A stretch of DNA of 50,272 nt from Prochlorococcus sp. AG-402-B19 (GTDB lineage: Bacteria > Cyanobacteriota > Cyanobacteriia > PCC-6307 > Cyanobiaceae), in assembly GCA_003279615.1 (NCBI GenBank), contig QCHM01000012.1, positions 1 through 50,272 on the forward strand. The letters are read 5' to 3'. Under the pieces are notes generated by a model. The model was not told the DNA's origin, made no database searches, and was given only the letters and a program-made list of their open reading frames with translations. Positions 1 to 50,272 of the stretch are shown here, one piece after another. The position numbers and the translations under genes were made by a program. Within the stretch, counting starts at the first letter, position 1; each line of letters begins with the position of its first letter.

Positions 1-342
1 ATTAGGGTTATTTTTTTATTGTCAGTAACTGATTTGGCTTTTTCTATTGATAGTATTACCGCTGCAGTTGCAATAAGTGATCAATTCCTTCTTGTTATTA
101 CCGGTGCAATTATAGGTGTTGTAGCATTAAGATTCACATCTGGATTGTTCATTAAATGGCTAGAGATATATGTTAATTTAGAGAAAGCCGGCTATATAGC
201 TGTTGCCTTAATTGGGGTTAAATTAATTATTCAATTAATATTTTACAATATAGTTGTTCCCGAATATTTATTCTTCATGATAATGCTATGTCTTTTCCTT
301 TGGGGTTTTTCTAAAAAGGAAAGTACAATAGATATTATTTAG
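1..342 (+). CDS. TerC-family membrane protein, C-terminal part (5' end outside window)
   Basis: The reading frame is open to the first base of the window, so this is the 3' part of a longer gene. Near the start it carries DLAFSIDS, the acidic membrane motif typical of TerC/Alx-family integral membrane proteins, which are linked to metal (often manganese) handling. At least three hydrophobic segments follow, then a short charged tail (SKKES). An internal TTG lies at 19-21, but codons upstream of it continue the hydrophobic segment, so it is probably not the true start. The 3' end overlaps the convergent fmt gene by 4 bases. The family call rests on one motif plus the hydrophobic pattern; the substrate is unknown. 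Confidence 0.7.
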
Positions 343-1349
343 TTTCCAAAAGTATCATTAATTTTAAGATTAGATTGGTTAGACAATGTAAATCCATCTG
401 TTATATTTTTTCCTTCTAGCTGTGCAATTTTTATTTGAATTGGAAAGTCTTTGGTCATTATCATTATATCAACTTCTTTATTTATCATAATTATTTCTCC
501 TGGGATATTTTTTTGTTCTGAGTTGTCATTTATATCTTTATGTATTAATATTTTTTCTTGATTTCGTAGTATGTTAGCTTCTAAAATTTTAATTCGTTTA
601 CCATTATAAAAAGTAAATGCATTAGGATATAGTCCCAGTATTTTCTTTATAATGGTTCTAGCATTTTGACTCCAATCTATTAAATAGTCTTCTTTTTTTA
701 TTTGTCTTGCATAACTTGGCTTGCCTTCTAGTTCTATTTGATCAATTGCATTTAATTTCTTGAGTCTAGCCTGTTTATTCAACCCTTCAGTTAGTTTTAT
801 ATTCTCAAGACATTGTATTAAAAGTTTTGACGAGATATTAGATAATCTATTCGTTAGCAATTCTAGATTATCTGCATCACTGATAATTGTAGATTCTTGT
901 TTGATGACAGGACCTGTATCTAAACCTTCTTCCATTGCCATAATACAGACCCCTGCCTTGGAATCGTCATTTATAATACTCCATTGAATTGGAGCTGCCC
1001 CTCTCCATACTGGTAATAAAGAAGCATGACTATTCCAGCATCCAAGTTTAGGTAGATCTAATATTTCCCTTGGAAGTATTTGGCCAAAAGCTACAACTAC
1101 ATAAACATCAGCTTTTAATTTAATGAGTAAATTTTTTATATTTTGATCTTTACTAATTGATTGTGTTGTATATACAGGGATATTAAATTCTAATGCAGTC
1201 TTTTTAACTGGTGATGGAGATAAGTTCTTACCCCGACTTCTCCTCCTATCTGGTTGAGTAATTACTGCAGTTACTTCGTAGCCTGCTTTAACTATATTTA
1301 TTAAATGTTCTGAAGAATATTTAGGAGTTCCCCAAAAAATTATTTTCAC
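339..1349 (-). CDS. fmt: Methionyl-tRNA formyltransferase
   Basis: This enzyme formylates initiator Met-tRNA with 10-formyl-tetrahydrofolate, giving fMet-tRNA for translation start. The 336-residue length fits the family. The N-terminal Rossmann-like domain opens with [11 protein letters not shown]. The catalytic set is visible: N106 and H108 in [12 protein letters not shown] and D144 in EEGLDTGPV, matching the E. coli Asn106, His108 and Asp144 numbering. The remaining C-terminal part corresponds to the tRNA-binding domain. Its start overlaps the stop of the upstream tldE/pmbA gene by 4 bases, which suggests translational coupling in a leftward operon with tldE and tldD. Its 3' end overlaps the convergent TerC-like gene. 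Confidence 0.95.
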
Positions 1350-2731
1350 GCTTCACCAGTTATTGAAATATCTTTCACCCAAACATATGGACTTATTCCT
1401 TGATGAGTAACTATTTGCTCCGATTCTATTTTTACTATATTATTTAGTAATTTTAATATATCTCCGGCAACAGTTGCAGCTTCGATTGATGTCTTTTTGC
1501 CATCATTCACAATCCAACCATCGAAGGGTAACGAAAAAGAGCCTTGACTAGCTTTAACACCAGAGTGTATTGCTGATAATTCATCTATTAGAATGTATTC
1601 TTTCTTGGTGGATATTACGCTTAGAGTTTCATCCTGATCTATTACATTTTCACATTTGCTTACAACTAGCCAATCAGGAGAGACAGATACTTTAGCTCCT
1701 AAACCTGCATGACCTGTGGGTTTAACTCCAAATTTTCTAGCAGTAGCCTCTGAGTGCAGTAAATTAATCAAAACACCTGATTTAATCAAATTAATATTTT
1801 GTGTTGGAGTACCTTCCCCATCAAAACTAAATGCCCCAACGTTTTCAGGATGAAGACCTTCGTCACTTATGTTTAGATTTTTTACTGCTATTTGTTTACC
1901 AATTGAATCTTCGTTCATTAAACTTAGACCGTCAATAATAGATCTTGCATTAAACATTGAACTAAAAGCATTTATCAATTGCAAAAAGGCTTCAGGTGTA
2001 AAGCATATTAAATATTTGTTCGTTTCTATAGCTTCGTAATTTAGATGACTAATTAACTTATTTGAAGTTTCTTTTATACATGAATCTATGTCAAGTTTCT
2101 CTAAATTTGAATTTATTCTAATGGCTCCTGCACTTCTTGGTTTTTTATTTTTTTGTTGTGCTTTTCCATATAAATAAATTGAAGATTGTGATAGTTTCAT
2201 AAATCTATTAGCACCATCGCTATTTATATATAACCTTTCCATATAACTTTCACTTAATCCATTATATGGCACAGAATCTATTGATATATGTGCATTAATT
2301 AATTGCTTTTCTGCTTTTTTTAGTATCACCAATAATTCATCAATTCCATGATCTTTTACAGATGTGGAATTTAATTCATTTATCGGTGACTTGGCTAATG
2401 TTGAAAAGTCTGGTGACTCTTTTTCATTACCAAAATAACTAGCTTCAATTGCTACTCTCATAGCTTTCTTGATTCCTTGGTTTGTTAAATCAGAAGTACT
2501 TGTTATTCCTACCTTTTTTTTATTCCATACTCTTAATGTCATTGAATTTCTTTGAGACCCTTTTAGTTGCTTTGCATTTCCTTGTTGGACCTGCACTGAT
2601 ATATCTCTACTAGATGTAGCACCAATATCCCACTTTTCAATATCTAACTCTTTACTATATTTGATTAAAAGATCTTTAAATAGATTTGGATTTAATTCAC
2701 CAATATTATTATTAGTAATTGAATTCTTCAT
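1346..2731 (-). CDS. pmbA: TldE/PmbA-family metalloprotease subunit
   Basis: A 461-residue member of the PmbA/TldD (U62) family. It is the TldE-type subunit, which lacks the HExxxH zinc site found in its neighbour TldD. In bacteria TldD and TldE form a heterodimeric protease that trims unfolded or modified peptides. Family features seen are the N-terminal [10 protein letters not shown] strand region, the GEGTPTQN stretch in the middle and a glycine-rich C-terminal region ([15 protein letters not shown]). It lies two bases downstream of tldD on the same strand, so the two subunits are almost certainly co-expressed. In cyanobacteria the natural substrate is not established, so the peptide-processing role is inferred from the family. 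Confidence 0.9.
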
Positions 2732-2733
2732 TT

Positions 2734-4242
2734 TTATCTTCCTCCTACAGTAATTGAATCAACTTTTATATGCGGTTGTCCAACTGTTACATTTACACTT
2801 CCGCTTACAGATCCACAAAATCCAGCTGCAAGATCTAAATCGTTAGCACACATTGATATCCTGGGTAATATTTCTTTTGCCTCGCCAATTAATGTTGCTC
2901 CTTTAACAGGTTTATCTAGTTTCCCATTTTTTATTAGATATCCTTCTTCCACTGAGAAGTTAAATTGACCAGTAGGGCCGACGCTGCCACCACCCATAGA
3001 TTTACAATATAGACCATTATCTATACTTTGTATTAAGTTATCAGGAGTATATTTGCCTTGTTTGATATAAGTATTTCGCATGCGACTTGCTGCAGCAAAT
3101 GAGAAGTTTTGTCTTCTTCCGCTTCCAGTTCTAGGATGACCAGTCCTTAATGCTCCTGCCCTATCTGAGATAAATTGTTTTAATATTCCATCTTCAATTA
3201 ATAAAGTGTTTTGAGGTTCCATACCTTCGTCATCCATTGATAATGAGCCAAAGGCATATGTTGATAGTCCTTCATCAACTGCACTAACAGCTGTGTTGGC
3301 AATTTGTCTGTTGACCTTGTCGTGAAAAGGGGAAGTCCCTCGTTCTAGTTGAGTAGTTTCTAATAGGTGCCCGCAAGCCTCATGGAAAATTACGCCTCCA
3401 AACTTGTTGGCTAGTACAACAGGCATTTGACCCGCTTCAACAAAATCTGCATGAAGCATTTTTTGAGCACTTTCATTTAATTCAATTGCACTTTTATCGA
3501 GGTCCCAGTTTCTCAAATCATTTGGATTACCAGAACTGCCATATCTTCGTGCTGAGGTCGATCTTTTTTTGTCTTTTATTGCAATTACATTTAATCCAAC
3601 GGTCTGATGAAGTCTTATATCTCTTGCAAAAATTCCATCAGTTGCAGCTACAAGTACTTCTTGCCAGTTTCTAGAATAACTAGCTCTTCTGACTTTTAGA
3701 TTTTTGTTTTTATTGGATAATAGATTAGTAGACTCTAATAACCTTATTGTCGATTCATCGAGATCTGGTGAATCTGCTAACCAGTTATTTTTATCAGATC
3801 CGAAATCTTTTAAGCTATCCAAACCTTCAAATTTATTGACGCATAGAGTCCCGATATTTAGTCCTAACATTCCTAAAGCTTGTGAAAGTGCAAATAACAG
3901 TCCTGATTTTGATAAATCATTAGTGCTTACAAAACCATCCTTTTTACCTAAGAAGACTCTTATACCAGCGCCAATACCAAAAGATGGACTGACATTTGAA
4001 ATATTATCTTGTTCGGCGAGTAGTGAAATATTGTCCGATTTTTCTAAGAAGATCTCTACAAGATCTGCCCCAGCAGACTTGCCAAGTGAAAGTAATTCTT
4101 CAATTTGGGGTCTTATTGTTTCATCAAAAGTATGAAATATCAGATTTTCACTTTGTTTAGTCAATAAGGAATCAGTCAATTTTTTTTTTTTTGTATTATG
4201 GCATTTAATAGGCTTAACTGCACATTGCCATCTTAAGATCAC
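2734..4242 (-). CDS. tldD: TldD-family zinc metalloprotease
   Basis: The catalytic partner of the adjacent TldE/PmbA. The zinc motif HEACGH is present with histidines at residues 287 and 291 of this frame, and a C-terminal cysteine in AAGFCGSVSG corresponds to the third ligand of TldD. The glycine-rich GSGRRQNFSFA and MGGGSVGPTGQF segments are typical of the family. The start is uncertain. The only in-frame ATG (4240-4242) adds an unusual MILRWQCAVKPIK leader encoded across a 13-base A run on the coding strand. A TTG at 4177-4179, just after that run, would give a 481-residue protein closer to family size. No neighbouring promoter was identified. Confidence 0.92.
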   Translation of the reverse strand: MILRWQCAVKPIKCHNTKKKKLTDSLLTKQSENLIFHTFDETIRPQIEELLSLGKSAGADLVEIFLEKSDNISLLAEQDNISNVSPSFGIGAGIRVFLGKKDGFVSTNDLSKSGLLFALSQALGMLGLNIGTLCVNKFEGLDSLKDFGSDKNNWLADSPDLDESTIRLLESTNLLSNKNKNLKVRRASYSRNWQEVLVAATDGIFARDIRLHQTVGLNVIAIKDKKRSTSARRYGSSGNPNDLRNWDLDKSAIELNESAQKMLHADFVEAGQMPVVLANKFGGVIFHEACGHLLETTQLERGTSPFHDKVNRQIANTAVSAVDEGLSTYAFGSLSMDDEGMEPQNTLLIEDGILKQFISDRAGALRTGHPRTGSGRRQNFSFAAASRMRNTYIKQGKYTPDNLIQSIDNGLYCKSMGGGSVGPTGQFNFSVEEGYLIKNGKLDKPVKGATLIGEAKEILPRISMCANDLDLAAGFCGSVSGSVNVTVGQPHIKVDSITVGGR

Positions 4243-4314
4243 ATATTTATTTTAATTAGCTCAACTATTAATTTACAAAATGAAGTAATTTGGTTAATTA
4301 TTAATGTTAGGTTT

Positions 4315-4764
4315 TTAGTTTTCACCAATCCATTTTTGACCATTTAATCTTTGAAGAACTCTTGAAATTAATAAAGGTAGAGTAGTTTTTTTCTCATCAA
4401 TTAAAAATGATTCAACTATACTTGGATCTGAATTTGATTCAGCTAATAATATAGTCTTACCGGAGGTAATAATATCTTGATTAAAACAAAGCCAAAACTT
4501 TCTTTCATCAATTAATTCGCAAAAAACCATCCAACATTTTCCTCCAACTACTGGTCTGTTTCCATGAATAAGCTTTATTTCATATATTTCTTTGCCCTTA
4601 TCTTGTATAGATGATTTTAATTCAGGAATAAAGTAATTATTTATGAATTCATTAAATGGTTTGTCTTCAATCTTAGGAGGTTTTGCCGGTTTCTTAGGAA
4701 TCGATGGCTTTTCTATATTTGGATTTTCATTTTTAGATTCGACTTTGGGTGTTGAATTTTCCAT
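4315..4764 (-). CDS. DUF2996-family cyanobacterial protein
   Basis: A 149-residue soluble protein. The first 35 residues are rich in Pro, Lys and Glu (KPSIPKKPAKPPK) and look disordered. The rest resembles the DUF2996 domain shared by cyanobacteria and plastids: an opening PFNEFINNYFIPELK, a central CWMVFCEL strand, then ESFLIDEKKTTLPLL and a closing VLQRLNGQKWIGEN, which is the strongest recognised signature. No catalytic residues or membrane segments are visible. It sits alone between tldD and the LapA-like gene on the same strand, with about 70-base gaps on each side. The function is not known to me, and assigning a photosynthetic role would be inference from phylogenetic distribution only. 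Confidence 0.8.
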   Translation of the reverse strand: MENSTPKVESKNENPNIEKPSIPKKPAKPPKIEDKPFNEFINNYFIPELKSSIQDKGKEIYEIKLIHGNRPVVGGKCWMVFCELIDERKFWLCFNQDIITSGKTILLAESNSDPSIVESFLIDEKKTTLPLLISRVLQRLNGQKWIGEN

Positions 4765-4833
4765 AGATCTATATTAGCAAATCATTTCAAAGTTGTTAAT
4801 TGATGATTGGTTAATATATTTAATACCATATTT

Positions 4834-5385
4834 TTACCATTTTTCGTGTGAATCATCAAACCAATCATTTATGTATAGTTTTTTGTCATTAATACTTTCA
4901 TAATTTTCTTGTTCTTCATAATAGATATTATCCGTTTCATTTAAGTAATCTGAAGTTTCATAATCTCGTTCATTATTTTTGCTAGAATTTTCTGCTGCTT
5001 TAGTTCTTTTACTTATCACTCTAAAACTTGCATTGATAGTTGGTGATGGATCTTTAATATCTCTTTCAATTAATGTATTATCATAGTAAATATTATTACT
5101 TGAGTCTTTTGTTTCATTGTATTCTTCTTGTTCATTCGTATATTTATAATTTATTTTATCAACTTTTGAGATATTGTTATTAGTAATGACATTAGTAATA
5201 AAATAGGAAATTAAAAAACCAGTTCCGGAAGATATAGCAAGATATGATCCTATTGATAAAACTGGAGTATCCCATATAAGTATCTTCAACCTAGTAGACT
5301 GTTTTTGGTTGTTAATTGCTATAAAAATAATTACAATTAATGTTGATAAAAAAGATATGCTTTTAAATAATTTACTTAGATTCAT
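4834..5385 (-). CDS. LapA-like (DUF1049) small membrane protein with acidic tail
   Basis: A 183-residue protein. Two hydrophobic helices (about residues 8-26 and 42-65) flank a short loop with NNQKQSTRLKILIWDTPV, the arrangement of the LapA/DUF1049 domain. After the membrane part comes a long polar, Asn/Glu/Asp-rich tail with no visible motif. The start chosen is the ATG at 5383-5385, which overlaps the ubiX stop in an ATGA arrangement. An ATG six codons upstream lies inside ubiX and is less likely. Translational coupling to ubiX is likely. LapA-type proteins in other bacteria are linked to envelope assembly, but here the family call is moderate and the role unknown. Confidence 0.65.
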   Translation of the reverse strand: MNLSKLFKSISFLSTLIVIIFIAINNQKQSTRLKILIWDTPVLSIGSYLAISSGTGFLISYFITNVITNNNISKVDKINYKYTNEQEEYNETKDSSNNIYYDNTLIERDIKDPSPTINASFRVISKRTKAAENSSKNNERDYETSDYLNETDNIYYEEQENYESINDKKLYINDWFDDSHEKW

Positions 5386-5990
5386 TTCTTTGGACCATCC
5401 CACCTTTTGATTTTACCGAGATCCTCTCCAAGCGAATCAAAAAGTCGAACTACAATAAAATCAATTATATCTTCAATAGTTTGTGGATTTGTATACCACG
5501 CTGGTATCGGTGGGACTATTAATGCCCCAGCCTTGGCCAATCTATTTATATTCTCAATATGAATTAAGTTAAATGGTGATTCCCTTGGTGAAATAATTAA
5601 TGGCCTGTTTTCTTTTAAATGAACGTCTGCACACCTTTCAATTAAACCTGATGAAAAGCCAGAAGCTATTCGACCTAATGTTCCCATTGTGCAAGGGACT
5701 ATAACCATTCCCTTAGTCTTATGACTTCCGCTAGCAATTGATGCTGAATGATCATTCCATCTATAACAAGTTAATTCACCCGATTGAACATTAAGTTTAT
5801 CTCTCCAAAAATATGATTGGTTCTTTGGTTCAATAGGAATATTTATATTCCGCTCACTTTTTGCTACTTCGTAAGCACCTTTACTAAGTATTAAATCAAT
5901 CTTTTTGTTGTTTTCTAGTAATAATTGTATGGATCTCTCACCTAATTGCATGGCTGATGCGCCTGTAATAGCAATGACAATGCTTTTCAT
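5382..5990 (-). CDS. ubiX: Flavin prenyltransferase UbiX
   Basis: UbiX attaches a dimethylallyl group to FMN, making the prenylated flavin cofactor used by UbiD-type decarboxylases. The 202-residue length and Rossmann-like flavodoxin fold fit: VIAITGASAMQLG at the N terminus binds FMN, and SGSHKTKGMVIVPCTMGTLGRIASG in the middle is the family hallmark (quoted in part: VIVPCTMGTLGRIASG). The C-terminal region contains LIVPPIPAWYTNP, matching the conserved substrate-side proline-rich loop. Its stop overlaps the next gene's start by 4 bases, and it follows the RNase II/R-like gene by 6 bases, so it is part of the same leftward transcription unit. No ubiD partner is seen in the window. Confidence 0.9.
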   Translation of the reverse strand: MKSIVIAITGASAMQLGERSIQLLLENNKKIDLILSKGAYEVAKSERNINIPIEPKNQSYFWRDKLNVQSGELTCYRWNDHSASIASGSHKTKGMVIVPCTMGTLGRIASGFSSGLIERCADVHLKENRPLIISPRESPFNLIHIENINRLAKAGALIVPPIPAWYTNPQTIEDIIDFIVVRLFDSLGEDLGKIKRWDGPKK

Positions 5991-5996
5991 TTATAA

Positions 5997-8300
5997 TTAA
6001 TTTTCAGATTTAATACTAATATCACTCTGTTGTTTATTTATAGATTCTGTTTCTTCATTTGTCACAAGTTCTAGATCAATTTGGTTTTTCAACATATCAA
6101 CTTTTATAACTTTAACATATACTTTTTGCCCAAGTTGGTATGTTTTTTTATATTTACGACCTATTAAAAGGTTCTGTCTAGATCTGTATTCATACCAATC
6201 GTCTCCAAGAGTACTTACATGTACTAATCCTTCAGATGTTATATCTTCTAATTCAGCAAAAAATCCATAACTTTGAACCCCAGTAATAACAGCTGTGACT
6301 TTCTTTCCAATTATATTTTGGGCTTCTCGGCACTGAGCAATAGAGATTATATTATTTCTAAATGACTTTGATTGTTTTCTTATTTCATTTAGATATTGAA
6401 TTAACTTCATATTTGAATTGATATCAATAGTCTCTTTAACTTTTGTTGAAAATAAATCCCAAGATATATTATTCCAACTATCTTTTTTACCTAAATCAAT
6501 GGTTTCCTTGCTTCGACTTGATAACTTATTTTTACCTTCATTTAAAAGAGAACTTATGAGAAATTGATTAAATATATTCCAATAGTTCAATGTTGGACAA
6601 CACCATGGAGATTCTATATTTTTCTTGGATAATTCTTCATTTATATTATCGTTGTCTAAAGTATTATTATTTTTATAGAGTTTAAGATGTATTCCTGGTA
6701 TTATATGTTTTACTAATTTATGTAATATTTTCTTTTCACTACTATTCTCAAATGATTTTATGAGTTCTTTTGTTGATATTGAACCATCAATATTAACTAC
6801 TATTGTATTATCTAATGCTAGTGCTGATTTTGTAAGTTCATTTATAGAAGATTGTTCAATTTCTTCATACTCCTTATAAATGAATGGTAAATCATATCCG
6901 ATTAAATGCTGAGCAAGAATATTATTAGACAATCTAATATATACATCTATTATTGACTGAGGATCATAGGAGTCAAATGATTTACTCCAACCGTTGAAAT
7001 CTCTACTTGGAAATGCTTTTTGTAATTCACTTAGTCTTTCTAAGTTAGGTATATTTTGATCTAGTTTTATAGATCCATTGTAATTCTGATTAATTAGTTT
7101 TGATGAATTAATAATAGTGTAAATGACCTCTAAGCTATCTTTAACGGATTTAAGGGCTATAGGAATTGACTTTGATGTAGGTTTTCTATTATTTATTGAT
7201 TTAAGATGGTTTTCTGTAATAAGTTTTATGGGTTTTATTATACTTAGTGAAAATTTCCAATCAGTAACTATACCATCGCTATTAATATCTATCATTAACG
7301 AAATAGACTCTTTTTGTTCATTAAGATTGAATTGAACTTTGGATGTAAGAGAATCATTTAGAAAATCAAGCCAATTATTTCCTAAACAAATTACTTCTCC
7401 TTTCTTTTTAAGATAATTATCTAACTTACTACCTATATTTATTCTTTCGGCAACTGCAGGTGAATGAACCCATATTCTATATCCCCCTTCATAAGGTTCA
7501 GCAAATAAAGCAGGAAGGGAAGGGGAATTTAAGCATTCCCAGCTTTGAAATAATAGTGATGGTTGTGATGTTAAATCTAATCTACCTTTTAGAGCTATTT
7601 TTTTCGGAGAAATTTTTGGTACTACATGATTTTTAGAAATATTATTCTTAGAAAGTAATATTTCAATATCCCCTTCTAGTCCAGAATTTAATGACAATTC
7701 TCTAACAATTACCCCTTTAGCATTTATTTGAGCAATAGGATATTTAGTAATTTTTATTTCATAAATTATATTTTTATTAGGAGGATTATTTAATTTATCT
7801 ATATCGTCTTCTAGTTCAATAATTGAAGAAATCCTGTCATCTAATGGGTATGCTTTTAATACTCCAGAAATTTTATCTAATTCAACTTTTGCAAGCAAGA
7901 TATCATTAAATCTTTTTAAAACACATTGTATTCTCCCTTCAGGAGCTCTTCGTTTATGAGCTTGCTGAGTGATAACTACAATTACTGAATCTCCATGCCA
8001 TGCATTATTTAAATTCGATTCTCTTATATAAATGTCTTCACCTTGATCTTCTCTGACAACAAAGCAATAACCTTTGCTGCTACAACGAACTCTTCCTTGA
8101 ATAAAGTCTATCTGACTGTTTAACGTAAGTGTTTCTTCTTTGTGGTTTTGGATTATTCCAAGCTTATTTAGAGCTTTGATCGCGATTCCTAGATTATCTC
8201 TATCAATTTTCTTAGTCAGTTTCAAGGACTTTTCAAGCTTGTTTACTTCTATTCCTTCCTCTTTATCTAGATTTTCTAGTATCTCTGAGACTGTTGTCAT
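5997..8300 (-). CDS. RNase II/R-like protein with degenerate RNB domain and S1 domain
   Basis: A 767-residue protein with the domain order of RNase R: an N-terminal winged-helix-like segment (about 1-55), a cold-shock/OB segment (about 64-125, IQGRVRCSSKGYCFVVRED), an RNB-like core (about 250-620) and a C-terminal S1 domain (about 663-743, VQSYGFFAELEDITSEGLVHVS). The RNB core aligns by eye at YRIWVHSPAVAERI, which matches the family's IAD(V/P) strand. However, the preceding ID.xxxxxD.DD aspartate cluster is absent, and the distal TSPIRRYADL motif is replaced by SPWCCPTLNYWN near residue 567. It is therefore probably not a nuclease and may act as an RNA-binding partner or regulator. It is followed closely by ubiX. 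Confidence 0.8.
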   Translation of the reverse strand: MTTVSEILENLDKEEGIEVNKLEKSLKLTKKIDRDNLGIAIKALNKLGIIQNHKEETLTLNSQIDFIQGRVRCSSKGYCFVVREDQGEDIYIRESNLNNAWHGDSVIVVITQQAHKRRAPEGRIQCVLKRFNDILLAKVELDKISGVLKAYPLDDRISSIIELEDDIDKLNNPPNKNIIYEIKITKYPIAQINAKGVIVRELSLNSGLEGDIEILLSKNNISKNHVVPKISPKKIALKGRLDLTSQPSLLFQSWECLNSPSLPALFAEPYEGGYRIWVHSPAVAERINIGSKLDNYLKKKGEVICLGNNWLDFLNDSLTSKVQFNLNEQKESISLMIDINSDGIVTDWKFSLSIIKPIKLITENHLKSINNRKPTSKSIPIALKSVKDSLEVIYTIINSSKLINQNYNGSIKLDQNIPNLERLSELQKAFPSRDFNGWSKSFDSYDPQSIIDVYIRLSNNILAQHLIGYDLPFIYKEYEEIEQSSINELTKSALALDNTIVVNIDGSISTKELIKSFENSSEKKILHKLVKHIIPGIHLKLYKNNNTLDNDNINEELSKKNIESPWCCPTLNYWNIFNQFLISSLLNEGKNKLSSRSKETIDLGKKDSWNNISWDLFSTKVKETIDINSNMKLIQYLNEIRKQSKSFRNNIISIAQCREAQNIIGKKVTAVITGVQSYGFFAELEDITSEGLVHVSTLGDDWYEYRSRQNLLIGRKYKKTYQLGQKVYVKVIKVDMLKNQIDLELVTNEETESINKQQSDISIKSEN

Positions 8301-8385
8301 GATTTTTTGAAAATCAAGTTAATTCCATTGTATTTAAGTATTTAACCATATAAGACTATTAATTATGATAATAACTTTTGGATTA

Positions 8386-8679
8386 CTAGTTATCAATAGG
8401 AACCTCTTTTTTTATTTGTAAAAGGAGATTTGTTCCTATGAATAAAAATACTATTCCAGAAAGGAGCTTTAGTATGAAAGCTGGTATTAGGTTTGCAATA
8501 GAACTGCCAGCCAAAGCTCCTAAAAGGGTTGCGAGTATAAGAGCTGTAGACGAGCCTATAAAAACTGCTAAAGGCTTATTGGTTGTACTGCTTAAGGTTA
8601 TTGTTGTTAATTGAGTTTTATCACCAATTTCAGCTAGAAAAACGGTAAAGAATGTTGTAAAAAGTAGCGTAAGTAGCAT
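8386..8679 (-). CDS. UPF0016/GDT1-family membrane protein, half-size (1)
   Basis: A 97-residue membrane protein with three hydrophobic helices. The first carries FLAEIGDKTQLTT, the ExGDKT motif that defines the UPF0016/TMEM165/GDT1 family of cation transporters; in cyanobacteria, homologues export manganese or affect calcium. Full-length family members have two such repeats in one chain of about 200 residues. Here each repeat is a separate gene, with the second (8694-9038) just 14 bases upstream on the same strand. The two products probably pair to form one transporter. Manganese transport is inferred from cyanobacterial relatives and not seen directly. Confidence 0.85.
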   Translation of the reverse strand: MLLTLLFTTFFTVFLAEIGDKTQLTTITLSSTTNKPLAVFIGSSTALILATLLGALAGSSIANLIPAFILKLLSGIVFLFIGTNLLLQIKKEVPIDN

Positions 8680-8693
8680 TTATTTATTTTTTA

Positions 8694-9038
8694 TTAATAA
8701 AAATAGTCAGTTAATCCTTGAGTTACTAGATATATACCTAAACTTAACATAATCAACCCTGAAATCAAAGTAAAACTTTGTCTTGGTAAATTATTCGCTA
8801 TCCATTGTCCTATTATTACTCCAAGAAGGCTTGTAGTGATAAGTGCTAATGCAGCTCCAGTAAAGATAATTATTGGCCTACCTGACTGAGCAGACAACAT
8901 TAAAGTCGCAAGTTGAGTCTTATCTCCTAACTCAGCAAGAAATATTGTGCTAAAAGATGTAATTAATATATTGAAAAAAGCAGATGAATCCTTTTGATCA
9001 CTTACTTTTATTTTAGAATTTGAACTAGGTTGTCTCAT
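8694..9038 (-). CDS. UPF0016/GDT1-family membrane protein, half-size (2)
   Basis: A 114-residue protein and the upstream partner of the gene at 8386-8679. A polar N-terminal tail of about 20 residues (MRQPSSNSKIKVSDQ) precedes three hydrophobic helices. The motif IFLAELGDKTQLATLML contains the conserved ExGDKT, followed by the family-typical SAQSGRP turn. The two half-genes are similar to each other across the first helix, as expected for repeats of one ancestral transporter, and are likely translated from one mRNA. It is probably in the cytoplasmic or thylakoid membrane and probably handles Mn2+ or Ca2+, which is important for photosystem II. Substrate and localisation are inference. Confidence 0.85.
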   Translation of the reverse strand: MRQPSSNSKIKVSDQKDSSAFFNILITSFSTIFLAELGDKTQLATLMLSAQSGRPIIIFTGAALALITTSLLGVIIGQWIANNLPRQSFTLISGLIMLSLGIYLVTQGLTDYFY

Positions 9039-9344
9039 TACTTCACAGTGAGAACTGTTATCTATTGTTTTATGTTCGTATAGTTTTATATCTTATATAA
9101 AAAACGTCTAAATAATCAAGTTATGAATTTTTCTCTATTTCCTTGGTTCATTTTCGTATAAGAAATGCTTTTACTTTTAACCCTAAGACACATTTGAACC
9201 CCTTTAATTCATTAATAAAATGTAGATAAATGTAATAGACGTCATAAAAAGAGCTATTAGCAATGGATTGATGATCAAAATTTTGTAATTATTGTGTACC
9301 ACAGACTGTTTATTTAGTATAATTTCCCAAGTTAAAAAAAAAAC
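9039..9344. other. Intergenic spacer upstream of psb30
   Basis: A 306-base spacer between two divergent genes, the UPF0016 pair (leftward) and psb30 (rightward). Apart from the psb30 -10 box near its right end, I see no ORF, repeat or hairpin that I can support. Confidence 0.5.
9318..9323 (+). promoter_or_regulatory. Likely -10 box of psb30
   Basis: A perfect TATAAT lies 21 bases before the psb30 start codon, in the context TTTAGTATAATTTCC. No convincing -35 element is present at 16-18 bases upstream, which is common for cyanobacterial photosynthesis promoters. The leader would be short (about 15 bases) and ends in an A-run without a Shine-Dalgarno sequence. Confidence 0.45.
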
Positions 9345-9428
9345 ATGGGAAACCTTTTGCCTCTCGTAGCAGTCTTTCTTGCAGGACCAGCCATTATTGC
9401 ATTGATCTTCTATAGAAGAGGTGTTTAA
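9345..9428 (+). CDS. psb30: Photosystem II protein Psb30 (Ycf12)
   Basis: A 27-residue, single-helix membrane peptide. Its core LAGPAIIALIFYRRGV matches the closing part of Psb30/Ycf12, where the motif AGPxIIxLLxxRRGxL ends the protein. Psb30 is a peripheral low-mass subunit of photosystem II near cytochrome b559 that stabilises the complex. The start is the ATG at 9345, after an A-rich leader. The gene ends 3 bases before the convergent recJ stop. The call rests on the short C-terminal motif and the size, so confusion with another small photosystem peptide is possible but less likely. Confidence 0.75.
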   Translation: MGNLLPLVAVFLAGPAIIALIFYRRGV

Positions 9429-9431
9429 AGG

Positions 9432-11321
9432 TTAAGCAGTTTTGCCAAGTGCAATTTCTGCAAACGAAAGAATTTTTTTAGTGAAACTATCGTGCTTTAC
9501 ATTTTTTTTATTAGAGATTTGTGATAAATCTGAACTTATAGTTTGACCTTTTGAGTTTGTAATCTCTATTTTCATATTTTTAGTTAAATTGCATTTATAC
9601 ACTCGTTTGTGCAATTGTAAATGAATTGTACTTGTAAATTTTTTAATATCAATTATATTTAATTGTATTTTTTTTCTTTTTTTCCATTGATTTATTTCAA
9701 TGTAGAAAGCAATATCAATTAAATCATTTATTTTTAATGTTGATGAATAGTTCCATTTTATAGCATCAATAACTGCTGTTCCATCATCTAATTTCATTTT
9801 TAAATGTTCACCTTTAAGATTATAAATATCTAATACTCTGCATTTTCTCGTCCAAAAAATTGGGGTATTATTCATTATTCCAAATGGTCCTAGAAGCTTT
9901 AATTGTCTATAGAAGTCGTTGTTTATTTCTGCCAGACTTATATGTGCATCTGGTTTTATCGACTTAATTAAATTACAATTCTTGAATTCTCGTATAGCTA
10001 TATTATTTAGAATTTCTTGAAGTTTAGGTATATTCTCTTCCTTGATACTTAAACCTGCTGCTGCTGCATGACCACCATGCGCAATAAGGATATCTTTGCA
10101 TTCATCTAATGCTAGATTTACCTTTAATTGGTTATTTGATCGAATAGATCCTCTATATATTCCATTATTTGCTTCTGATAGAATTGCTGTTGGTAAATTG
10201 TATTTTTCTACTACCCTAGCTGCTACGATTCCTATTATTCCATGATTCCATTCTTTTTTTGAAAGAACTAAGAATTTTTTGTTTTTCATATATTCTTCGG
10301 CTGCTAATTCCAATGCCTCCGCCTCAATTAATGATGTTAATCTTTTCCTTTCATTATTAATTGAAAATATAATTTTAGTTAAATTATTGACATTTTCTTC
10401 TGATGAATTTGTAAAAAGGTCAACTATTATTTTTGGATCATTAATTCTTCCTACAGCATTGATTAGTGGGGCAATTTTATAGCCTATGTCCTCAGAAGTA
10501 ATTTCATTGTCTTCAATTGACAGTTTTTTAATAATTGATCTAATTCCAATGTTGTTTGTAGTATTAATCTTGGGTAGATACTCTTTAAGCCACTTCCTAT
10601 TGGCTCCTATTAGTGGAGCCATATCAGCTACAGTGCCAATACAAAATAATACGTGTGCAGTTGTGTCTTCTATATTATAATTTATCTTTTTGCAAATATT
10701 TCGAGCTAACATGAATGCAATTCCAACGCCTGCTAAATATCTATACGGAGAATTCTGTGGTGATCTTTCGGGATGAATTAATGCATAAATATCTAATTTA
10801 TTTTCTGGTATTTTGTGGTGATCCGTTATTATCAAATCTATAGCCATTTCTTTTGACCTTTCAATTGCTTTAAATGCTGAGATTCCATTGTCAACAGTTA
10901 TTATAAGTGGTATTTGATGATTGTGTATATCATCTATCATTTTAGGATTTAATCCATATCCATCTTCATTCCTGGAAGGAATGTATGGTATAGCATTGGC
11001 ACCTAACTTAGACAATAGTTCTACTAGCAGTACAGTACTTGTAATACCGTCTGCATCGTAATCTCCACATATTGCTATTTTCTCTTTTCTATTACAAGCT
11101 TCAATTATTCTTTTAGTAGCTTTGTTTAATTCATCAAAATGATCTTCAGGGTTAGGTAAACCTGAAGGTGTGAGGAAATTTATCAATTCTCCTTCTAAAT
11201 TGACTCCTCGTCTGCATAAGACTTTCTGTAAAGTATAATTTATTTTGCAATTATCTATTGCTTCTTTATTTAATGGCTGAGGTAATATCCATCTTTTAAT
11301 TTGATTATTATCTGATTTCAA
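9432..11321 (-). CDS. recJ: Single-stranded-DNA-specific exonuclease RecJ
   Basis: RecJ is a 5'-3' single-strand DNA exonuclease used in recombination, mismatch and base-excision repair. The 629-residue length is a little longer than usual. DHH-family motifs are clear: CGDYDADGITST (motif I), ITVDNG, then LIITDHHKIPE with the eponymous DHH (motif III), and AHGGHAAAAGLSI, the GGH motif of the DHHA1 domain. The C-terminal half, with ILDIYNLKGEHLKMKLDDGT, fits the OB-fold that binds DNA. The start at 11321 is about 50 bases from the divergent CbbY-like gene, so the two probably share a promoter region. It converges with psb30. Confidence 0.94.
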   Translation of the reverse strand: MKSDNNQIKRWILPQPLNKEAIDNCKINYTLQKVLCRRGVNLEGELINFLTPSGLPNPEDHFDELNKATKRIIEACNRKEKIAICGDYDADGITSTVLLVELLSKLGANAIPYIPSRNEDGYGLNPKMIDDIHNHQIPLIITVDNGISAFKAIERSKEMAIDLIITDHHKIPENKLDIYALIHPERSPQNSPYRYLAGVGIAFMLARNICKKINYNIEDTTAHVLFCIGTVADMAPLIGANRKWLKEYLPKINTTNNIGIRSIIKKLSIEDNEITSEDIGYKIAPLINAVGRINDPKIIVDLFTNSSEENVNNLTKIIFSINNERKRLTSLIEAEALELAAEEYMKNKKFLVLSKKEWNHGIIGIVAARVVEKYNLPTAILSEANNGIYRGSIRSNNQLKVNLALDECKDILIAHGGHAAAAGLSIKEENIPKLQEILNNIAIREFKNCNLIKSIKPDAHISLAEINNDFYRQLKLLGPFGIMNNTPIFWTRKCRVLDIYNLKGEHLKMKLDDGTAVIDAIKWNYSSTLKINDLIDIAFYIEINQWKKRKKIQLNIIDIKKFTSTIHLQLHKRVYKCNLTKNMKIEITNSKGQTISSDLSQISNKKNVKHDSFTKKILSFAEIALGKTA

Positions 11322-11371
11322 AAGCTTAGCCTAGTTTGATTCAATAGAAAATAAAATTTTTAGTGTAAAAC

Positions 11372-12118
11372 ATGAATGCATTATCAGCTGTTTTTTGGGA
11401 TGTTGATGGAACCATAGCCGACACCGAGCTATGTGGCCATAGAATCGCTTTTAATTCTGCATTTATGGATTTTGATTTGGATTGGCAATGGAATGAGGAT
11501 GAATACTTAGAACTTTTAAAGATTTCAGGTGGGTTAAACCGTATTATTTATTATCGCGACGAAATAGATAGTGAATTACCCGATGACATATGCACTAAAA
11601 TTCAATTAAGGAAGAGTTTCCATTATAAGGAGTTAATTCAATCTGGAAAAATTAAAATTAGAGATGGTGTCCTTAGGCTCATGGATGAACTTGCTGAACG
11701 TAATATAAAACAATTTATAGTTACAACTAGTGGAAGAGATTCACTTGAACCTTTTTTAAATACTTCACTATATTCGCATTTACATATGTTTTCTAAAATA
11801 ATTACCTATGAAGATGTAAGTAATCACAAACCGTTTCCAGATGCATATAATCTGGCAGTTAAAATAAGTAATTGTTCAAATTCAACTTGTCTAGCCATTG
11901 AGGATTCTAGTAATGGAGTAGAAGCGGCTAAGGAAGCAAAAATCAACTGTCTTTTGACTTTGCCTCCATGGTCATCAACTTTTCAAAAAATAACTGATAA
12001 GGCTAATGCATGTGTTGATAGCCTTGGCAATAACAATATTCAATCTAAAGTAATTTATGGTAAGCCCTTAATTAGTAAAATAGTAGATTTTGCTTATCTT
12101 ACAAATATCATTAATTAA
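11372..12118 (+). CDS. CbbY-like HAD-family sugar-phosphate phosphatase
   Basis: A 248-residue HAD-superfamily hydrolase. The nucleophile motif FWDVDGTIADTE gives D10 and D12. Motif II is the TTSGR segment, a lysine follows in VSNHKPFPDAY, and the last motif is AIEDSSNGVEAAKEA. The four-helix cap after motif I matches the CbbY/beta-phosphoglucomutase subfamily. CbbY removes xylulose-1,5-bisphosphate, an inhibitor of Rubisco, but related members act on other sugar phosphates, so the exact substrate is uncertain. Its stop codon is directly followed by the ATG of the Ycf20-like gene, so both are probably on one transcript. Confidence 0.85.
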   Translation: MNALSAVFWDVDGTIADTELCGHRIAFNSAFMDFDLDWQWNEDEYLELLKISGGLNRIIYYRDEIDSELPDDICTKIQLRKSFHYKELIQSGKIKIRDGVLRLMDELAERNIKQFIVTTSGRDSLEPFLNTSLYSHLHMFSKIITYEDVSNHKPFPDAYNLAVKISNCSNSTCLAIEDSSNGVEAAKEAKINCLLTLPPWSSTFQKITDKANACVDSLGNNNIQSKVIYGKPLISKIVDFAYLTNIIN

Positions 12119-12448
12119 ATGCAGAAAACTAAATTTAGAGAATTCATAGATTCATGTTTATTGATTGTTTCTCCTCTCATATCTGACTCATGGAGTAAGA
12201 GAAGCGTTTTGCTTCTTTCATTATTATCAGGTTTTTATTTTACTAATAGTCTAATTTCTTTTTTATTGGACAAATCAGTCAATACAATATTTTTATCAAT
12301 CTTATTAGTGTTAATAATGGAGGTTATAATTAGGTCGTTAATATTTTCTAGCTTTTCTAAATTGTCTTTAATATTGTTAGCTATAAATAATTTCAGAATT
12401 GGATCGACTTATGCTCTTATCCTTGAGGCTTTTAAACTAGGTTCTTAA
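12119..12448 (+). CDS. Ycf20-like (DUF565) membrane protein
   Basis: A 109-residue protein with two or three hydrophobic helices. The segments WSKRSVLLLSLLSGFYFTN and the closing NNFRIGSTYALILEAFKLGS match the Ycf20/DUF565 family found in cyanobacteria and plastids. In plants and algae Ycf20-like proteins affect non-photochemical quenching; in cyanobacteria the role is not settled. The ATG begins immediately after the upstream phosphatase stop, indicating translational coupling. It converges on rpmF with a 6-base gap. Confidence 0.8.
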   Translation: MQKTKFREFIDSCLLIVSPLISDSWSKRSVLLLSLLSGFYFTNSLISFLLDKSVNTIFLSILLVLIMEVIIRSLIFSSFSKLSLILLAINNFRIGSTYALILEAFKLGS

Positions 12449-12454
12449 ATAAGT

Positions 12455-12634
12455 TTATTCAGCCTCATCTTCTGTTGTTTCATCCATTGGATAAACAAAA
12501 CCTTGAGCTCTTCCTGTCAGAACTGATTTACCGATTGACAATGCCTTTTCAGCAGCAATAGCTGCTTTACCTTTCCATATCGCATGTCTCTGGTTTCGCT
12601 TACCTTTGGAGGTTTTTTTCTTTGGTACTGCCAT
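12455..12634 (-). CDS. rpmF: 50S ribosomal protein L32
   Basis: A 59-residue basic protein that is part of the large ribosomal subunit. The start [20 protein letters not shown] is the classic L32 N terminus: M-A-V-P-K-K-K followed by the RNQRHA motif. The C-terminal tail is acidic (DETTEDEAE), as in other marine picocyanobacteria. The zinc-binding cysteines found in some bacterial L32 forms are absent here, which is normal for the cyanobacterial type. The start codon is the CAT complement at 12632-12634. It lies between the convergent Ycf20-like gene and the divergent FtsH-like gene. Confidence 0.93.
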
Positions 12635-12782
12635 TGTTGCCGAACTTTTACTTGTTCTATATTTTATAACGTCATCATCCGATTTAACAAAAACCCTTTG
12701 AGCACTTGCTAACTTCTTGTCTATTTTTCTATATAAACTTCAGTTAGTAATCATTTTGAGTATAGTTTACATATATATTCTC

Positions 12783-12788
12783 TATAAT
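12783..12788 (+). promoter_or_regulatory. Possible -10 box of the FtsH-like gene
   Basis: TATAAT in the context CTCTATAATTTGC lies 19 bases before the ATG at 12808. No -35 element at normal spacing is evident. In DNA this AT-rich such hexamers arise by chance, so the call is weak. Confidence 0.3.
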
Positions 12789-12807
12789 TTGCTGAATTAA
12801 TTATCTG

Positions 12808-14535
12808 ATGAGTAAAAGTTATAGTCAATTATTAAAGGATATTGAAAGTGGGGAAATTATATCTATCATTTTAATTCCCAACAGAAGAGAGGTAATAGTT
12901 GAATTCACTAATGGAGATCAAGAAACAATTCCTATATTTTATAATGATCAAAAAATACTTCGAATTTCTGATGAATATAAAGTACCCCTAACTGTTAGAG
13001 ATATAAGATCAGATCAGCGCATAGCTAACTTGATTAGTGGATTTGGCTTTTCATTAATATTTATTTTAGCTCTTTCATTTTTAATTAGAAGATCATCGAA
13101 GTTATTAAATAGTATGCAGGGTTTTACGCGCCGTTCTTCTCAAGTTAAACATGATGATATGCCAAAAATTACTTTTGATGATGTAGCTGGCTTAAATGAA
13201 GAATCAGATGAACTAAAAGAAATTGTTTCTTTTTTAAAAAATCCGCAGACTTTAATTGACCTTGGTGCCAAAACTCCAAAAGGTGTTCTTTTAGTTGGAC
13301 CGCCCGGTACAGGTAAGACATTATTAGCTAGAGCAATTGCAGGTGAAGCCAATGTTCCTTTCTTTTCTATTTCAGCTTCAGAATTTGTCGAAATGTTTGT
13401 AGGTGTTGGGGCCAGTAGAGTTAGAGATCTTTTCAAAAGTGCTAAAGAAAAAACACCCTGCATAGTCTTCATAGATGAAATTGATTCTATTGGCCGACAA
13501 AGAGGCGCCGGTATTGGAGGAGGTAATGATGAACGAGAGCAAACATTAAATCAACTTCTCACAGAGATGGATGGTTTTGCTTCTAATAATGGTGTAATAG
13601 TAATTGCGGCTACAAATAGGCCTGATATTCTTGATCGCGCTCTTACTAGGCCTGGAAGATTTGATCGTCGCATAGATATATCTCTTCCTGATAGAACTGC
13701 AAGGTATAAAATTTTATCCGTTCATGCAAGAACAATACCTCTATCCAATTCAGTCAAGCTACAGGAATGGGCTTCAAAGACCACTGGATTTTCGGGTGCT
13801 GATTTGCAAAATCTACTAAATGAAGCAGCTATTCATGCTGCAAGAAATGCTAAATCAAGTATTAGCTCTTTTGATCTAGAGAAAGCTCTCGAAAAAACAC
13901 GCTTTGGATTACTTTCTAAACCGCTTGCAGATACATCAAAAAAAAGACAAATTGCTTATCAGATTATTGGCAAAACATTAGTGGCATTATTAATTCCATC
14001 ACAAGATAAGTTAGAAAAAATTTCACTATTTAAGTCATTTGGTGATATTTCAGGAATGACATATTTCATTCCTGATGAGGAGACAATTGATAGTGGTCTT
14101 ATAACTCGAAACTATATTTATCATAAGATTGTAATCTCACTTGGATCTAGGGCTGCTGAGACAATTATTTATGGTTCTAAGGAAGTTACTCAAGGTTCAC
14201 AAAAAGATCTCGAAGATGTTTATTTTTGGGCTAACCAAATGGTTACAAAATTTGGATTTTCTGAACTTGGACCTATGGCATACAACTCATCAAATGAAAC
14301 AATTTTTCTTGGTAGAGATATTATGCAAAATAAGAAAGAATATTCTCAGAAAACAAGTAAAGAAATAGATTATCAAATTATATCAATTGCTAAAAAGGCC
14401 ATTATGCATGCTATCAAACTCCTATCCGATAAAGTTCCTTTAATGGATTTGCTAGTAGATGAACTAGTGGATAAAGAAACACTTGAAGCTGGATATATTA
14501 TTAGCAAACTTAACTCTTTTGTTTCTACTAATTAA
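12808..14535 (+). CDS. FtsH-like AAA+ protein lacking the protease zinc site
   Basis: A 575-residue FtsH homologue. The AAA+ ATPase module is intact: Walker A GPPGTGKT from residue 164, Walker [16 protein letters not shown], and the second region of homology with [12 protein letters not shown] and RPGRFDRR. In the M41 protease domain the HEAGH zinc motif is replaced by QIIGK (residues 385-389), although the later acidic ligand region (QKDLED) is kept. Proteolysis is therefore probably lost, as in plant FtsHi proteins. The first transmembrane helix of ordinary FtsH is also absent: the protein begins at [14 protein letters not shown] and has one helix, near residues 70-90. A role as an unfoldase or a subunit of mixed FtsH complexes is inferred. 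Confidence 0.88.
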
Positions 14536-14554
14536 ATAATAACAATTATTCATT

Positions 14555-15151
14555 TTACAAGGCTGAAAAATATTCCTTGCTGCCTTTGGGATCCTCCTTC
14601 ATGGTTTTATCACCTGGTGTCCAGCCAGCAGGACATACCTCATCTGGGTGAGATTCTACGTATTGATATGCTTGTAATATTCTTAGTGTTTCATCAATAT
14701 TTCTACCTACAGGGGCTTTGTTGATTGTTGAATGCATTATTACTCCATTTGGATTGATTATAAATAAACCCCTGTCAGCTTCACCATCTTCATTTAACAC
14801 ATTATATGCTTGGCAAATTTCACGCTTCAGATCTGATACGAGTGGATAATTAATATCACCAATTCCACCTTCATTTCTTGGTGTTTGAATCCAGGCTAAA
14901 TGTGTAAATTTACTGTCTACTGAAACTCCTAATACCTCTGTGTTCTTGCTACTGAAATCAGTATATCTATCACTGAACGCTGTAATTTCAGTAGGACAAA
15001 CAAATGTGAAATCTAGAGGATAGAAAAATAAAACCACATACTTTCCTCTGTACTGAGAAAGTTTGATGTCTTTAAATTCTTGATCAACGACTGCAGTTGC
15101 AGAAAAGTCAGGTGCTTGCATGCCAACCCTAAGGCATTCATTTGTCGTCAT
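14555..15151 (-). CDS. 2-Cys peroxiredoxin
   Basis: A 198-residue typical 2-Cys peroxiredoxin that reduces H2O2 and organic peroxides, using thioredoxin-type donors. The peroxidatic cysteine C52 is in [14 protein letters not shown] and the resolving C173 is in [10 protein letters not shown]. The C-terminal EYFSAL resembles the YF motif seen in peroxide-sensitive peroxiredoxins, and the GG(I)G loop near residue 95 also fits. The protein is the cyanobacterial and plastid type. It is transcribed leftward and converges with the FtsH-like gene (19-base gap). Its upstream region faces the divergent Asn-rich gene. Confidence 0.95.
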
Positions 15152-15209
15152 GGAAATTGATTCGTATTTTGATTGGTTTAGAGGCTAGAGAACTTCCCCT
15201 TTTCCTATA

Positions 15210-15215
15210 TATAAT
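15210..15215 (+). promoter_or_regulatory. Possible -10 box of the Asn-rich gene
   Basis: TATAAT in CTATATATAATTTATC lies about 60 bases before the ATG at 15275, in the 123-base divergent spacer between peroxiredoxin and the Asn-rich ORF. There is no convincing -35 element, so this is only a weak prediction. Confidence 0.25.
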
Positions 15216-15274
15216 TTATCATGTAAAGACGAAGAATCCTTTCTCTTTTTAGCTAAACGACCATAATCACAAAA

Positions 15275-15688
15275 ATGAACGATCAAATAAGTTGGCATCA
15301 GTCACTCGTGAAAAAATTTAGTTCATCAAACCATTTTAAGTTATTGAATCAATTGAGAACCGAAGTTATTAAATATCCAATAATCAGAAAGCATAAATCA
15401 ACATCAGAATTAGGCAATAATAATACATTTGAAGGTAATTCTAATCTGAATTCTAAAAATAATAATAATTTATCTAAATCTAAAACAACTAATACTGCTA
15501 ATGAAAGCAGGAGTCCTCAGTCAACAATAAGCTTTAATAATTCTAAGAATTTTTCTATTTATAATAATAATATCAATGATTCATCTAAAGAAATTGAAGA
15601 AAACACATTATCAGAGGAGACTCAAGCAAATCATAACTCCTCTTCACAATCTTTTAAAGATCGACTTAATCAAATAGACATGAAATAG
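15275..15688 (+). CDS. Asn/Ser-rich hypothetical protein
   Basis: A 137-residue protein that I do not recognise. Its first 45 residues look ordered and basic, with LLNQLRTEVIKYPIIRKHK. Residues 48-120 are low complexity, dominated by Asn, Ser, Lys and Thr with runs of NNN encoded by AAT repeats. The end has a mildly amphipathic FKDRLNQIDMK. No signal peptide, membrane helix or catalytic motif is visible. The long open frame and clear ATG argue it is real, but the low-complexity part could vary in length between strains. It is divergent from peroxiredoxin. Confidence 0.55.
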   Translation: MNDQISWHQSLVKKFSSSNHFKLLNQLRTEVIKYPIIRKHKSTSELGNNNTFEGNSNLNSKNNNNLSKSKTTNTANESRSPQSTISFNNSKNFSIYNNNINDSSKEIEENTLSEETQANHNSSSQSFKDRLNQIDMK

Positions 15689-15833
15689 TATTTATATTTA
15701 TTTACTAAATTAATTAATTTTATATCCCACTCCGTTAAAATTGATTATAAAAAGTAATTATAGGCTTGATAAATAATTAGTTAGTATTGAGAAAATAAAA
15801 TTTGAGTTTAATATTACTTACATCAAATATTAA

Positions 15834-15907
15834 TGTCAGTGGAGAGACTTGAACTCTCGACCTCAGCGTTATGAATGCTGTGCTCTAACCAGCTGAGCTA
15901 CACTGAC
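15834..15907 (-). tRNA. tRNA-Met (CAT), elongator type
   Basis: A 74-nucleotide cloverleaf is readable on the minus strand. The 7-bp acceptor stem GTCAGTG/CACTGAC is perfect with discriminator A. The D arm is GCTC-AGCTGGTTA-GAGC, the anticodon loop TTCATAA with anticodon CAT, the variable loop AGGTC, and the T arm GAGAG-TTCAAGT-CTCTC. CCA is not encoded. The first pair closing the anticodon loop (position 31 to 39) reads A-C, a mismatch. The D-arm and loop resemble elongator tRNA-Met rather than initiator. A CAT anticodon can also be read as isoleucine after lysidine modification, so tRNA-Ile2 is the alternative. Confidence 0.85.
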
Positions 15908-16390
15908 ATGATGATACCTTTAGATTATCAGAATAAGATTTATTTCTTCTCATGATGATTTTCATGAAATGAGGTCATCTCATCTGAGTTCTTATAGGCA
16001 TACACTTTCCATAATAATTCAGGATGGTCTTGTTCGGTAGAAATCTTTAGATCAAAAATTTAGTAAGTGTTTTTAATAGATTTAATTCCTTTAATTAGAG
16101 GGTGTATGGTGTGTAATGAAAATTTTACTCTACAAAGCTTTGGTTTAAGATACTTATTTCCAATCAAAAATAATGTTTATGGTTGTATTGTCTATGTTTA
16201 GTAATAAATCATATTTATTATTTAGTTATCCTTTTGATAATTCTAAAAAAAATGATATCTAAAATACATCAACGTAAACCAATACCTTTGAACCAGTACA
16301 AGCATGTAAAGCAAAGAGGAAGAGAATATTAAATAATTTTAGATTGTATTAATCCCATAGTAGAAATAAAAAAGACATATTGTTCATAAG
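15908..16390. other. Intergenic region with a possible start-less ORF
   Basis: This 483-base stretch has no clear gene. On the minus strand an open frame of 39 codons runs from 16059 to a stop at 15940-15942. Its translation looks protein-like (rich in E, D, H and K, with ELLWKVYAYKNS), but it has no ATG, GTG or TTG near its N-terminal end. It may be a gene remnant or use an unusual start. A 31-codon plus-strand ORF at 16107 is not convincing. Confidence 0.35.
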
Positions 16391-16567
16391 ATGAATGGAG
16401 ACTACCTGCAGGCATACCAATCATTTGTTGAAGATTCCGAAAAAATAAAATTTACTAAAATTTCAAAAGTATCATATCTTTTGAAATTGAAGGCACAAAG
16501 AAATTCGATATCAGATCTAGACAAGAAGCACAAGGCATGGGCTAAGAAAGTTTTAATTTCAAACTAG
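16391..16567 (+). CDS. Small hypothetical protein (58 residues)
   Basis: An ATG-started ORF of 58 residues that begins MNGDYLQAYQSF and ends AWAKKVLISN. It is Lys-rich (isoelectric point probably basic), mostly helical by composition, with SYLLKLKAQRNSISDLDKKH in the middle. No membrane segment or known motif was seen. Upstream there is no strong Shine-Dalgarno. Codon use looks like the neighbours and no stop codon interrupts an unusually aromatic and charged composition, so it may be real; chance ORFs of this length are possible in AT-rich DNA. It is isolated between tRNA-Met and the PPOX gene. Confidence 0.5.
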   Translation: MNGDYLQAYQSFVEDSEKIKFTKISKVSYLLKLKAQRNSISDLDKKHKAWAKKVLISN

Positions 16568-16741
16568 TTTTGTGAATAGTTAATGATTAAGTTCTTTACA
16601 GATATTTAATTAATGTATCTCTAATATTATTTTATTAATTTATATCGTTGCCAATATTAAAAGATTTTGCTATTAATTCTATGAGGGTGATCGGAACATA
16701 TTGAAGCTTCCCCAACAGTTAGCTTCGTCATCCTCAATAAT

Positions 16742-17275
16742 TTATGGGTTTATACGCTCTTCAATCCATTCTCTTTTTTTAATCCATCTCCTTCTAAAGT
16801 GAACTGGTTTATCAAGGATTAGTTGGTCTACATAATCAATATTTATCTTAAGCAAGACATAATTATCAATTGGATTTGTATCTTTATTTGGTAGAAAATT
16901 TAAATTATTATTTGGTTCAAATTTATTACCAGGAGATGGCCAGCTCCACATTGATTTTGATTTCTCGTCTAATAACTCCCAAGTTTCTTTATCACAATCA
17001 ATTGTTGTAGTTCCACGAAAACGGAATTGACAGCTTGAATTGGGAAGAAACCAACAAGCTTCAACGTTATTATTATCTTTTAACTCTATAATTTTCGCAC
17101 TTCTTTTATCTGTGTAGATTTTCATATCGAAGGAATCACTCCAACCTCTAAAGACAACTGTTCTTACTCTTGGCTTATTATCATGTGAAACAGTAGCCAA
17201 TTGAATCAATTTAGATAAATAAGATTCAGATTCGCTTTGTTGAAGATAGATAAGTTGAGATAACCAAGGAGGCAT
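16742..17275 (-). CDS. PPOX-type FMN-binding flavoprotein (Alr4036/Npun_F5749-like)
   Basis: A 177-residue split-barrel flavoprotein related to pyridoxamine 5'-phosphate oxidase. The N-terminal half contains LIQLATVSHDNKPRVRTVVFRG, where the family's xPRxRTVVxRG strand is plain, followed by TDKRSAKI, the FMN phosphate-binding segment. FRFRGTTTID is the next beta strand. The ending RRRWIKKREWIEERINP matches the C terminus of the cyanobacterial Alr4036-like group, in which the basic-aromatic tail contacts flavin in PNPOx. The substrate is not known, and it should not be called PdxH. It ends normally at ERINP, although the frame stays open for 20 codons after the stop. Confidence 0.8.
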   Translation of the reverse strand: MPPWLSQLIYLQQSESESYLSKLIQLATVSHDNKPRVRTVVFRGWSDSFDMKIYTDKRSAKIIELKDNNNVEACWFLPNSSCQFRFRGTTTIDCDKETWELLDEKSKSMWSWPSPGNKFEPNNNLNFLPNKDTNPIDNYVLLKINIDYVDQLILDKPVHFRRRWIKKREWIEERINP

Positions 17276-17395
17276 TATAAGATAAATTAATCAAGTAAAT
17301 AAATTAGTAATTATATATTTAATCCATAAAATATTGTCTTATAACTAGTGCTATCTAATGGAAAATTAAAAAATGTAATATTAATTTTCGATATA

Positions 17396-17536
17396 TTATG
17401 ATTCTTCATCTTCATTTCCAATATGAATTTCTACTCCTACAAAAGTTGCAAATAAAACTATTAATAAACCTAAAATTGATCTCCATGCTCCAATATGTGT
17501 CATTGGTTCTGGAGAATTGAAGAAATCTGGGATCAT
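17396..17536 (-). CDS. Small single-helix membrane protein (46 residues)
   Basis: A 46-residue ORF that begins MIPDFFNSPEPMTHIGAW, then has one hydrophobic helix ILGLLIVLFATFVGVEIHI and an acidic tail NEDEES. The layout (short soluble lead, single helix, charged end) is that of small photosynthetic or NDH-complex subunits, but I cannot match it to a named one. Start and stop are unambiguous on the minus strand. It lies 15 bases downstream of the 68-residue gene on the same strand and is probably cotranscribed with it. Function unknown. Confidence 0.65.
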   Translation of the reverse strand: MIPDFFNSPEPMTHIGAWRSILGLLIVLFATFVGVEIHIGNEDEES

Positions 17537-17551
17537 TTGTTAATAATACAA

Positions 17552-17758
17552 CTATTTTTCTTCTTCCCAATCTTCTTCTGCCTTATCGAGCAGATCTTCG
17601 ACAGTGTTATCAAAAGTTTCGGCTACTGATCTCAACATTTTTGAAATTGTTTCATCTGGACATGCTAGATCTTTTTGGATTCCCTCGGCACAGTCTTTGA
17701 TTTCTTCCCACGCATCCACTAAGACTTGTGAATCAACTGGTTTCCATTCCTCTGTCAT
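17552..17758 (-). CDS. Small acidic hypothetical protein (68 residues)
   Basis: A 68-residue strongly acidic protein starting MTEEWKPVDSQVLVDAWEEI and ending LLDKAEEDWEEEK. It appears all-helical with two cysteines (C23, C33). No catalytic or membrane motif is visible. The clean ATG, uniform composition and partner gene just downstream support a real gene, and the type resembles conserved picocyanobacterial hypotheticals, although I cannot name a family. It is divergent from the 51-residue ORF at 17887. Confidence 0.75.
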   Translation of the reverse strand: MTEEWKPVDSQVLVDAWEEIKDCAEGIQKDLACPDETISKMLRSVAETFDNTVEDLLDKAEEDWEEEK

Positions 17759-17851
17759 AGTTAGATTCCTTACTAAGATTAGAAAAATTGGCTAACTTTA
17801 TAATTTTAGCTTTTAAATGGAGATTACTGTCTTGATTTCTTCATTTAGTCG

Positions 17852-17881
17852 TAAGAAGCTTGCTAAAATGCTAGCTTCTTA
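17852..17881 (+). promoter_or_regulatory. Hairpin in the leader of the 51-residue ORF
   Basis: TAAGAAGCT (17852-17860) pairs perfectly with AGCTTCTTA (17873-17881), a 9-bp stem with a 12-base loop. It ends 5 bases before the ATG at 17887. In that position it could hide the ribosome site or be a processing site. A role as a terminator is less likely because no T-run follows and the upstream gene points away. Confidence 0.4.
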
Positions 17882-17886
17882 AACCT

Positions 17887-18042
17887 ATGACATATTCTAA
17901 AGTAGAAATTCAAAAGCTTCGTATGAAAGCAGAAGCATCTTTGACTAAGACTGCAGAGCTTCAACAAGTCTTAGCTCAAATAGATGCGGCCTTATCAAGA
18001 AAAGAAAATCAAAAAGTGACGGAGAAATCACAAAATCAATAA
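17887..18042 (+). CDS. 51-residue helical protein, copy 1 of a tandem pair
   Basis: A 51-residue protein starting MTYSKVEIQKLRMKAEASL. The core KTAELQQVLAQI (residues 21-32) is identical to that of the ORF at 18498-18653. The two align without gaps at about 30 of 51 positions. It is highly helical, charged and rich in Ala, Gln, Lys and Glu, with no membrane segment, and looks like a short coiled-coil or amphipathic helix. A perfect 9-bp inverted repeat sits just before the start. Function unknown; the duplication is good evidence that the frame is coding. Confidence 0.75.
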   Translation: MTYSKVEIQKLRMKAEASLTKTAELQQVLAQIDAALSRKENQKVTEKSQNQ

Positions 18043-18133
18043 GTTTGTTATGTCAAGAAGTTTCAAAGCTTGAATTCTTATTTACGAATTCAAAAAAGCC
18101 ATTAAAAATGAATTAAGAGACTAGTTTTTTATC

Positions 18134-18193
18134 ATGCTTTTGCCAAAACCAGTTAGACCAGTAGATTCTGAAAAAAAAGGTAAAGATAATTAG
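18134..18193 (+). CDS. Micro-ORF of 19 residues (uncertain)
   Basis: An ATG-started frame MLLPKPVRPVDSEKKGKDN between the two 51-residue paralogues and ahead of a terminator-like hairpin. The Pro/Lys/Arg composition is unlike the surrounding AT-rich noise. There is no Shine-Dalgarno. It is reported because it sits between the duplicated genes and a terminator; it could equally be chance. Confidence 0.25.
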   Translation: MLLPKPVRPVDSEKKGKDN

Positions 18194-18236
18194 CATTACA
18201 TTAATATTTTTTTTATAATTTAAAAAAAAATATTTT

Positions 18237-18276
18237 AAAGAACGTAGCTTTTAAAATTTAGCTATGTTCTTTTTTT
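18237..18276 (+). terminator. Rho-independent terminator-like hairpin
   Basis: AAAGAACGTAGCT (18237-18249) pairs with AGCTATGTTCTTT (18260-18272) with one G-T wobble, giving a 13-bp stem and 10-base loop, followed by a T-run to 18276. It would end transcripts from the 51-residue ORF copy 1 region. Being nearly symmetric, with an A-run on its other side, it may also work in reverse. Confidence 0.65.
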
Positions 18277-18497
18277 GTTTGTGTGTATTTTAATTATTTG
18301 TATCTTTGAGCACATTTTTTATCAATAATTTAATCATAAAATTTATGTAATAAAAAACAAATAATTTTATTGATTTAAACTTTTAACTATTGACATTTGA
18401 TAAATATTTGGCAAATTTGAATGTGTCCATCAAAAAGCTTTCTTGGATAATTTTCATTTCATGTCCATGAAAGATATTGTCTTTTTTCATTCAATTT

Positions 18498-18653
18498 ATG
18501 AAAACAGCCTCTAAAGAACTTCAAAAACTAAGATCAATGGCAGAGCGCTCATTAGATAAAACGGCTGAACTTCAGCAAGTTTTAGCTCAAATCGAAGCAA
18601 CTCTCTCTAGAGCAGAATTAGAAAAGGTCTCTCAAAAAATTAATAGTAAGTAA
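18498..18653 (+). CDS. 51-residue helical protein, copy 2 of a tandem pair
   Basis: The second copy has exactly the same length (51 residues) as the ORF at 17887 and starts MKTASKELQKLRSMAERSL. It shares the KTAELQQVLAQI core and the following LSR and KV residues. Changes between the copies are mainly conservative (D/E, A/T, S/A), as expected for selected proteins. A 7-bp hairpin (TTTCATG/CATGAAA at 18457-18472) lies about 25 bases before its start. Each copy has its own leader and is separated by a terminator, so they are probably expressed separately. Function unknown. Confidence 0.75.
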   Translation: MKTASKELQKLRSMAERSLDKTAELQQVLAQIEATLSRAELEKVSQKINSK

Positions 18654-19078
18654 AAATATTTTTTTTTAAATGAATAGTAAACTTAAGCTGATTTAGAAAT
18701 AAAACAGATTTATATTTGATTGTTTTATTATAATATTTAAAACTTTTATTAATTTATTTGTTAGCTGAATAAATCACAAAACAAGTCAAATAATATATAT
18801 CATACTAAATTAATTTTCTCATTAAAGAATTTATATATATAAATACCCTTATTTTTACTGATAAAATATTAATAATATATAATAAATATTCTAATTTGAA
18901 ACCAAAATAAAATACATAATTGTCTGGATATTACTTAATGTCTATTAAAAAATAATTATAATAAGAGTATTTGTGGAAAGCACTAGTTATCTAAAAAGGA
19001 ATTTATTATTATAGATATTATATAAATCTTGATTATCAATTTGAGTAATAGAACTATAATTGAAGTAAAGAGATAAAA
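18654..19078. other. AT-rich intergenic region
   Basis: A 425-base stretch of extremely AT-rich sequence. No ORF, hairpin with T-run or repeat I can support was seen. Confidence 0.5.
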
Positions 19079-19273
19079 TTAATGCGATACAAAGTAATGA
19101 ACTACAAGTGATATTAAAATGCCTGTCCATAATCCCTTTAGCCAACTTAAAACCAGCATTTGATAATTTGATAGCCCAAAGTGGTTTTGTATTGACATAG
19201 CCGCCCTTTTATCAAGCTCTAATAAAGAATATGATCTTTTATGATCTAATCTAAAATTTTTTCTAATCATCAA
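19079..19273 (-). CDS. Small hypothetical membrane protein (64 residues)
   Basis: A 64-residue ORF. The first 45 residues are basic and polar (MMIRKNFRLDHKRSYSLLEL), then a hydrophobic helix (LWTGILISLVVHYFV) lies at the C terminus. A tail-anchored or single-pass inner membrane protein is the likely topology. No family recognised. The composition, including two Trp, is less AT-biased than the flanking DNA, which favours a real gene. It is isolated in a gene-poor stretch, so no operon context helps. Confidence 0.55.
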   Translation of the reverse strand: MMIRKNFRLDHKRSYSLLELDKRAAMSIQNHFGLSNYQMLVLSWLKGLWTGILISLVVHYFVSH

Positions 19274-19658
19274 TAGCTTTAAGCATTATATTACTATAAC
19301 ATATATTTTGATGCTTTATTAAATCAAAATGTATATGTAATCTAAATAATTTAAATCAAATAAAACGAAAACAGTTGGCTTAAGAATTAGTGAAAAAAAA
19401 TTATAACTGTTATAAGCGAAGGCGATTTATAAATTGTTCTATTAAAGACCTATGTATTGCTATCTAGAACACGTATTATGACAACATATACAACCAGAAT
19501 GAATGAATTCAAATTACTTTATTCTGAAATAAAAGCTTAAGTCGTAGATCATTATAAATATATTAACAAAAGGGCTAAAATCAAATAATATCTTCATTTA
19601 TAATTAATTTATTAATATAATAGTTTTATTTTTTAAATAGTATTTATAAATAAAATTA
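19274..19658. other. AT-rich intergenic region
   Basis: A 385-base spacer. A 20-codon ORF at 19478-19540 (MTTYTTRMNEFKLLYSEIKA) is the only coding-like item and is too short to support. Confidence 0.4.
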
Positions 19659-19877
19659 TTATTTATCAAATGGAATTACTGGTATTTCTATTCTTTGGTT
19701 ATCATATTCAGTAGTGGTTTTAGGTAGAGTTTGCCCTTTCTTATTTCCAAAATCATTCTTATTAGAGTCATTTTTTTTCATATTATTGCTGGCTTCAAGA
19801 TTGATAAATAAGAAATATATTGTAATCAAAATAAAATAAGGAATTAAATTTTTTATTTTTTCTATTATAGATTTCAT
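19659..19877 (-). CDS. Small hypothetical membrane protein (72 residues)
   Basis: A 72-residue ORF with an N-terminal hydrophobic helix (LIPYFILITIYFLFINLEA, about residues 12-30) after a short basic start MKSIIEKIKN, followed by a polar Asn/Lys-rich tail ending RIEIPVIPFDK. The helix could be an uncleaved signal anchor with the tail outside the membrane, or a cleavable signal peptide. There is no known family match. Composition is AT-driven (Asn, Lys, Ile), so the coding evidence is moderate. Confidence 0.45.
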   Translation of the reverse strand: MKSIIEKIKNLIPYFILITIYFLFINLEASNNMKKNDSNKNDFGNKKGQTLPKTTTEYDNQRIEIPVIPFDK

Positions 19878-20404
19878 GATTTAACTAATTTACATAACAT
19901 AATTTTCAATATTATAGTTCTATCTTAGAGTTTAATGCAATATTAATTTTATACCTTTAAATATTAGTGTTGCGTACCACATAATCTTCTTACCATAGGC
20001 TTTTTCATATATTATTTCCATCAATTATAATATTAGTATTTTTAAATTTTATGGTTAAGTTTTCCGTTATACAAAAAATTAGAATTAAATTATTTTTTTA
20101 TTAGTATACTCTTAGATTAAAACAAATCAAATATATTCCTAAATCTATCAAGTTATCGCTATTTAATTATATTTTAGGTAAATTTTATTATTTTTATTAC
20201 TATGTTTATTAATGTCTTACTTTATCGTTTATATTGAATTTATTGATTCTAATTTGATTTATATTTAATATTTTTTTTCTTTTTAATAAGATTAATTCTC
20301 TTTTTCATTCTAGTCCTAAAGGAAAATTTATTATTACTAATTCACAATGTAAATACTATGAGAAAACTAGTTAATCTGACAGAAATCCTAGATAGTAATT
20401 GAAT
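19878..20404. other. AT-rich intergenic region
   Basis: A 527-base spacer, almost entirely A and T, between two small leftward ORFs. Nothing beyond short chance ORFs and homopolymer runs was found. Confidence 0.5.
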
Positions 20405-20590
20405 CTAAATCTTATTTATTTTATTTATATATAAAATATCATATCCTTTTTCATCACATTCAATTGCATTGATCCATTCTCTAAACTCATTATATAATGA
20501 AATCTTGTCTTTACCTTCCAAATTTGAAAGCCTTTTGAGAGACTCATTAATTATGACTTCAATACTGATTAGCAATCTATCTTTTGGCAT
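20405..20590 (-). CDS. 61-residue hypothetical protein, divergent-pair copy A
   Basis: A 61-residue protein starting MPKDRLLISIEVIINESLKR. Its core matches the rightward ORF at 20808-20993: the pattern (I/V)EV(I/M)(I/L)N(E/R)SLKRL followed by LYNEFREWI against LYDEYREWI. It is probably all-helical with a hinge around residues 25-30 (NLEGKD). No catalytic motif or membrane helix was seen. Two homologous proteins in one window indicate both frames are coding. Function unknown. Confidence 0.72.
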   Translation of the reverse strand: MPKDRLLISIEVIINESLKRLSNLEGKDKISLYNEFREWINAIECDEKGYDILYINKINKI

Positions 20591-20807
20591 TGAGTAGAAT
20601 ATTCTATTGTTATTTTATCTTTTTTTAATCATCGATGAAATTAGTAAAAGCCGTAATTATAAAAATTAATTAAATTAAATTTTTTTTAATAATCTTCTTT
20701 AATTAATCTTGTTTAAATATTAATGTGTATATTATTTTAGATTATGTAATAAATGAAACTGAAATTACAATGTGAGTGAGCTATAGTTATTAAAATTTAC
20801 TAAATTT

Positions 20808-20993
20808 ATGTCTCCTAAACAATCTGGAGCAATTAAAGCTGTCGAAGTTATGCTTAACAGATCATTAAAACGACTAGATTATTTAGACGGATCGAATAGA
20901 GAAGCCCTATACGATGAGTATAGAGAATGGATACAGATTGATGAAAACAATGTAATAAATGATGGGGTCTTATATTGTAATTATCTTGGCTAA
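20808..20993 (+). CDS. 61-residue hypothetical protein, divergent-pair copy B
   Basis: The same length as copy A and divergently transcribed 217 bases away. It starts MSPKQSGAIKAVEVMLNRSL, and its residues from EV to REWI match copy A at about half of positions. The C-terminal tails differ (DGVLYCNYLG here). The body looks helical, acidic and basic residues alternate, and no signal or membrane segment appears. A shared bidirectional control region between the pair is possible. It converges with trmL, 20 bases away. Confidence 0.75.
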   Translation: MSPKQSGAIKAVEVMLNRSLKRLDYLDGSNREALYDEYREWIQIDENNVINDGVLYCNYLG

Positions 20994-21013
20994 TAAATTA
21001 TTTATTTAAATTA

Positions 21014-21511
21014 TTATGTCAATAAATTCAATTGAAGACATGCACTATAACTAACTATTCCACAGGCTACTGACAAATTCAAGCTTCTTACTCCATTGTT
21101 CTTTAATTGTTTTTCTCCTCCTGGCATAGGTATTCCTGCAATTATTTGACATTCACTCATTATGGTATCGGGTAAACCCGTATCTTCCCTACCGAACAAA
21201 AGTATATCTGTATTTTTAAAACTAATATTAGAGATCATATTATCACTCTTTTTTGTTAGTGCGATAATTCTAGAAGTTGAATATTGATTCTTATACTCAT
21301 TAAATGATTCATATAAATGTAGATCAACATTATCCCAGTAATCTAAACCAGCTCTTCTTAAATATTTATCTTCAAAGCTAAAGCCGGTTGGCTTTATAAT
21401 ATCTAAGGACAAATTAAAGGCCAAGCATGACCTACCAATGGTCCCCGTATTTTGTGGAATTCTTGGTTCAAATAGTGCGACGCGTGGTCTATGAATTTTT
21501 TTCGAATTCAT
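21014..21511 (-). CDS. trmL: tRNA (cytidine/uridine-34 2'-O)-methyltransferase TrmL
   Basis: A 165-residue SPOUT methyltransferase. TrmL methylates the ribose of the wobble base (position 34) in tRNA-Leu isoacceptors, using S-adenosylmethionine. Motif 1 is PRIPQNTGTIGRSC, motif 2 is LLFGREDTGLPD and motif 3 is RSLNLSVACGIVSY, the trefoil knot that binds the cofactor. The size fits the stand-alone TrmL family. Its start overlaps the cobU stop by 4 bases, so the two genes are translationally coupled although functionally unrelated. Confidence 0.92.
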   Translation of the reverse strand: MNSKKIHRPRVALFEPRIPQNTGTIGRSCLAFNLSLDIIKPTGFSFEDKYLRRAGLDYWDNVDLHLYESFNEYKNQYSTSRIIALTKKSDNMISNISFKNTDILLFGREDTGLPDTIMSECQIIAGIPMPGGEKQLKNNGVRSLNLSVACGIVSYSACLQLNLLT

Positions 21512-22065
21512 GGTATTTGGTCAGAAATTTTGTCTAAGTCAATAGCAGTCTCATTTAAAGCAAGCCATCGTTTATTTGAATTACGACTTATCAAAGAAGT
21601 TAACCTGCTATGTCGTTCACGAAATAAATGACCAATAGCTGTGGCTGGAACAACTCCCCAGCCAACTTCCTCGGAAACAATAACAATGCATAAATCATTT
21701 TCTGTAAGGCAATGAAGCAAATTATTTTGGAATATATTCCACTGAAAATCACTTTCATTTAGTTGATGCTCTACTAATCCACCTAATGAGTCTATTAAAA
21801 CCGATTCATTTCCATTAAGAGAATCAATTGATTTACAGATATCATTTGGTTGTTCAATTAGCCCCCATTTGTCTGGCCTTCTCTTCCTATGAATATCAAT
21901 TCTTCTTTGCCATTCTGGATCATTTGGTCTTGGCCTTGATGTTGCTATATACGTTACGGATTCTTGATTCTGTATTAAAAATTCAGCTAATTTACTTTTT
22001 CCACTTCTTGTTGGTCCTGTAATTGTAATAAGACCTTTAAAATTTTTAGGTATGGGTGTAATCAT
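21508..22065 (-). CDS. cobU: Adenosylcobinamide kinase / guanylyltransferase CobU
   Basis: A 185-residue CobU/CobP-type protein that phosphorylates adenosylcobinamide and then adds GMP in the last steps of B12 lower-ligand assembly. The P-loop GPTRSGKS lies at residues 17-24, followed by TYIATSRPRPNDPEWQRRI, the family's ATSRxxDxE region, including HRKRRP. VIVSEEVGWGVVPATAIGHLFR is the C-terminal GxVP motif (quoted: SEEVGWGVVPATAIG). It fits with metH and cobN elsewhere in the window, which use or make B12. It is upstream of and coupled to trmL. Confidence 0.9.
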   Translation of the reverse strand: MITPIPKNFKGLITITGPTRSGKSKLAEFLIQNQESVTYIATSRPRPNDPEWQRRIDIHRKRRPDKWGLIEQPNDICKSIDSLNGNESVLIDSLGGLVEHQLNESDFQWNIFQNNLLHCLTENDLCIVIVSEEVGWGVVPATAIGHLFRERHSRLTSLISRNSNKRWLALNETAIDLDKISDQIP

Positions 22066-22201
22066 ATCCGTAAGATGTGGATATTACTATTATTAATGTA
22101 CGCTTTTATATTATATCTATATAAAGTCAAATTTATTGTTAATCCATTATATGTATAATAAAGATTCGGTATATTCCTTGTTAGACTTATTTAAAATATA
22201 A

Positions 22202-22819
22202 ATGTTTAAAATTTCAAATCTAGTTATAGTTTTTGGCTCTTTCCTTTTAATTTTTTCGATTATAAATATTGCCACAGCTAATGAAATTAATCCTATTTTA
22301 ATAAGAGCAGAGACAATATCTGGAATTGCTTCCATAGCTTTGATAACAATTGGTTATCTTTGGACTGAAATTAGCCCTAAACAACCAACTAAAGCAATTT
22401 TGAAGGGTGAAGAAGGCTTTGTACTTTACTCAAAACTATCTGATGATCAAAAAAATGAATTAGCTTGGGGTAGTCAACAAATATTAACTGCTACAGCAGC
22501 AAGTACAATTTTAATATATTGGGAAAACAAAGTTATCCTTAGAAGAGGTTTGATTTCAAATAATGATTTTATACCCGGTGAAATATGTAATAGAGCTATT
22601 GAGCAAAAAAGATTAATTTCATTAGTAAATACAGAATTATTTCCAGGAAGAGATGAGTTTGATTGTGTATTAAATAATTTACCCGCAGTTATAGTTTACC
22701 CACTATCTAATAAAGGATTAACTGTTGTTGGTGGCTGGTCAAAGAGATCATTTACTATTTCAGATGAAAAATGGATTTCGGGATGGTCTGATAAGTTATT
22801 ATCACTCCTTAATGTTTAA
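22202..22819 (+). CDS. CCB4-like cofactor assembly of complex C (cytochrome b6f) protein
   Basis: A 205-residue membrane-anchored protein. Two N-terminal hydrophobic helices (about 5-24 and 36-54) are followed by a soluble domain with NELAWGSQQILTATAASTILIYWENKVILRRG, here given by its parts AWGSQQILTATAA and ILIYWENKVILRRG. This pattern matches the cyanobacterial homologues of CCB2/CCB4, which help attach heme ci to cytochrome b6 in the b6f complex. Residues near GGWSKRSFT also match. Its 3' end overlaps the convergent lptC gene by 18 bases. The assembly role is from plants and algae and is inferred here. Confidence 0.8.
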   Translation: MFKISNLVIVFGSFLLIFSIINIATANEINPILIRAETISGIASIALITIGYLWTEISPKQPTKAILKGEEGFVLYSKLSDDQKNELAWGSQQILTATAASTILIYWENKVILRRGLISNNDFIPGEICNRAIEQKRLISLVNTELFPGRDEFDCVLNNLPAVIVYPLSNKGLTVVGGWSKRSFTISDEKWISGWSDKLLSLLNV

Positions 22820-23464
22820 AAAATTTATAGTTGTTTCTACTTGTTTGTCGTTAGATGTAAAAACTAAAGTATTTTTATTCTTAAACCACTTAGTAACATC
22901 AGAGTTAATTCGAATCTGATATTTCTCTATATCATCTGAATTATATACTGTTCTATTTAATATAGAATTATCAATCTTTAATAATCCTGATTGTATGTTA
23001 AAGAAGCCATTAGAAGCGATTATATCTGTATTATTGAAATTAATATTAAGTGGATTTTTTATATCTATAATAGATGTATTTAAGTCCCAGTTAAATGAAT
23101 TAGTACTTATGAAGTAATTCTCATTATCAAGAAATGAAATGTTTACATTATTAAATACTTTTATAGTGTTTGATAAATTATTGAGAGTAGAATTACCTGA
23201 TTGGACTTGAATTTCTAGTGTATTCTTATTAAGTATGTCAATCGAACTATCAAAGATTTCTATATCATTACTTATTGGATCAATAATTGCCTTAGGACTT
23301 GATATTCTGACACGTGTATCATTACTATTATTTTCCTGAAGTAATTCAAAATTATTAATATAGCTTTTATTATCAATCTGAGAAGTAGATTTGTTAGATT
23401 TTTGACAGCCCAATAGTAGTAAAGTTGATAATATTAGTAAGAAATAAATTTGGATGTATTTCAC
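22802..23464 (-). CDS. lptC: LptC-like lipoprotein for lipopolysaccharide export
   Basis: A 220-residue protein with a lipoprotein signal peptide: hydrophobic helix to residue 19, then C20 in LLLLGCQKS. The rest is beta-strand-rich with repeated polar and hydrophobic alternation (NNFELLQENNS, ISSPKAIID, WDLNTSIIDI), the pattern of the LptC/LptA jelly roll that carries lipopolysaccharide across the periplasm. Residues SSPKAIIDPISNDIEIFDS (SPKAxxD) are typical of LptC. It overlaps metG by 4 bases, so it is coupled. The family call is good, but lptA and other partners are not in this window. Confidence 0.75.
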   Translation of the reverse strand: MKYIQIYFLLILSTLLLLGCQKSNKSTSQIDNKSYINNFELLQENNSNDTRVRISSPKAIIDPISNDIEIFDSSIDILNKNTLEIQVQSGNSTLNNLSNTIKVFNNVNISFLDNENYFISTNSFNWDLNTSIIDIKNPLNINFNNTDIIASNGFFNIQSGLLKIDNSILNRTVYNSDDIEKYQIRINSDVTKWFKNKNTLVFTSNDKQVETTINFLNIKE

Positions 23465-25017
23465 AAGTCAGAATTCTCATTAAATTCAATTTTATCCATT
23501 ACGGGAGAAGGATCTTGTAGTCCATTATCAGGATCTAGCAAACCCCAATGTAATGATTGTTGAAAATTGATAGCTGAAGAATCAATTTTTAATTGATTTA
23601 ATATTCTAATACTTAAATTGGGAACAATCGGATTAAGCAATATAGCAATAATTCGACATGATTCAAGTACAGAATATATATCAAGAGCAACAATATCTTT
23701 ATTTTTTTTATCCTTAATTAGCTTCCACGGTGCACGATCATTTAGGTAAAGATTAGCACTATTAGCAAGGTCTATAATTGCATTTGCAGAATTTTTAAAA
23801 TTACTATCTTTAAATGATTTCATATATTCATTTATTTTTATCTCTGATTGAGCCTTAAGAGGAGATTTAGGTAATAAAGAACTATCTATTGGAATTTTAT
23901 CATTAAACCATTTTTTTGACATTGTAATTGTTCTGTTTAATAAATTACCGATGGTATTACTTAAATCACTATTAACAATATCTACAAATCTTCTCATTTG
24001 AAAATCACCATCTTCTCCAAATTCAATATCTCTCAAAAGATACCATCTCATAGCATCTATTCCCCCATATTCCAATAGTGCTAGGGGGTCAAGCACGTTA
24101 CCTAATGATTTACCCATTTTTTGCCCTTCTCGTGTTAAAAAACCGTGTCCAAATACACTTTCAGGTGGTTTCATACCAGCAGAAATTAGCATTGCAGGCC
24201 AATAAATTGCATGAAATCTTAGTATATCCTTTCCAATTACATGTATATTAGCAGGCCAATTACATAACGATTCCTTTGTGAGTTCTGGAGAGTATTGATC
24301 ACGAAGAGTTCCACTAATATAACCTAATAAAGCATCGAACCATACATAAAAAGTGTGATCTTTGTTTCCTGGAACATTTATACCCCATTTTAAATTTACT
24401 CTAGATATTGAGAAATCCTTTAACCCTTTAGAGACAAAATTAATAATTTCATTTTTTCTACTTTTAGGAGAAATGAAACCATCAATATTAATTAATTTTT
24501 CAATTTGTTCTTGATATTTTGATAATTTAAAAAATAAATTCTCTTCATCTCTCCATTCTAATTCCTTATTATGAATTGAGCAAATTGGTCTCTTATCATC
24601 CTCGTCTACTTCCTTATACTCCTCACATCCAACGCAATACCAACCACTTTGTCTACCCATATAAACATCATCAGATTTCAAAACTTTGAGATAAAATTGA
24701 TGAACTAATGATGTGTGATCTTCAGAGGTTGTTCTTACAAAACGATCATAACTAATATTTAATTTATCCCATAAATACTTATACTTTTCTGTGATTTCAT
24801 CACAATGAAGTTGAGGCTGGAGGTGTTTACTTTCTGCTGTTCGCTCTATTTTCTGACCATGTTCGTCAACACCAGTAAGAAAAAGCACTGTATTTCCATT
24901 TAGTCTTTGAAATCGAGCTAATGCATCACAAGCTATTGTTGTATAAGAACTACCTAGATGAGGCTTGTCATTAACATAATATAGTGGTGTCGTAATTGTG
25001 TATTTCATATTCATCAT
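23461..25017 (-). CDS. metG: Methionyl-tRNA synthetase
   Basis: A 518-residue class I synthetase that charges tRNA-Met. The HIGH-type motif is PHLGSSYTTIA near the N terminus, and the KMSKS motif reads KMGKSLGN. The zinc knuckle has the first pair in WYCVGCEE and the second part in CSIHNKELEWRD, a CxxC plus CxxH arrangement as in the short MetG type without a C-terminal dimerisation domain. It lies downstream of the RNase II-type gene, and its stop overlaps lptC. The frame begins MMNMKY; the start at the third methionine is possible and shortens it by only three residues. Confidence 0.95.
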   Translation of the reverse strand: MMNMKYTITTPLYYVNDKPHLGSSYTTIACDALARFQRLNGNTVLFLTGVDEHGQKIERTAESKHLQPQLHCDEITEKYKYLWDKLNISYDRFVRTTSEDHTSLVHQFYLKVLKSDDVYMGRQSGWYCVGCEEYKEVDEDDKRPICSIHNKELEWRDEENLFFKLSKYQEQIEKLINIDGFISPKSRKNEIINFVSKGLKDFSISRVNLKWGINVPGNKDHTFYVWFDALLGYISGTLRDQYSPELTKESLCNWPANIHVIGKDILRFHAIYWPAMLISAGMKPPESVFGHGFLTREGQKMGKSLGNVLDPLALLEYGGIDAMRWYLLRDIEFGEDGDFQMRRFVDIVNSDLSNTIGNLLNRTITMSKKWFNDKIPIDSSLLPKSPLKAQSEIKINEYMKSFKDSNFKNSANAIIDLANSANLYLNDRAPWKLIKDKKNKDIVALDIYSVLESCRIIAILLNPIVPNLSIRILNQLKIDSSAINFQQSLHWGLLDPDNGLQDPSPVMDKIEFNENSDL

Positions 25018-25072
25018 ATATTCTTATTATTATATTATATTTTTAAAACTCTTGCACACTTATGATGATCGA

Positions 25073-26356
25073 TTATTTTGATAATGAAATTAATTCAAAA
25101 TAAATTATATCATTATTATTATTGACTATATTTTGAACATTAAAGCTATCACCGATATTTAAATTCTTTATTGATTTTAAATTACATATAGTAGAAAAAT
25201 GATATTCTATAAAGTATAAAATACAAATATTTTTATAATTATTTATCCAATTTAGCAATATCACATTGAATTCCTTATAAGAGTTATTTTCGAACCATTT
25301 ACTTAACCAATATTTTTGATCTTCTCTATATCTCATTATATTTTGTCTTCCTTGATTATTAATATCATGAATCATTTGTTCAACTTCTTCTTTAGATATG
25401 AGATCTTTATTATTTAGATATCTGTTTAGTTGATAATTAACAAGTAAGTCAGCATATCTTCTAATCGGTGATGTAGCATGTAAATAAGATGTTAATCCTA
25501 AACTTGAGTGAGGCATTGGATTTATAGAATAATATGACTTACCCATAGTTTTCTTAAGTTTAAAATTGTATAAAATTTTATTATCAGAAGCTTGTATATT
25601 ATCATTAGAAACTTTATCAATAGGTTGTTGAACCCTGTATGGAACAGGTATTTTATTTACCTTGGTAAAATTTGAAATTAGATTTCCATACAAGATCATT
25701 GCTTCACTTATTAATTGTCTCGATAAAGTTGGATCTATTATCTTAATCTTGGGAATATTATCTTCTACAATAATTTTTCCAAATGATTCTAATATTTCCA
25801 AAGCTCCTGAACTCTTTCTCCAACATTTTCTAATTTGTAAAATTCCAGAAATAATACCTAAATCTTCTTCCTCTTTTGGCGCATAATCAATAAGTTCATC
25901 AGCTTCTGTATAATTTAATCTCAAGTCTACTTTAATAATACTCTTCACTATTTCTGTAGAACTAACACTGCCGTCTTCATTAAAAATAACACCTAAACTT
26001 AATGATTCTCTCTTTTCTTTATTACTTAGACTAAATAAACCATTTATTAAGATTTCAGGAAGCATGTAATAAGTATTAGTTGATAAATAAACAGTTGAAA
26101 TCAGTCTCCTTGCTTTCCTATCAATAGCTGATTGATATTCAAAATATGATGTTGGTGAAGCAATGTGAATCCATAACTTATGCTGTAATCCTATTTTTTC
26201 TAAGGAAATAGCATCATCTATTTCAAGAGTTTGAGAATCATCTATTGAATAGGTTTTAAGATGGGTAAGGTCTTTAACTTCAGCATTTATATTATTTGAT
26301 TGTTTAAATCTAGTTATTATATTTTTAACTTCATTATCTATTATTTTGTTGCACAT
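25073..26356 (-). CDS. RNase II-type exoribonuclease, catalytic RNB domain only
   Basis: A 427-residue protein consisting essentially of an RNB domain. The catalytic acid cluster is present as IDDSQTLEIDDA: D39, E45, D47 and D48, with Glu in the second position, a substitution I also recall in plastid-type relatives. The distal motif HATSPIRRYADLLVN is intact. Neither cold-shock domains at the N terminus nor an S1 domain at the C terminus is present, whereas the paralogue at 5997-8300 has those but lacks the acids. It probably degrades RNA 3' to 5'. It follows rpsR by 23 bases in the rpmG-rpsR-rnb-metG-lptC leftward run. Confidence 0.85.
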   Translation of the reverse strand: MCNKIIDNEVKNIITRFKQSNNINAEVKDLTHLKTYSIDDSQTLEIDDAISLEKIGLQHKLWIHIASPTSYFEYQSAIDRKARRLISTVYLSTNTYYMLPEILINGLFSLSNKEKRESLSLGVIFNEDGSVSSTEIVKSIIKVDLRLNYTEADELIDYAPKEEEDLGIISGILQIRKCWRKSSGALEILESFGKIIVEDNIPKIKIIDPTLSRQLISEAMILYGNLISNFTKVNKIPVPYRVQQPIDKVSNDNIQASDNKILYNFKLKKTMGKSYYSINPMPHSSLGLTSYLHATSPIRRYADLLVNYQLNRYLNNKDLISKEEVEQMIHDINNQGRQNIMRYREDQKYWLSKWFENNSYKEFNVILLNWINNYKNICILYFIEYHFSTICNLKSIKNLNIGDSFNVQNIVNNNNDIIYFELISLSK

Positions 26357-26379
26357 TCTATTAATAATAGAATATTATC

Positions 26380-26601
26380 TTACCCTTCTGGATTAACAAA
26401 GGGAAGTAAGGCAATAATTCTTGCTCTTTTAACAGCTGTGGTTAAATCTCTTTGTTGCTTAGCTGTTAATCCAGTAAGTCTTCTAGGTAAGATTTTGCCT
26501 CTATCCGTAATAAATTTTTTTAATAACTCTACGTCTTTATAGTCAATAGGATCTCCAGGCTTTATAGGAGAGAGCTTTTGCTTGAATAGTGAATTAGTCA
26601 T
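26380..26601 (-). CDS. rpsR: 30S ribosomal protein S18
   Basis: A 73-residue small-subunit protein. The motif [21 protein letters not shown] is the S18 signature (quoted: [12 protein letters not shown] and RGKILPRR), followed by [21 protein letters not shown], the RNA-binding C-terminal part (quoted: [14 protein letters not shown]). The frame begins [10 protein letters not shown], as in other cyanobacteria. It is placed between rpmG and the RNase gene in one leftward operon. Confidence 0.96.
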
Positions 26602-26627
26602 TTTTAAAAAGTGTGTAAATGAAATGA

Positions 26628-26825
26628 TTATTTGATTTCTCTATGAATAGTCATCTTATTTAATTCAGGGCAGAATTTTTTAAGTTCAAGTCTGTCAGTA
26701 GTGTTTCTACGATTTTTTTCTGTGGTGTATCTAGATACTCCTGCAGAGCGCTTCTCTGAGCTAGGTACAGATCTAGACTCAGTACATTCTAAAGTGACAA
26801 CAATTCTGGTACCTTTTTTAGCCAT
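26628..26825 (-). CDS. rpmG: 50S ribosomal protein L33
   Basis: A 65-residue large-subunit protein. The start chosen is the ATG at 26823-26825 ([16 protein letters not shown]), because upstream codons [12 protein letters not shown] do not belong to L33. The family motif [23 protein letters not shown] is complete (quoted: [10 protein letters not shown] and ELKKFCP), including the conserved cysteines C14 and C53-type positions. It heads the rpmG-rpsR-rnb run and is divergent from pheT, with about 115 bases between for promoters. Confidence 0.94.
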
Positions 26826-26940
26826 ATGAACTAGCTCAACTTTTGTGAGTCTATGGAACAAAGTACAATCTTACTAGGCTAAGCACCCTTTTTTATAAAT
26901 TCATTTGAGCACCTATGTTTAACTCCCATCAGAGCCAATT

Positions 26941-29415
26941 ATGAAGGTATCAGTTTCTTGGCTAAAAGATCTTGTCGAATTTAACAACGATATTGATGAA
27001 TTAGCTGAAAAGCTTTCTATGACTGGCTTTGAAGTTGAATCATTAGAAGACTTATCAGAGCAAGCTAAGAATGTTGTTATTGGTTTTGTTGACGAAATCA
27101 AAACACATCCAAATGCCGAAAAACTCAAAGTTTGTTCAGTAGATGTTGGTTTACCCAAAAAGCTAAGTATTGTTTGTGGTGCACCAAACGTAAAAGCCGG
27201 ATATCACGTGCTTGTTGCAAAGGTTGGAGCCTATTTATCTTCTAAGTCATTAAAAATAAAATTATCTAATTTAAGAGGCGTAGAAAGCGCAGGGATGATT
27301 TGTTCATTGGATGAATTAGGGATTGAAAGTAATAATAAAGGTATAGAAATTCTTGAAGAAAATGACAGAAATATCCCTCCTATTGGTTCAAACGCTGTCG
27401 ATTATCTTGGCCTGAATGACACCATAATTGAATTAGCTATTACTGCTAACAGACCAGATGGTATGTCTATGGCTGGTATAGCACGAGAAATATCAACTAT
27501 AACAAATTCAAAATTAACATTACCAACTTTAAATTATAATAATGACTATGAAAAATTTGAACCACAAATAAGAGATAAAGAAACGATAGGATCAGACTTT
27601 ATTTACTCACTTACTTATATAGATAATATTGACAATACTGGAAAGATAAATAAATCTATTTTTTATAAATTAAATTCATTAAGACAAAATTGTATAAACC
27701 CTGTAGTAGACATAACAAATTATTTAATGCTTGAACAAGGCCAGCCACTCCATGCCTTTGATGCAGATCTATTAGATAATATAGTTGGTAGAAAAGTTAA
27801 ACCAAATGATTTTGGTATAAGAAAAGGTAAATCAGGAGAATCATTTATTGCACTTGATAAAAAAGAATATAAATTAAATGAAAATATAAAGGTAATTACA
27901 TGCAACGATTTTCCAATTGCAATAGCTGGCGTTATTGGTGGAATCAATAGTTCAGTAAGTGCTAAAACTACAAGAGTTTGGTTAGAAGCCGCTGTGTTTA
28001 CTCCTAGATCAGTTAGAAGTAGTAGTAGAGAAATAGGGCTCAGGACAGATGCAAGTAGTAGATATGAAAAGGGTATATCACCTAATATGACAACGGCAGT
28101 TTCAAAAAGAGCTAGTGAACTTATTTCGTTAGAATTAGGTGGTAATATTATATCGACTCATGTTAATAATGAATTTATTAGAAGCGATGTTAGAGTCAAT
28201 CTTAGAATTGAGAAAATAAATAAGATTCTAGGTAAATTTATTAGCATAGATAATAATAAATTAGACAAAAACTCTAATTCACTTCGTCAACTTAATAAAG
28301 ATGAAATTGAGCCCCTTCTCACAAAACTTGGTTGTATACTTACCTCGACTTCTAGTGGATGGAATGTACAAGTTCCTCCTTACAGATCATCTGATTTAAC
28401 TAGAGAAATCGATTTAATTGAAGAAATAGCAAGACTAATTGGATATGATAATTTCGATTCAAATATGCCCCATCCTCTTGAGCCTGGAGTACTAACACCA
28501 GCTAATTTGGTTGAAAGACGTTTACGAAATTCATTTATCCATAATGGTTTTCAAGAAGTAGTTACTTCATCACTTGTTGGTCCTGATAACACTGATGTAA
28601 ATGCTGTTTTAATCAAGAATCCATTACTAACAGAGACAAGTAGATTAAGAACAAATGTATGGGATGAACATCTTAAAATTCTTCAGAGAAATGTATCATT
28701 TGGGGCTGAAGGGTGTTGGATCTTTGAAATAGCAAAGACATACAACAAAGATAAAGAAAATTTTGTTGAAACAAATTTGTTAGCAGGTTCTTTGACTGGG
28801 AATAAACGATTTAGTAAGTGGGGATCATCATCAAAACAAACATCTTTAGATTATTTTGAAGCAAGAGGAAAACTTAAGCAATCCCTTGAAATTCTAGGAA
28901 TTGAAACTATTGATAAGCAACTGACCGACAAAGATTTCATGCATCCAGGTCGAACATGTGAAGTATTTGTTGAAGGAAAAAGTATCGGTTTCTTTGGACA
29001 AATACACCCTTCACTCTCCGAGAAATATGATCTAATTAAAGAATCATATTTATTTAACCTTGAGTTTGATTCCTTGATTAAGGCAGCGACAAGGAAAACA
29101 AATTGGACAAGAATTTACAAGGATTACCCCACTGTTCCTTTCATGGAAAGGGATATCGCGCTTATTCATTCAAGAAAATATAGCTCCTCAGAAATAATAA
29201 ATCTAATAAAGAAATCTGGAAGACCACTTTTAGAGAAAGTGGAATTGATAGACCGTTACGATGGATCTTCTATTCCCGATGATTCGATTAGCCAGGCTTT
29301 TAGAATAAAATACAGAGATCCTAAAAAAACCCTAGTAGAAGAAGATATAAATCCAATACACGAAAAAATAAGAAAAGCTCTTAAAGAAAAAATAAATGCA
29401 GACTTAAGAAGTTAG
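26941..29415 (+). CDS. pheT: Phenylalanyl-tRNA synthetase beta chain
   Basis: An 824-residue subunit of the alpha2-beta2 synthetase that charges tRNA-Phe. Domains in order: EMAP-type tRNA-binding domain (about 40-150, VVIGFVDEIKTHPNAEKLKVC in part as THPNAEKLKVCSVDVG), B3/B4 editing domain (about 210-400, with HAFDADLLD), B5 domain (about 410-490), a core domain with GYDNFDSNMP and the C-terminal ferredoxin-like anticodon-binding domain (about 730-824, YPTVPFMERDIALIHS). The length and order are normal. It is transcribed away from rpmG and faces a 700-base spacer at its 3' end. pheS is not in this window. Confidence 0.96.
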   Translation: MKVSVSWLKDLVEFNNDIDELAEKLSMTGFEVESLEDLSEQAKNVVIGFVDEIKTHPNAEKLKVCSVDVGLPKKLSIVCGAPNVKAGYHVLVAKVGAYLSSKSLKIKLSNLRGVESAGMICSLDELGIESNNKGIEILEENDRNIPPIGSNAVDYLGLNDTIIELAITANRPDGMSMAGIAREISTITNSKLTLPTLNYNNDYEKFEPQIRDKETIGSDFIYSLTYIDNIDNTGKINKSIFYKLNSLRQNCINPVVDITNYLMLEQGQPLHAFDADLLDNIVGRKVKPNDFGIRKGKSGESFIALDKKEYKLNENIKVITCNDFPIAIAGVIGGINSSVSAKTTRVWLEAAVFTPRSVRSSSREIGLRTDASSRYEKGISPNMTTAVSKRASELISLELGGNIISTHVNNEFIRSDVRVNLRIEKINKILGKFISIDNNKLDKNSNSLRQLNKDEIEPLLTKLGCILTSTSSGWNVQVPPYRSSDLTREIDLIEEIARLIGYDNFDSNMPHPLEPGVLTPANLVERRLRNSFIHNGFQEVVTSSLVGPDNTDVNAVLIKNPLLTETSRLRTNVWDEHLKILQRNVSFGAEGCWIFEIAKTYNKDKENFVETNLLAGSLTGNKRFSKWGSSSKQTSLDYFEARGKLKQSLEILGIETIDKQLTDKDFMHPGRTCEVFVEGKSIGFFGQIHPSLSEKYDLIKESYLFNLEFDSLIKAATRKTNWTRIYKDYPTVPFMERDIALIHSRKYSSSEIINLIKKSGRPLLEKVELIDRYDGSSIPDDSISQAFRIKYRDPKKTLVEEDINPIHEKIRKALKEKINADLRS

Positions 29416-29755
29416 TCTAACAAGTCTCTGATGTGACGCATTATAGGTCTAGTAATAAGACTTAAATAAGAATAGTTAGATAATTTTTTGCCTAGAATAA
29501 AATAAGCAAGCCAGTAGGTTTTTGAGCAATAATATTCTTTGCGTTAATTAGAATCTCGCTCAGGTTGATAACATTTATTTTCATCTAGATAAACTGTCAA
29601 AAAAAAAATTAATAGGAGTCTTTTAAATCTTATTCAAGAATCATGAGTAGACTAATTATTGGTCTCATATAAGGTAAACGAGAAAAAAGTAAAAAGCTAA
29701 TTCCAGGCAAGTTTTTACAATTAATCTAAGTCCTAAAAAAAATAAACTATTTCAT

Positions 29756-29786
29756 CTGCATAACTGCTTATAAAGCAGTTATGCAG
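29756..29786 (+). terminator. Perfect 14-bp hairpin without T-run (terminator or RNA structure)
   Basis: CTGCATAACTGCTT (29756-29769) is the exact reverse complement of AAGCAGTTATGCAG (29773-29786), with a 3-base ATA loop. It is the strongest inverted repeat I noticed in the window. A T-run is absent on both sides. It lies 340 bases after pheT, so it may be a processing or stability element, part of a small RNA, or a protein-binding palindrome. Confidence 0.4.
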
Positions 29787-29828
29787 ACTTGTGAATCAAG
29801 TATTGCCAATGATAGTCAAGATGAAAAT

Positions 29829-29850
29829 AAATAATGGACAAATAATGGAC
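29829..29850 (+). repeat. 11-base tandem duplication
   Basis: AAATAATGGAC occurs twice in direct succession without a mismatch. It is 42 bases after the large hairpin in the same spacer. Origin by slippage is likely; a function is not shown. Confidence 0.6.
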
Positions 29851-30062
29851 CTAATAATTCTTTAATTCACCCGTTAATTATATTTTTATTAAGTCAATAC
29901 AGAAAATATCAGATATTTATGCAGTTAAAAATGTAATTGATGACTTCATATACCTTTCATCAATTATTAATTTGCATAAAAACCCCAATAATGAATGAAC
30001 TAAACAGATCTATTGATGACCTGCAGATTTGACGTACACAGAACTCAATCGAAAACAATCTC

Positions 30063-30084
30063 ATGGATCTCATATGGATCTCAT
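30063..30084 (+). repeat. 11-base tandem duplication with partial third copy
   Basis: ATGGATCTCAT is repeated twice perfectly and preceded by a third ATCTCAT at 30058-30064. The related inverse CATATGAGAC follows at 30105-30114. It lies just beyond the 3' end of the RHH-J gene. Confidence 0.6.
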
Positions 30085-30123
30085 AAAAGACTATTAAAGA
30101 GACGCATATGAGACAGGTAAGAA

Positions 30124-31161
30124 CTAGTTTTTATACAAATCTTTGAGTAGTTGATAGGCTTCGTTTAGTTTTCTCATACTTTCATTTGATCCACCCGCGT
30201 CAGGGTGATTGGAAAGAGCTTTTTCTTTATAGGCATCTCTAATAAAAGATAGGGTTAAAGATGATCCAGCCTTTGTTGGTAAACCCAAAAGCTTTAGAGC
30301 ACCATGAACTGTCATAGTTGACTCAAGGGTTTGAAATGAAGTCACATTTTGACTACGTTTGAATTTATTAACGAATCTACGAATGAGTGTCGGAATTCGA
30401 CTTCTTAGGTTTTTAGTTGAAAAGGGGTCTTCGAGGGCGCCTGCCAAAATAACGACATCATCAAATGTTAGTGCATCGATTCTCCACTCACTACAATAAG
30501 TATTAAGCATTTTACAGGCAGCATTCCATGTAAAAGGTATATTTTCTGTACCATCTACATTTGGCCAAATATCTCTAGCAAGCCAAATCATCGAAGCCTC
30601 AAGAACGCTCTCAGTGGGTTTTTGTCCATAAAGATAGATCCAATGTTTTTCAGCAGCATCTTTAGCTTTTAATAAATCCTCAATATCAATAATAGTTATT
30701 GATGTATTATCCATATTTTTAATAGTATTATCTTTACTCAAACTTCTCCTTAGGTTTGTAGTTTGCTTTCGAATAAATCCTGGTAATTCAATGCCTGTGG
30801 AGGCAGTATCTCTTTGACAACTCTGAACATTATTAGATTTCTTATCTTCAACAACTACATTTTTAATTTCAATATTCTTATTTCCAACTATCACAAGTGC
30901 TTTTTCTTCCTTTTGACTATTATCTTGTAAATTTTGATCAGTGATTACCTGCTGATTGCTATTATCATTTAATTCGAGTTGTTCATTTTCAATTATTTCA
31001 TCATCTAAGTCTTTAGATAAAATAACTTGTAATAATCTCTCAAAAACAAGTCCTCTTCTCCGTAATCCCCACTCTTTACGAAGTCTATCGACGCCATCAA
31101 TTAGATCAATTGGTAAATCAATTGAAATTCTCTTAACGTCTTTGTCCTCCCCTTCCGCCAC
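30124..31161 (-). CDS. Ribbon-helix-helix plus J-domain fusion protein
   Basis: A 345-residue protein with an unusual architecture. Residues 1-50 read RISIDLPIDLIDGVDRLRKEW, here in part as ISIDLPIDLIDGVDRL, the strand and first helix of a ribbon-helix-helix (CopG/Arc-like) DNA-binding domain. Residues 55-150 are low complexity and polar. Residues 155-290 form an uncharacterised domain with several Trp (EKHWIYLYGQKPTE, IWLARDIWPNV, SEWRIDALTFDD). The C-terminal 55 residues are a J-domain with ALKLLGLP, FIRDAYKEKALSNHPDAGGS containing HPD, and LNEAYQLLKDLY. It may bind DNA and recruit Hsp70 (DnaK). The function is unknown to me. Confidence 0.75.
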   Translation of the reverse strand: MAEGEDKDVKRISIDLPIDLIDGVDRLRKEWGLRRRGLVFERLLQVILSKDLDDEIIENEQLELNDNSNQQVITDQNLQDNSQKEEKALVIVGNKNIEIKNVVVEDKKSNNVQSCQRDTASTGIELPGFIRKQTTNLRRSLSKDNTIKNMDNTSITIIDIEDLLKAKDAAEKHWIYLYGQKPTESVLEASMIWLARDIWPNVDGTENIPFTWNAACKMLNTYCSEWRIDALTFDDVVILAGALEDPFSTKNLRSRIPTLIRRFVNKFKRSQNVTSFQTLESTMTVHGALKLLGLPTKAGSSLTLSFIRDAYKEKALSNHPDAGGSNESMRKLNEAYQLLKDLYKN

Positions 31162-31353
31162 ATGATCCTAATAACTAGACACATATTAATCGTCTTTTTA
31201 TTTTCAACACACGTTTAGCCCTGAATTTATATAATAAATCTCTAATTACGCAATATATTTAATTTTGGATATAATATTTAAAATTTATGATAGGGCCACA
31301 ACGACCAATATGTTTATGTATTATTTTTCTAATTAAACAAATAGTATTATTAA

Positions 31354-31533
31354 ATGAATTTCTGCTTCTCATCCAAAAACTGGAATGAAAGAAAAAAAAA
31401 TTCTCAAGTTAGGAAATTAAATTTTTTAATTTCTGTTAAAGAAGCTTATGAAAGAAAACTTGCCGCTATCAATGCATCAATTTCAAAACTCGAAGAACAA
31501 ATGAATTCAACCACACCAATTGAAGAAAGTTAA
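31354..31533 (+). CDS. Small hypothetical protein (59 residues)
   Basis: A 59-residue ORF starting MNFCFSSKNWNERKKNSQ. The second half is a helix with VKEAYERKLAAINASISKLE. Its pattern LAxIxAxxS(K/R) resembles the LAQIEATLSR core of the 51-residue paralogues in this window, but that may be helical convergence. The N terminus is basic. No membrane segment was seen. It ends one base before the stop of the convergent Ap4A phosphorylase gene, which is a reason to believe in a real, tightly packed gene. The start could be a later codon. Confidence 0.5.
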   Translation: MNFCFSSKNWNERKKNSQVRKLNFLISVKEAYERKLAAINASISKLEEQMNSTTPIEES

Positions 31534-31534
31534 T

Positions 31535-32389
31535 TCAGATTTTATTTTCTTGTTCAATTACATCTTTTAATATCTTTTCTGGACCAAATTGAATAAGAGC
31601 ATCCACATCAGATTCTTTTGTTGCTAGAAAATATCCAGCAAATCCAAGTGCATTTATACTAAATCCGTGGGATCTATCAGTTTTACGTGTTATCAGAGCA
31701 ATCCATTCAGGTGTTATAAGTAAATTATATGGTTTTAATGGTTTATTAATTATATCGATTTCACCTAAATTCATCTCTTTAATCATAGACATATAAGATA
31801 TAAATAAATCTCTCGAATCAGACTCTTTGTTTTTGTTCCTTGGTTTAATTGATATACAATCTGAAATTTGTGAGATATTATTTTTTTTGTTATTTAATAA
31901 AGAGCAAAACCATTCATATCTTGGACAAACCCTCTCATTCTTATGTCGTGGTAGTAATTGAAAATGACGATGCGGCTGACTAGCACCAGCCTCTTTACTA
32001 CTATTAAAAAACCATAAACCTGTTGTATCATTATCAACATTTATAATAGAATCAAAGTCATCTTCATTAAGCCAACCATTTTGTGGTTTCCATTTATTTG
32101 TTATCAATAACATATGCCCTAGTTGAACTGGATATTTATTTAATATTAATGTATGTTTATCATTTATAGGTTGTATTTCAAGTCTAATATCCCAAGGGAT
32201 AAATGGATTTCTTTTAGGACCGTATTCAATTAAATACTTTGGAATAGGATCTTTAAGAAAACGTATCTCAAAGTCATAACTTCTGTCTACAGAATTATTT
32301 TTAAAAGTTTTAAGAGGAATTAGTGCTCCACAATCTATTGCTTTTCTACTTATCTCAAGAGCTTTTGACCATATTAGTTCGCTCTTCAC
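31535..32389 (-). CDS. Ap4A phosphorylase / ATP adenylyltransferase-like
   Basis: A 284-residue HIT-superfamily member. The histidine-triad-type motif SQPHRHFQLLPR provides the HxHxQ of ATP adenylyltransferases, which split Ap4A with phosphate into ATP and ADP. FIPWDIRLEIQPIND and KYPVQLGHMLLITNKW match the nucleotide-binding N-terminal part, and the C-terminal part contains PYNLLITPEWIALITRKTD. The length fits the bacterial group. The reaction direction and in vivo substrates are inferred from the family. It is leftward, with a 416-base spacer upstream. Confidence 0.82.
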   Translation of the reverse strand: MKSELIWSKALEISRKAIDCGALIPLKTFKNNSVDRSYDFEIRFLKDPIPKYLIEYGPKRNPFIPWDIRLEIQPINDKHTLILNKYPVQLGHMLLITNKWKPQNGWLNEDDFDSIINVDNDTTGLWFFNSSKEAGASQPHRHFQLLPRHKNERVCPRYEWFCSLLNNKKNNISQISDCISIKPRNKNKESDSRDLFISYMSMIKEMNLGEIDIINKPLKPYNLLITPEWIALITRKTDRSHGFSINALGFAGYFLATKESDVDALIQFGPEKILKDVIEQENKI

Positions 32390-32907
32390 CTTACTAATAG
32401 TCCTTTGAGTAATAATGCTTTTATATTATATAATTAATAATCTAAAATATTAGAATTTAAGTAAAATCTTATTAACAAGTAAATGATCATTAGCCTATTA
32501 TTACTTCAAAAAATGATCCTCATTGCACAAATCTCGTAATTTATGTCTGAAATGCCATTCATGGGCTAGATGAGGGGATTGTATGAAAATAAATGATTTG
32601 AGGCTTCTGAGCCGATCTATGGGGAGTTACAGACTGTTTTTTCTCTTAAAAGATATTGTCGAATAATGGTTTAAGAATTTTTCTCTAAAAAATCAAATTT
32701 AAAGAAGTTTGATAAAAAAAAAATTTAAAAGTCCCAAATTGGTTTTTCAAACCCCAATAGCTGAGATCCATTGTACTGGAATGATTTATCAAAAACAGTA
32801 AGAAATTGAAATTTATCAAATTGAAAAATATTTCAATTTTTTTGGTAAATAAGGTTGACGAAAGCAGGGGGGAAAGAGGTAAAACCTCATTCAGTAATGT
32901 GTCCTCG
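32390..32907. other. Intergenic region with a GC-richer patch
   Basis: This spacer is mostly AT-rich but holds an unusually GC-rich piece at about 32540-32635 (GGGCTAGATGAGGGG, GGCTTCTGAGCCG, TATGGGGAGTTACAGAC). The GGCT-TCTG-AGCC segment can form a small hairpin. A 27-codon ORF at 32583-32666 overlaps it. Whether this is a small RNA, a promoter region or a micro-gene cannot be decided by eye. Confidence 0.4.
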
Positions 32908-33135
32908 ATGGATTGGGACTTTTCTGAAGACGGAGCTTACCTAGCTCTATGCGATGCCTTTCGCGAAAGCGGGGAAATTTCTGCTATGGAATTTTTGGCA
33001 ACAGGTGAGGGTGCTTTTCACTTTCAGGAGCTAACTCAAAATGCTGCCGGCGAAGGGATTGATTTAAGTGACTCAGAATCAATGGCAGTATTTCAGATAG
33101 AAGTATTAGAAGCTATGGATGAAATAAGTAAATAA
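32908..33135 (+). CDS. Small acidic hypothetical protein (75 residues)
   Basis: A 75-residue protein starting MDWDFSEDGAYLALCDAF. The frame stays open upstream to 32806, but those 34 codons (MKFIKLKNISIF...) are basic, AT-driven and unlike the body, so the ATG at 32908 is preferred; a GTG three codons earlier is also possible. The body is acidic with many Glu and Asp and conserved-looking stretches ISAMEFLATGEGAFHF and FQIEVLEAMDEIS. It seems all-helical, without a recognised domain. It converges on metH. Confidence 0.7.
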   Translation: MDWDFSEDGAYLALCDAFRESGEISAMEFLATGEGAFHFQELTQNAAGEGIDLSDSESMAVFQIEVLEAMDEISK

Positions 33136-33185
33136 ATTTATATATAAAGAAAGGAATATATATATATATATATAGATAATAGGAA

Positions 33186-36100
33186 TTAAACACCAAAATA
33201 TTTAGCTACAGGATGTAGTGCAACAATTGCTGTTGTACTTTGTTCTGGATGAAGTTGTTCACTTTCATCCATAGATATATTAATTTTCTTAGCATCAAGC
33301 CATAGTAATTGTTTTCTAGAATCCGAAACCTCAGGACAAGCTGGATAGCCAAATGAATAACGACAACCACGATATTTAACATCTAAGATATCTTTTATAT
33401 TATCTGGTTCATATTCTTCAAATCCACATTCGATCCTAATAATAGAATGTATATATTCAGCTAGTGCTTCTGCTAGCTGCACGGTTAAACCATGAAAAAA
33501 TAGATAATCAGAGTATGAATCTTGACTAAATAATTTATGAGAATATTCACTAGCTGATTCTCCCATTGTTACAGCCTGCATAGGCAAATAATCTGTAGGC
33601 TGATTGTTATTTAAATCATTATAAAAATCTGCTATACAAAATCTTTTTCCAGATCTTTGCCTAGGTAATAAAAAATCACCTAAAAGACTTTGGTGATCTT
33701 TATCATATACATTTAAGTTATTACCAACTCTACCACAAGGAAAATATCCATACACTAATGATGGATTAATAAGCTTTTCATTGATTATTTTATTCATCCA
33801 ATAATCTAACTTCGGTTCTGCCTTCCTAAGTAAAAAATCCTTATAATCTGAAGCAGACATCTCCTTGGAACGTTTCATTTGCCATTGCCCTGCAAATAAA
33901 GCTTTGCGATCTAAGAATTTATAAACTTTTGTTATATCTATATCTTTTTCGAATAAATACTTAGGACCTATAAATGGAGGTTTAATAGGATCTATTTGAG
34001 ATGTATCTTTTGATCTAGAGGTATCTTCAACAAGCTTATCTTTTATTTTATTGATGATAATTTTATTATCATTATTGGTATTGTTATAATTACCAATCGT
34101 GATACCATCAGGAGCACCTTCTTTAAAGCCTGATATATTATCCCAGTTATTTAATTCCTTTGCTTTCATATATGCATCCATAAATTTCAAATCTGTAAAA
34201 GCATCTTTACCATAAATAACTTTACCTCTATAAACACTTGCACAATCTTGATTAACAAATTTTGGAGTGAGTGCTGCCCCACCAAGAATAATAGGAACAG
34301 ATATATCTTCTTCATTTAATGCTTTAAGATTATCTTTCATAAATGCAGTGGATTTAACTAGTAGTCCACTCATAGCAATACAATCAGCTTTATGCTCTTT
34401 CTGAGCATTGATTATTGAATTGACTTCTTGCTTAATTCCTAAATTAATAACTTCATAACCATTATTTGATAAAATTATATCTACTAGATTTTTACCAATA
34501 TCATGAACATCACCCTTAACTGTCGCGATAATAAATTTTCCTTTTGATTGATTAACCTCAGATTTGTCCATATATTGCTCTAAATATGAAACCGCAAATT
34601 TCATTGTTTCTGCAGATTGGAGAACAAAGGGTAATTGCATTTGACCCGACCCAAATAATTCACCAACAACTTTCATGCCATCTAAAAGATATTCATTAAT
34701 TATTACCAATGGTTTATATTTCTTTAATGCCAAATCAAGATTTAAGTGTAAATTGGTTTTTTCACCATCAATAATATGATTCTTTAATTTTTCTTCTATT
34801 GGTAATTTAATATCATCATTATTAGTATTTTTATTTAAAAGTGTCTTTGAATCCTCGAAATAACTAGTTAAGGTTGTTAAAGGATCATATGTGCATACTT
34901 TATTTTCAAATATTCTTCTATCATAAATAAGATCCATACATATTTTAATCTCTTCTTCACTGATTTTATTTAGAGGTAATATCTTGGAGGGAGAAACAAT
35001 TGCAGAATCAAGCCCTGCATTAATTGCTTCATTAAGGAATATCGAATTAAGAACTATTCTTGCACTAGAAGATAAACCAAAACTTACATTTGAAATTCCA
35101 AGGATTAAATGAACTTCTGGATGTTGCTTTTTTATTAACTTAATTGCGTTTATAGTTTCTAAACCATTCTTTCTGTCTTCTTCTAATCCGGTTGAGATAG
35201 GTAATGCAAGAGGATCATAAAAAAGTTCATAGGATTTTAATCCTGAAAGAGTCGCATCCGTATAAGCTCTTTTAGCTATTTCTGCTTTTTTTTCAGCTGA
35301 TCTAGCCATTCCATCTTCGTCAATTGTTCCAATTACGACAGCTGATCCGTATTGCTTAGCAAGATCAATTACTTTATAGAATCTGTCTGGTCCATCTTCA
35401 TAATTAGTAGAATTTAAAATACATTTTCCACCAGCATGTTTTAGCCCACTCTCCATTTTTTCATAATCAGTTGAATCAAGCATCAAAGGCAAATTAATAT
35501 TATTAACTAGCCTTTTGACTAACATAGACATATCTTCAATCCCATTTCTTCCCACAAAATCTACATTTACATCTAATACATGCGCATTTTCTTTCAGTTG
35601 AGATTTAGCAATCCCAACAAGGCCGTCCCAATCCTCTTCGTTTAGCAGTTCTCTTACTTTTTTGGAACCACTAGCATTTAATCTCTCACCTACTATCAAG
35701 AATGAGTTATCTTGTTCATAGGGAATAGACTCATATATTGATGATGCAGCAGGAATTACTGATCTTTCTTTTGAAAGGGTAATTAATCTTTGTTCAGAAG
35801 ATAAAAGCTCTTTAGATAAATCTGATAGTTGTTTTATATGTTCTGGTCTAGTTCCACAACAACCTCCAATTAGTTGAACACCTAAATCATTAATAAAATG
35901 ACTAAGTTGGAACTTAAGTTCCATCGGGGTTAATCGATAATGAGCTTTACCACCTACATTTTCAGGAAGTCCAGCATTTGGTATACAACTTATGTGAAAC
36001 GGTGAATGCTCCGATAAATATTTAATATGATCTTTCATCTCTTCTGGGCCAGTCGCACAATTAAGGCCCAAAATATCAATATTAAATGGCTCCAGTATTG

Positions 36101-36734
36101 TTGTAATAGAAGCAATATCACTCCCAATAAGCATTTGGCCGGTAGTTTCCATGGTTACCGACACCATTAATGGAATTCTTCTTCCAGAACCAATAGCTTC
36201 ATTTACGCTTTGCAGAGCTGCTTTGATCTGAAGGACATCTTGGCAAGTTTCAATAATAAAAAGATCAATTCCACCTTCAATAAGTGCTTTAGCTTGCTCA
36301 AGATAAGAATTTTTTAGCTCATCAAAACTGATATGACCAAGGGTTGGTAGCTTCGTTGTTGGTCCAATAGATCCAGCTACAAATCGTGGTTTATCAGCTG
36401 ATTGATATTTAGTTGCAACATTCCTTGCTATTTGTGCTGCTTTTAAATTGATCTCATAAGCTTTATTACCAATTCCATATTCATCTAGAACAATTGAAGT
36501 AGCACCAAATGTATTTGTTTCAATTACATCACAACCGGCCTTTAAAAATGATTCATGTACTTTTTCGACGCTGGAGACTGATGTCAGCACAAGGTTTTCA
36601 TTACAACCTTCTAATGAAGCACCGCCATAGTCATCTGCATTAAGTTGTTGATCTTGCAGAGATGTGCCGGTAGCGCCATCAAAGACTAATATCGGTCTCT
36701 TTTCAGAGTTGAGATAGTCTAAAAAATCAGTCAT
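33186..36734 (-). CDS. metH: Cobalamin-dependent methionine synthase
   Basis: A 1182-residue modular enzyme that moves a methyl group from 5-methyltetrahydrofolate through B12 to homocysteine. Modules in order: homocysteine-binding barrel (about 1-320) with the zinc site [12 protein letters not shown], pterin-binding barrel (about 340-610) with [12 protein letters not shown], cap and cobalamin domain (about 640-880) with the histidine motif [14 protein letters not shown], and the C-terminal S-adenosylmethionine reactivation domain (about 930-1182) with RVGNNLNVY and [10 protein letters not shown]. The length is near the E. coli MetH size. It depends on the B12 made or salvaged by cobN and cobU products. 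No B12 riboswitch was recognised in the 60-base gap to ilvE. Confidence 0.96.
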
Positions 36735-36797
36735 AAATTATATATTTAAATTATAAAAATGAAAATCATTAATTTAAATAAGTTATGTCTTCTTATT

Positions 36798-37712
36798 TTA
36801 ATCTATATGTACACGTTTAACCCAATTTTCATATTCAGGAACTAAACCTTCTGTAATTTTAGTCAACTTCTTTCTTAATGAATTCATTATTGGCATATTT
36901 TTGCTCATTAATGTAGTTTCAATCATTTTGATAGGTGTAATTTTTGCAGCCGTTCCTGTAAGGAATACTTCATCAGATATAAACAATTCTGTTTTATCTA
37001 CTGGTCTTTCAATAACTTTTAGGCCATCTCTTTTAGCCAGTTCTATAACACTGGATCGAGTTATACCTTCAAGAATATCTTGATCGACTCCAGGTGTAAT
37101 TAATTCACCATTACGTACGATAAAAATGTTCATACCACTAGCTTCACTGATTTTTCCTTGACTATTTAATAATAGTGCTTCATCAAATCCACTTTTTACT
37201 GCTTCAGTTTTGGCCAAGGAGCTAGTAATATAAGCTCCACTAATTTTACCTCTTAATGGAAGTGAATTGTCTTGCTGACGAGTCCAGCTACTAACACGAC
37301 AAGTTACCCCATCAGGTGATAGATAATCACCTAGTTCTATTCCATAAATAAAGAAATTAGTTTCTATATTATGCAACCTTGGTGCAATTCCTAAGTCGCT
37401 AGTATATACAAAGGGTCTGATGTATACAGGTTGAGTCGGCTTGTTTTTAACAAGAAAGGTTTCAAGAGACTTTAATACAAAATCCTCATCTAATTTAGTC
37501 ATCAAGAATCTAGCACTTTGACATAATCTTTTTGCGTGTTTGTCTGCTCTAAATAATAGAAATGATTTACTATTTTTTGGATCAGGAATAGCCCGCATTC
37601 CTCCAAAAGCTGCGGTTCCATAATGAAGTGCGTGAGTAGCTATAGATAGCTTCGCCTCATTAAATGGGATACATTGACCTTCAAACCATGCGAATGGAAG
37701 AAAATTATGCAT
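36798..37712 (-). CDS. ilvE: Branched-chain amino acid aminotransferase
   Basis: A 304-residue class IV PLP enzyme that makes the last step of valine, leucine and isoleucine synthesis. The N-terminal segment HALHYGTAAFGGMRAI is the family start of the small domain. The PLP lysine is in GKISGAYITSSLAKTEA, and the phosphate-binding region is ISEASGMNIFIVRNG. A later SDEVFLTGTAAKITPI is the closing motif of BCAT. It is 64 bases upstream of metH on the same strand and divergent from cobN, with 71 bases between. D-amino acid transaminase or ADC lyase are the alternatives but fit less well. Confidence 0.93.
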   Translation of the reverse strand: MHNFLPFAWFEGQCIPFNEAKLSIATHALHYGTAAFGGMRAIPDPKNSKSFLLFRADKHAKRLCQSARFLMTKLDEDFVLKSLETFLVKNKPTQPVYIRPFVYTSDLGIAPRLHNIETNFFIYGIELGDYLSPDGVTCRVSSWTRQQDNSLPLRGKISGAYITSSLAKTEAVKSGFDEALLLNSQGKISEASGMNIFIVRNGELITPGVDQDILEGITRSSVIELAKRDGLKVIERPVDKTELFISDEVFLTGTAAKITPIKMIETTLMSKNMPIMNSLRKKLTKITEGLVPEYENWVKRVHID

Positions 37713-37783
37713 TATTAGTTCCAGCTAAGATGAATAAAATCAGCATTTCAGTTTTTACTGCTCTAATTACACATAATAAATGA

Positions 37784-40700
37784 ATGCATAGAATTGCCAC
37801 CCTTCCGGGGAATGAACCTGAAAAAGAAAATACATTTATCGAACAGCCATCAGCTCCAGTTATCTTCCTAACTAGCGCTACCTCTGATATAACCTGTCTG
37901 TCTACAGTATTAAAGATCCCTAACAATAATAAGTGGAAAAATAAAATAAGAGCATTACCAATTGCTTATTTATCTTCAAATGCATCAATTGATCATTATA
38001 TATCTAATACATGTAATACAGCTCAAATTATTGTTGTTAGGTTTTTAGGGTCAAAGTCATACTGGTCATATGGATTTGAACAATTAGGTTTATGGCAATT
38101 AGAGAAACAAAATAGACATCTGATAGTAGTCTCTGGAATTGAAAGTGCCGCAAATGATGTTCAAGAAATTAGTAGCTTAAATAAAGAGAAAGTTGATTTA
38201 ATTCAAACACTTTTATATCAAGGAGGAATAAAAAACTATAATTATATGCTTCAAACCTTAGAGAATATCATTGATGTTGAAGAAATTAATTTAAATTCAG
38301 ATTTAATTGAATATCATGATGAGTTAATAAAATGGAAATGGAAAAATAATGATAATACTTCTATTGCCGTATTTCTCTATAAATCACTTTTACAATCGGG
38401 TAATACAGAGTTAGCTGATAAAATAATTGATATATCTAATAAGTACAACTTAAATGCTAAAATAATATGGATTACAAGCTTTAAATCTAAAAATATAGAG
38501 AATAAAATTATAAGCTTATTAAAAAACGAGAACATAAAAGCAATAATAACTACAACCTCATTCTCATCAGTTGAATATAAACATGATTATTCCAACAATA
38601 ACTTTTGGGATAGATTAGATATACCTGTTTATCAACTTCTAATATCTAGCTCATCTATAACTGAGTGGAAAGAATCTATAGTAGGTCTTAACCCAATTGA
38701 CTTATCAATTCAAGTTGTTTTACCAGAAGTGGATGGTCGAATCTGTACTATTCCAGTTGCATTTAAAAACCTTACATATATAGATAATGAATTATCAATT
38801 GCTGTATATAAAACGGAGCCATATGAAAAACATATTGAATGGTGCATAAAATATATAAAAAATCTAACTTATCTACAACAATCTAATAATTCAAATAAAA
38901 AGATAGCTCTCGTGATAGCAAACTACCCAGTAAAAGATTCAAGAATTGCGAATGGAGTAGGATTAGATACACCCGAAAGCCTATTAAATATTTTACAGTG
39001 GCTTAAAGACGAGGGATATAATCTAGGAAATGAAGATATCCCCGATAATAGTAAAGAATTGATTAACCTGATAGTAAGTCATAGAACTAATTCTGAAGAG
39101 ACAATCTCAAATGAACCTCAATCATATTTAAATATTCAAGATTATTTAATTTATTGGAATGATATCGAATCTAACGTTAAAGAAAAGATATCAAATCGAT
39201 GGGGAGATCCACTTAATTCTGTTCAATTAGAAAATTCTGGATTTCCCATTAATGGCATTACCTTTGGAAATATCTCAATATTAATTCAAGCAAATAGAGG
39301 TTATGAAAGCGATAACTTATCTGATTTACACTCGCCCGACTTACCTCCGACACATAAATATATTGCACAATATGTTTGGTTAAATAATACATTCAAAGCT
39401 AATGCAATCGTACATCTGGGTAAGCATGGAAGCTTGGAATGGTTACCAGGGAAAGGGGTTGGTTTAAGTAATAATTGTTTCCCATTTATTCTTTGTCCTC
39501 CTATCCCAAATATATATCCATTTATTGTAAATGATCCTGGTGAAGGCTCTCAAGCAAAAAGAAGAACACATGCAATCATCATAGATCATTTAACTCCTCC
39601 TTTGTCTCATTCGGGTAGTTTTAATGACCTACTAATAATTGAAAATCTAATTGATGAATATTATGAATCTAAACTAATTAATGATAATAGAAATGCATTA
39701 TTAGAAAAAAAGATACTGAATCTTTTAATTAAAAATTCATGGCCTGGTATTGAATCTGATAAATTAAAAGCAGAAAATGGTACTTTAATTATACAAGATA
39801 TAATAGATAATGCAGAGAGTTATTTATGTGAAATTAAGAATTCTCAGATAAGAACTGGTCTACATGTTTTTGGAGTTAATCAGACTATAGAAAAATTAGT
39901 AGATTTAACACACACAATTGCAAATGTCCCTACAGGTATAACTCTCGGTCTAAATCAATGTTTAGCAGAAGATTTAGGGTTTACGTTTGACCCTTGGAGT
40001 GACGAAGAGAGTAAAAACTTAAAACAAGTAGACATTAATTTATTTAAGGATTTTACAGGTATTAATGCAAGGAAAGTCGGTAAAGTCGTTGACTGGTTGA
40101 ATGATATCGGAAAATATATAATTGAGTTTCATTGCTTTAAATTCATTAATTACAAAATCAAATCAAATAAGAAGATAAAACTTGATAAAAAAATCTCAAA
40201 TTACCTTGATCATGAAAAAACTAATTTTTTTATAAATCATTTATTAAATAATATTTTACCTAAACTTTTAAATAGTTCAGCTAACGAAAAAACTAATTTT
40301 CTCAGAGCTTTAGAAGGTAAAAGAATTTCTAGCGGTCCTTCTGGAGCGCCTACACGAGGGAAGATGGAGGTTTTACCCACAGGTAAGAATTTCTTTTCTG
40401 TAGATATAAGAGCAATACCAACTGAAACAGCTTGGGACTTAGGGAAAAGAAGTGCTGAACAAATAGTGGAACTTTACCTACAAGAAAATGGAGAACACCT
40501 TTCACATCTAGCTATTTCTATTTGGGGTACTTCAACAATGAGAAATGGTGGTGAAGATATTTGTCAGCTTTTTGCTCTCATGGGGTTAAAACCAATATGG
40601 GACGGGACTTTAAGAAGGGTAGTTGACGTAGAGGTCATTCCCATAAGTGTATTGAACAGGCCAAGAGTAGACGTAACATTAAGAATTTCTGGTTTGTTCA

Positions 40701-41557
40701 GGGATGCATTCCCTCAGGTAATTGAATTGATTCGAAGAGGTCAAAACCTTATTGGAAATTTAGAAGAAACCTCTTCTATTAACCCACTTGCTGAGTCATA
40801 TAGAAATGGAAATACAAAATCAAGAATATATGGATCTGCGCCCGGATCATATGGAGCAGGATTACAAGAAATCATCAATAGTGGATCTTGGGAGAATCAA
40901 TCAGAACTCGCTGATGCTTTTATCGAATGGAGTAAATGGAGATATGAAGGTTCAAATAAAATCATAAAAGACAAAAATGGATTAGAAAGTAATTTATCCA
41001 AGGTAAAAGTAGTACTTCATAGTCAGGACAATAGAGAACACGACATACTTGATTCAGATGATTACTATCAATTTCAGGGTGGATTAATATCTGCGATCAA
41101 AAAAACTAGTGGAACAAATCCCCAAGCCTATTTTGCAGATAATTCAAGGTATCAACGGCCAAGAATTCATAAACTCTCAAAAGAAATTGATAAAGTCGTT
41201 CGTAGCAGGTTATTAAACCCTAAATGGATAGAAGGAATGAAAAAACATGGATATAAAGGTGCTTTTGAAATGTCAGCCAGCCTTGACTATTTATTCTCTT
41301 ATGATGCAACTACAAATTTAGTTCCTAATTGGTGTTATCAATCTATACTGAATAATTGGTTAATGAATAATAATACGAAAAATTTTATTAGTGACAACAA
41401 TCCTTGGGCTTTAAGAGATATCGCTGAAAGATTACTAGAAGCATCTAACAGAAAACTTTGGTCAAATGCAACTATTGAAGAAATATCATCTATAAAAAAA
41501 TTCCTATCAGACATAGATAGTAAAATTGAAACCTATTCATCTAATAATAATTTATAA
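37784..41557 (+). CDS. cobN: Aerobic cobaltochelatase large subunit CobN
   Basis: A 1257-residue protein that inserts cobalt into hydrogenobyrinic acid a,c-diamide with the CobS/CobT-type (or ChlI/ChlD) ATPase partners. The start MHRIATLPG followed by FIEQPSAPVIFLTSA fits cyanobacterial CobN. The family core is clear: VHLGKHGSLEWLPGKGVGLS and PGEGSQAKRRTHAIIIDHLT, then GGEDICQLFALMGLKP. It is distinguished from magnesium chelatase ChlH by its shorter length and start, although the two are related. It is divergent from ilvE and converges with the PHP gene. Confidence 0.93.
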   Translation: MHRIATLPGNEPEKENTFIEQPSAPVIFLTSATSDITCLSTVLKIPNNNKWKNKIRALPIAYLSSNASIDHYISNTCNTAQIIVVRFLGSKSYWSYGFEQLGLWQLEKQNRHLIVVSGIESAANDVQEISSLNKEKVDLIQTLLYQGGIKNYNYMLQTLENIIDVEEINLNSDLIEYHDELIKWKWKNNDNTSIAVFLYKSLLQSGNTELADKIIDISNKYNLNAKIIWITSFKSKNIENKIISLLKNENIKAIITTTSFSSVEYKHDYSNNNFWDRLDIPVYQLLISSSSITEWKESIVGLNPIDLSIQVVLPEVDGRICTIPVAFKNLTYIDNELSIAVYKTEPYEKHIEWCIKYIKNLTYLQQSNNSNKKIALVIANYPVKDSRIANGVGLDTPESLLNILQWLKDEGYNLGNEDIPDNSKELINLIVSHRTNSEETISNEPQSYLNIQDYLIYWNDIESNVKEKISNRWGDPLNSVQLENSGFPINGITFGNISILIQANRGYESDNLSDLHSPDLPPTHKYIAQYVWLNNTFKANAIVHLGKHGSLEWLPGKGVGLSNNCFPFILCPPIPNIYPFIVNDPGEGSQAKRRTHAIIIDHLTPPLSHSGSFNDLLIIENLIDEYYESKLINDNRNALLEKKILNLLIKNSWPGIESDKLKAENGTLIIQDIIDNAESYLCEIKNSQIRTGLHVFGVNQTIEKLVDLTHTIANVPTGITLGLNQCLAEDLGFTFDPWSDEESKNLKQVDINLFKDFTGINARKVGKVVDWLNDIGKYIIEFHCFKFINYKIKSNKKIKLDKKISNYLDHEKTNFFINHLLNNILPKLLNSSANEKTNFLRALEGKRISSGPSGAPTRGKMEVLPTGKNFFSVDIRAIPTETAWDLGKRSAEQIVELYLQENGEHLSHLAISIWGTSTMRNGGEDICQLFALMGLKPIWDGTLRRVVDVEVIPISVLNRPRVDVTLRISGLFRDAFPQVIELIRRGQNLIGNLEETSSINPLAESYRNGNTKSRIYGSAPGSYGAGLQEIINSGSWENQSELADAFIEWSKWRYEGSNKIIKDKNGLESNLSKVKVVLHSQDNREHDILDSDDYYQFQGGLISAIKKTSGTNPQAYFADNSRYQRPRIHKLSKEIDKVVRSRLLNPKWIEGMKKHGYKGAFEMSASLDYLFSYDATTNLVPNWCYQSILNNWLMNNNTKNFISDNNPWALRDIAERLLEASNRKLWSNATIEEISSIKKFLSDIDSKIETYSSNNNL

Positions 41558-41562
41558 AATAT

Positions 41563-42222
41563 TTAACGCCTAAGAAGTGATAGTCCGTGGCTATCGGTAC
41601 CACAAGTTGATAATAATGAATAAGATTTAGCGCAATCAAATATTTTATCGCAGACAAATTCTGATGGGATCCAATTATGTGCTCTTTCGTAGTTATACCA
41701 AGTTTCAACAGCATCAAAACTTAGTTTTGATGCTTCATTAATCAAAAGATCAAATGGAATCTTATATCTAGCAGGATGAGCTAATACAGCAATTCCATTC
41801 GATTTATGAATCGAATCAACAACATTAGAAGCTAATAATTCATTACCAATAGCAGACTTATGGTCAATATAAGGTAATAAGTATTTTGATTTATGATCAA
41901 ATCCAAGACCTAAAACATGAACTAAACAACCCTTTAATAGACAAGTAATTTCTATACCAGTCCAAAGTTTAGGAAAATTTGATTTCTCTTTATATATAGA
42001 GTCGTTAAATTTACTTAATTCAATATATGCATCAACTGAATGATGATCTGTAATTGCATAATGATCAATATTTAGTTCAATCGCTTGGTAATAAATTTGT
42101 TTAGCTGTCAAACTTCCATCACTATATTTTGAATGCATGTGAAAGTTGATAGAATTTGGGCAACTATTCTTAGTAATTGATTTAATTATTTTAATTAATT
42201 CAGGAGTATCATTATCAGACAT
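41563..42222 (-). CDS. PHP-domain metal-dependent phosphoesterase
   Basis: A 219-residue PHP-family protein. Metal-binding histidines are in NFHMHSKYSDGSLTA (HxH), YAITDHHSVDAYIEL (DHH), LAHPARYKIP (H) and STCGTDSHGLS (DxH near the end), all in the normal order for PHP phosphoesterases, including RNase AM-like and histidinol phosphatase-like members. About 40 residues shorter than some relatives, it still ends LSLLRR. It cannot be assigned a precise substrate. It lies 5 bases downstream of the hemJ frame on the same strand. Confidence 0.87.
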   Translation of the reverse strand: MSDNDTPELIKIIKSITKNSCPNSINFHMHSKYSDGSLTAKQIYYQAIELNIDHYAITDHHSVDAYIELSKFNDSIYKEKSNFPKLWTGIEITCLLKGCLVHVLGLGFDHKSKYLLPYIDHKSAIGNELLASNVVDSIHKSNGIAVLAHPARYKIPFDLLINEASKLSFDAVETWYNYERAHNWIPSEFVCDKIFDCAKSYSLLSTCGTDSHGLSLLRR

Positions 42223-42227
42223 ACTAA

Positions 42228-42792
42228 CTAAGTGAGTTGTTTCCTATTTCTTCTCCATTTAGCATAAAACTGTATACTTGCAGCCATAAAGAGAATCAAA
42301 CCAAATATCAACCAACTTGCTGCACTTGTTGGAAACTGGTTTTTAAATACAACAAGCATTACAACAACTACTAATAATAGTGTCGGCAACTCATTCAAAG
42401 CACGGAGTTGTTGTCCACTATAATTATATTGATTATTAGTTAATTCATTCATAATCTTATAGCAATAAAAATGATAAATAAGTAAAAAGGCGACAAACAA
42501 TAATTTAATCTGCATCCATAATTGAGTAAGATATACAGGCTGCATATATAACAATCCAGATGCCATAATGACAGCTAAGATCATGCCAGGAGTTGTTATA
42601 ATATTAGCTAATCTTTTTTCCATTAATGTATATTGTTTATTAAATACATCCCTTATTTCTTCTTTCTCATTCTGCACTTCTACATGATAAATAAATAATC
42701 TTACTAAGTAAAATAAACCAGCAAACCAAACAACTACACCGATAATATGAAAGGATTTAAACCATAAATATGTCTCTGGTGAAAAAAATCAT
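42228..42792 (-). CDS. hemJ: Protoporphyrinogen oxidase HemJ with an apparent 1-base frameshift near the start
   Basis: HemJ oxidises protoporphyrinogen IX to protoporphyrin IX for heme and chlorophyll. The continuous frame reads from a GTG at 42677, but the real protein begins upstream: 42678-42788 encodes YLWFKSFHIIGVVVWFAGLFY and then RLFIYHVE in the same frame, with the heme-site histidine in SFHIIG. That frame meets a TGA at 42789-42791 and has no start. The ATG at 42790-42792 is followed by A and T7; with T6 it would read MIFSPETYLWFK and give a full 187-residue HemJ. Later parts (TTPGMILAVIM, LNELPTLLLVVVV) fit the family. Frameshift, assembly error or slippage are the options. Confidence 0.85.
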
Positions 42793-42884
42793 ATTCTATT
42801 AAATGTTTCGTGCCTACATATCACTCTATACATTACTATAATATAGATAAACTTTCCCATTGCCGTTAAAAATTTATCAATAGA

Positions 42885-44807
42885 TTATTTATTTTCATTT
42901 GGGTGAAAATAATTTCGAATAACACCAGCAGTAGATGATCCTAATCCTGGTGTTGATGAAAGTTCTGAAAGAGATGCCATTTGAATAGCCTCTATTGATC
43001 TAAAATGCTCCAATAATAATTTAATTCTTTGTGGTCCCAAACCGGGAATCTCATTTAATTGAGAGCGTTTCATACGTTGACTTCTTTTTTGTCTGTGAAA
43101 AGTAATTGCAAACCTATGAGCTTCATCTCTAAGTCTTCTTAACAAAAGCATTCCTGGTTGATTGGGGTCAGTGTCTAATGATTGTTTAACATTTGGAATA
43201 AATATCTCTTCTTTCTTCTTGGCTAATGAAATAAGATTTATATTTTGATCAAGATTCAACTCCTCTAAAGCCTTTAATACCGAACTTAATTGCCCTTTGC
43301 CTCCATCTATTACGACTAAATCAGGCCAGTCATTCAAATTATCCTTGTCTAAAACACTAGATTCATTACTTGATAGTAAATTCATATCACCACCATCATC
43401 CTTATAACGAGCCCATCTTCTAAATCTCCTAGTAATAACTTCAGCCATTGATTCGAAATCGTCACTATGTCCTATTTTTATATTTGAACTTTTAATTTTA
43501 TATTTTCTGTAATGTTGCCTAGCCGCAATACCATCAATAAATACTACCTGAGAAGCAACAGCATCACTGCCCTGAATATGACTAATATCATAACATTCAA
43601 TTCTTTTTGGAATATTTGCTAACTCAAGTATATTGGTTAAATCGTCAAGCTCAACTAAATTTTTATCATGAGATTGTCTAATTCTTTGCAACTCCATATT
43701 TGCATTCTTTTCTACTAATTTTATAATTTCCGCCTTCTTAGATCTTTTTGGAATTGTAATATTAACTTTTTGATTTTTTAATTCACTTAGCCAATCCGAT
43801 ATTATATCTGTATTTTGTAATTGATGTTGAACTAATATTTCTGAAGGTATTTCAATCGGATCTACATTTGAGTAATGATTCTCTACAACTTTTTGAAGTA
43901 TTTGAGAAGTAGTGAGATTATTATTATCTGAGAAATAACCAAGTCTTCCAATTAATTTTCCTGAGCGCATTTGAAAAATTTGAATAGAGGATATATTCTC
44001 TTCTGATGCCAATGCGATTATATCTCTGCATACAGATGAATCAGGAATAATCATCTTTTGAGATTCATACAATCTATCTAAACCTTTTAGCTGATCTCTG
44101 ACAGATCCGGCTTGTTCAAATTTCAATGACTCTGAAAAAGAGTGCATTTGTTTTTCTAATAATAGTCTCAATTCTTCTGTTCTACCTTGAAATATCATTT
44201 CTACTCGTTTTAGTGTGTTTTTATAATCTTCAGAAGTAATTTCTTCTTGACAAACACCTGGACATCTTCCTATTGAATAATTAAGACACGTTCTATCTTT
44301 GTAAAGTGGTATTCTTCTTTGTCTAAGAGGAAACAGTTTTTTTATATTAAATAGGGTCTGTCTAAGTAAATAAACATCTACGTATGGACCATAATATTTA
44401 TCTTTTATCTGTCTTTCTCGTCTTTTCCTAGTTAAAAAGATTCTTGGATATTTATCACCCCAAGTTATACAAATATACGGATATTTCTTATCATCTTTTA
44501 ATAGAACATTAAAGTAAGGTTGTTTAGATTTTATTAAATTTGATTCTAGAGTTAAGGCTTCACTTTCGGTATCAGTAACTATCAACTCAATATCTACAAC
44601 TTGCCTAACCATTAAAGAAATTCTTGGACTCAACTCATCACTTGCTCGAAAATAACTTCTAACTCTATTTCTTAACTTTTTTGACTTGCCAACATATAAC
44701 AATCTGTCCTCACGATCTTTCATCAAATAACAACCAGGATCATTTGGTATATCCTTCAAAAAATTCGATAGTCTTGACTTGTCTTTTATTAACGGCGTTA
44801 ATTCCAC
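42885..44807 (-). CDS. uvrC: Excinuclease ABC subunit C
   Basis: A 640-residue repair nuclease that makes both cuts in UvrABC excision repair. The N-terminal GIY-YIG domain is GCYLMKDREDRLLYVGKSKK with NRVRSYF. The UVR region includes RLLLEKQMHSFSESLKFEQA (quoted in part: LEKQMHSFSESLKFEQA). The RNase H-like C-terminal nuclease shows ECYDISHIQGSDAVASQVVF and LVVIDGGKGQLS. Two helix-hairpin-helix motifs close the protein (NEIPGLGPQRIKLLL and SSTPGLGSSTAGVI). It is full length and leftward. Confidence 0.95.
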   Translation of the reverse strand: MELTPLIKDKSRLSNFLKDIPNDPGCYLMKDREDRLLYVGKSKKLRNRVRSYFRASDELSPRISLMVRQVVDIELIVTDTESEALTLESNLIKSKQPYFNVLLKDDKKYPYICITWGDKYPRIFLTRKRRERQIKDKYYGPYVDVYLLRQTLFNIKKLFPLRQRRIPLYKDRTCLNYSIGRCPGVCQEEITSEDYKNTLKRVEMIFQGRTEELRLLLEKQMHSFSESLKFEQAGSVRDQLKGLDRLYESQKMIIPDSSVCRDIIALASEENISSIQIFQMRSGKLIGRLGYFSDNNNLTTSQILQKVVENHYSNVDPIEIPSEILVQHQLQNTDIISDWLSELKNQKVNITIPKRSKKAEIIKLVEKNANMELQRIRQSHDKNLVELDDLTNILELANIPKRIECYDISHIQGSDAVASQVVFIDGIAARQHYRKYKIKSSNIKIGHSDDFESMAEVITRRFRRWARYKDDGGDMNLLSSNESSVLDKDNLNDWPDLVVIDGGKGQLSSVLKALEELNLDQNINLISLAKKKEEIFIPNVKQSLDTDPNQPGMLLLRRLRDEAHRFAITFHRQKRSQRMKRSQLNEIPGLGPQRIKLLLEHFRSIEAIQMASLSELSSTPGLGSSTAGVIRNYFHPNENK

Positions 44808-44825
44808 CGATCTTGTCTCGTTAAA

Positions 44826-45308
44826 TTAGCCGCCATAATTCCAACCTGTGCTCGCTAAATTTAAGGCAGATCCATCTTTATTCAATACTGCACTCTTTAC
44901 TTCAGCGACAAAAACTGTATGATCCCCGTGTTCTACTCCAGAAATAACTTCACATTCAACACCACCTATTACATCTTCGATTAAGGGCATACCAAACTCT
45001 CCATAAGTGAATTTACAAGCTTCAAATCGTCCACCTAAACCTTTTTGAGGTTTAAAGAAAACAGCTGCTAGATCCTTTTGGTCTTCTCTCAAAACATTTA
45101 GAGAAAACATTTTAGTTCTTTGAATAATTCCATGACTAGATCCATCAGCGCGAACAGCCATTACAACTAATGGAGGCGTAAATGAACCTTGTGTTACCCA
45201 GCTAGCAGTAAAACCATTTATTTCATCTCCTTCTCTTACTGCACATATAAATAATCCATGAGGAATTTTGCGCAAAAGAACTTTTTTGGCATCCTGATTA
45301 AGAGTCAT
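44826..45308 (-). CDS. Flavin reductase-like FMN-binding protein
   Basis: A 160-residue split-barrel flavoprotein of the flavin reductase/DIM6-NTAB family. It starts MTLNQDAKKVLLRKIPHGLF; the motif FTASWVTQGSFTPPLVVMAV is the family's GFTASWVxQxSxxPPxV segment, and the end has GVEHGDHTVFVAEV, the flavin-edge loop. Similar domains are fused to flavodiiron proteins in other cyanobacteria; here it stands alone. The exact reductant and substrate are unknown. It lies 18 bases upstream of uvrC and is divergent from coaD. Confidence 0.82.
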   Translation of the reverse strand: MTLNQDAKKVLLRKIPHGLFICAVREGDEINGFTASWVTQGSFTPPLVVMAVRADGSSHGIIQRTKMFSLNVLREDQKDLAAVFFKPQKGLGGRFEACKFTYGEFGMPLIEDVIGGVECEVISGVEHGDHTVFVAEVKSAVLNKDGSALNLASTGWNYGG

Positions 45309-45375
45309 GCGCTTTGATACTTTTATAGATATTAGATTCTATGAAAGAAATGGACTTTTTTAAAGTTAAAAAACC

Positions 45376-45852
45376 ATGAAGGCACTTTATCCCGGTAGTT
45401 TCGACCCATTAACGTTTGGACATCTTGATCTAATTCAAAGAGGAAGTGATTTATTTGGAGAAGTTCTCATTGCAGTATTAGAAAATCCTTCAAAAAAAGC
45501 AACTTTCTCGTGCGAGAGAAGAATAGAACAGATAAAAAATGCTACAAGAGATATATCAGGTTGTAGAACAATAGCCTTTAAAGGTCTAACTGTGGATTGT
45601 GCACGTGAACATAATGCTGATCTTATTTTAAGAGGCTTAAGAGCCATGAGTGATTTTGAATATGAACTACAGGTTGCTCATACAAATAGATCTTTAAATA
45701 ATCAATACGAAACAATTTTTCTCGCGACAGAGACGCATCATAGTTTTTTAAGTAGTTCTGTAGTTAAAGAAGTCGCAAGATTTGGTGGTGAAATTCGTCA
45801 TATGGTTCCTGAGTTTATAGCCAAAGATCTTTTGTCACTAAATACTAATTAA
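45376..45852 (+). CDS. coaD: Phosphopantetheine adenylyltransferase
   Basis: A 158-residue CoaD that adenylates 4'-phosphopantetheine in coenzyme A synthesis. The nucleotidyltransferase motif is [16 protein letters not shown] (H16 in TFGH). [17 protein letters not shown] is the middle motif, and the [13 protein letters not shown] motif near the end matches the ISSS region. The length is standard. It converges with dacB, with a 4-base overlap of the two 3' ends. Confidence 0.95.
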
Positions 45853-47084
45853 TTACAATTATCATCATTATCTACTATTGATAATATTTTAATTATATGT
45901 TTTGTCGAATTATCCATATTATTAACTATAATACTAAAAATTTTTCCCTCTCCTAATATTAAACCAGAAACGGATCTAACATTATTAAGTCTTCCAGATT
46001 TAGCCAAAATTCTACCCTTAAGTTCTACTGGAGCATTTAGATTAGCTAAAGAGCCCCTAACACCTAAAATTGAAAAAGATGAGAAATAATAGTCAGAAAA
46101 TCTGTTCAGTTTCATTCTTCTCAAAAATTGAGATAAACCATAGGTAGTAACTTTATTTTCTCTGGATAAACCACTTGCATCTGCAAAGAAAAAATCGTCA
46201 GAATTAAAGTTTTGATCTTTTAACCAATTACTGTATTTTATATTAGGAAAATCATGTGACCAGTCATTTAATGAATGTCTGAAAATAACTTCAGCAGTAA
46301 AATTGTGGCTCTCTGAGTTAACAAGATTTAATAAAATATATAAAGGTGCAGAATTTATAACGTTAATTGTCGATACATAATCAATAGGATGATTTTCATT
46401 CATGACTTTTACAAAATATTTTTTAGATAAGTTCTTTTTTACCAGCGCTGTCTCTAACTCATAAATAAAGTTATTAATTGGATTGTTTAAAGAATTAATA
46501 CTTGAATTACTAGCAATTGAATACTTAGTAATAGGTGCTCCATAATCTTGTTTTCTATCAGAATAAGACCAGCTAGAAGGCCACCAATTTTTATCATTAT
46601 TACTTTTAATTATTATTGGGTATTTAAAGTTAGGATTAATATTTATCTTATTAAGATCCTTAATTAACTCTTCTAAATGACTTTTATCAAAATCGGGATC
46701 TCCTGATGCTTCAATATATAAGCTTCCATCATTTATCTCTTTTAATGATGTTTTAAGGGTATAATAGGGGCCTAAAATATCTAAAGAAAAAGCACTAGAC
46801 AGAATCTTCTGGTTAGAGGCAGGTATCCTAGGTATTTTGCTATTGATATCTACGATAAAATCCCCACTATCGTCTATTATACTAATGCTAATATTGGTGT
46901 TAAAGCTAGAAATATAATCTTCGAGTTTATTTTGCAAAGGCAAACATATATTAAACTTCTCAGGAGTTATAGTATTAATATTAACCCTTTGTCTTATGTA
47001 TGAATATAATTTAGAGAAATTACCATTAAATATATTTATTGATAGTAAAATTAAGCCAATGTATAAATAAAGTTTTTTAATCAT
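45849..47084 (-). CDS. dacB: PBP4-type D-alanyl-D-alanine carboxypeptidase/endopeptidase
   Basis: A 411-residue low-molecular-weight penicillin-binding protein that trims or opens cell-wall peptides. An N-terminal signal or anchor ([19 protein letters not shown]) leads to the periplasm. The SxxK motif is SNQK in [14 protein letters not shown], SxN is SHN in [12 protein letters not shown], and KTG is KSG in [35 protein letters not shown] is the family's conserved segment between them. It is somewhat shorter than E. coli DacB. It follows the DUF1995 gene by 4 bases, so the two are probably cotranscribed. Confidence 0.9.
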
Positions 47085-47088
47085 AAAG

Positions 47089-47712
47089 TTATAAATTTAG
47101 GATTATAGTTTCATCATCAGGACGTTTATTAAATGATTTAACATAAGAATATCCATTTGGATTTAATTTATAAAGCTCCCAATCATTAGGAAAACTTTTT
47201 AATAACGCCCCCATAGATAGTGGTTGAACAAAATAAAGAACTTTCCATTTTTCCGCAAATCTTTTTCTCATTTCCCTACCGACACTTCCAATTCCTACTA
47301 TTGGATCTTCCAACTTACCATTAATCATAATTACGGTTGAGTTAGTATGGGAACATACTTGCTCAAACATCTCAATATCATATGGTTGAGGTGAACAGAC
47401 TAATAGTACTGAGTTCAACGAATCTGTAGAATTAATAAACTCCTTAAATGTAAAAATCTTATTAGCCAATTCAGGGTTATCTCTTTTAGCAAGAGCAGCT
47501 CCACCAGCATCAGCCCACAATAAAATATTATCGAAGTTAATTTCAGTTAGTTTATTAGATAAACGAAAGACAATTGGATTGATTCTTAATCCTTCAAACT
47601 TAAGGTTGATAGAAAGAAAAGATTGTTCAGAACAACTTAAAAAATAACTTTGAATTGATTCATATATATTTGATTCTGCTTCTCTAAGATCTGAGGGTAG
47701 CTTATTGTTCAT
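47089..47712 (-). CDS. DUF1995-family (LPA3-like) protein
   Basis: A 207-residue protein. The N-terminal LPSDLREAESNIYESIQ and ILLWADAGGAALAKRDNPEL segments fit DUF1995, found in cyanobacteria and plants. The later SVGREMRKRFAEKWKVLYFV and PLSMGALLKSFPNDWELYKL (quoted separately) are typical of the family. Plant LPA3, a member, helps assemble photosystem II; in cyanobacteria the role is open. No membrane segment was seen. It lies between dacB and the cysteine desulfurase, all leftward with gaps under 10 bases. Confidence 0.8.
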   Translation of the reverse strand: MNNKLPSDLREAESNIYESIQSYFLSCSEQSFLSINLKFEGLRINPIVFRLSNKLTEINFDNILLWADAGGAALAKRDNPELANKIFTFKEFINSTDSLNSVLLVCSPQPYDIEMFEQVCSHTNSTVIMINGKLEDPIVGIGSVGREMRKRFAEKWKVLYFVQPLSMGALLKSFPNDWELYKLNPNGYSYVKSFNKRPDDETIILNL

Positions 47713-47719
47713 TTGATGA

Positions 47720-48901
47720 TCATTGTTTTTTGAGTTCTATAGATTGCAATGATTCATATATTATATTTGAAACTGAGTTAATATCATCATTTGAAATCCA
47801 TGGACCAATACTTATTCTTAATCCAGATTCTTGAAGTGTTTTATCAACATTAATTGCTGCCATTATAGGATTTGGTCCTTGACTAGATGATGAGCAAGCA
47901 CTACCACTACTTATATAAACTCCATGTTGTGATAATAATCGAACAATTTCTCTACCTTTAATTGGAATCATTGATTTTGTATGACAGAGAAATGAAAGAT
48001 TATTCGGTAGTCTTTGTTTATGAGGTCCAATAAAAGTAAGTTGTTTATTCTTAACTAGATTATTTTTTAAAATAGAAGTCATTTTAGAAACATTATTCTC
48101 AGGAAATAATGTTTGATTAGCATTAACTTCTATATATTCATTTAGAAGGCCAATTGCCGTTGAAAAACCTGCAATAAGGGGAACTGACTCAGTACCAGAT
48201 CTTACAGACCCATTCTTAAATCCATATGAAGGATCATTAAGTAATAACTCTCGAACGCCCCTTCTCAACATTAATAATCCAATACCTTTAGGGCCTTGAA
48301 GTTTATGCGCAGAGGCACTAAGCATATCTACGTTTATTTTACTCCAATCAAAAAGACCGCTAGGGAGGACCTGTGTAGCATCAGTATGAAAAAGTATATT
48401 TCTTTTTTTACATTCCATACCTATGAGATTTATGGGCTGAATGGACCCAATCTCACTTTGGCCCCAGATTATCGAAACCAATTTTGTTGGAGGAGATAAC
48501 ATCTCCTCCATCAAATCAACGTTAATAATTCCATAACTATCTACAGGCCAGTGTTTAATATCCCAGCCATCATTAAGCAATTGATTGGCTATTAAGTTAA
48601 TAGAAGGGTGTTCAACGCTACTTATAACAAGTCTTCCTTTATCAAGATTATTAGATACAACCTTAAGGGAAAGATAATTTGACTCAGTTGCTCCAGAAGT
48701 GAAAAAAATATCGTCAGATGAAGCTATTAATTTATCAGCTATTGAAAATCTAGACCTTTCCAAAATATCTCTTGCAATAACACCCACCTTATGGATACTT
48801 GATGGATTACCCCAGCATTCAGATTGAATATCCTTTAGTTTATTAATAACATCAATATGTGGCGGAGTAGTCGCTGATGCATCGAGATAAATATTATTCA
48901 T
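47720..48901 (-). CDS. Cysteine desulfurase (NifS/IscS type)
   Basis: A 393-residue PLP enzyme that takes sulfur from cysteine for iron-sulfur clusters or other sulfur uses. The N terminus IYLDASATTPPHIDVI matches the class V aminotransferase-type start. The PLP lysine is K200 in SASAHKLQGPKGIG, preceded by FHTDATQ (PLP Asp and Gln). The catalytic cysteine is in YISSGSACSSSSQGPN, in the IscS/NifS-like (group I) loop. The exact partner scaffold is unknown, so a specific symbol is not given. It is leftward, between the DUF1995 gene and dapF. Confidence 0.9.
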   Translation of the reverse strand: MNNIYLDASATTPPHIDVINKLKDIQSECWGNPSSIHKVGVIARDILERSRFSIADKLIASSDDIFFTSGATESNYLSLKVVSNNLDKGRLVISSVEHPSINLIANQLLNDGWDIKHWPVDSYGIINVDLMEEMLSPPTKLVSIIWGQSEIGSIQPINLIGMECKKRNILFHTDATQVLPSGLFDWSKINVDMLSASAHKLQGPKGIGLLMLRRGVRELLLNDPSYGFKNGSVRSGTESVPLIAGFSTAIGLLNEYIEVNANQTLFPENNVSKMTSILKNNLVKNKQLTFIGPHKQRLPNNLSFLCHTKSMIPIKGREIVRLLSQHGVYISSGSACSSSSQGPNPIMAAINVDKTLQESGLRISIGPWISNDDINSVSNIIYESLQSIELKKQ

Positions 48902-48913
48902 ATTGACGAGTAA

Positions 48914-49768
48914 TTAAATATCTATCTGTCCACTAAATACTTTTAATGCAGGCCCCTGCATTAAAACTGGACCTGCTTGGTTGGGCCATTCGACTTCTAA
49001 TTTGCCGCCTGGTAAATAAATATTAGCATTGTTTAAAGTTTTACCTAGCTTAGAAGTTACGACAAGACACGCACAAGCTCCTGTACCACAAGCTAGTGTT
49101 GGCCCGCAACCCCTTTCCCATACTTTAACTTTAATATTTGACTTATCAATTAATTCAACAAAGTGAACATTGGTATGATTAGGAAATGTATTGTGTTTTT
49201 CAAGGAAACTTCCCCAATCCTCAAATGGTATATTATCAATTTTATCAACAAATACGATCATATGAGGATTGCCCATACTAACAGCATAAACATTTAAAAG
49301 TTGATCATTTATTGTAATCCTTCCATTAGGAACTGCTAAATTATTCATTAATAATTTAGTAGGTATATCATCAGGAGAAAGGATAGGTTCTCCCATGTTT
49401 ACTTTAATATTTTCATTACCAGCAATAGAGGTGAGAATCAGACCAGCTTTAGTATCAATTCGTATCTCAGACTTATCTTTAACTTCATTATTATCGTTTA
49501 AAAAAGCAATCAAGCATCTTATCCCGTTGCCACACATTTCTGGTTCAGAACCATCAGAATTAAATATCCTCATTTTGACAAAACATTTATTTTTGGACTC
49601 TAATATAAGAATAATTCCATCAGCTCCGATGCCAAACTTTCTATTACATAGATGTTCAATTAAGTTATCTTTATTTTTAGTAAATAAATTCTCTAAGTTA
49701 TTATCACGAGCATCATAGATGATAAAATCGTTACCAAGTCCTTGATATTTTGAGAAATTATATTTCAT
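48914..49768 (-). CDS. dapF: Diaminopimelate epimerase
   Basis: A 284-residue cofactor-independent epimerase that interconverts LL- and meso-diaminopimelate for lysine and peptidoglycan synthesis. The start YNFSKYQGLGNDFIIYDA is characteristic. One catalytic cysteine is in PEMCGNGIRCL and the other in CGPTLACGTGACAC, both in the normal places. MGNPHMIVFVD is the middle motif. It is full length and upstream of the desulfurase, with a divergent promoter region of about 135 bases toward leuS. Confidence 0.96.
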   Translation of the reverse strand: MKYNFSKYQGLGNDFIIYDARDNNLENLFTKNKDNLIEHLCNRKFGIGADGIILILESKNKCFVKMRIFNSDGSEPEMCGNGIRCLIAFLNDNNEVKDKSEIRIDTKAGLILTSIAGNENIKVNMGEPILSPDDIPTKLLMNNLAVPNGRITINDQLLNVYAVSMGNPHMIVFVDKIDNIPFEDWGSFLEKHNTFPNHTNVHFVELIDKSNIKVKVWERGCGPTLACGTGACACLVVTSKLGKTLNNANIYLPGGKLEVEWPNQAGPVLMQGPALKVFSGQIDI

Positions 49769-49903
49769 GATTTAAAGTTTGTTTAACTATGTTCTTAGAA
49801 AATAAAGCATTCCTGGTAGTAATTTCAGAACTATTCGCATATTGGGCATCAATTTATGAGAACATTATTTGATTGGCAAATCAACTACTGAAGGAGAACT
49901 TCC

Positions 49904-50272
49904 TTGAATAATACTACTTCAGAGATTATTGACCAGCGTTACGATCCTCGTGATATAGAAATTTATTGGCAAAAAGAGTGGGCTAATCAAGGGCTCTATA
50001 GAACAAATACTGATGTAAACAAAGACAATACTTTTTACGCCTTATCAATGTTCCCATACCCATCCGGTTCTTTACATATGGGGCACGTGAGGAATTATGT
50101 CATTACAGATGTACTGGCTAGATATAAAAGGATGCAAGGTTATAACGTTCTGCATCCAATGGGATGGGATGCCTTCGGTTTACCGGCTGAAAATGCAGCA
50201 ATAGAGAGAGACACAAGTCCATCTACCTGGACTGATAAAAATATTTCACAAATGAAAGATCAATTAGATCGA
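49904..50272 (+). CDS. leuS: Leucyl-tRNA synthetase, N-terminal part (3' end outside window)
   Basis: The beginning of a class I synthetase that charges tRNA-Leu; 123 codons are present. The start is TTG at 49904-49906, preceded by a strong AAGGAG at 49890-49895 with 8 bases between. Sequence features are [14 protein letters not shown], then [20 protein letters not shown] with the HIGH-type HMGH, and [16 protein letters not shown]. These are the family's first conserved blocks. It continues past the last base of the window. Confidence 0.95.

Follow-up and report, generated by a model that had tools for sequence, protein, structure and literature searches.

What could a marine cyanobacterium do with a protein that seems to join a DNA-binding domain of the ribbon-helix-helix (RHH) type to a J-domain, the module that recruits DnaK? 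This question is raised by a gene in a stretch of 50,272 nucleotides from Prochlorococcus sp. AG-402-B19 (contig QCHM01000012.1), referred to here as the window. The whole gene (30124..31161, minus strand) corresponds exactly to an open reading frame that starts with GTG at position 31161. Its 345-aa product consists of an RHH-like segment (residues ~8–55), a variable linker, a helical Trp-containing region (residues ~123–283) and a J-domain (residues 284–344). The reading that we prefer, to which we give a chance close to even, is that of a class C J-domain co-chaperone that would form dimers, be anchored on DNA and deliver a DNA-bound client to DnaK.

Conservation of the fused architecture

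The original prediction held that this is not a standard architecture. We found no paper on an RHH–J-domain fusion in our literature search (the domain survey of Barriot et al. 2020 was outside its scope), and no curated family in Pfam or NCBIfam spanned the whole of the window protein or of its 46 aligned orthologues. These 46 sequences (alignment A2) were retained from 48 orthologues, after exclusion of one sequence with ambiguous residues (L096) and another with a long extra N-terminus (L097); two further alignments contained 29 (A4) and 40 (A5) of the 46. The orthologues show 35–87% identity and come from at least 23 genera, in genomes that had been picked because they had already matched.

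Conservation is unevenly distributed along the protein. Mean pairwise identity (n=46) was 0.68 for the J-domain, the most conserved part, 0.52 for the middle domain and 0.45 for the RHH segment, against 0.10–0.11 for the linkers, within which a short conserved motif, E.KALVIVG (residues 85–93; 30883..30909, minus strand), reached 0.53. Comparison of the window gene with that of L018 (NG86) gave dN and dS values of 0.065 and 0.857 for the RHH segment, 0.54 and 1.47 for the linker and 0.10 and 1.75 for the middle domain, with a dN of 0.055 and no estimable dS for the J-domain. With L016, the corresponding values were 0.10 and 0.90 (RHH), 0.32 and 0.57 (linker), 0.069 and 0.97 (middle domain) and 0.022 and 1.94 (J-domain). 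The linker is the loosest part of the protein and drifts, in contrast to the three domains, which are retained. Given the range of identities, the number of genera and the values of dN, which are far below dS in the RHH segment and the middle domain in both comparisons, the fusion is more than a chance joining. We therefore regard the architecture, as judged from the aligned sequences, as real, conserved and apparently uncharacterised. It would be a variant of the class C J-domain proteins, in which a J-domain is combined with unrelated domains. The layout of classes A and B (DnaJ, CbpA), with an N-terminal J-domain, a G/F region and C-terminal beta-sandwich domains, is absent: the J-domain is C-terminal (residues 284–344 of 345) and no DnaJ C-terminal family was matched.

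The three domains

The C-terminal J-domain (30130..30312, minus strand) is the most securely identified part of the protein, and here the prediction of a J-domain with an HPD motif is supported. It was recovered with Pfam family PF00226, with profile matches in the PDB and with Foldseek. The Pfam match of the window protein (residues 291–341, 26.8 bits, E 5.6e-6) fell just below the 27.8-bit cut-off, which was exceeded in a six-frame search of the genome (30.1 bits), and all 46 orthologues matched DnaJ and conserved the HPD motif (residues 319–321; 30199..30207, minus strand). R308, K or R312, G323, G324 and N333 are each present in 46 of the 46 sequences, and Y311 in 44, with F in the other two. 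R308, Y311 and K/R312 align through the HPD with R22, Y25 and K26 of E. coli DnaJ, which we take to be DnaK contacts. Residue 313, the equivalent of DnaJ R27, is basic in only three of the 46 orthologues, and the equivalent of R36 is A, S or T. These substitutions would be expected if the J-domain no longer contacted DnaK and the protein acted through its other domains alone. However, the J-domain is better conserved than any other part of the protein and its HPD is invariant, and we consider this explanation highly unlikely. Partners for the J-domain exist, since two nearly full-length HSP70 matches, together with two partial ones, were detected in the window's genome (87.5% complete), which also contains six J-domain matches, that of the present protein being the weakest.

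The best sequence matches in the PDB, for both the protein and the profile, were polyomavirus T antigens and TIM14, and the domain thus resembles the short HPD-x-GG J-domains of Tim14/Pam18 and these antigens. Neither Tim14/Pam18 nor the T antigens are known to contain an RHH domain or the middle domain described below, and the T antigen is an analogue only, as a J-domain carried by a DNA-binding protein. Foldseek, with the J-domain of the full-length model as the query, gave 2guz with a probability of 0.89 and 1faf with one of 0.80, both at an E-value greater than 1, and the other matches among those listed were of low probability. The full-length AlphaFold2 model was based on a shallow alignment of 26 close sequences and had a mean pLDDT of 53.5; a model of residues 123–345 alone, also based on 26 close sequences, had a mean pLDDT of 61.4, and the J-domain was modelled less well in the latter (pLDDT under 50) than in the former.

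A phage origin of the protein was considered and rejected. The protein matched 135 phage records, none covering more than 80% of the query, and the matches listed (20 of the 135) were confined to residues 263–340 or less. Similarly, 78 viral loci (L112–L189) matched the J-domain end, none of them with the RHH or middle-domain profile. Hypothetical proteins with a similar J-domain are common in phages, Klebsiella phage KP15 being one example; of the 78 viral frames, 26 have this domain close to the C-terminus and 33 close to the N-terminus.

The original prediction also described an unknown Trp-containing middle domain, and this description stands. The corresponding region is a helical domain (residues 160–283; 30313..30684, minus strand) with five conserved tryptophans, W174, W193, W199 and W212 in all 46 orthologues and W226 in 45; each position from L243 to P246 is also invariant (46/46). 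It is preceded by a conserved G-I-[ED]-L-P-G-F motif and the helix following it (residues 123–142; 30736..30795, minus strand), this helix being predicted at residues 128–141 with low confidence by AlphaFold2. Towards its end lies a basic stretch (residues 252–275, LRSRIPTLIRRFVNKFKRSQNVTS; 30337..30408, minus strand), with a mean net charge of +7.1 over the 46 orthologues. In the full-length model, helices were predicted at residues 160–178, 184–203, 212–222, 233–244 and 252–268. The pLDDT per ten-residue block was 70–86 over residues 161–270, with a dip to 53 at residues 201–210. In both models the middle helices had values of about 63–87, with dips, and the rest was poorer.

No convincing relative of the middle domain was identified in Pfam, PHROGs or the PDB. 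Several isolated matches were read as chance: in Pfam, YunG (two of 40 members, best E 0.002), PTPlike_phytase (two of 40, best 0.0074) and four further families matched by one member each of the 40; in PHROGs, five families with one member each (best 0.0041); and a single PDB chain at E 1.5. The same applies to the NCBIfam RpaB model, which matched five of the 46 whole orthologues (best 0.019) and covers residues 243–275 of the window protein. Foldseek searches of the models against the PDB and viral models gave nothing at E≤0.001, and the fold has therefore been left unnamed.

The identity of the N-terminus was less straightforward to establish. The RHH-like domain (residues 8–55; 30997..31140, minus strand) comprises the strand RISIDLP, helix A, the turn EWGLRRRG and helix B. 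Pfam gave no RHH match for the window protein, either whole or as the excised N-terminus, and NCBIfam gave a weak BrnA-antitoxin match to residues 6–39 (E 0.025). RHH_1 (PF01402, the family of CopG and NikR) was, however, matched by 29 of the 46 whole orthologues at E≤0.1 (best 1.4e-5), and by 24 of 29 excised N-termini at the same threshold (best 4.6e-7), that of the window protein not being among them. Against the PDB, the 46-orthologue profile matched the NikR RHH at E 0.0089. With the excised N-terminal profile, RHH chains (a CopG-family regulator, CopG and NikR) appeared only at E 0.15–0.89 and were outranked by some unrelated chains (best 0.015). AlphaFold2 predicted helices at residues 18–30 and 36–48, which fit an RHH fold, with a pLDDT of about 39–50 and no strand modelled. 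The predicted CopG/Arc-type N-terminus thus finds its support in the family profile, and not in the single window sequence, for which Pfam offers nothing; taken together, the evidence for an RHH-type domain is good but not overwhelming. The strand-helix-turn-helix pattern is that of RHH_1/CopG proteins, from which the window protein differs in the start of helix B, which reads RSRG and is usually SRSE-like, and in carrying two further domains, one of them new and the other a J-domain.

Within these cyanobacteria, the sequences nearest to the N-terminus belong to small RHH-like proteins that stand alone and have a W-G-[LVI]-x-x-R turn similar to that of the fusion. Three of them scored 46–64 bits with the N-terminal profile, the best of 3000 shuffles reaching 8.4 bits; of three such proteins compared with Pfam, one matched RHH_1 (E 0.0077) and two matched nothing. 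It is possible that proteins of this type were the source of the N-terminus of the fusion. Stand-alone proteins of this kind occur within the window's family (L071:2090-2347, minus strand, and L200–L205), and the first of these belongs to the window's own genome. One genome (G173) contains two near-identical copies.

Whether the RHH segment binds DNA bears directly on the function of the protein. The start of helix B, a phosphate-contact region in known RHH proteins, is almost invariant (R34 and R36 in 45 and G37 in 46 of the 46 orthologues), and the strand is also conserved (R11 in 40, S or T13 in 43 and D or E15 in 37). Residue 15 presumably faces DNA, as judged from RHH structures, and the segment as a whole is slightly acidic (mean net charge −1.3 over the 46 orthologues). 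This acidity, and the D or E at residue 15, would suit a soluble protein in which the RHH is a pairing device only, the middle domain binding a client away from DNA, and many J-proteins work as dimers. However, R34, R36, R11 and S/T13 are not obviously needed for mere pairing, and we regard a purely dimerizing role as rather improbable.

Distribution and genomic setting

A scan of contigs with short peptide patterns drawn from this protein, able to find close relatives only, yielded 25 loci, all from Prochlorococcus records and with 58–86% identity. When 99 genomes were searched, 45 of the 61 belonging to the window's family, a count that includes the genome of the window itself, had a match over all or nearly all of the protein; none of the 38 others did, and two of these gave a J-domain-only match. 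The architecture is thus conserved in other cyanobacteria, which was a point to be checked in the original prediction, and in this sample the conservation is bounded by the family. The members with larger genomes are presumably marine Synechococcus and Cyanobium types. Many of the 16 family genomes with no match are incomplete assemblies. At the level of the order, 355 of 392 genomes (completeness ≥80%) matched at E≤0.001, partial matches counted, as did 252 of 270 good-quality genomes, with full length among the matches listed. When 291 genomes of the class were searched with the 46-orthologue profile (E≤1e-8), full-length proteins were recovered from 36 genomes of the window's family, and 12 genomes of other families matched at the J-domain end only; the eight of these that were inspected have J-domain proteins in open frames of 178–556 aa, with the profile match restricted to the J end. 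The middle domain alone was matched, over its whole length, in 24 of 244 genomes of the phylum, all from the window's family. Since both the middle-domain and the full-length matches are confined to this family, the family seems to have invented both the middle domain and the fusion, within the cyanobacteria searched.

Nine genomes with no match were followed up at the locus. In two of them (G025 and G028), the flanking genes apa and pheT were absent as well as the gene, and the region is therefore probably unassembled. Another (G238) shows gaps in the assembly around the locus; a trace of 11 residues at most is left in G290 (E about 1), and nothing beyond chance was found between the neighbouring genes in G240 and G189. 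In G220, a genome of a related genus in two contigs and rated 100% complete, the gene survives as a decayed copy, which is broken by stops and has lost a large internal segment (L221, G220:C1:879500-881700). Some strains can therefore do without the gene.

In the window, the gene order is pheT (+), the J-protein gene (−), a small ORF (+), apa (−), a small ORF (+) and metH (−), the identities of pheT, apa and metH being backed by Pfam. This setting bears on the suggestion, made in the original prediction, of a plasmid-like partitioning function. Some partition proteins are RHH proteins, and a ParG/ParR-like or plasmid-maintenance protein might couple segregation to DnaK. However, the protein had no match in the plasmid collection, which also led us to reject a plasmid origin, no partition-type family, and thus no ParA-type ATPase, was found among the scanned neighbours, and the synteny with pheT, apa and metH indicates a chromosomal setting. 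We therefore abandon the partition hypothesis as barely credible.

In 30 of 44 assessable loci (45 were examined, L059 being excluded because its contig starts at the gene), the J-protein gene is immediately preceded by a DUF3370 gene on its own strand, mostly at a spacing of −16 to 46 bases, as measured from the first possible start codon. This neighbour was found in none of the 55 close-relative loci (L001–L055, some genomes being represented twice). None of the 39 genomes of the window's genus has a member of the DUF3370 family, as against 20 of the 23 genomes sampled from other families, so the genus has probably lost DUF3370 and kept the J-protein gene. We found no paper on DUF3370 in our literature search, and for both reasons the mechanism proposed below is not built on it. 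A SigF-like sigma factor gene is present upstream of the DUF3370 and J-protein genes in L065–L068, the only four loci with flanks long enough to show it, and an allophycocyanin-alpha-like gene occurs nearby in 23 of 45 loci.

The upstream region is shared with a divergent small conserved ORF of 59 aa (31354..31533, plus strand), which has no Pfam match and has a counterpart in 65 of the 70 loci searched, not all of them independent. By eye, it is still present in loci that have lost the J-protein gene. The other small ORF (32806-33135, plus strand; 109 aa as called) is conserved beside metH in several loci and had no match in Pfam or NCBIfam. An alignment of 25 upstream regions revealed a block in the 5′ leader that is conserved among close relatives (31194..31212, minus strand) and may be a cis element.

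These features raise the possibility of a transcription regulator, the RHH dimer sitting at one or a few promoters, perhaps including its own, shared with the divergent ORF, and the DnaK recruited by the J-domain loading or stripping it according to chaperone demand. HspR, a DnaK-linked regulator, provides a model, and small RHH proteins are often operator-binding regulators; the conserved blocks of the leader, which is shared with the divergent ORF, and the sigma factor gene upstream in L065–L068 are also in keeping with this idea. However, the block that was tested has one exact copy in the genome, and its only other occurrence, with 3 mismatches, is no more than was found with the control. 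Moreover, the leader does not have the same form in loci with DUF3370 just upstream, and none of the 55 close-relative loci, which keep the J-protein gene, has a sigma factor gene or the DUF3370 gene. A promoter scan gave 5 sites, as compared with a shuffle mean of 11.7, and no regulon was found by the upstream alignment, the genome search with the one block or the promoter scan. We therefore consider a regulatory role to be unlikely.

A proposed DNA-tethered co-chaperone and its known counterparts

The nearest functional precedent is CbpA of E. coli, which serves DnaK as a co-chaperone and also binds DNA in the nucleoid (PMC3547828, PMC4063869). The likeness lies in the combination, in one chain, of a DnaK-recruiting J-domain, DNA binding and dimer formation (PMC3547828), the recruitment of DnaK and the latter two being putative in the window protein. 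The order of the parts differs. The J-domain of CbpA is N-terminal and DNA is bound by the linker and the first C-terminal domain (PMC3547828), whereas the J-domain of the window protein is C-terminal and its putative DNA binder is the N-terminal RHH; moreover, no DnaJ/CbpA-type C-terminal domain was matched in the window protein or its orthologues. A second comparison is provided by CdbA of Myxococcus xanthus, an RHH nucleoid protein functionally connected to PilZ-DnaK chaperones (PMC10313047). In CdbA, however, the link is an indirect one between separate proteins, and no J-domain fusion was noted (PMC10313047).

The co-chaperone that we favour could act in four steps. The RHH would first bring two chains together, as RHH folds generally do. 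DNA would then be held by the two strands, once paired, and by the beginning of helix B with its many arginines, whether at particular sites or across much of the nucleoid. At the other end of a flexible linker, the helical domain with its conserved tryptophans may bind a client on or near the DNA, perhaps a regulator, a polymerase or a replication factor of the lineage; alternatively, its basic stretch may add a contact with DNA or RNA. Finally, the J-domain would dock DnaK and stimulate ATP hydrolysis, causing DnaK to grip, remodel or release the client.

Several observations argue for the tethered co-chaperone: the J-domain found in every orthologue, with most of its key residues kept, and the two nearly full-length HSP70 matches in the genome; the RHH_1 matches of the orthologues and the conserved residues of the strand and helix B; the occurrence of the fusion in most genomes of the family and the retention of the domains beside a drifting linker; the persistence of the gene in the window's genus without its DUF3370 neighbour; and the precedent of CbpA. 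Other observations argue against it, namely the acidity of the RHH segment and its D or E15, the lack of a Pfam RHH match in the window protein and of a significant PDB RHH match with the N-terminal profile, the low pLDDT of the RHH helices, the replacement of the R27 and R36 equivalents and the failure to find a regulon. Some genomes also have no copy of the gene, so its task can be spared there. DNA binding, the existence of a client and DnaK stimulation are inferred from sequence, and it is reasonable to suppose that the protein links DNA to DnaK.

More tentatively, we suggest that the protein may be a lineage-specific Hsp70 recruiter, retained in most of its family, fixed to the chromosome by its own RHH and equipped with a new Trp-rich client-binding fold, that remodels protein–DNA complexes in a dominant group of marine phototrophs. 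This would be a DNA-addressed J-protein of a kind that we have not found described in bacteria. If this is true, a DNA-binding domain within the protein would address Hsp70 to chosen sites of a bacterial chromosome, and a role would be assigned to a gene that most sampled members of a group known for very small genomes have retained. The protein also brings to light a lineage-restricted domain for which our searches gave no relative.
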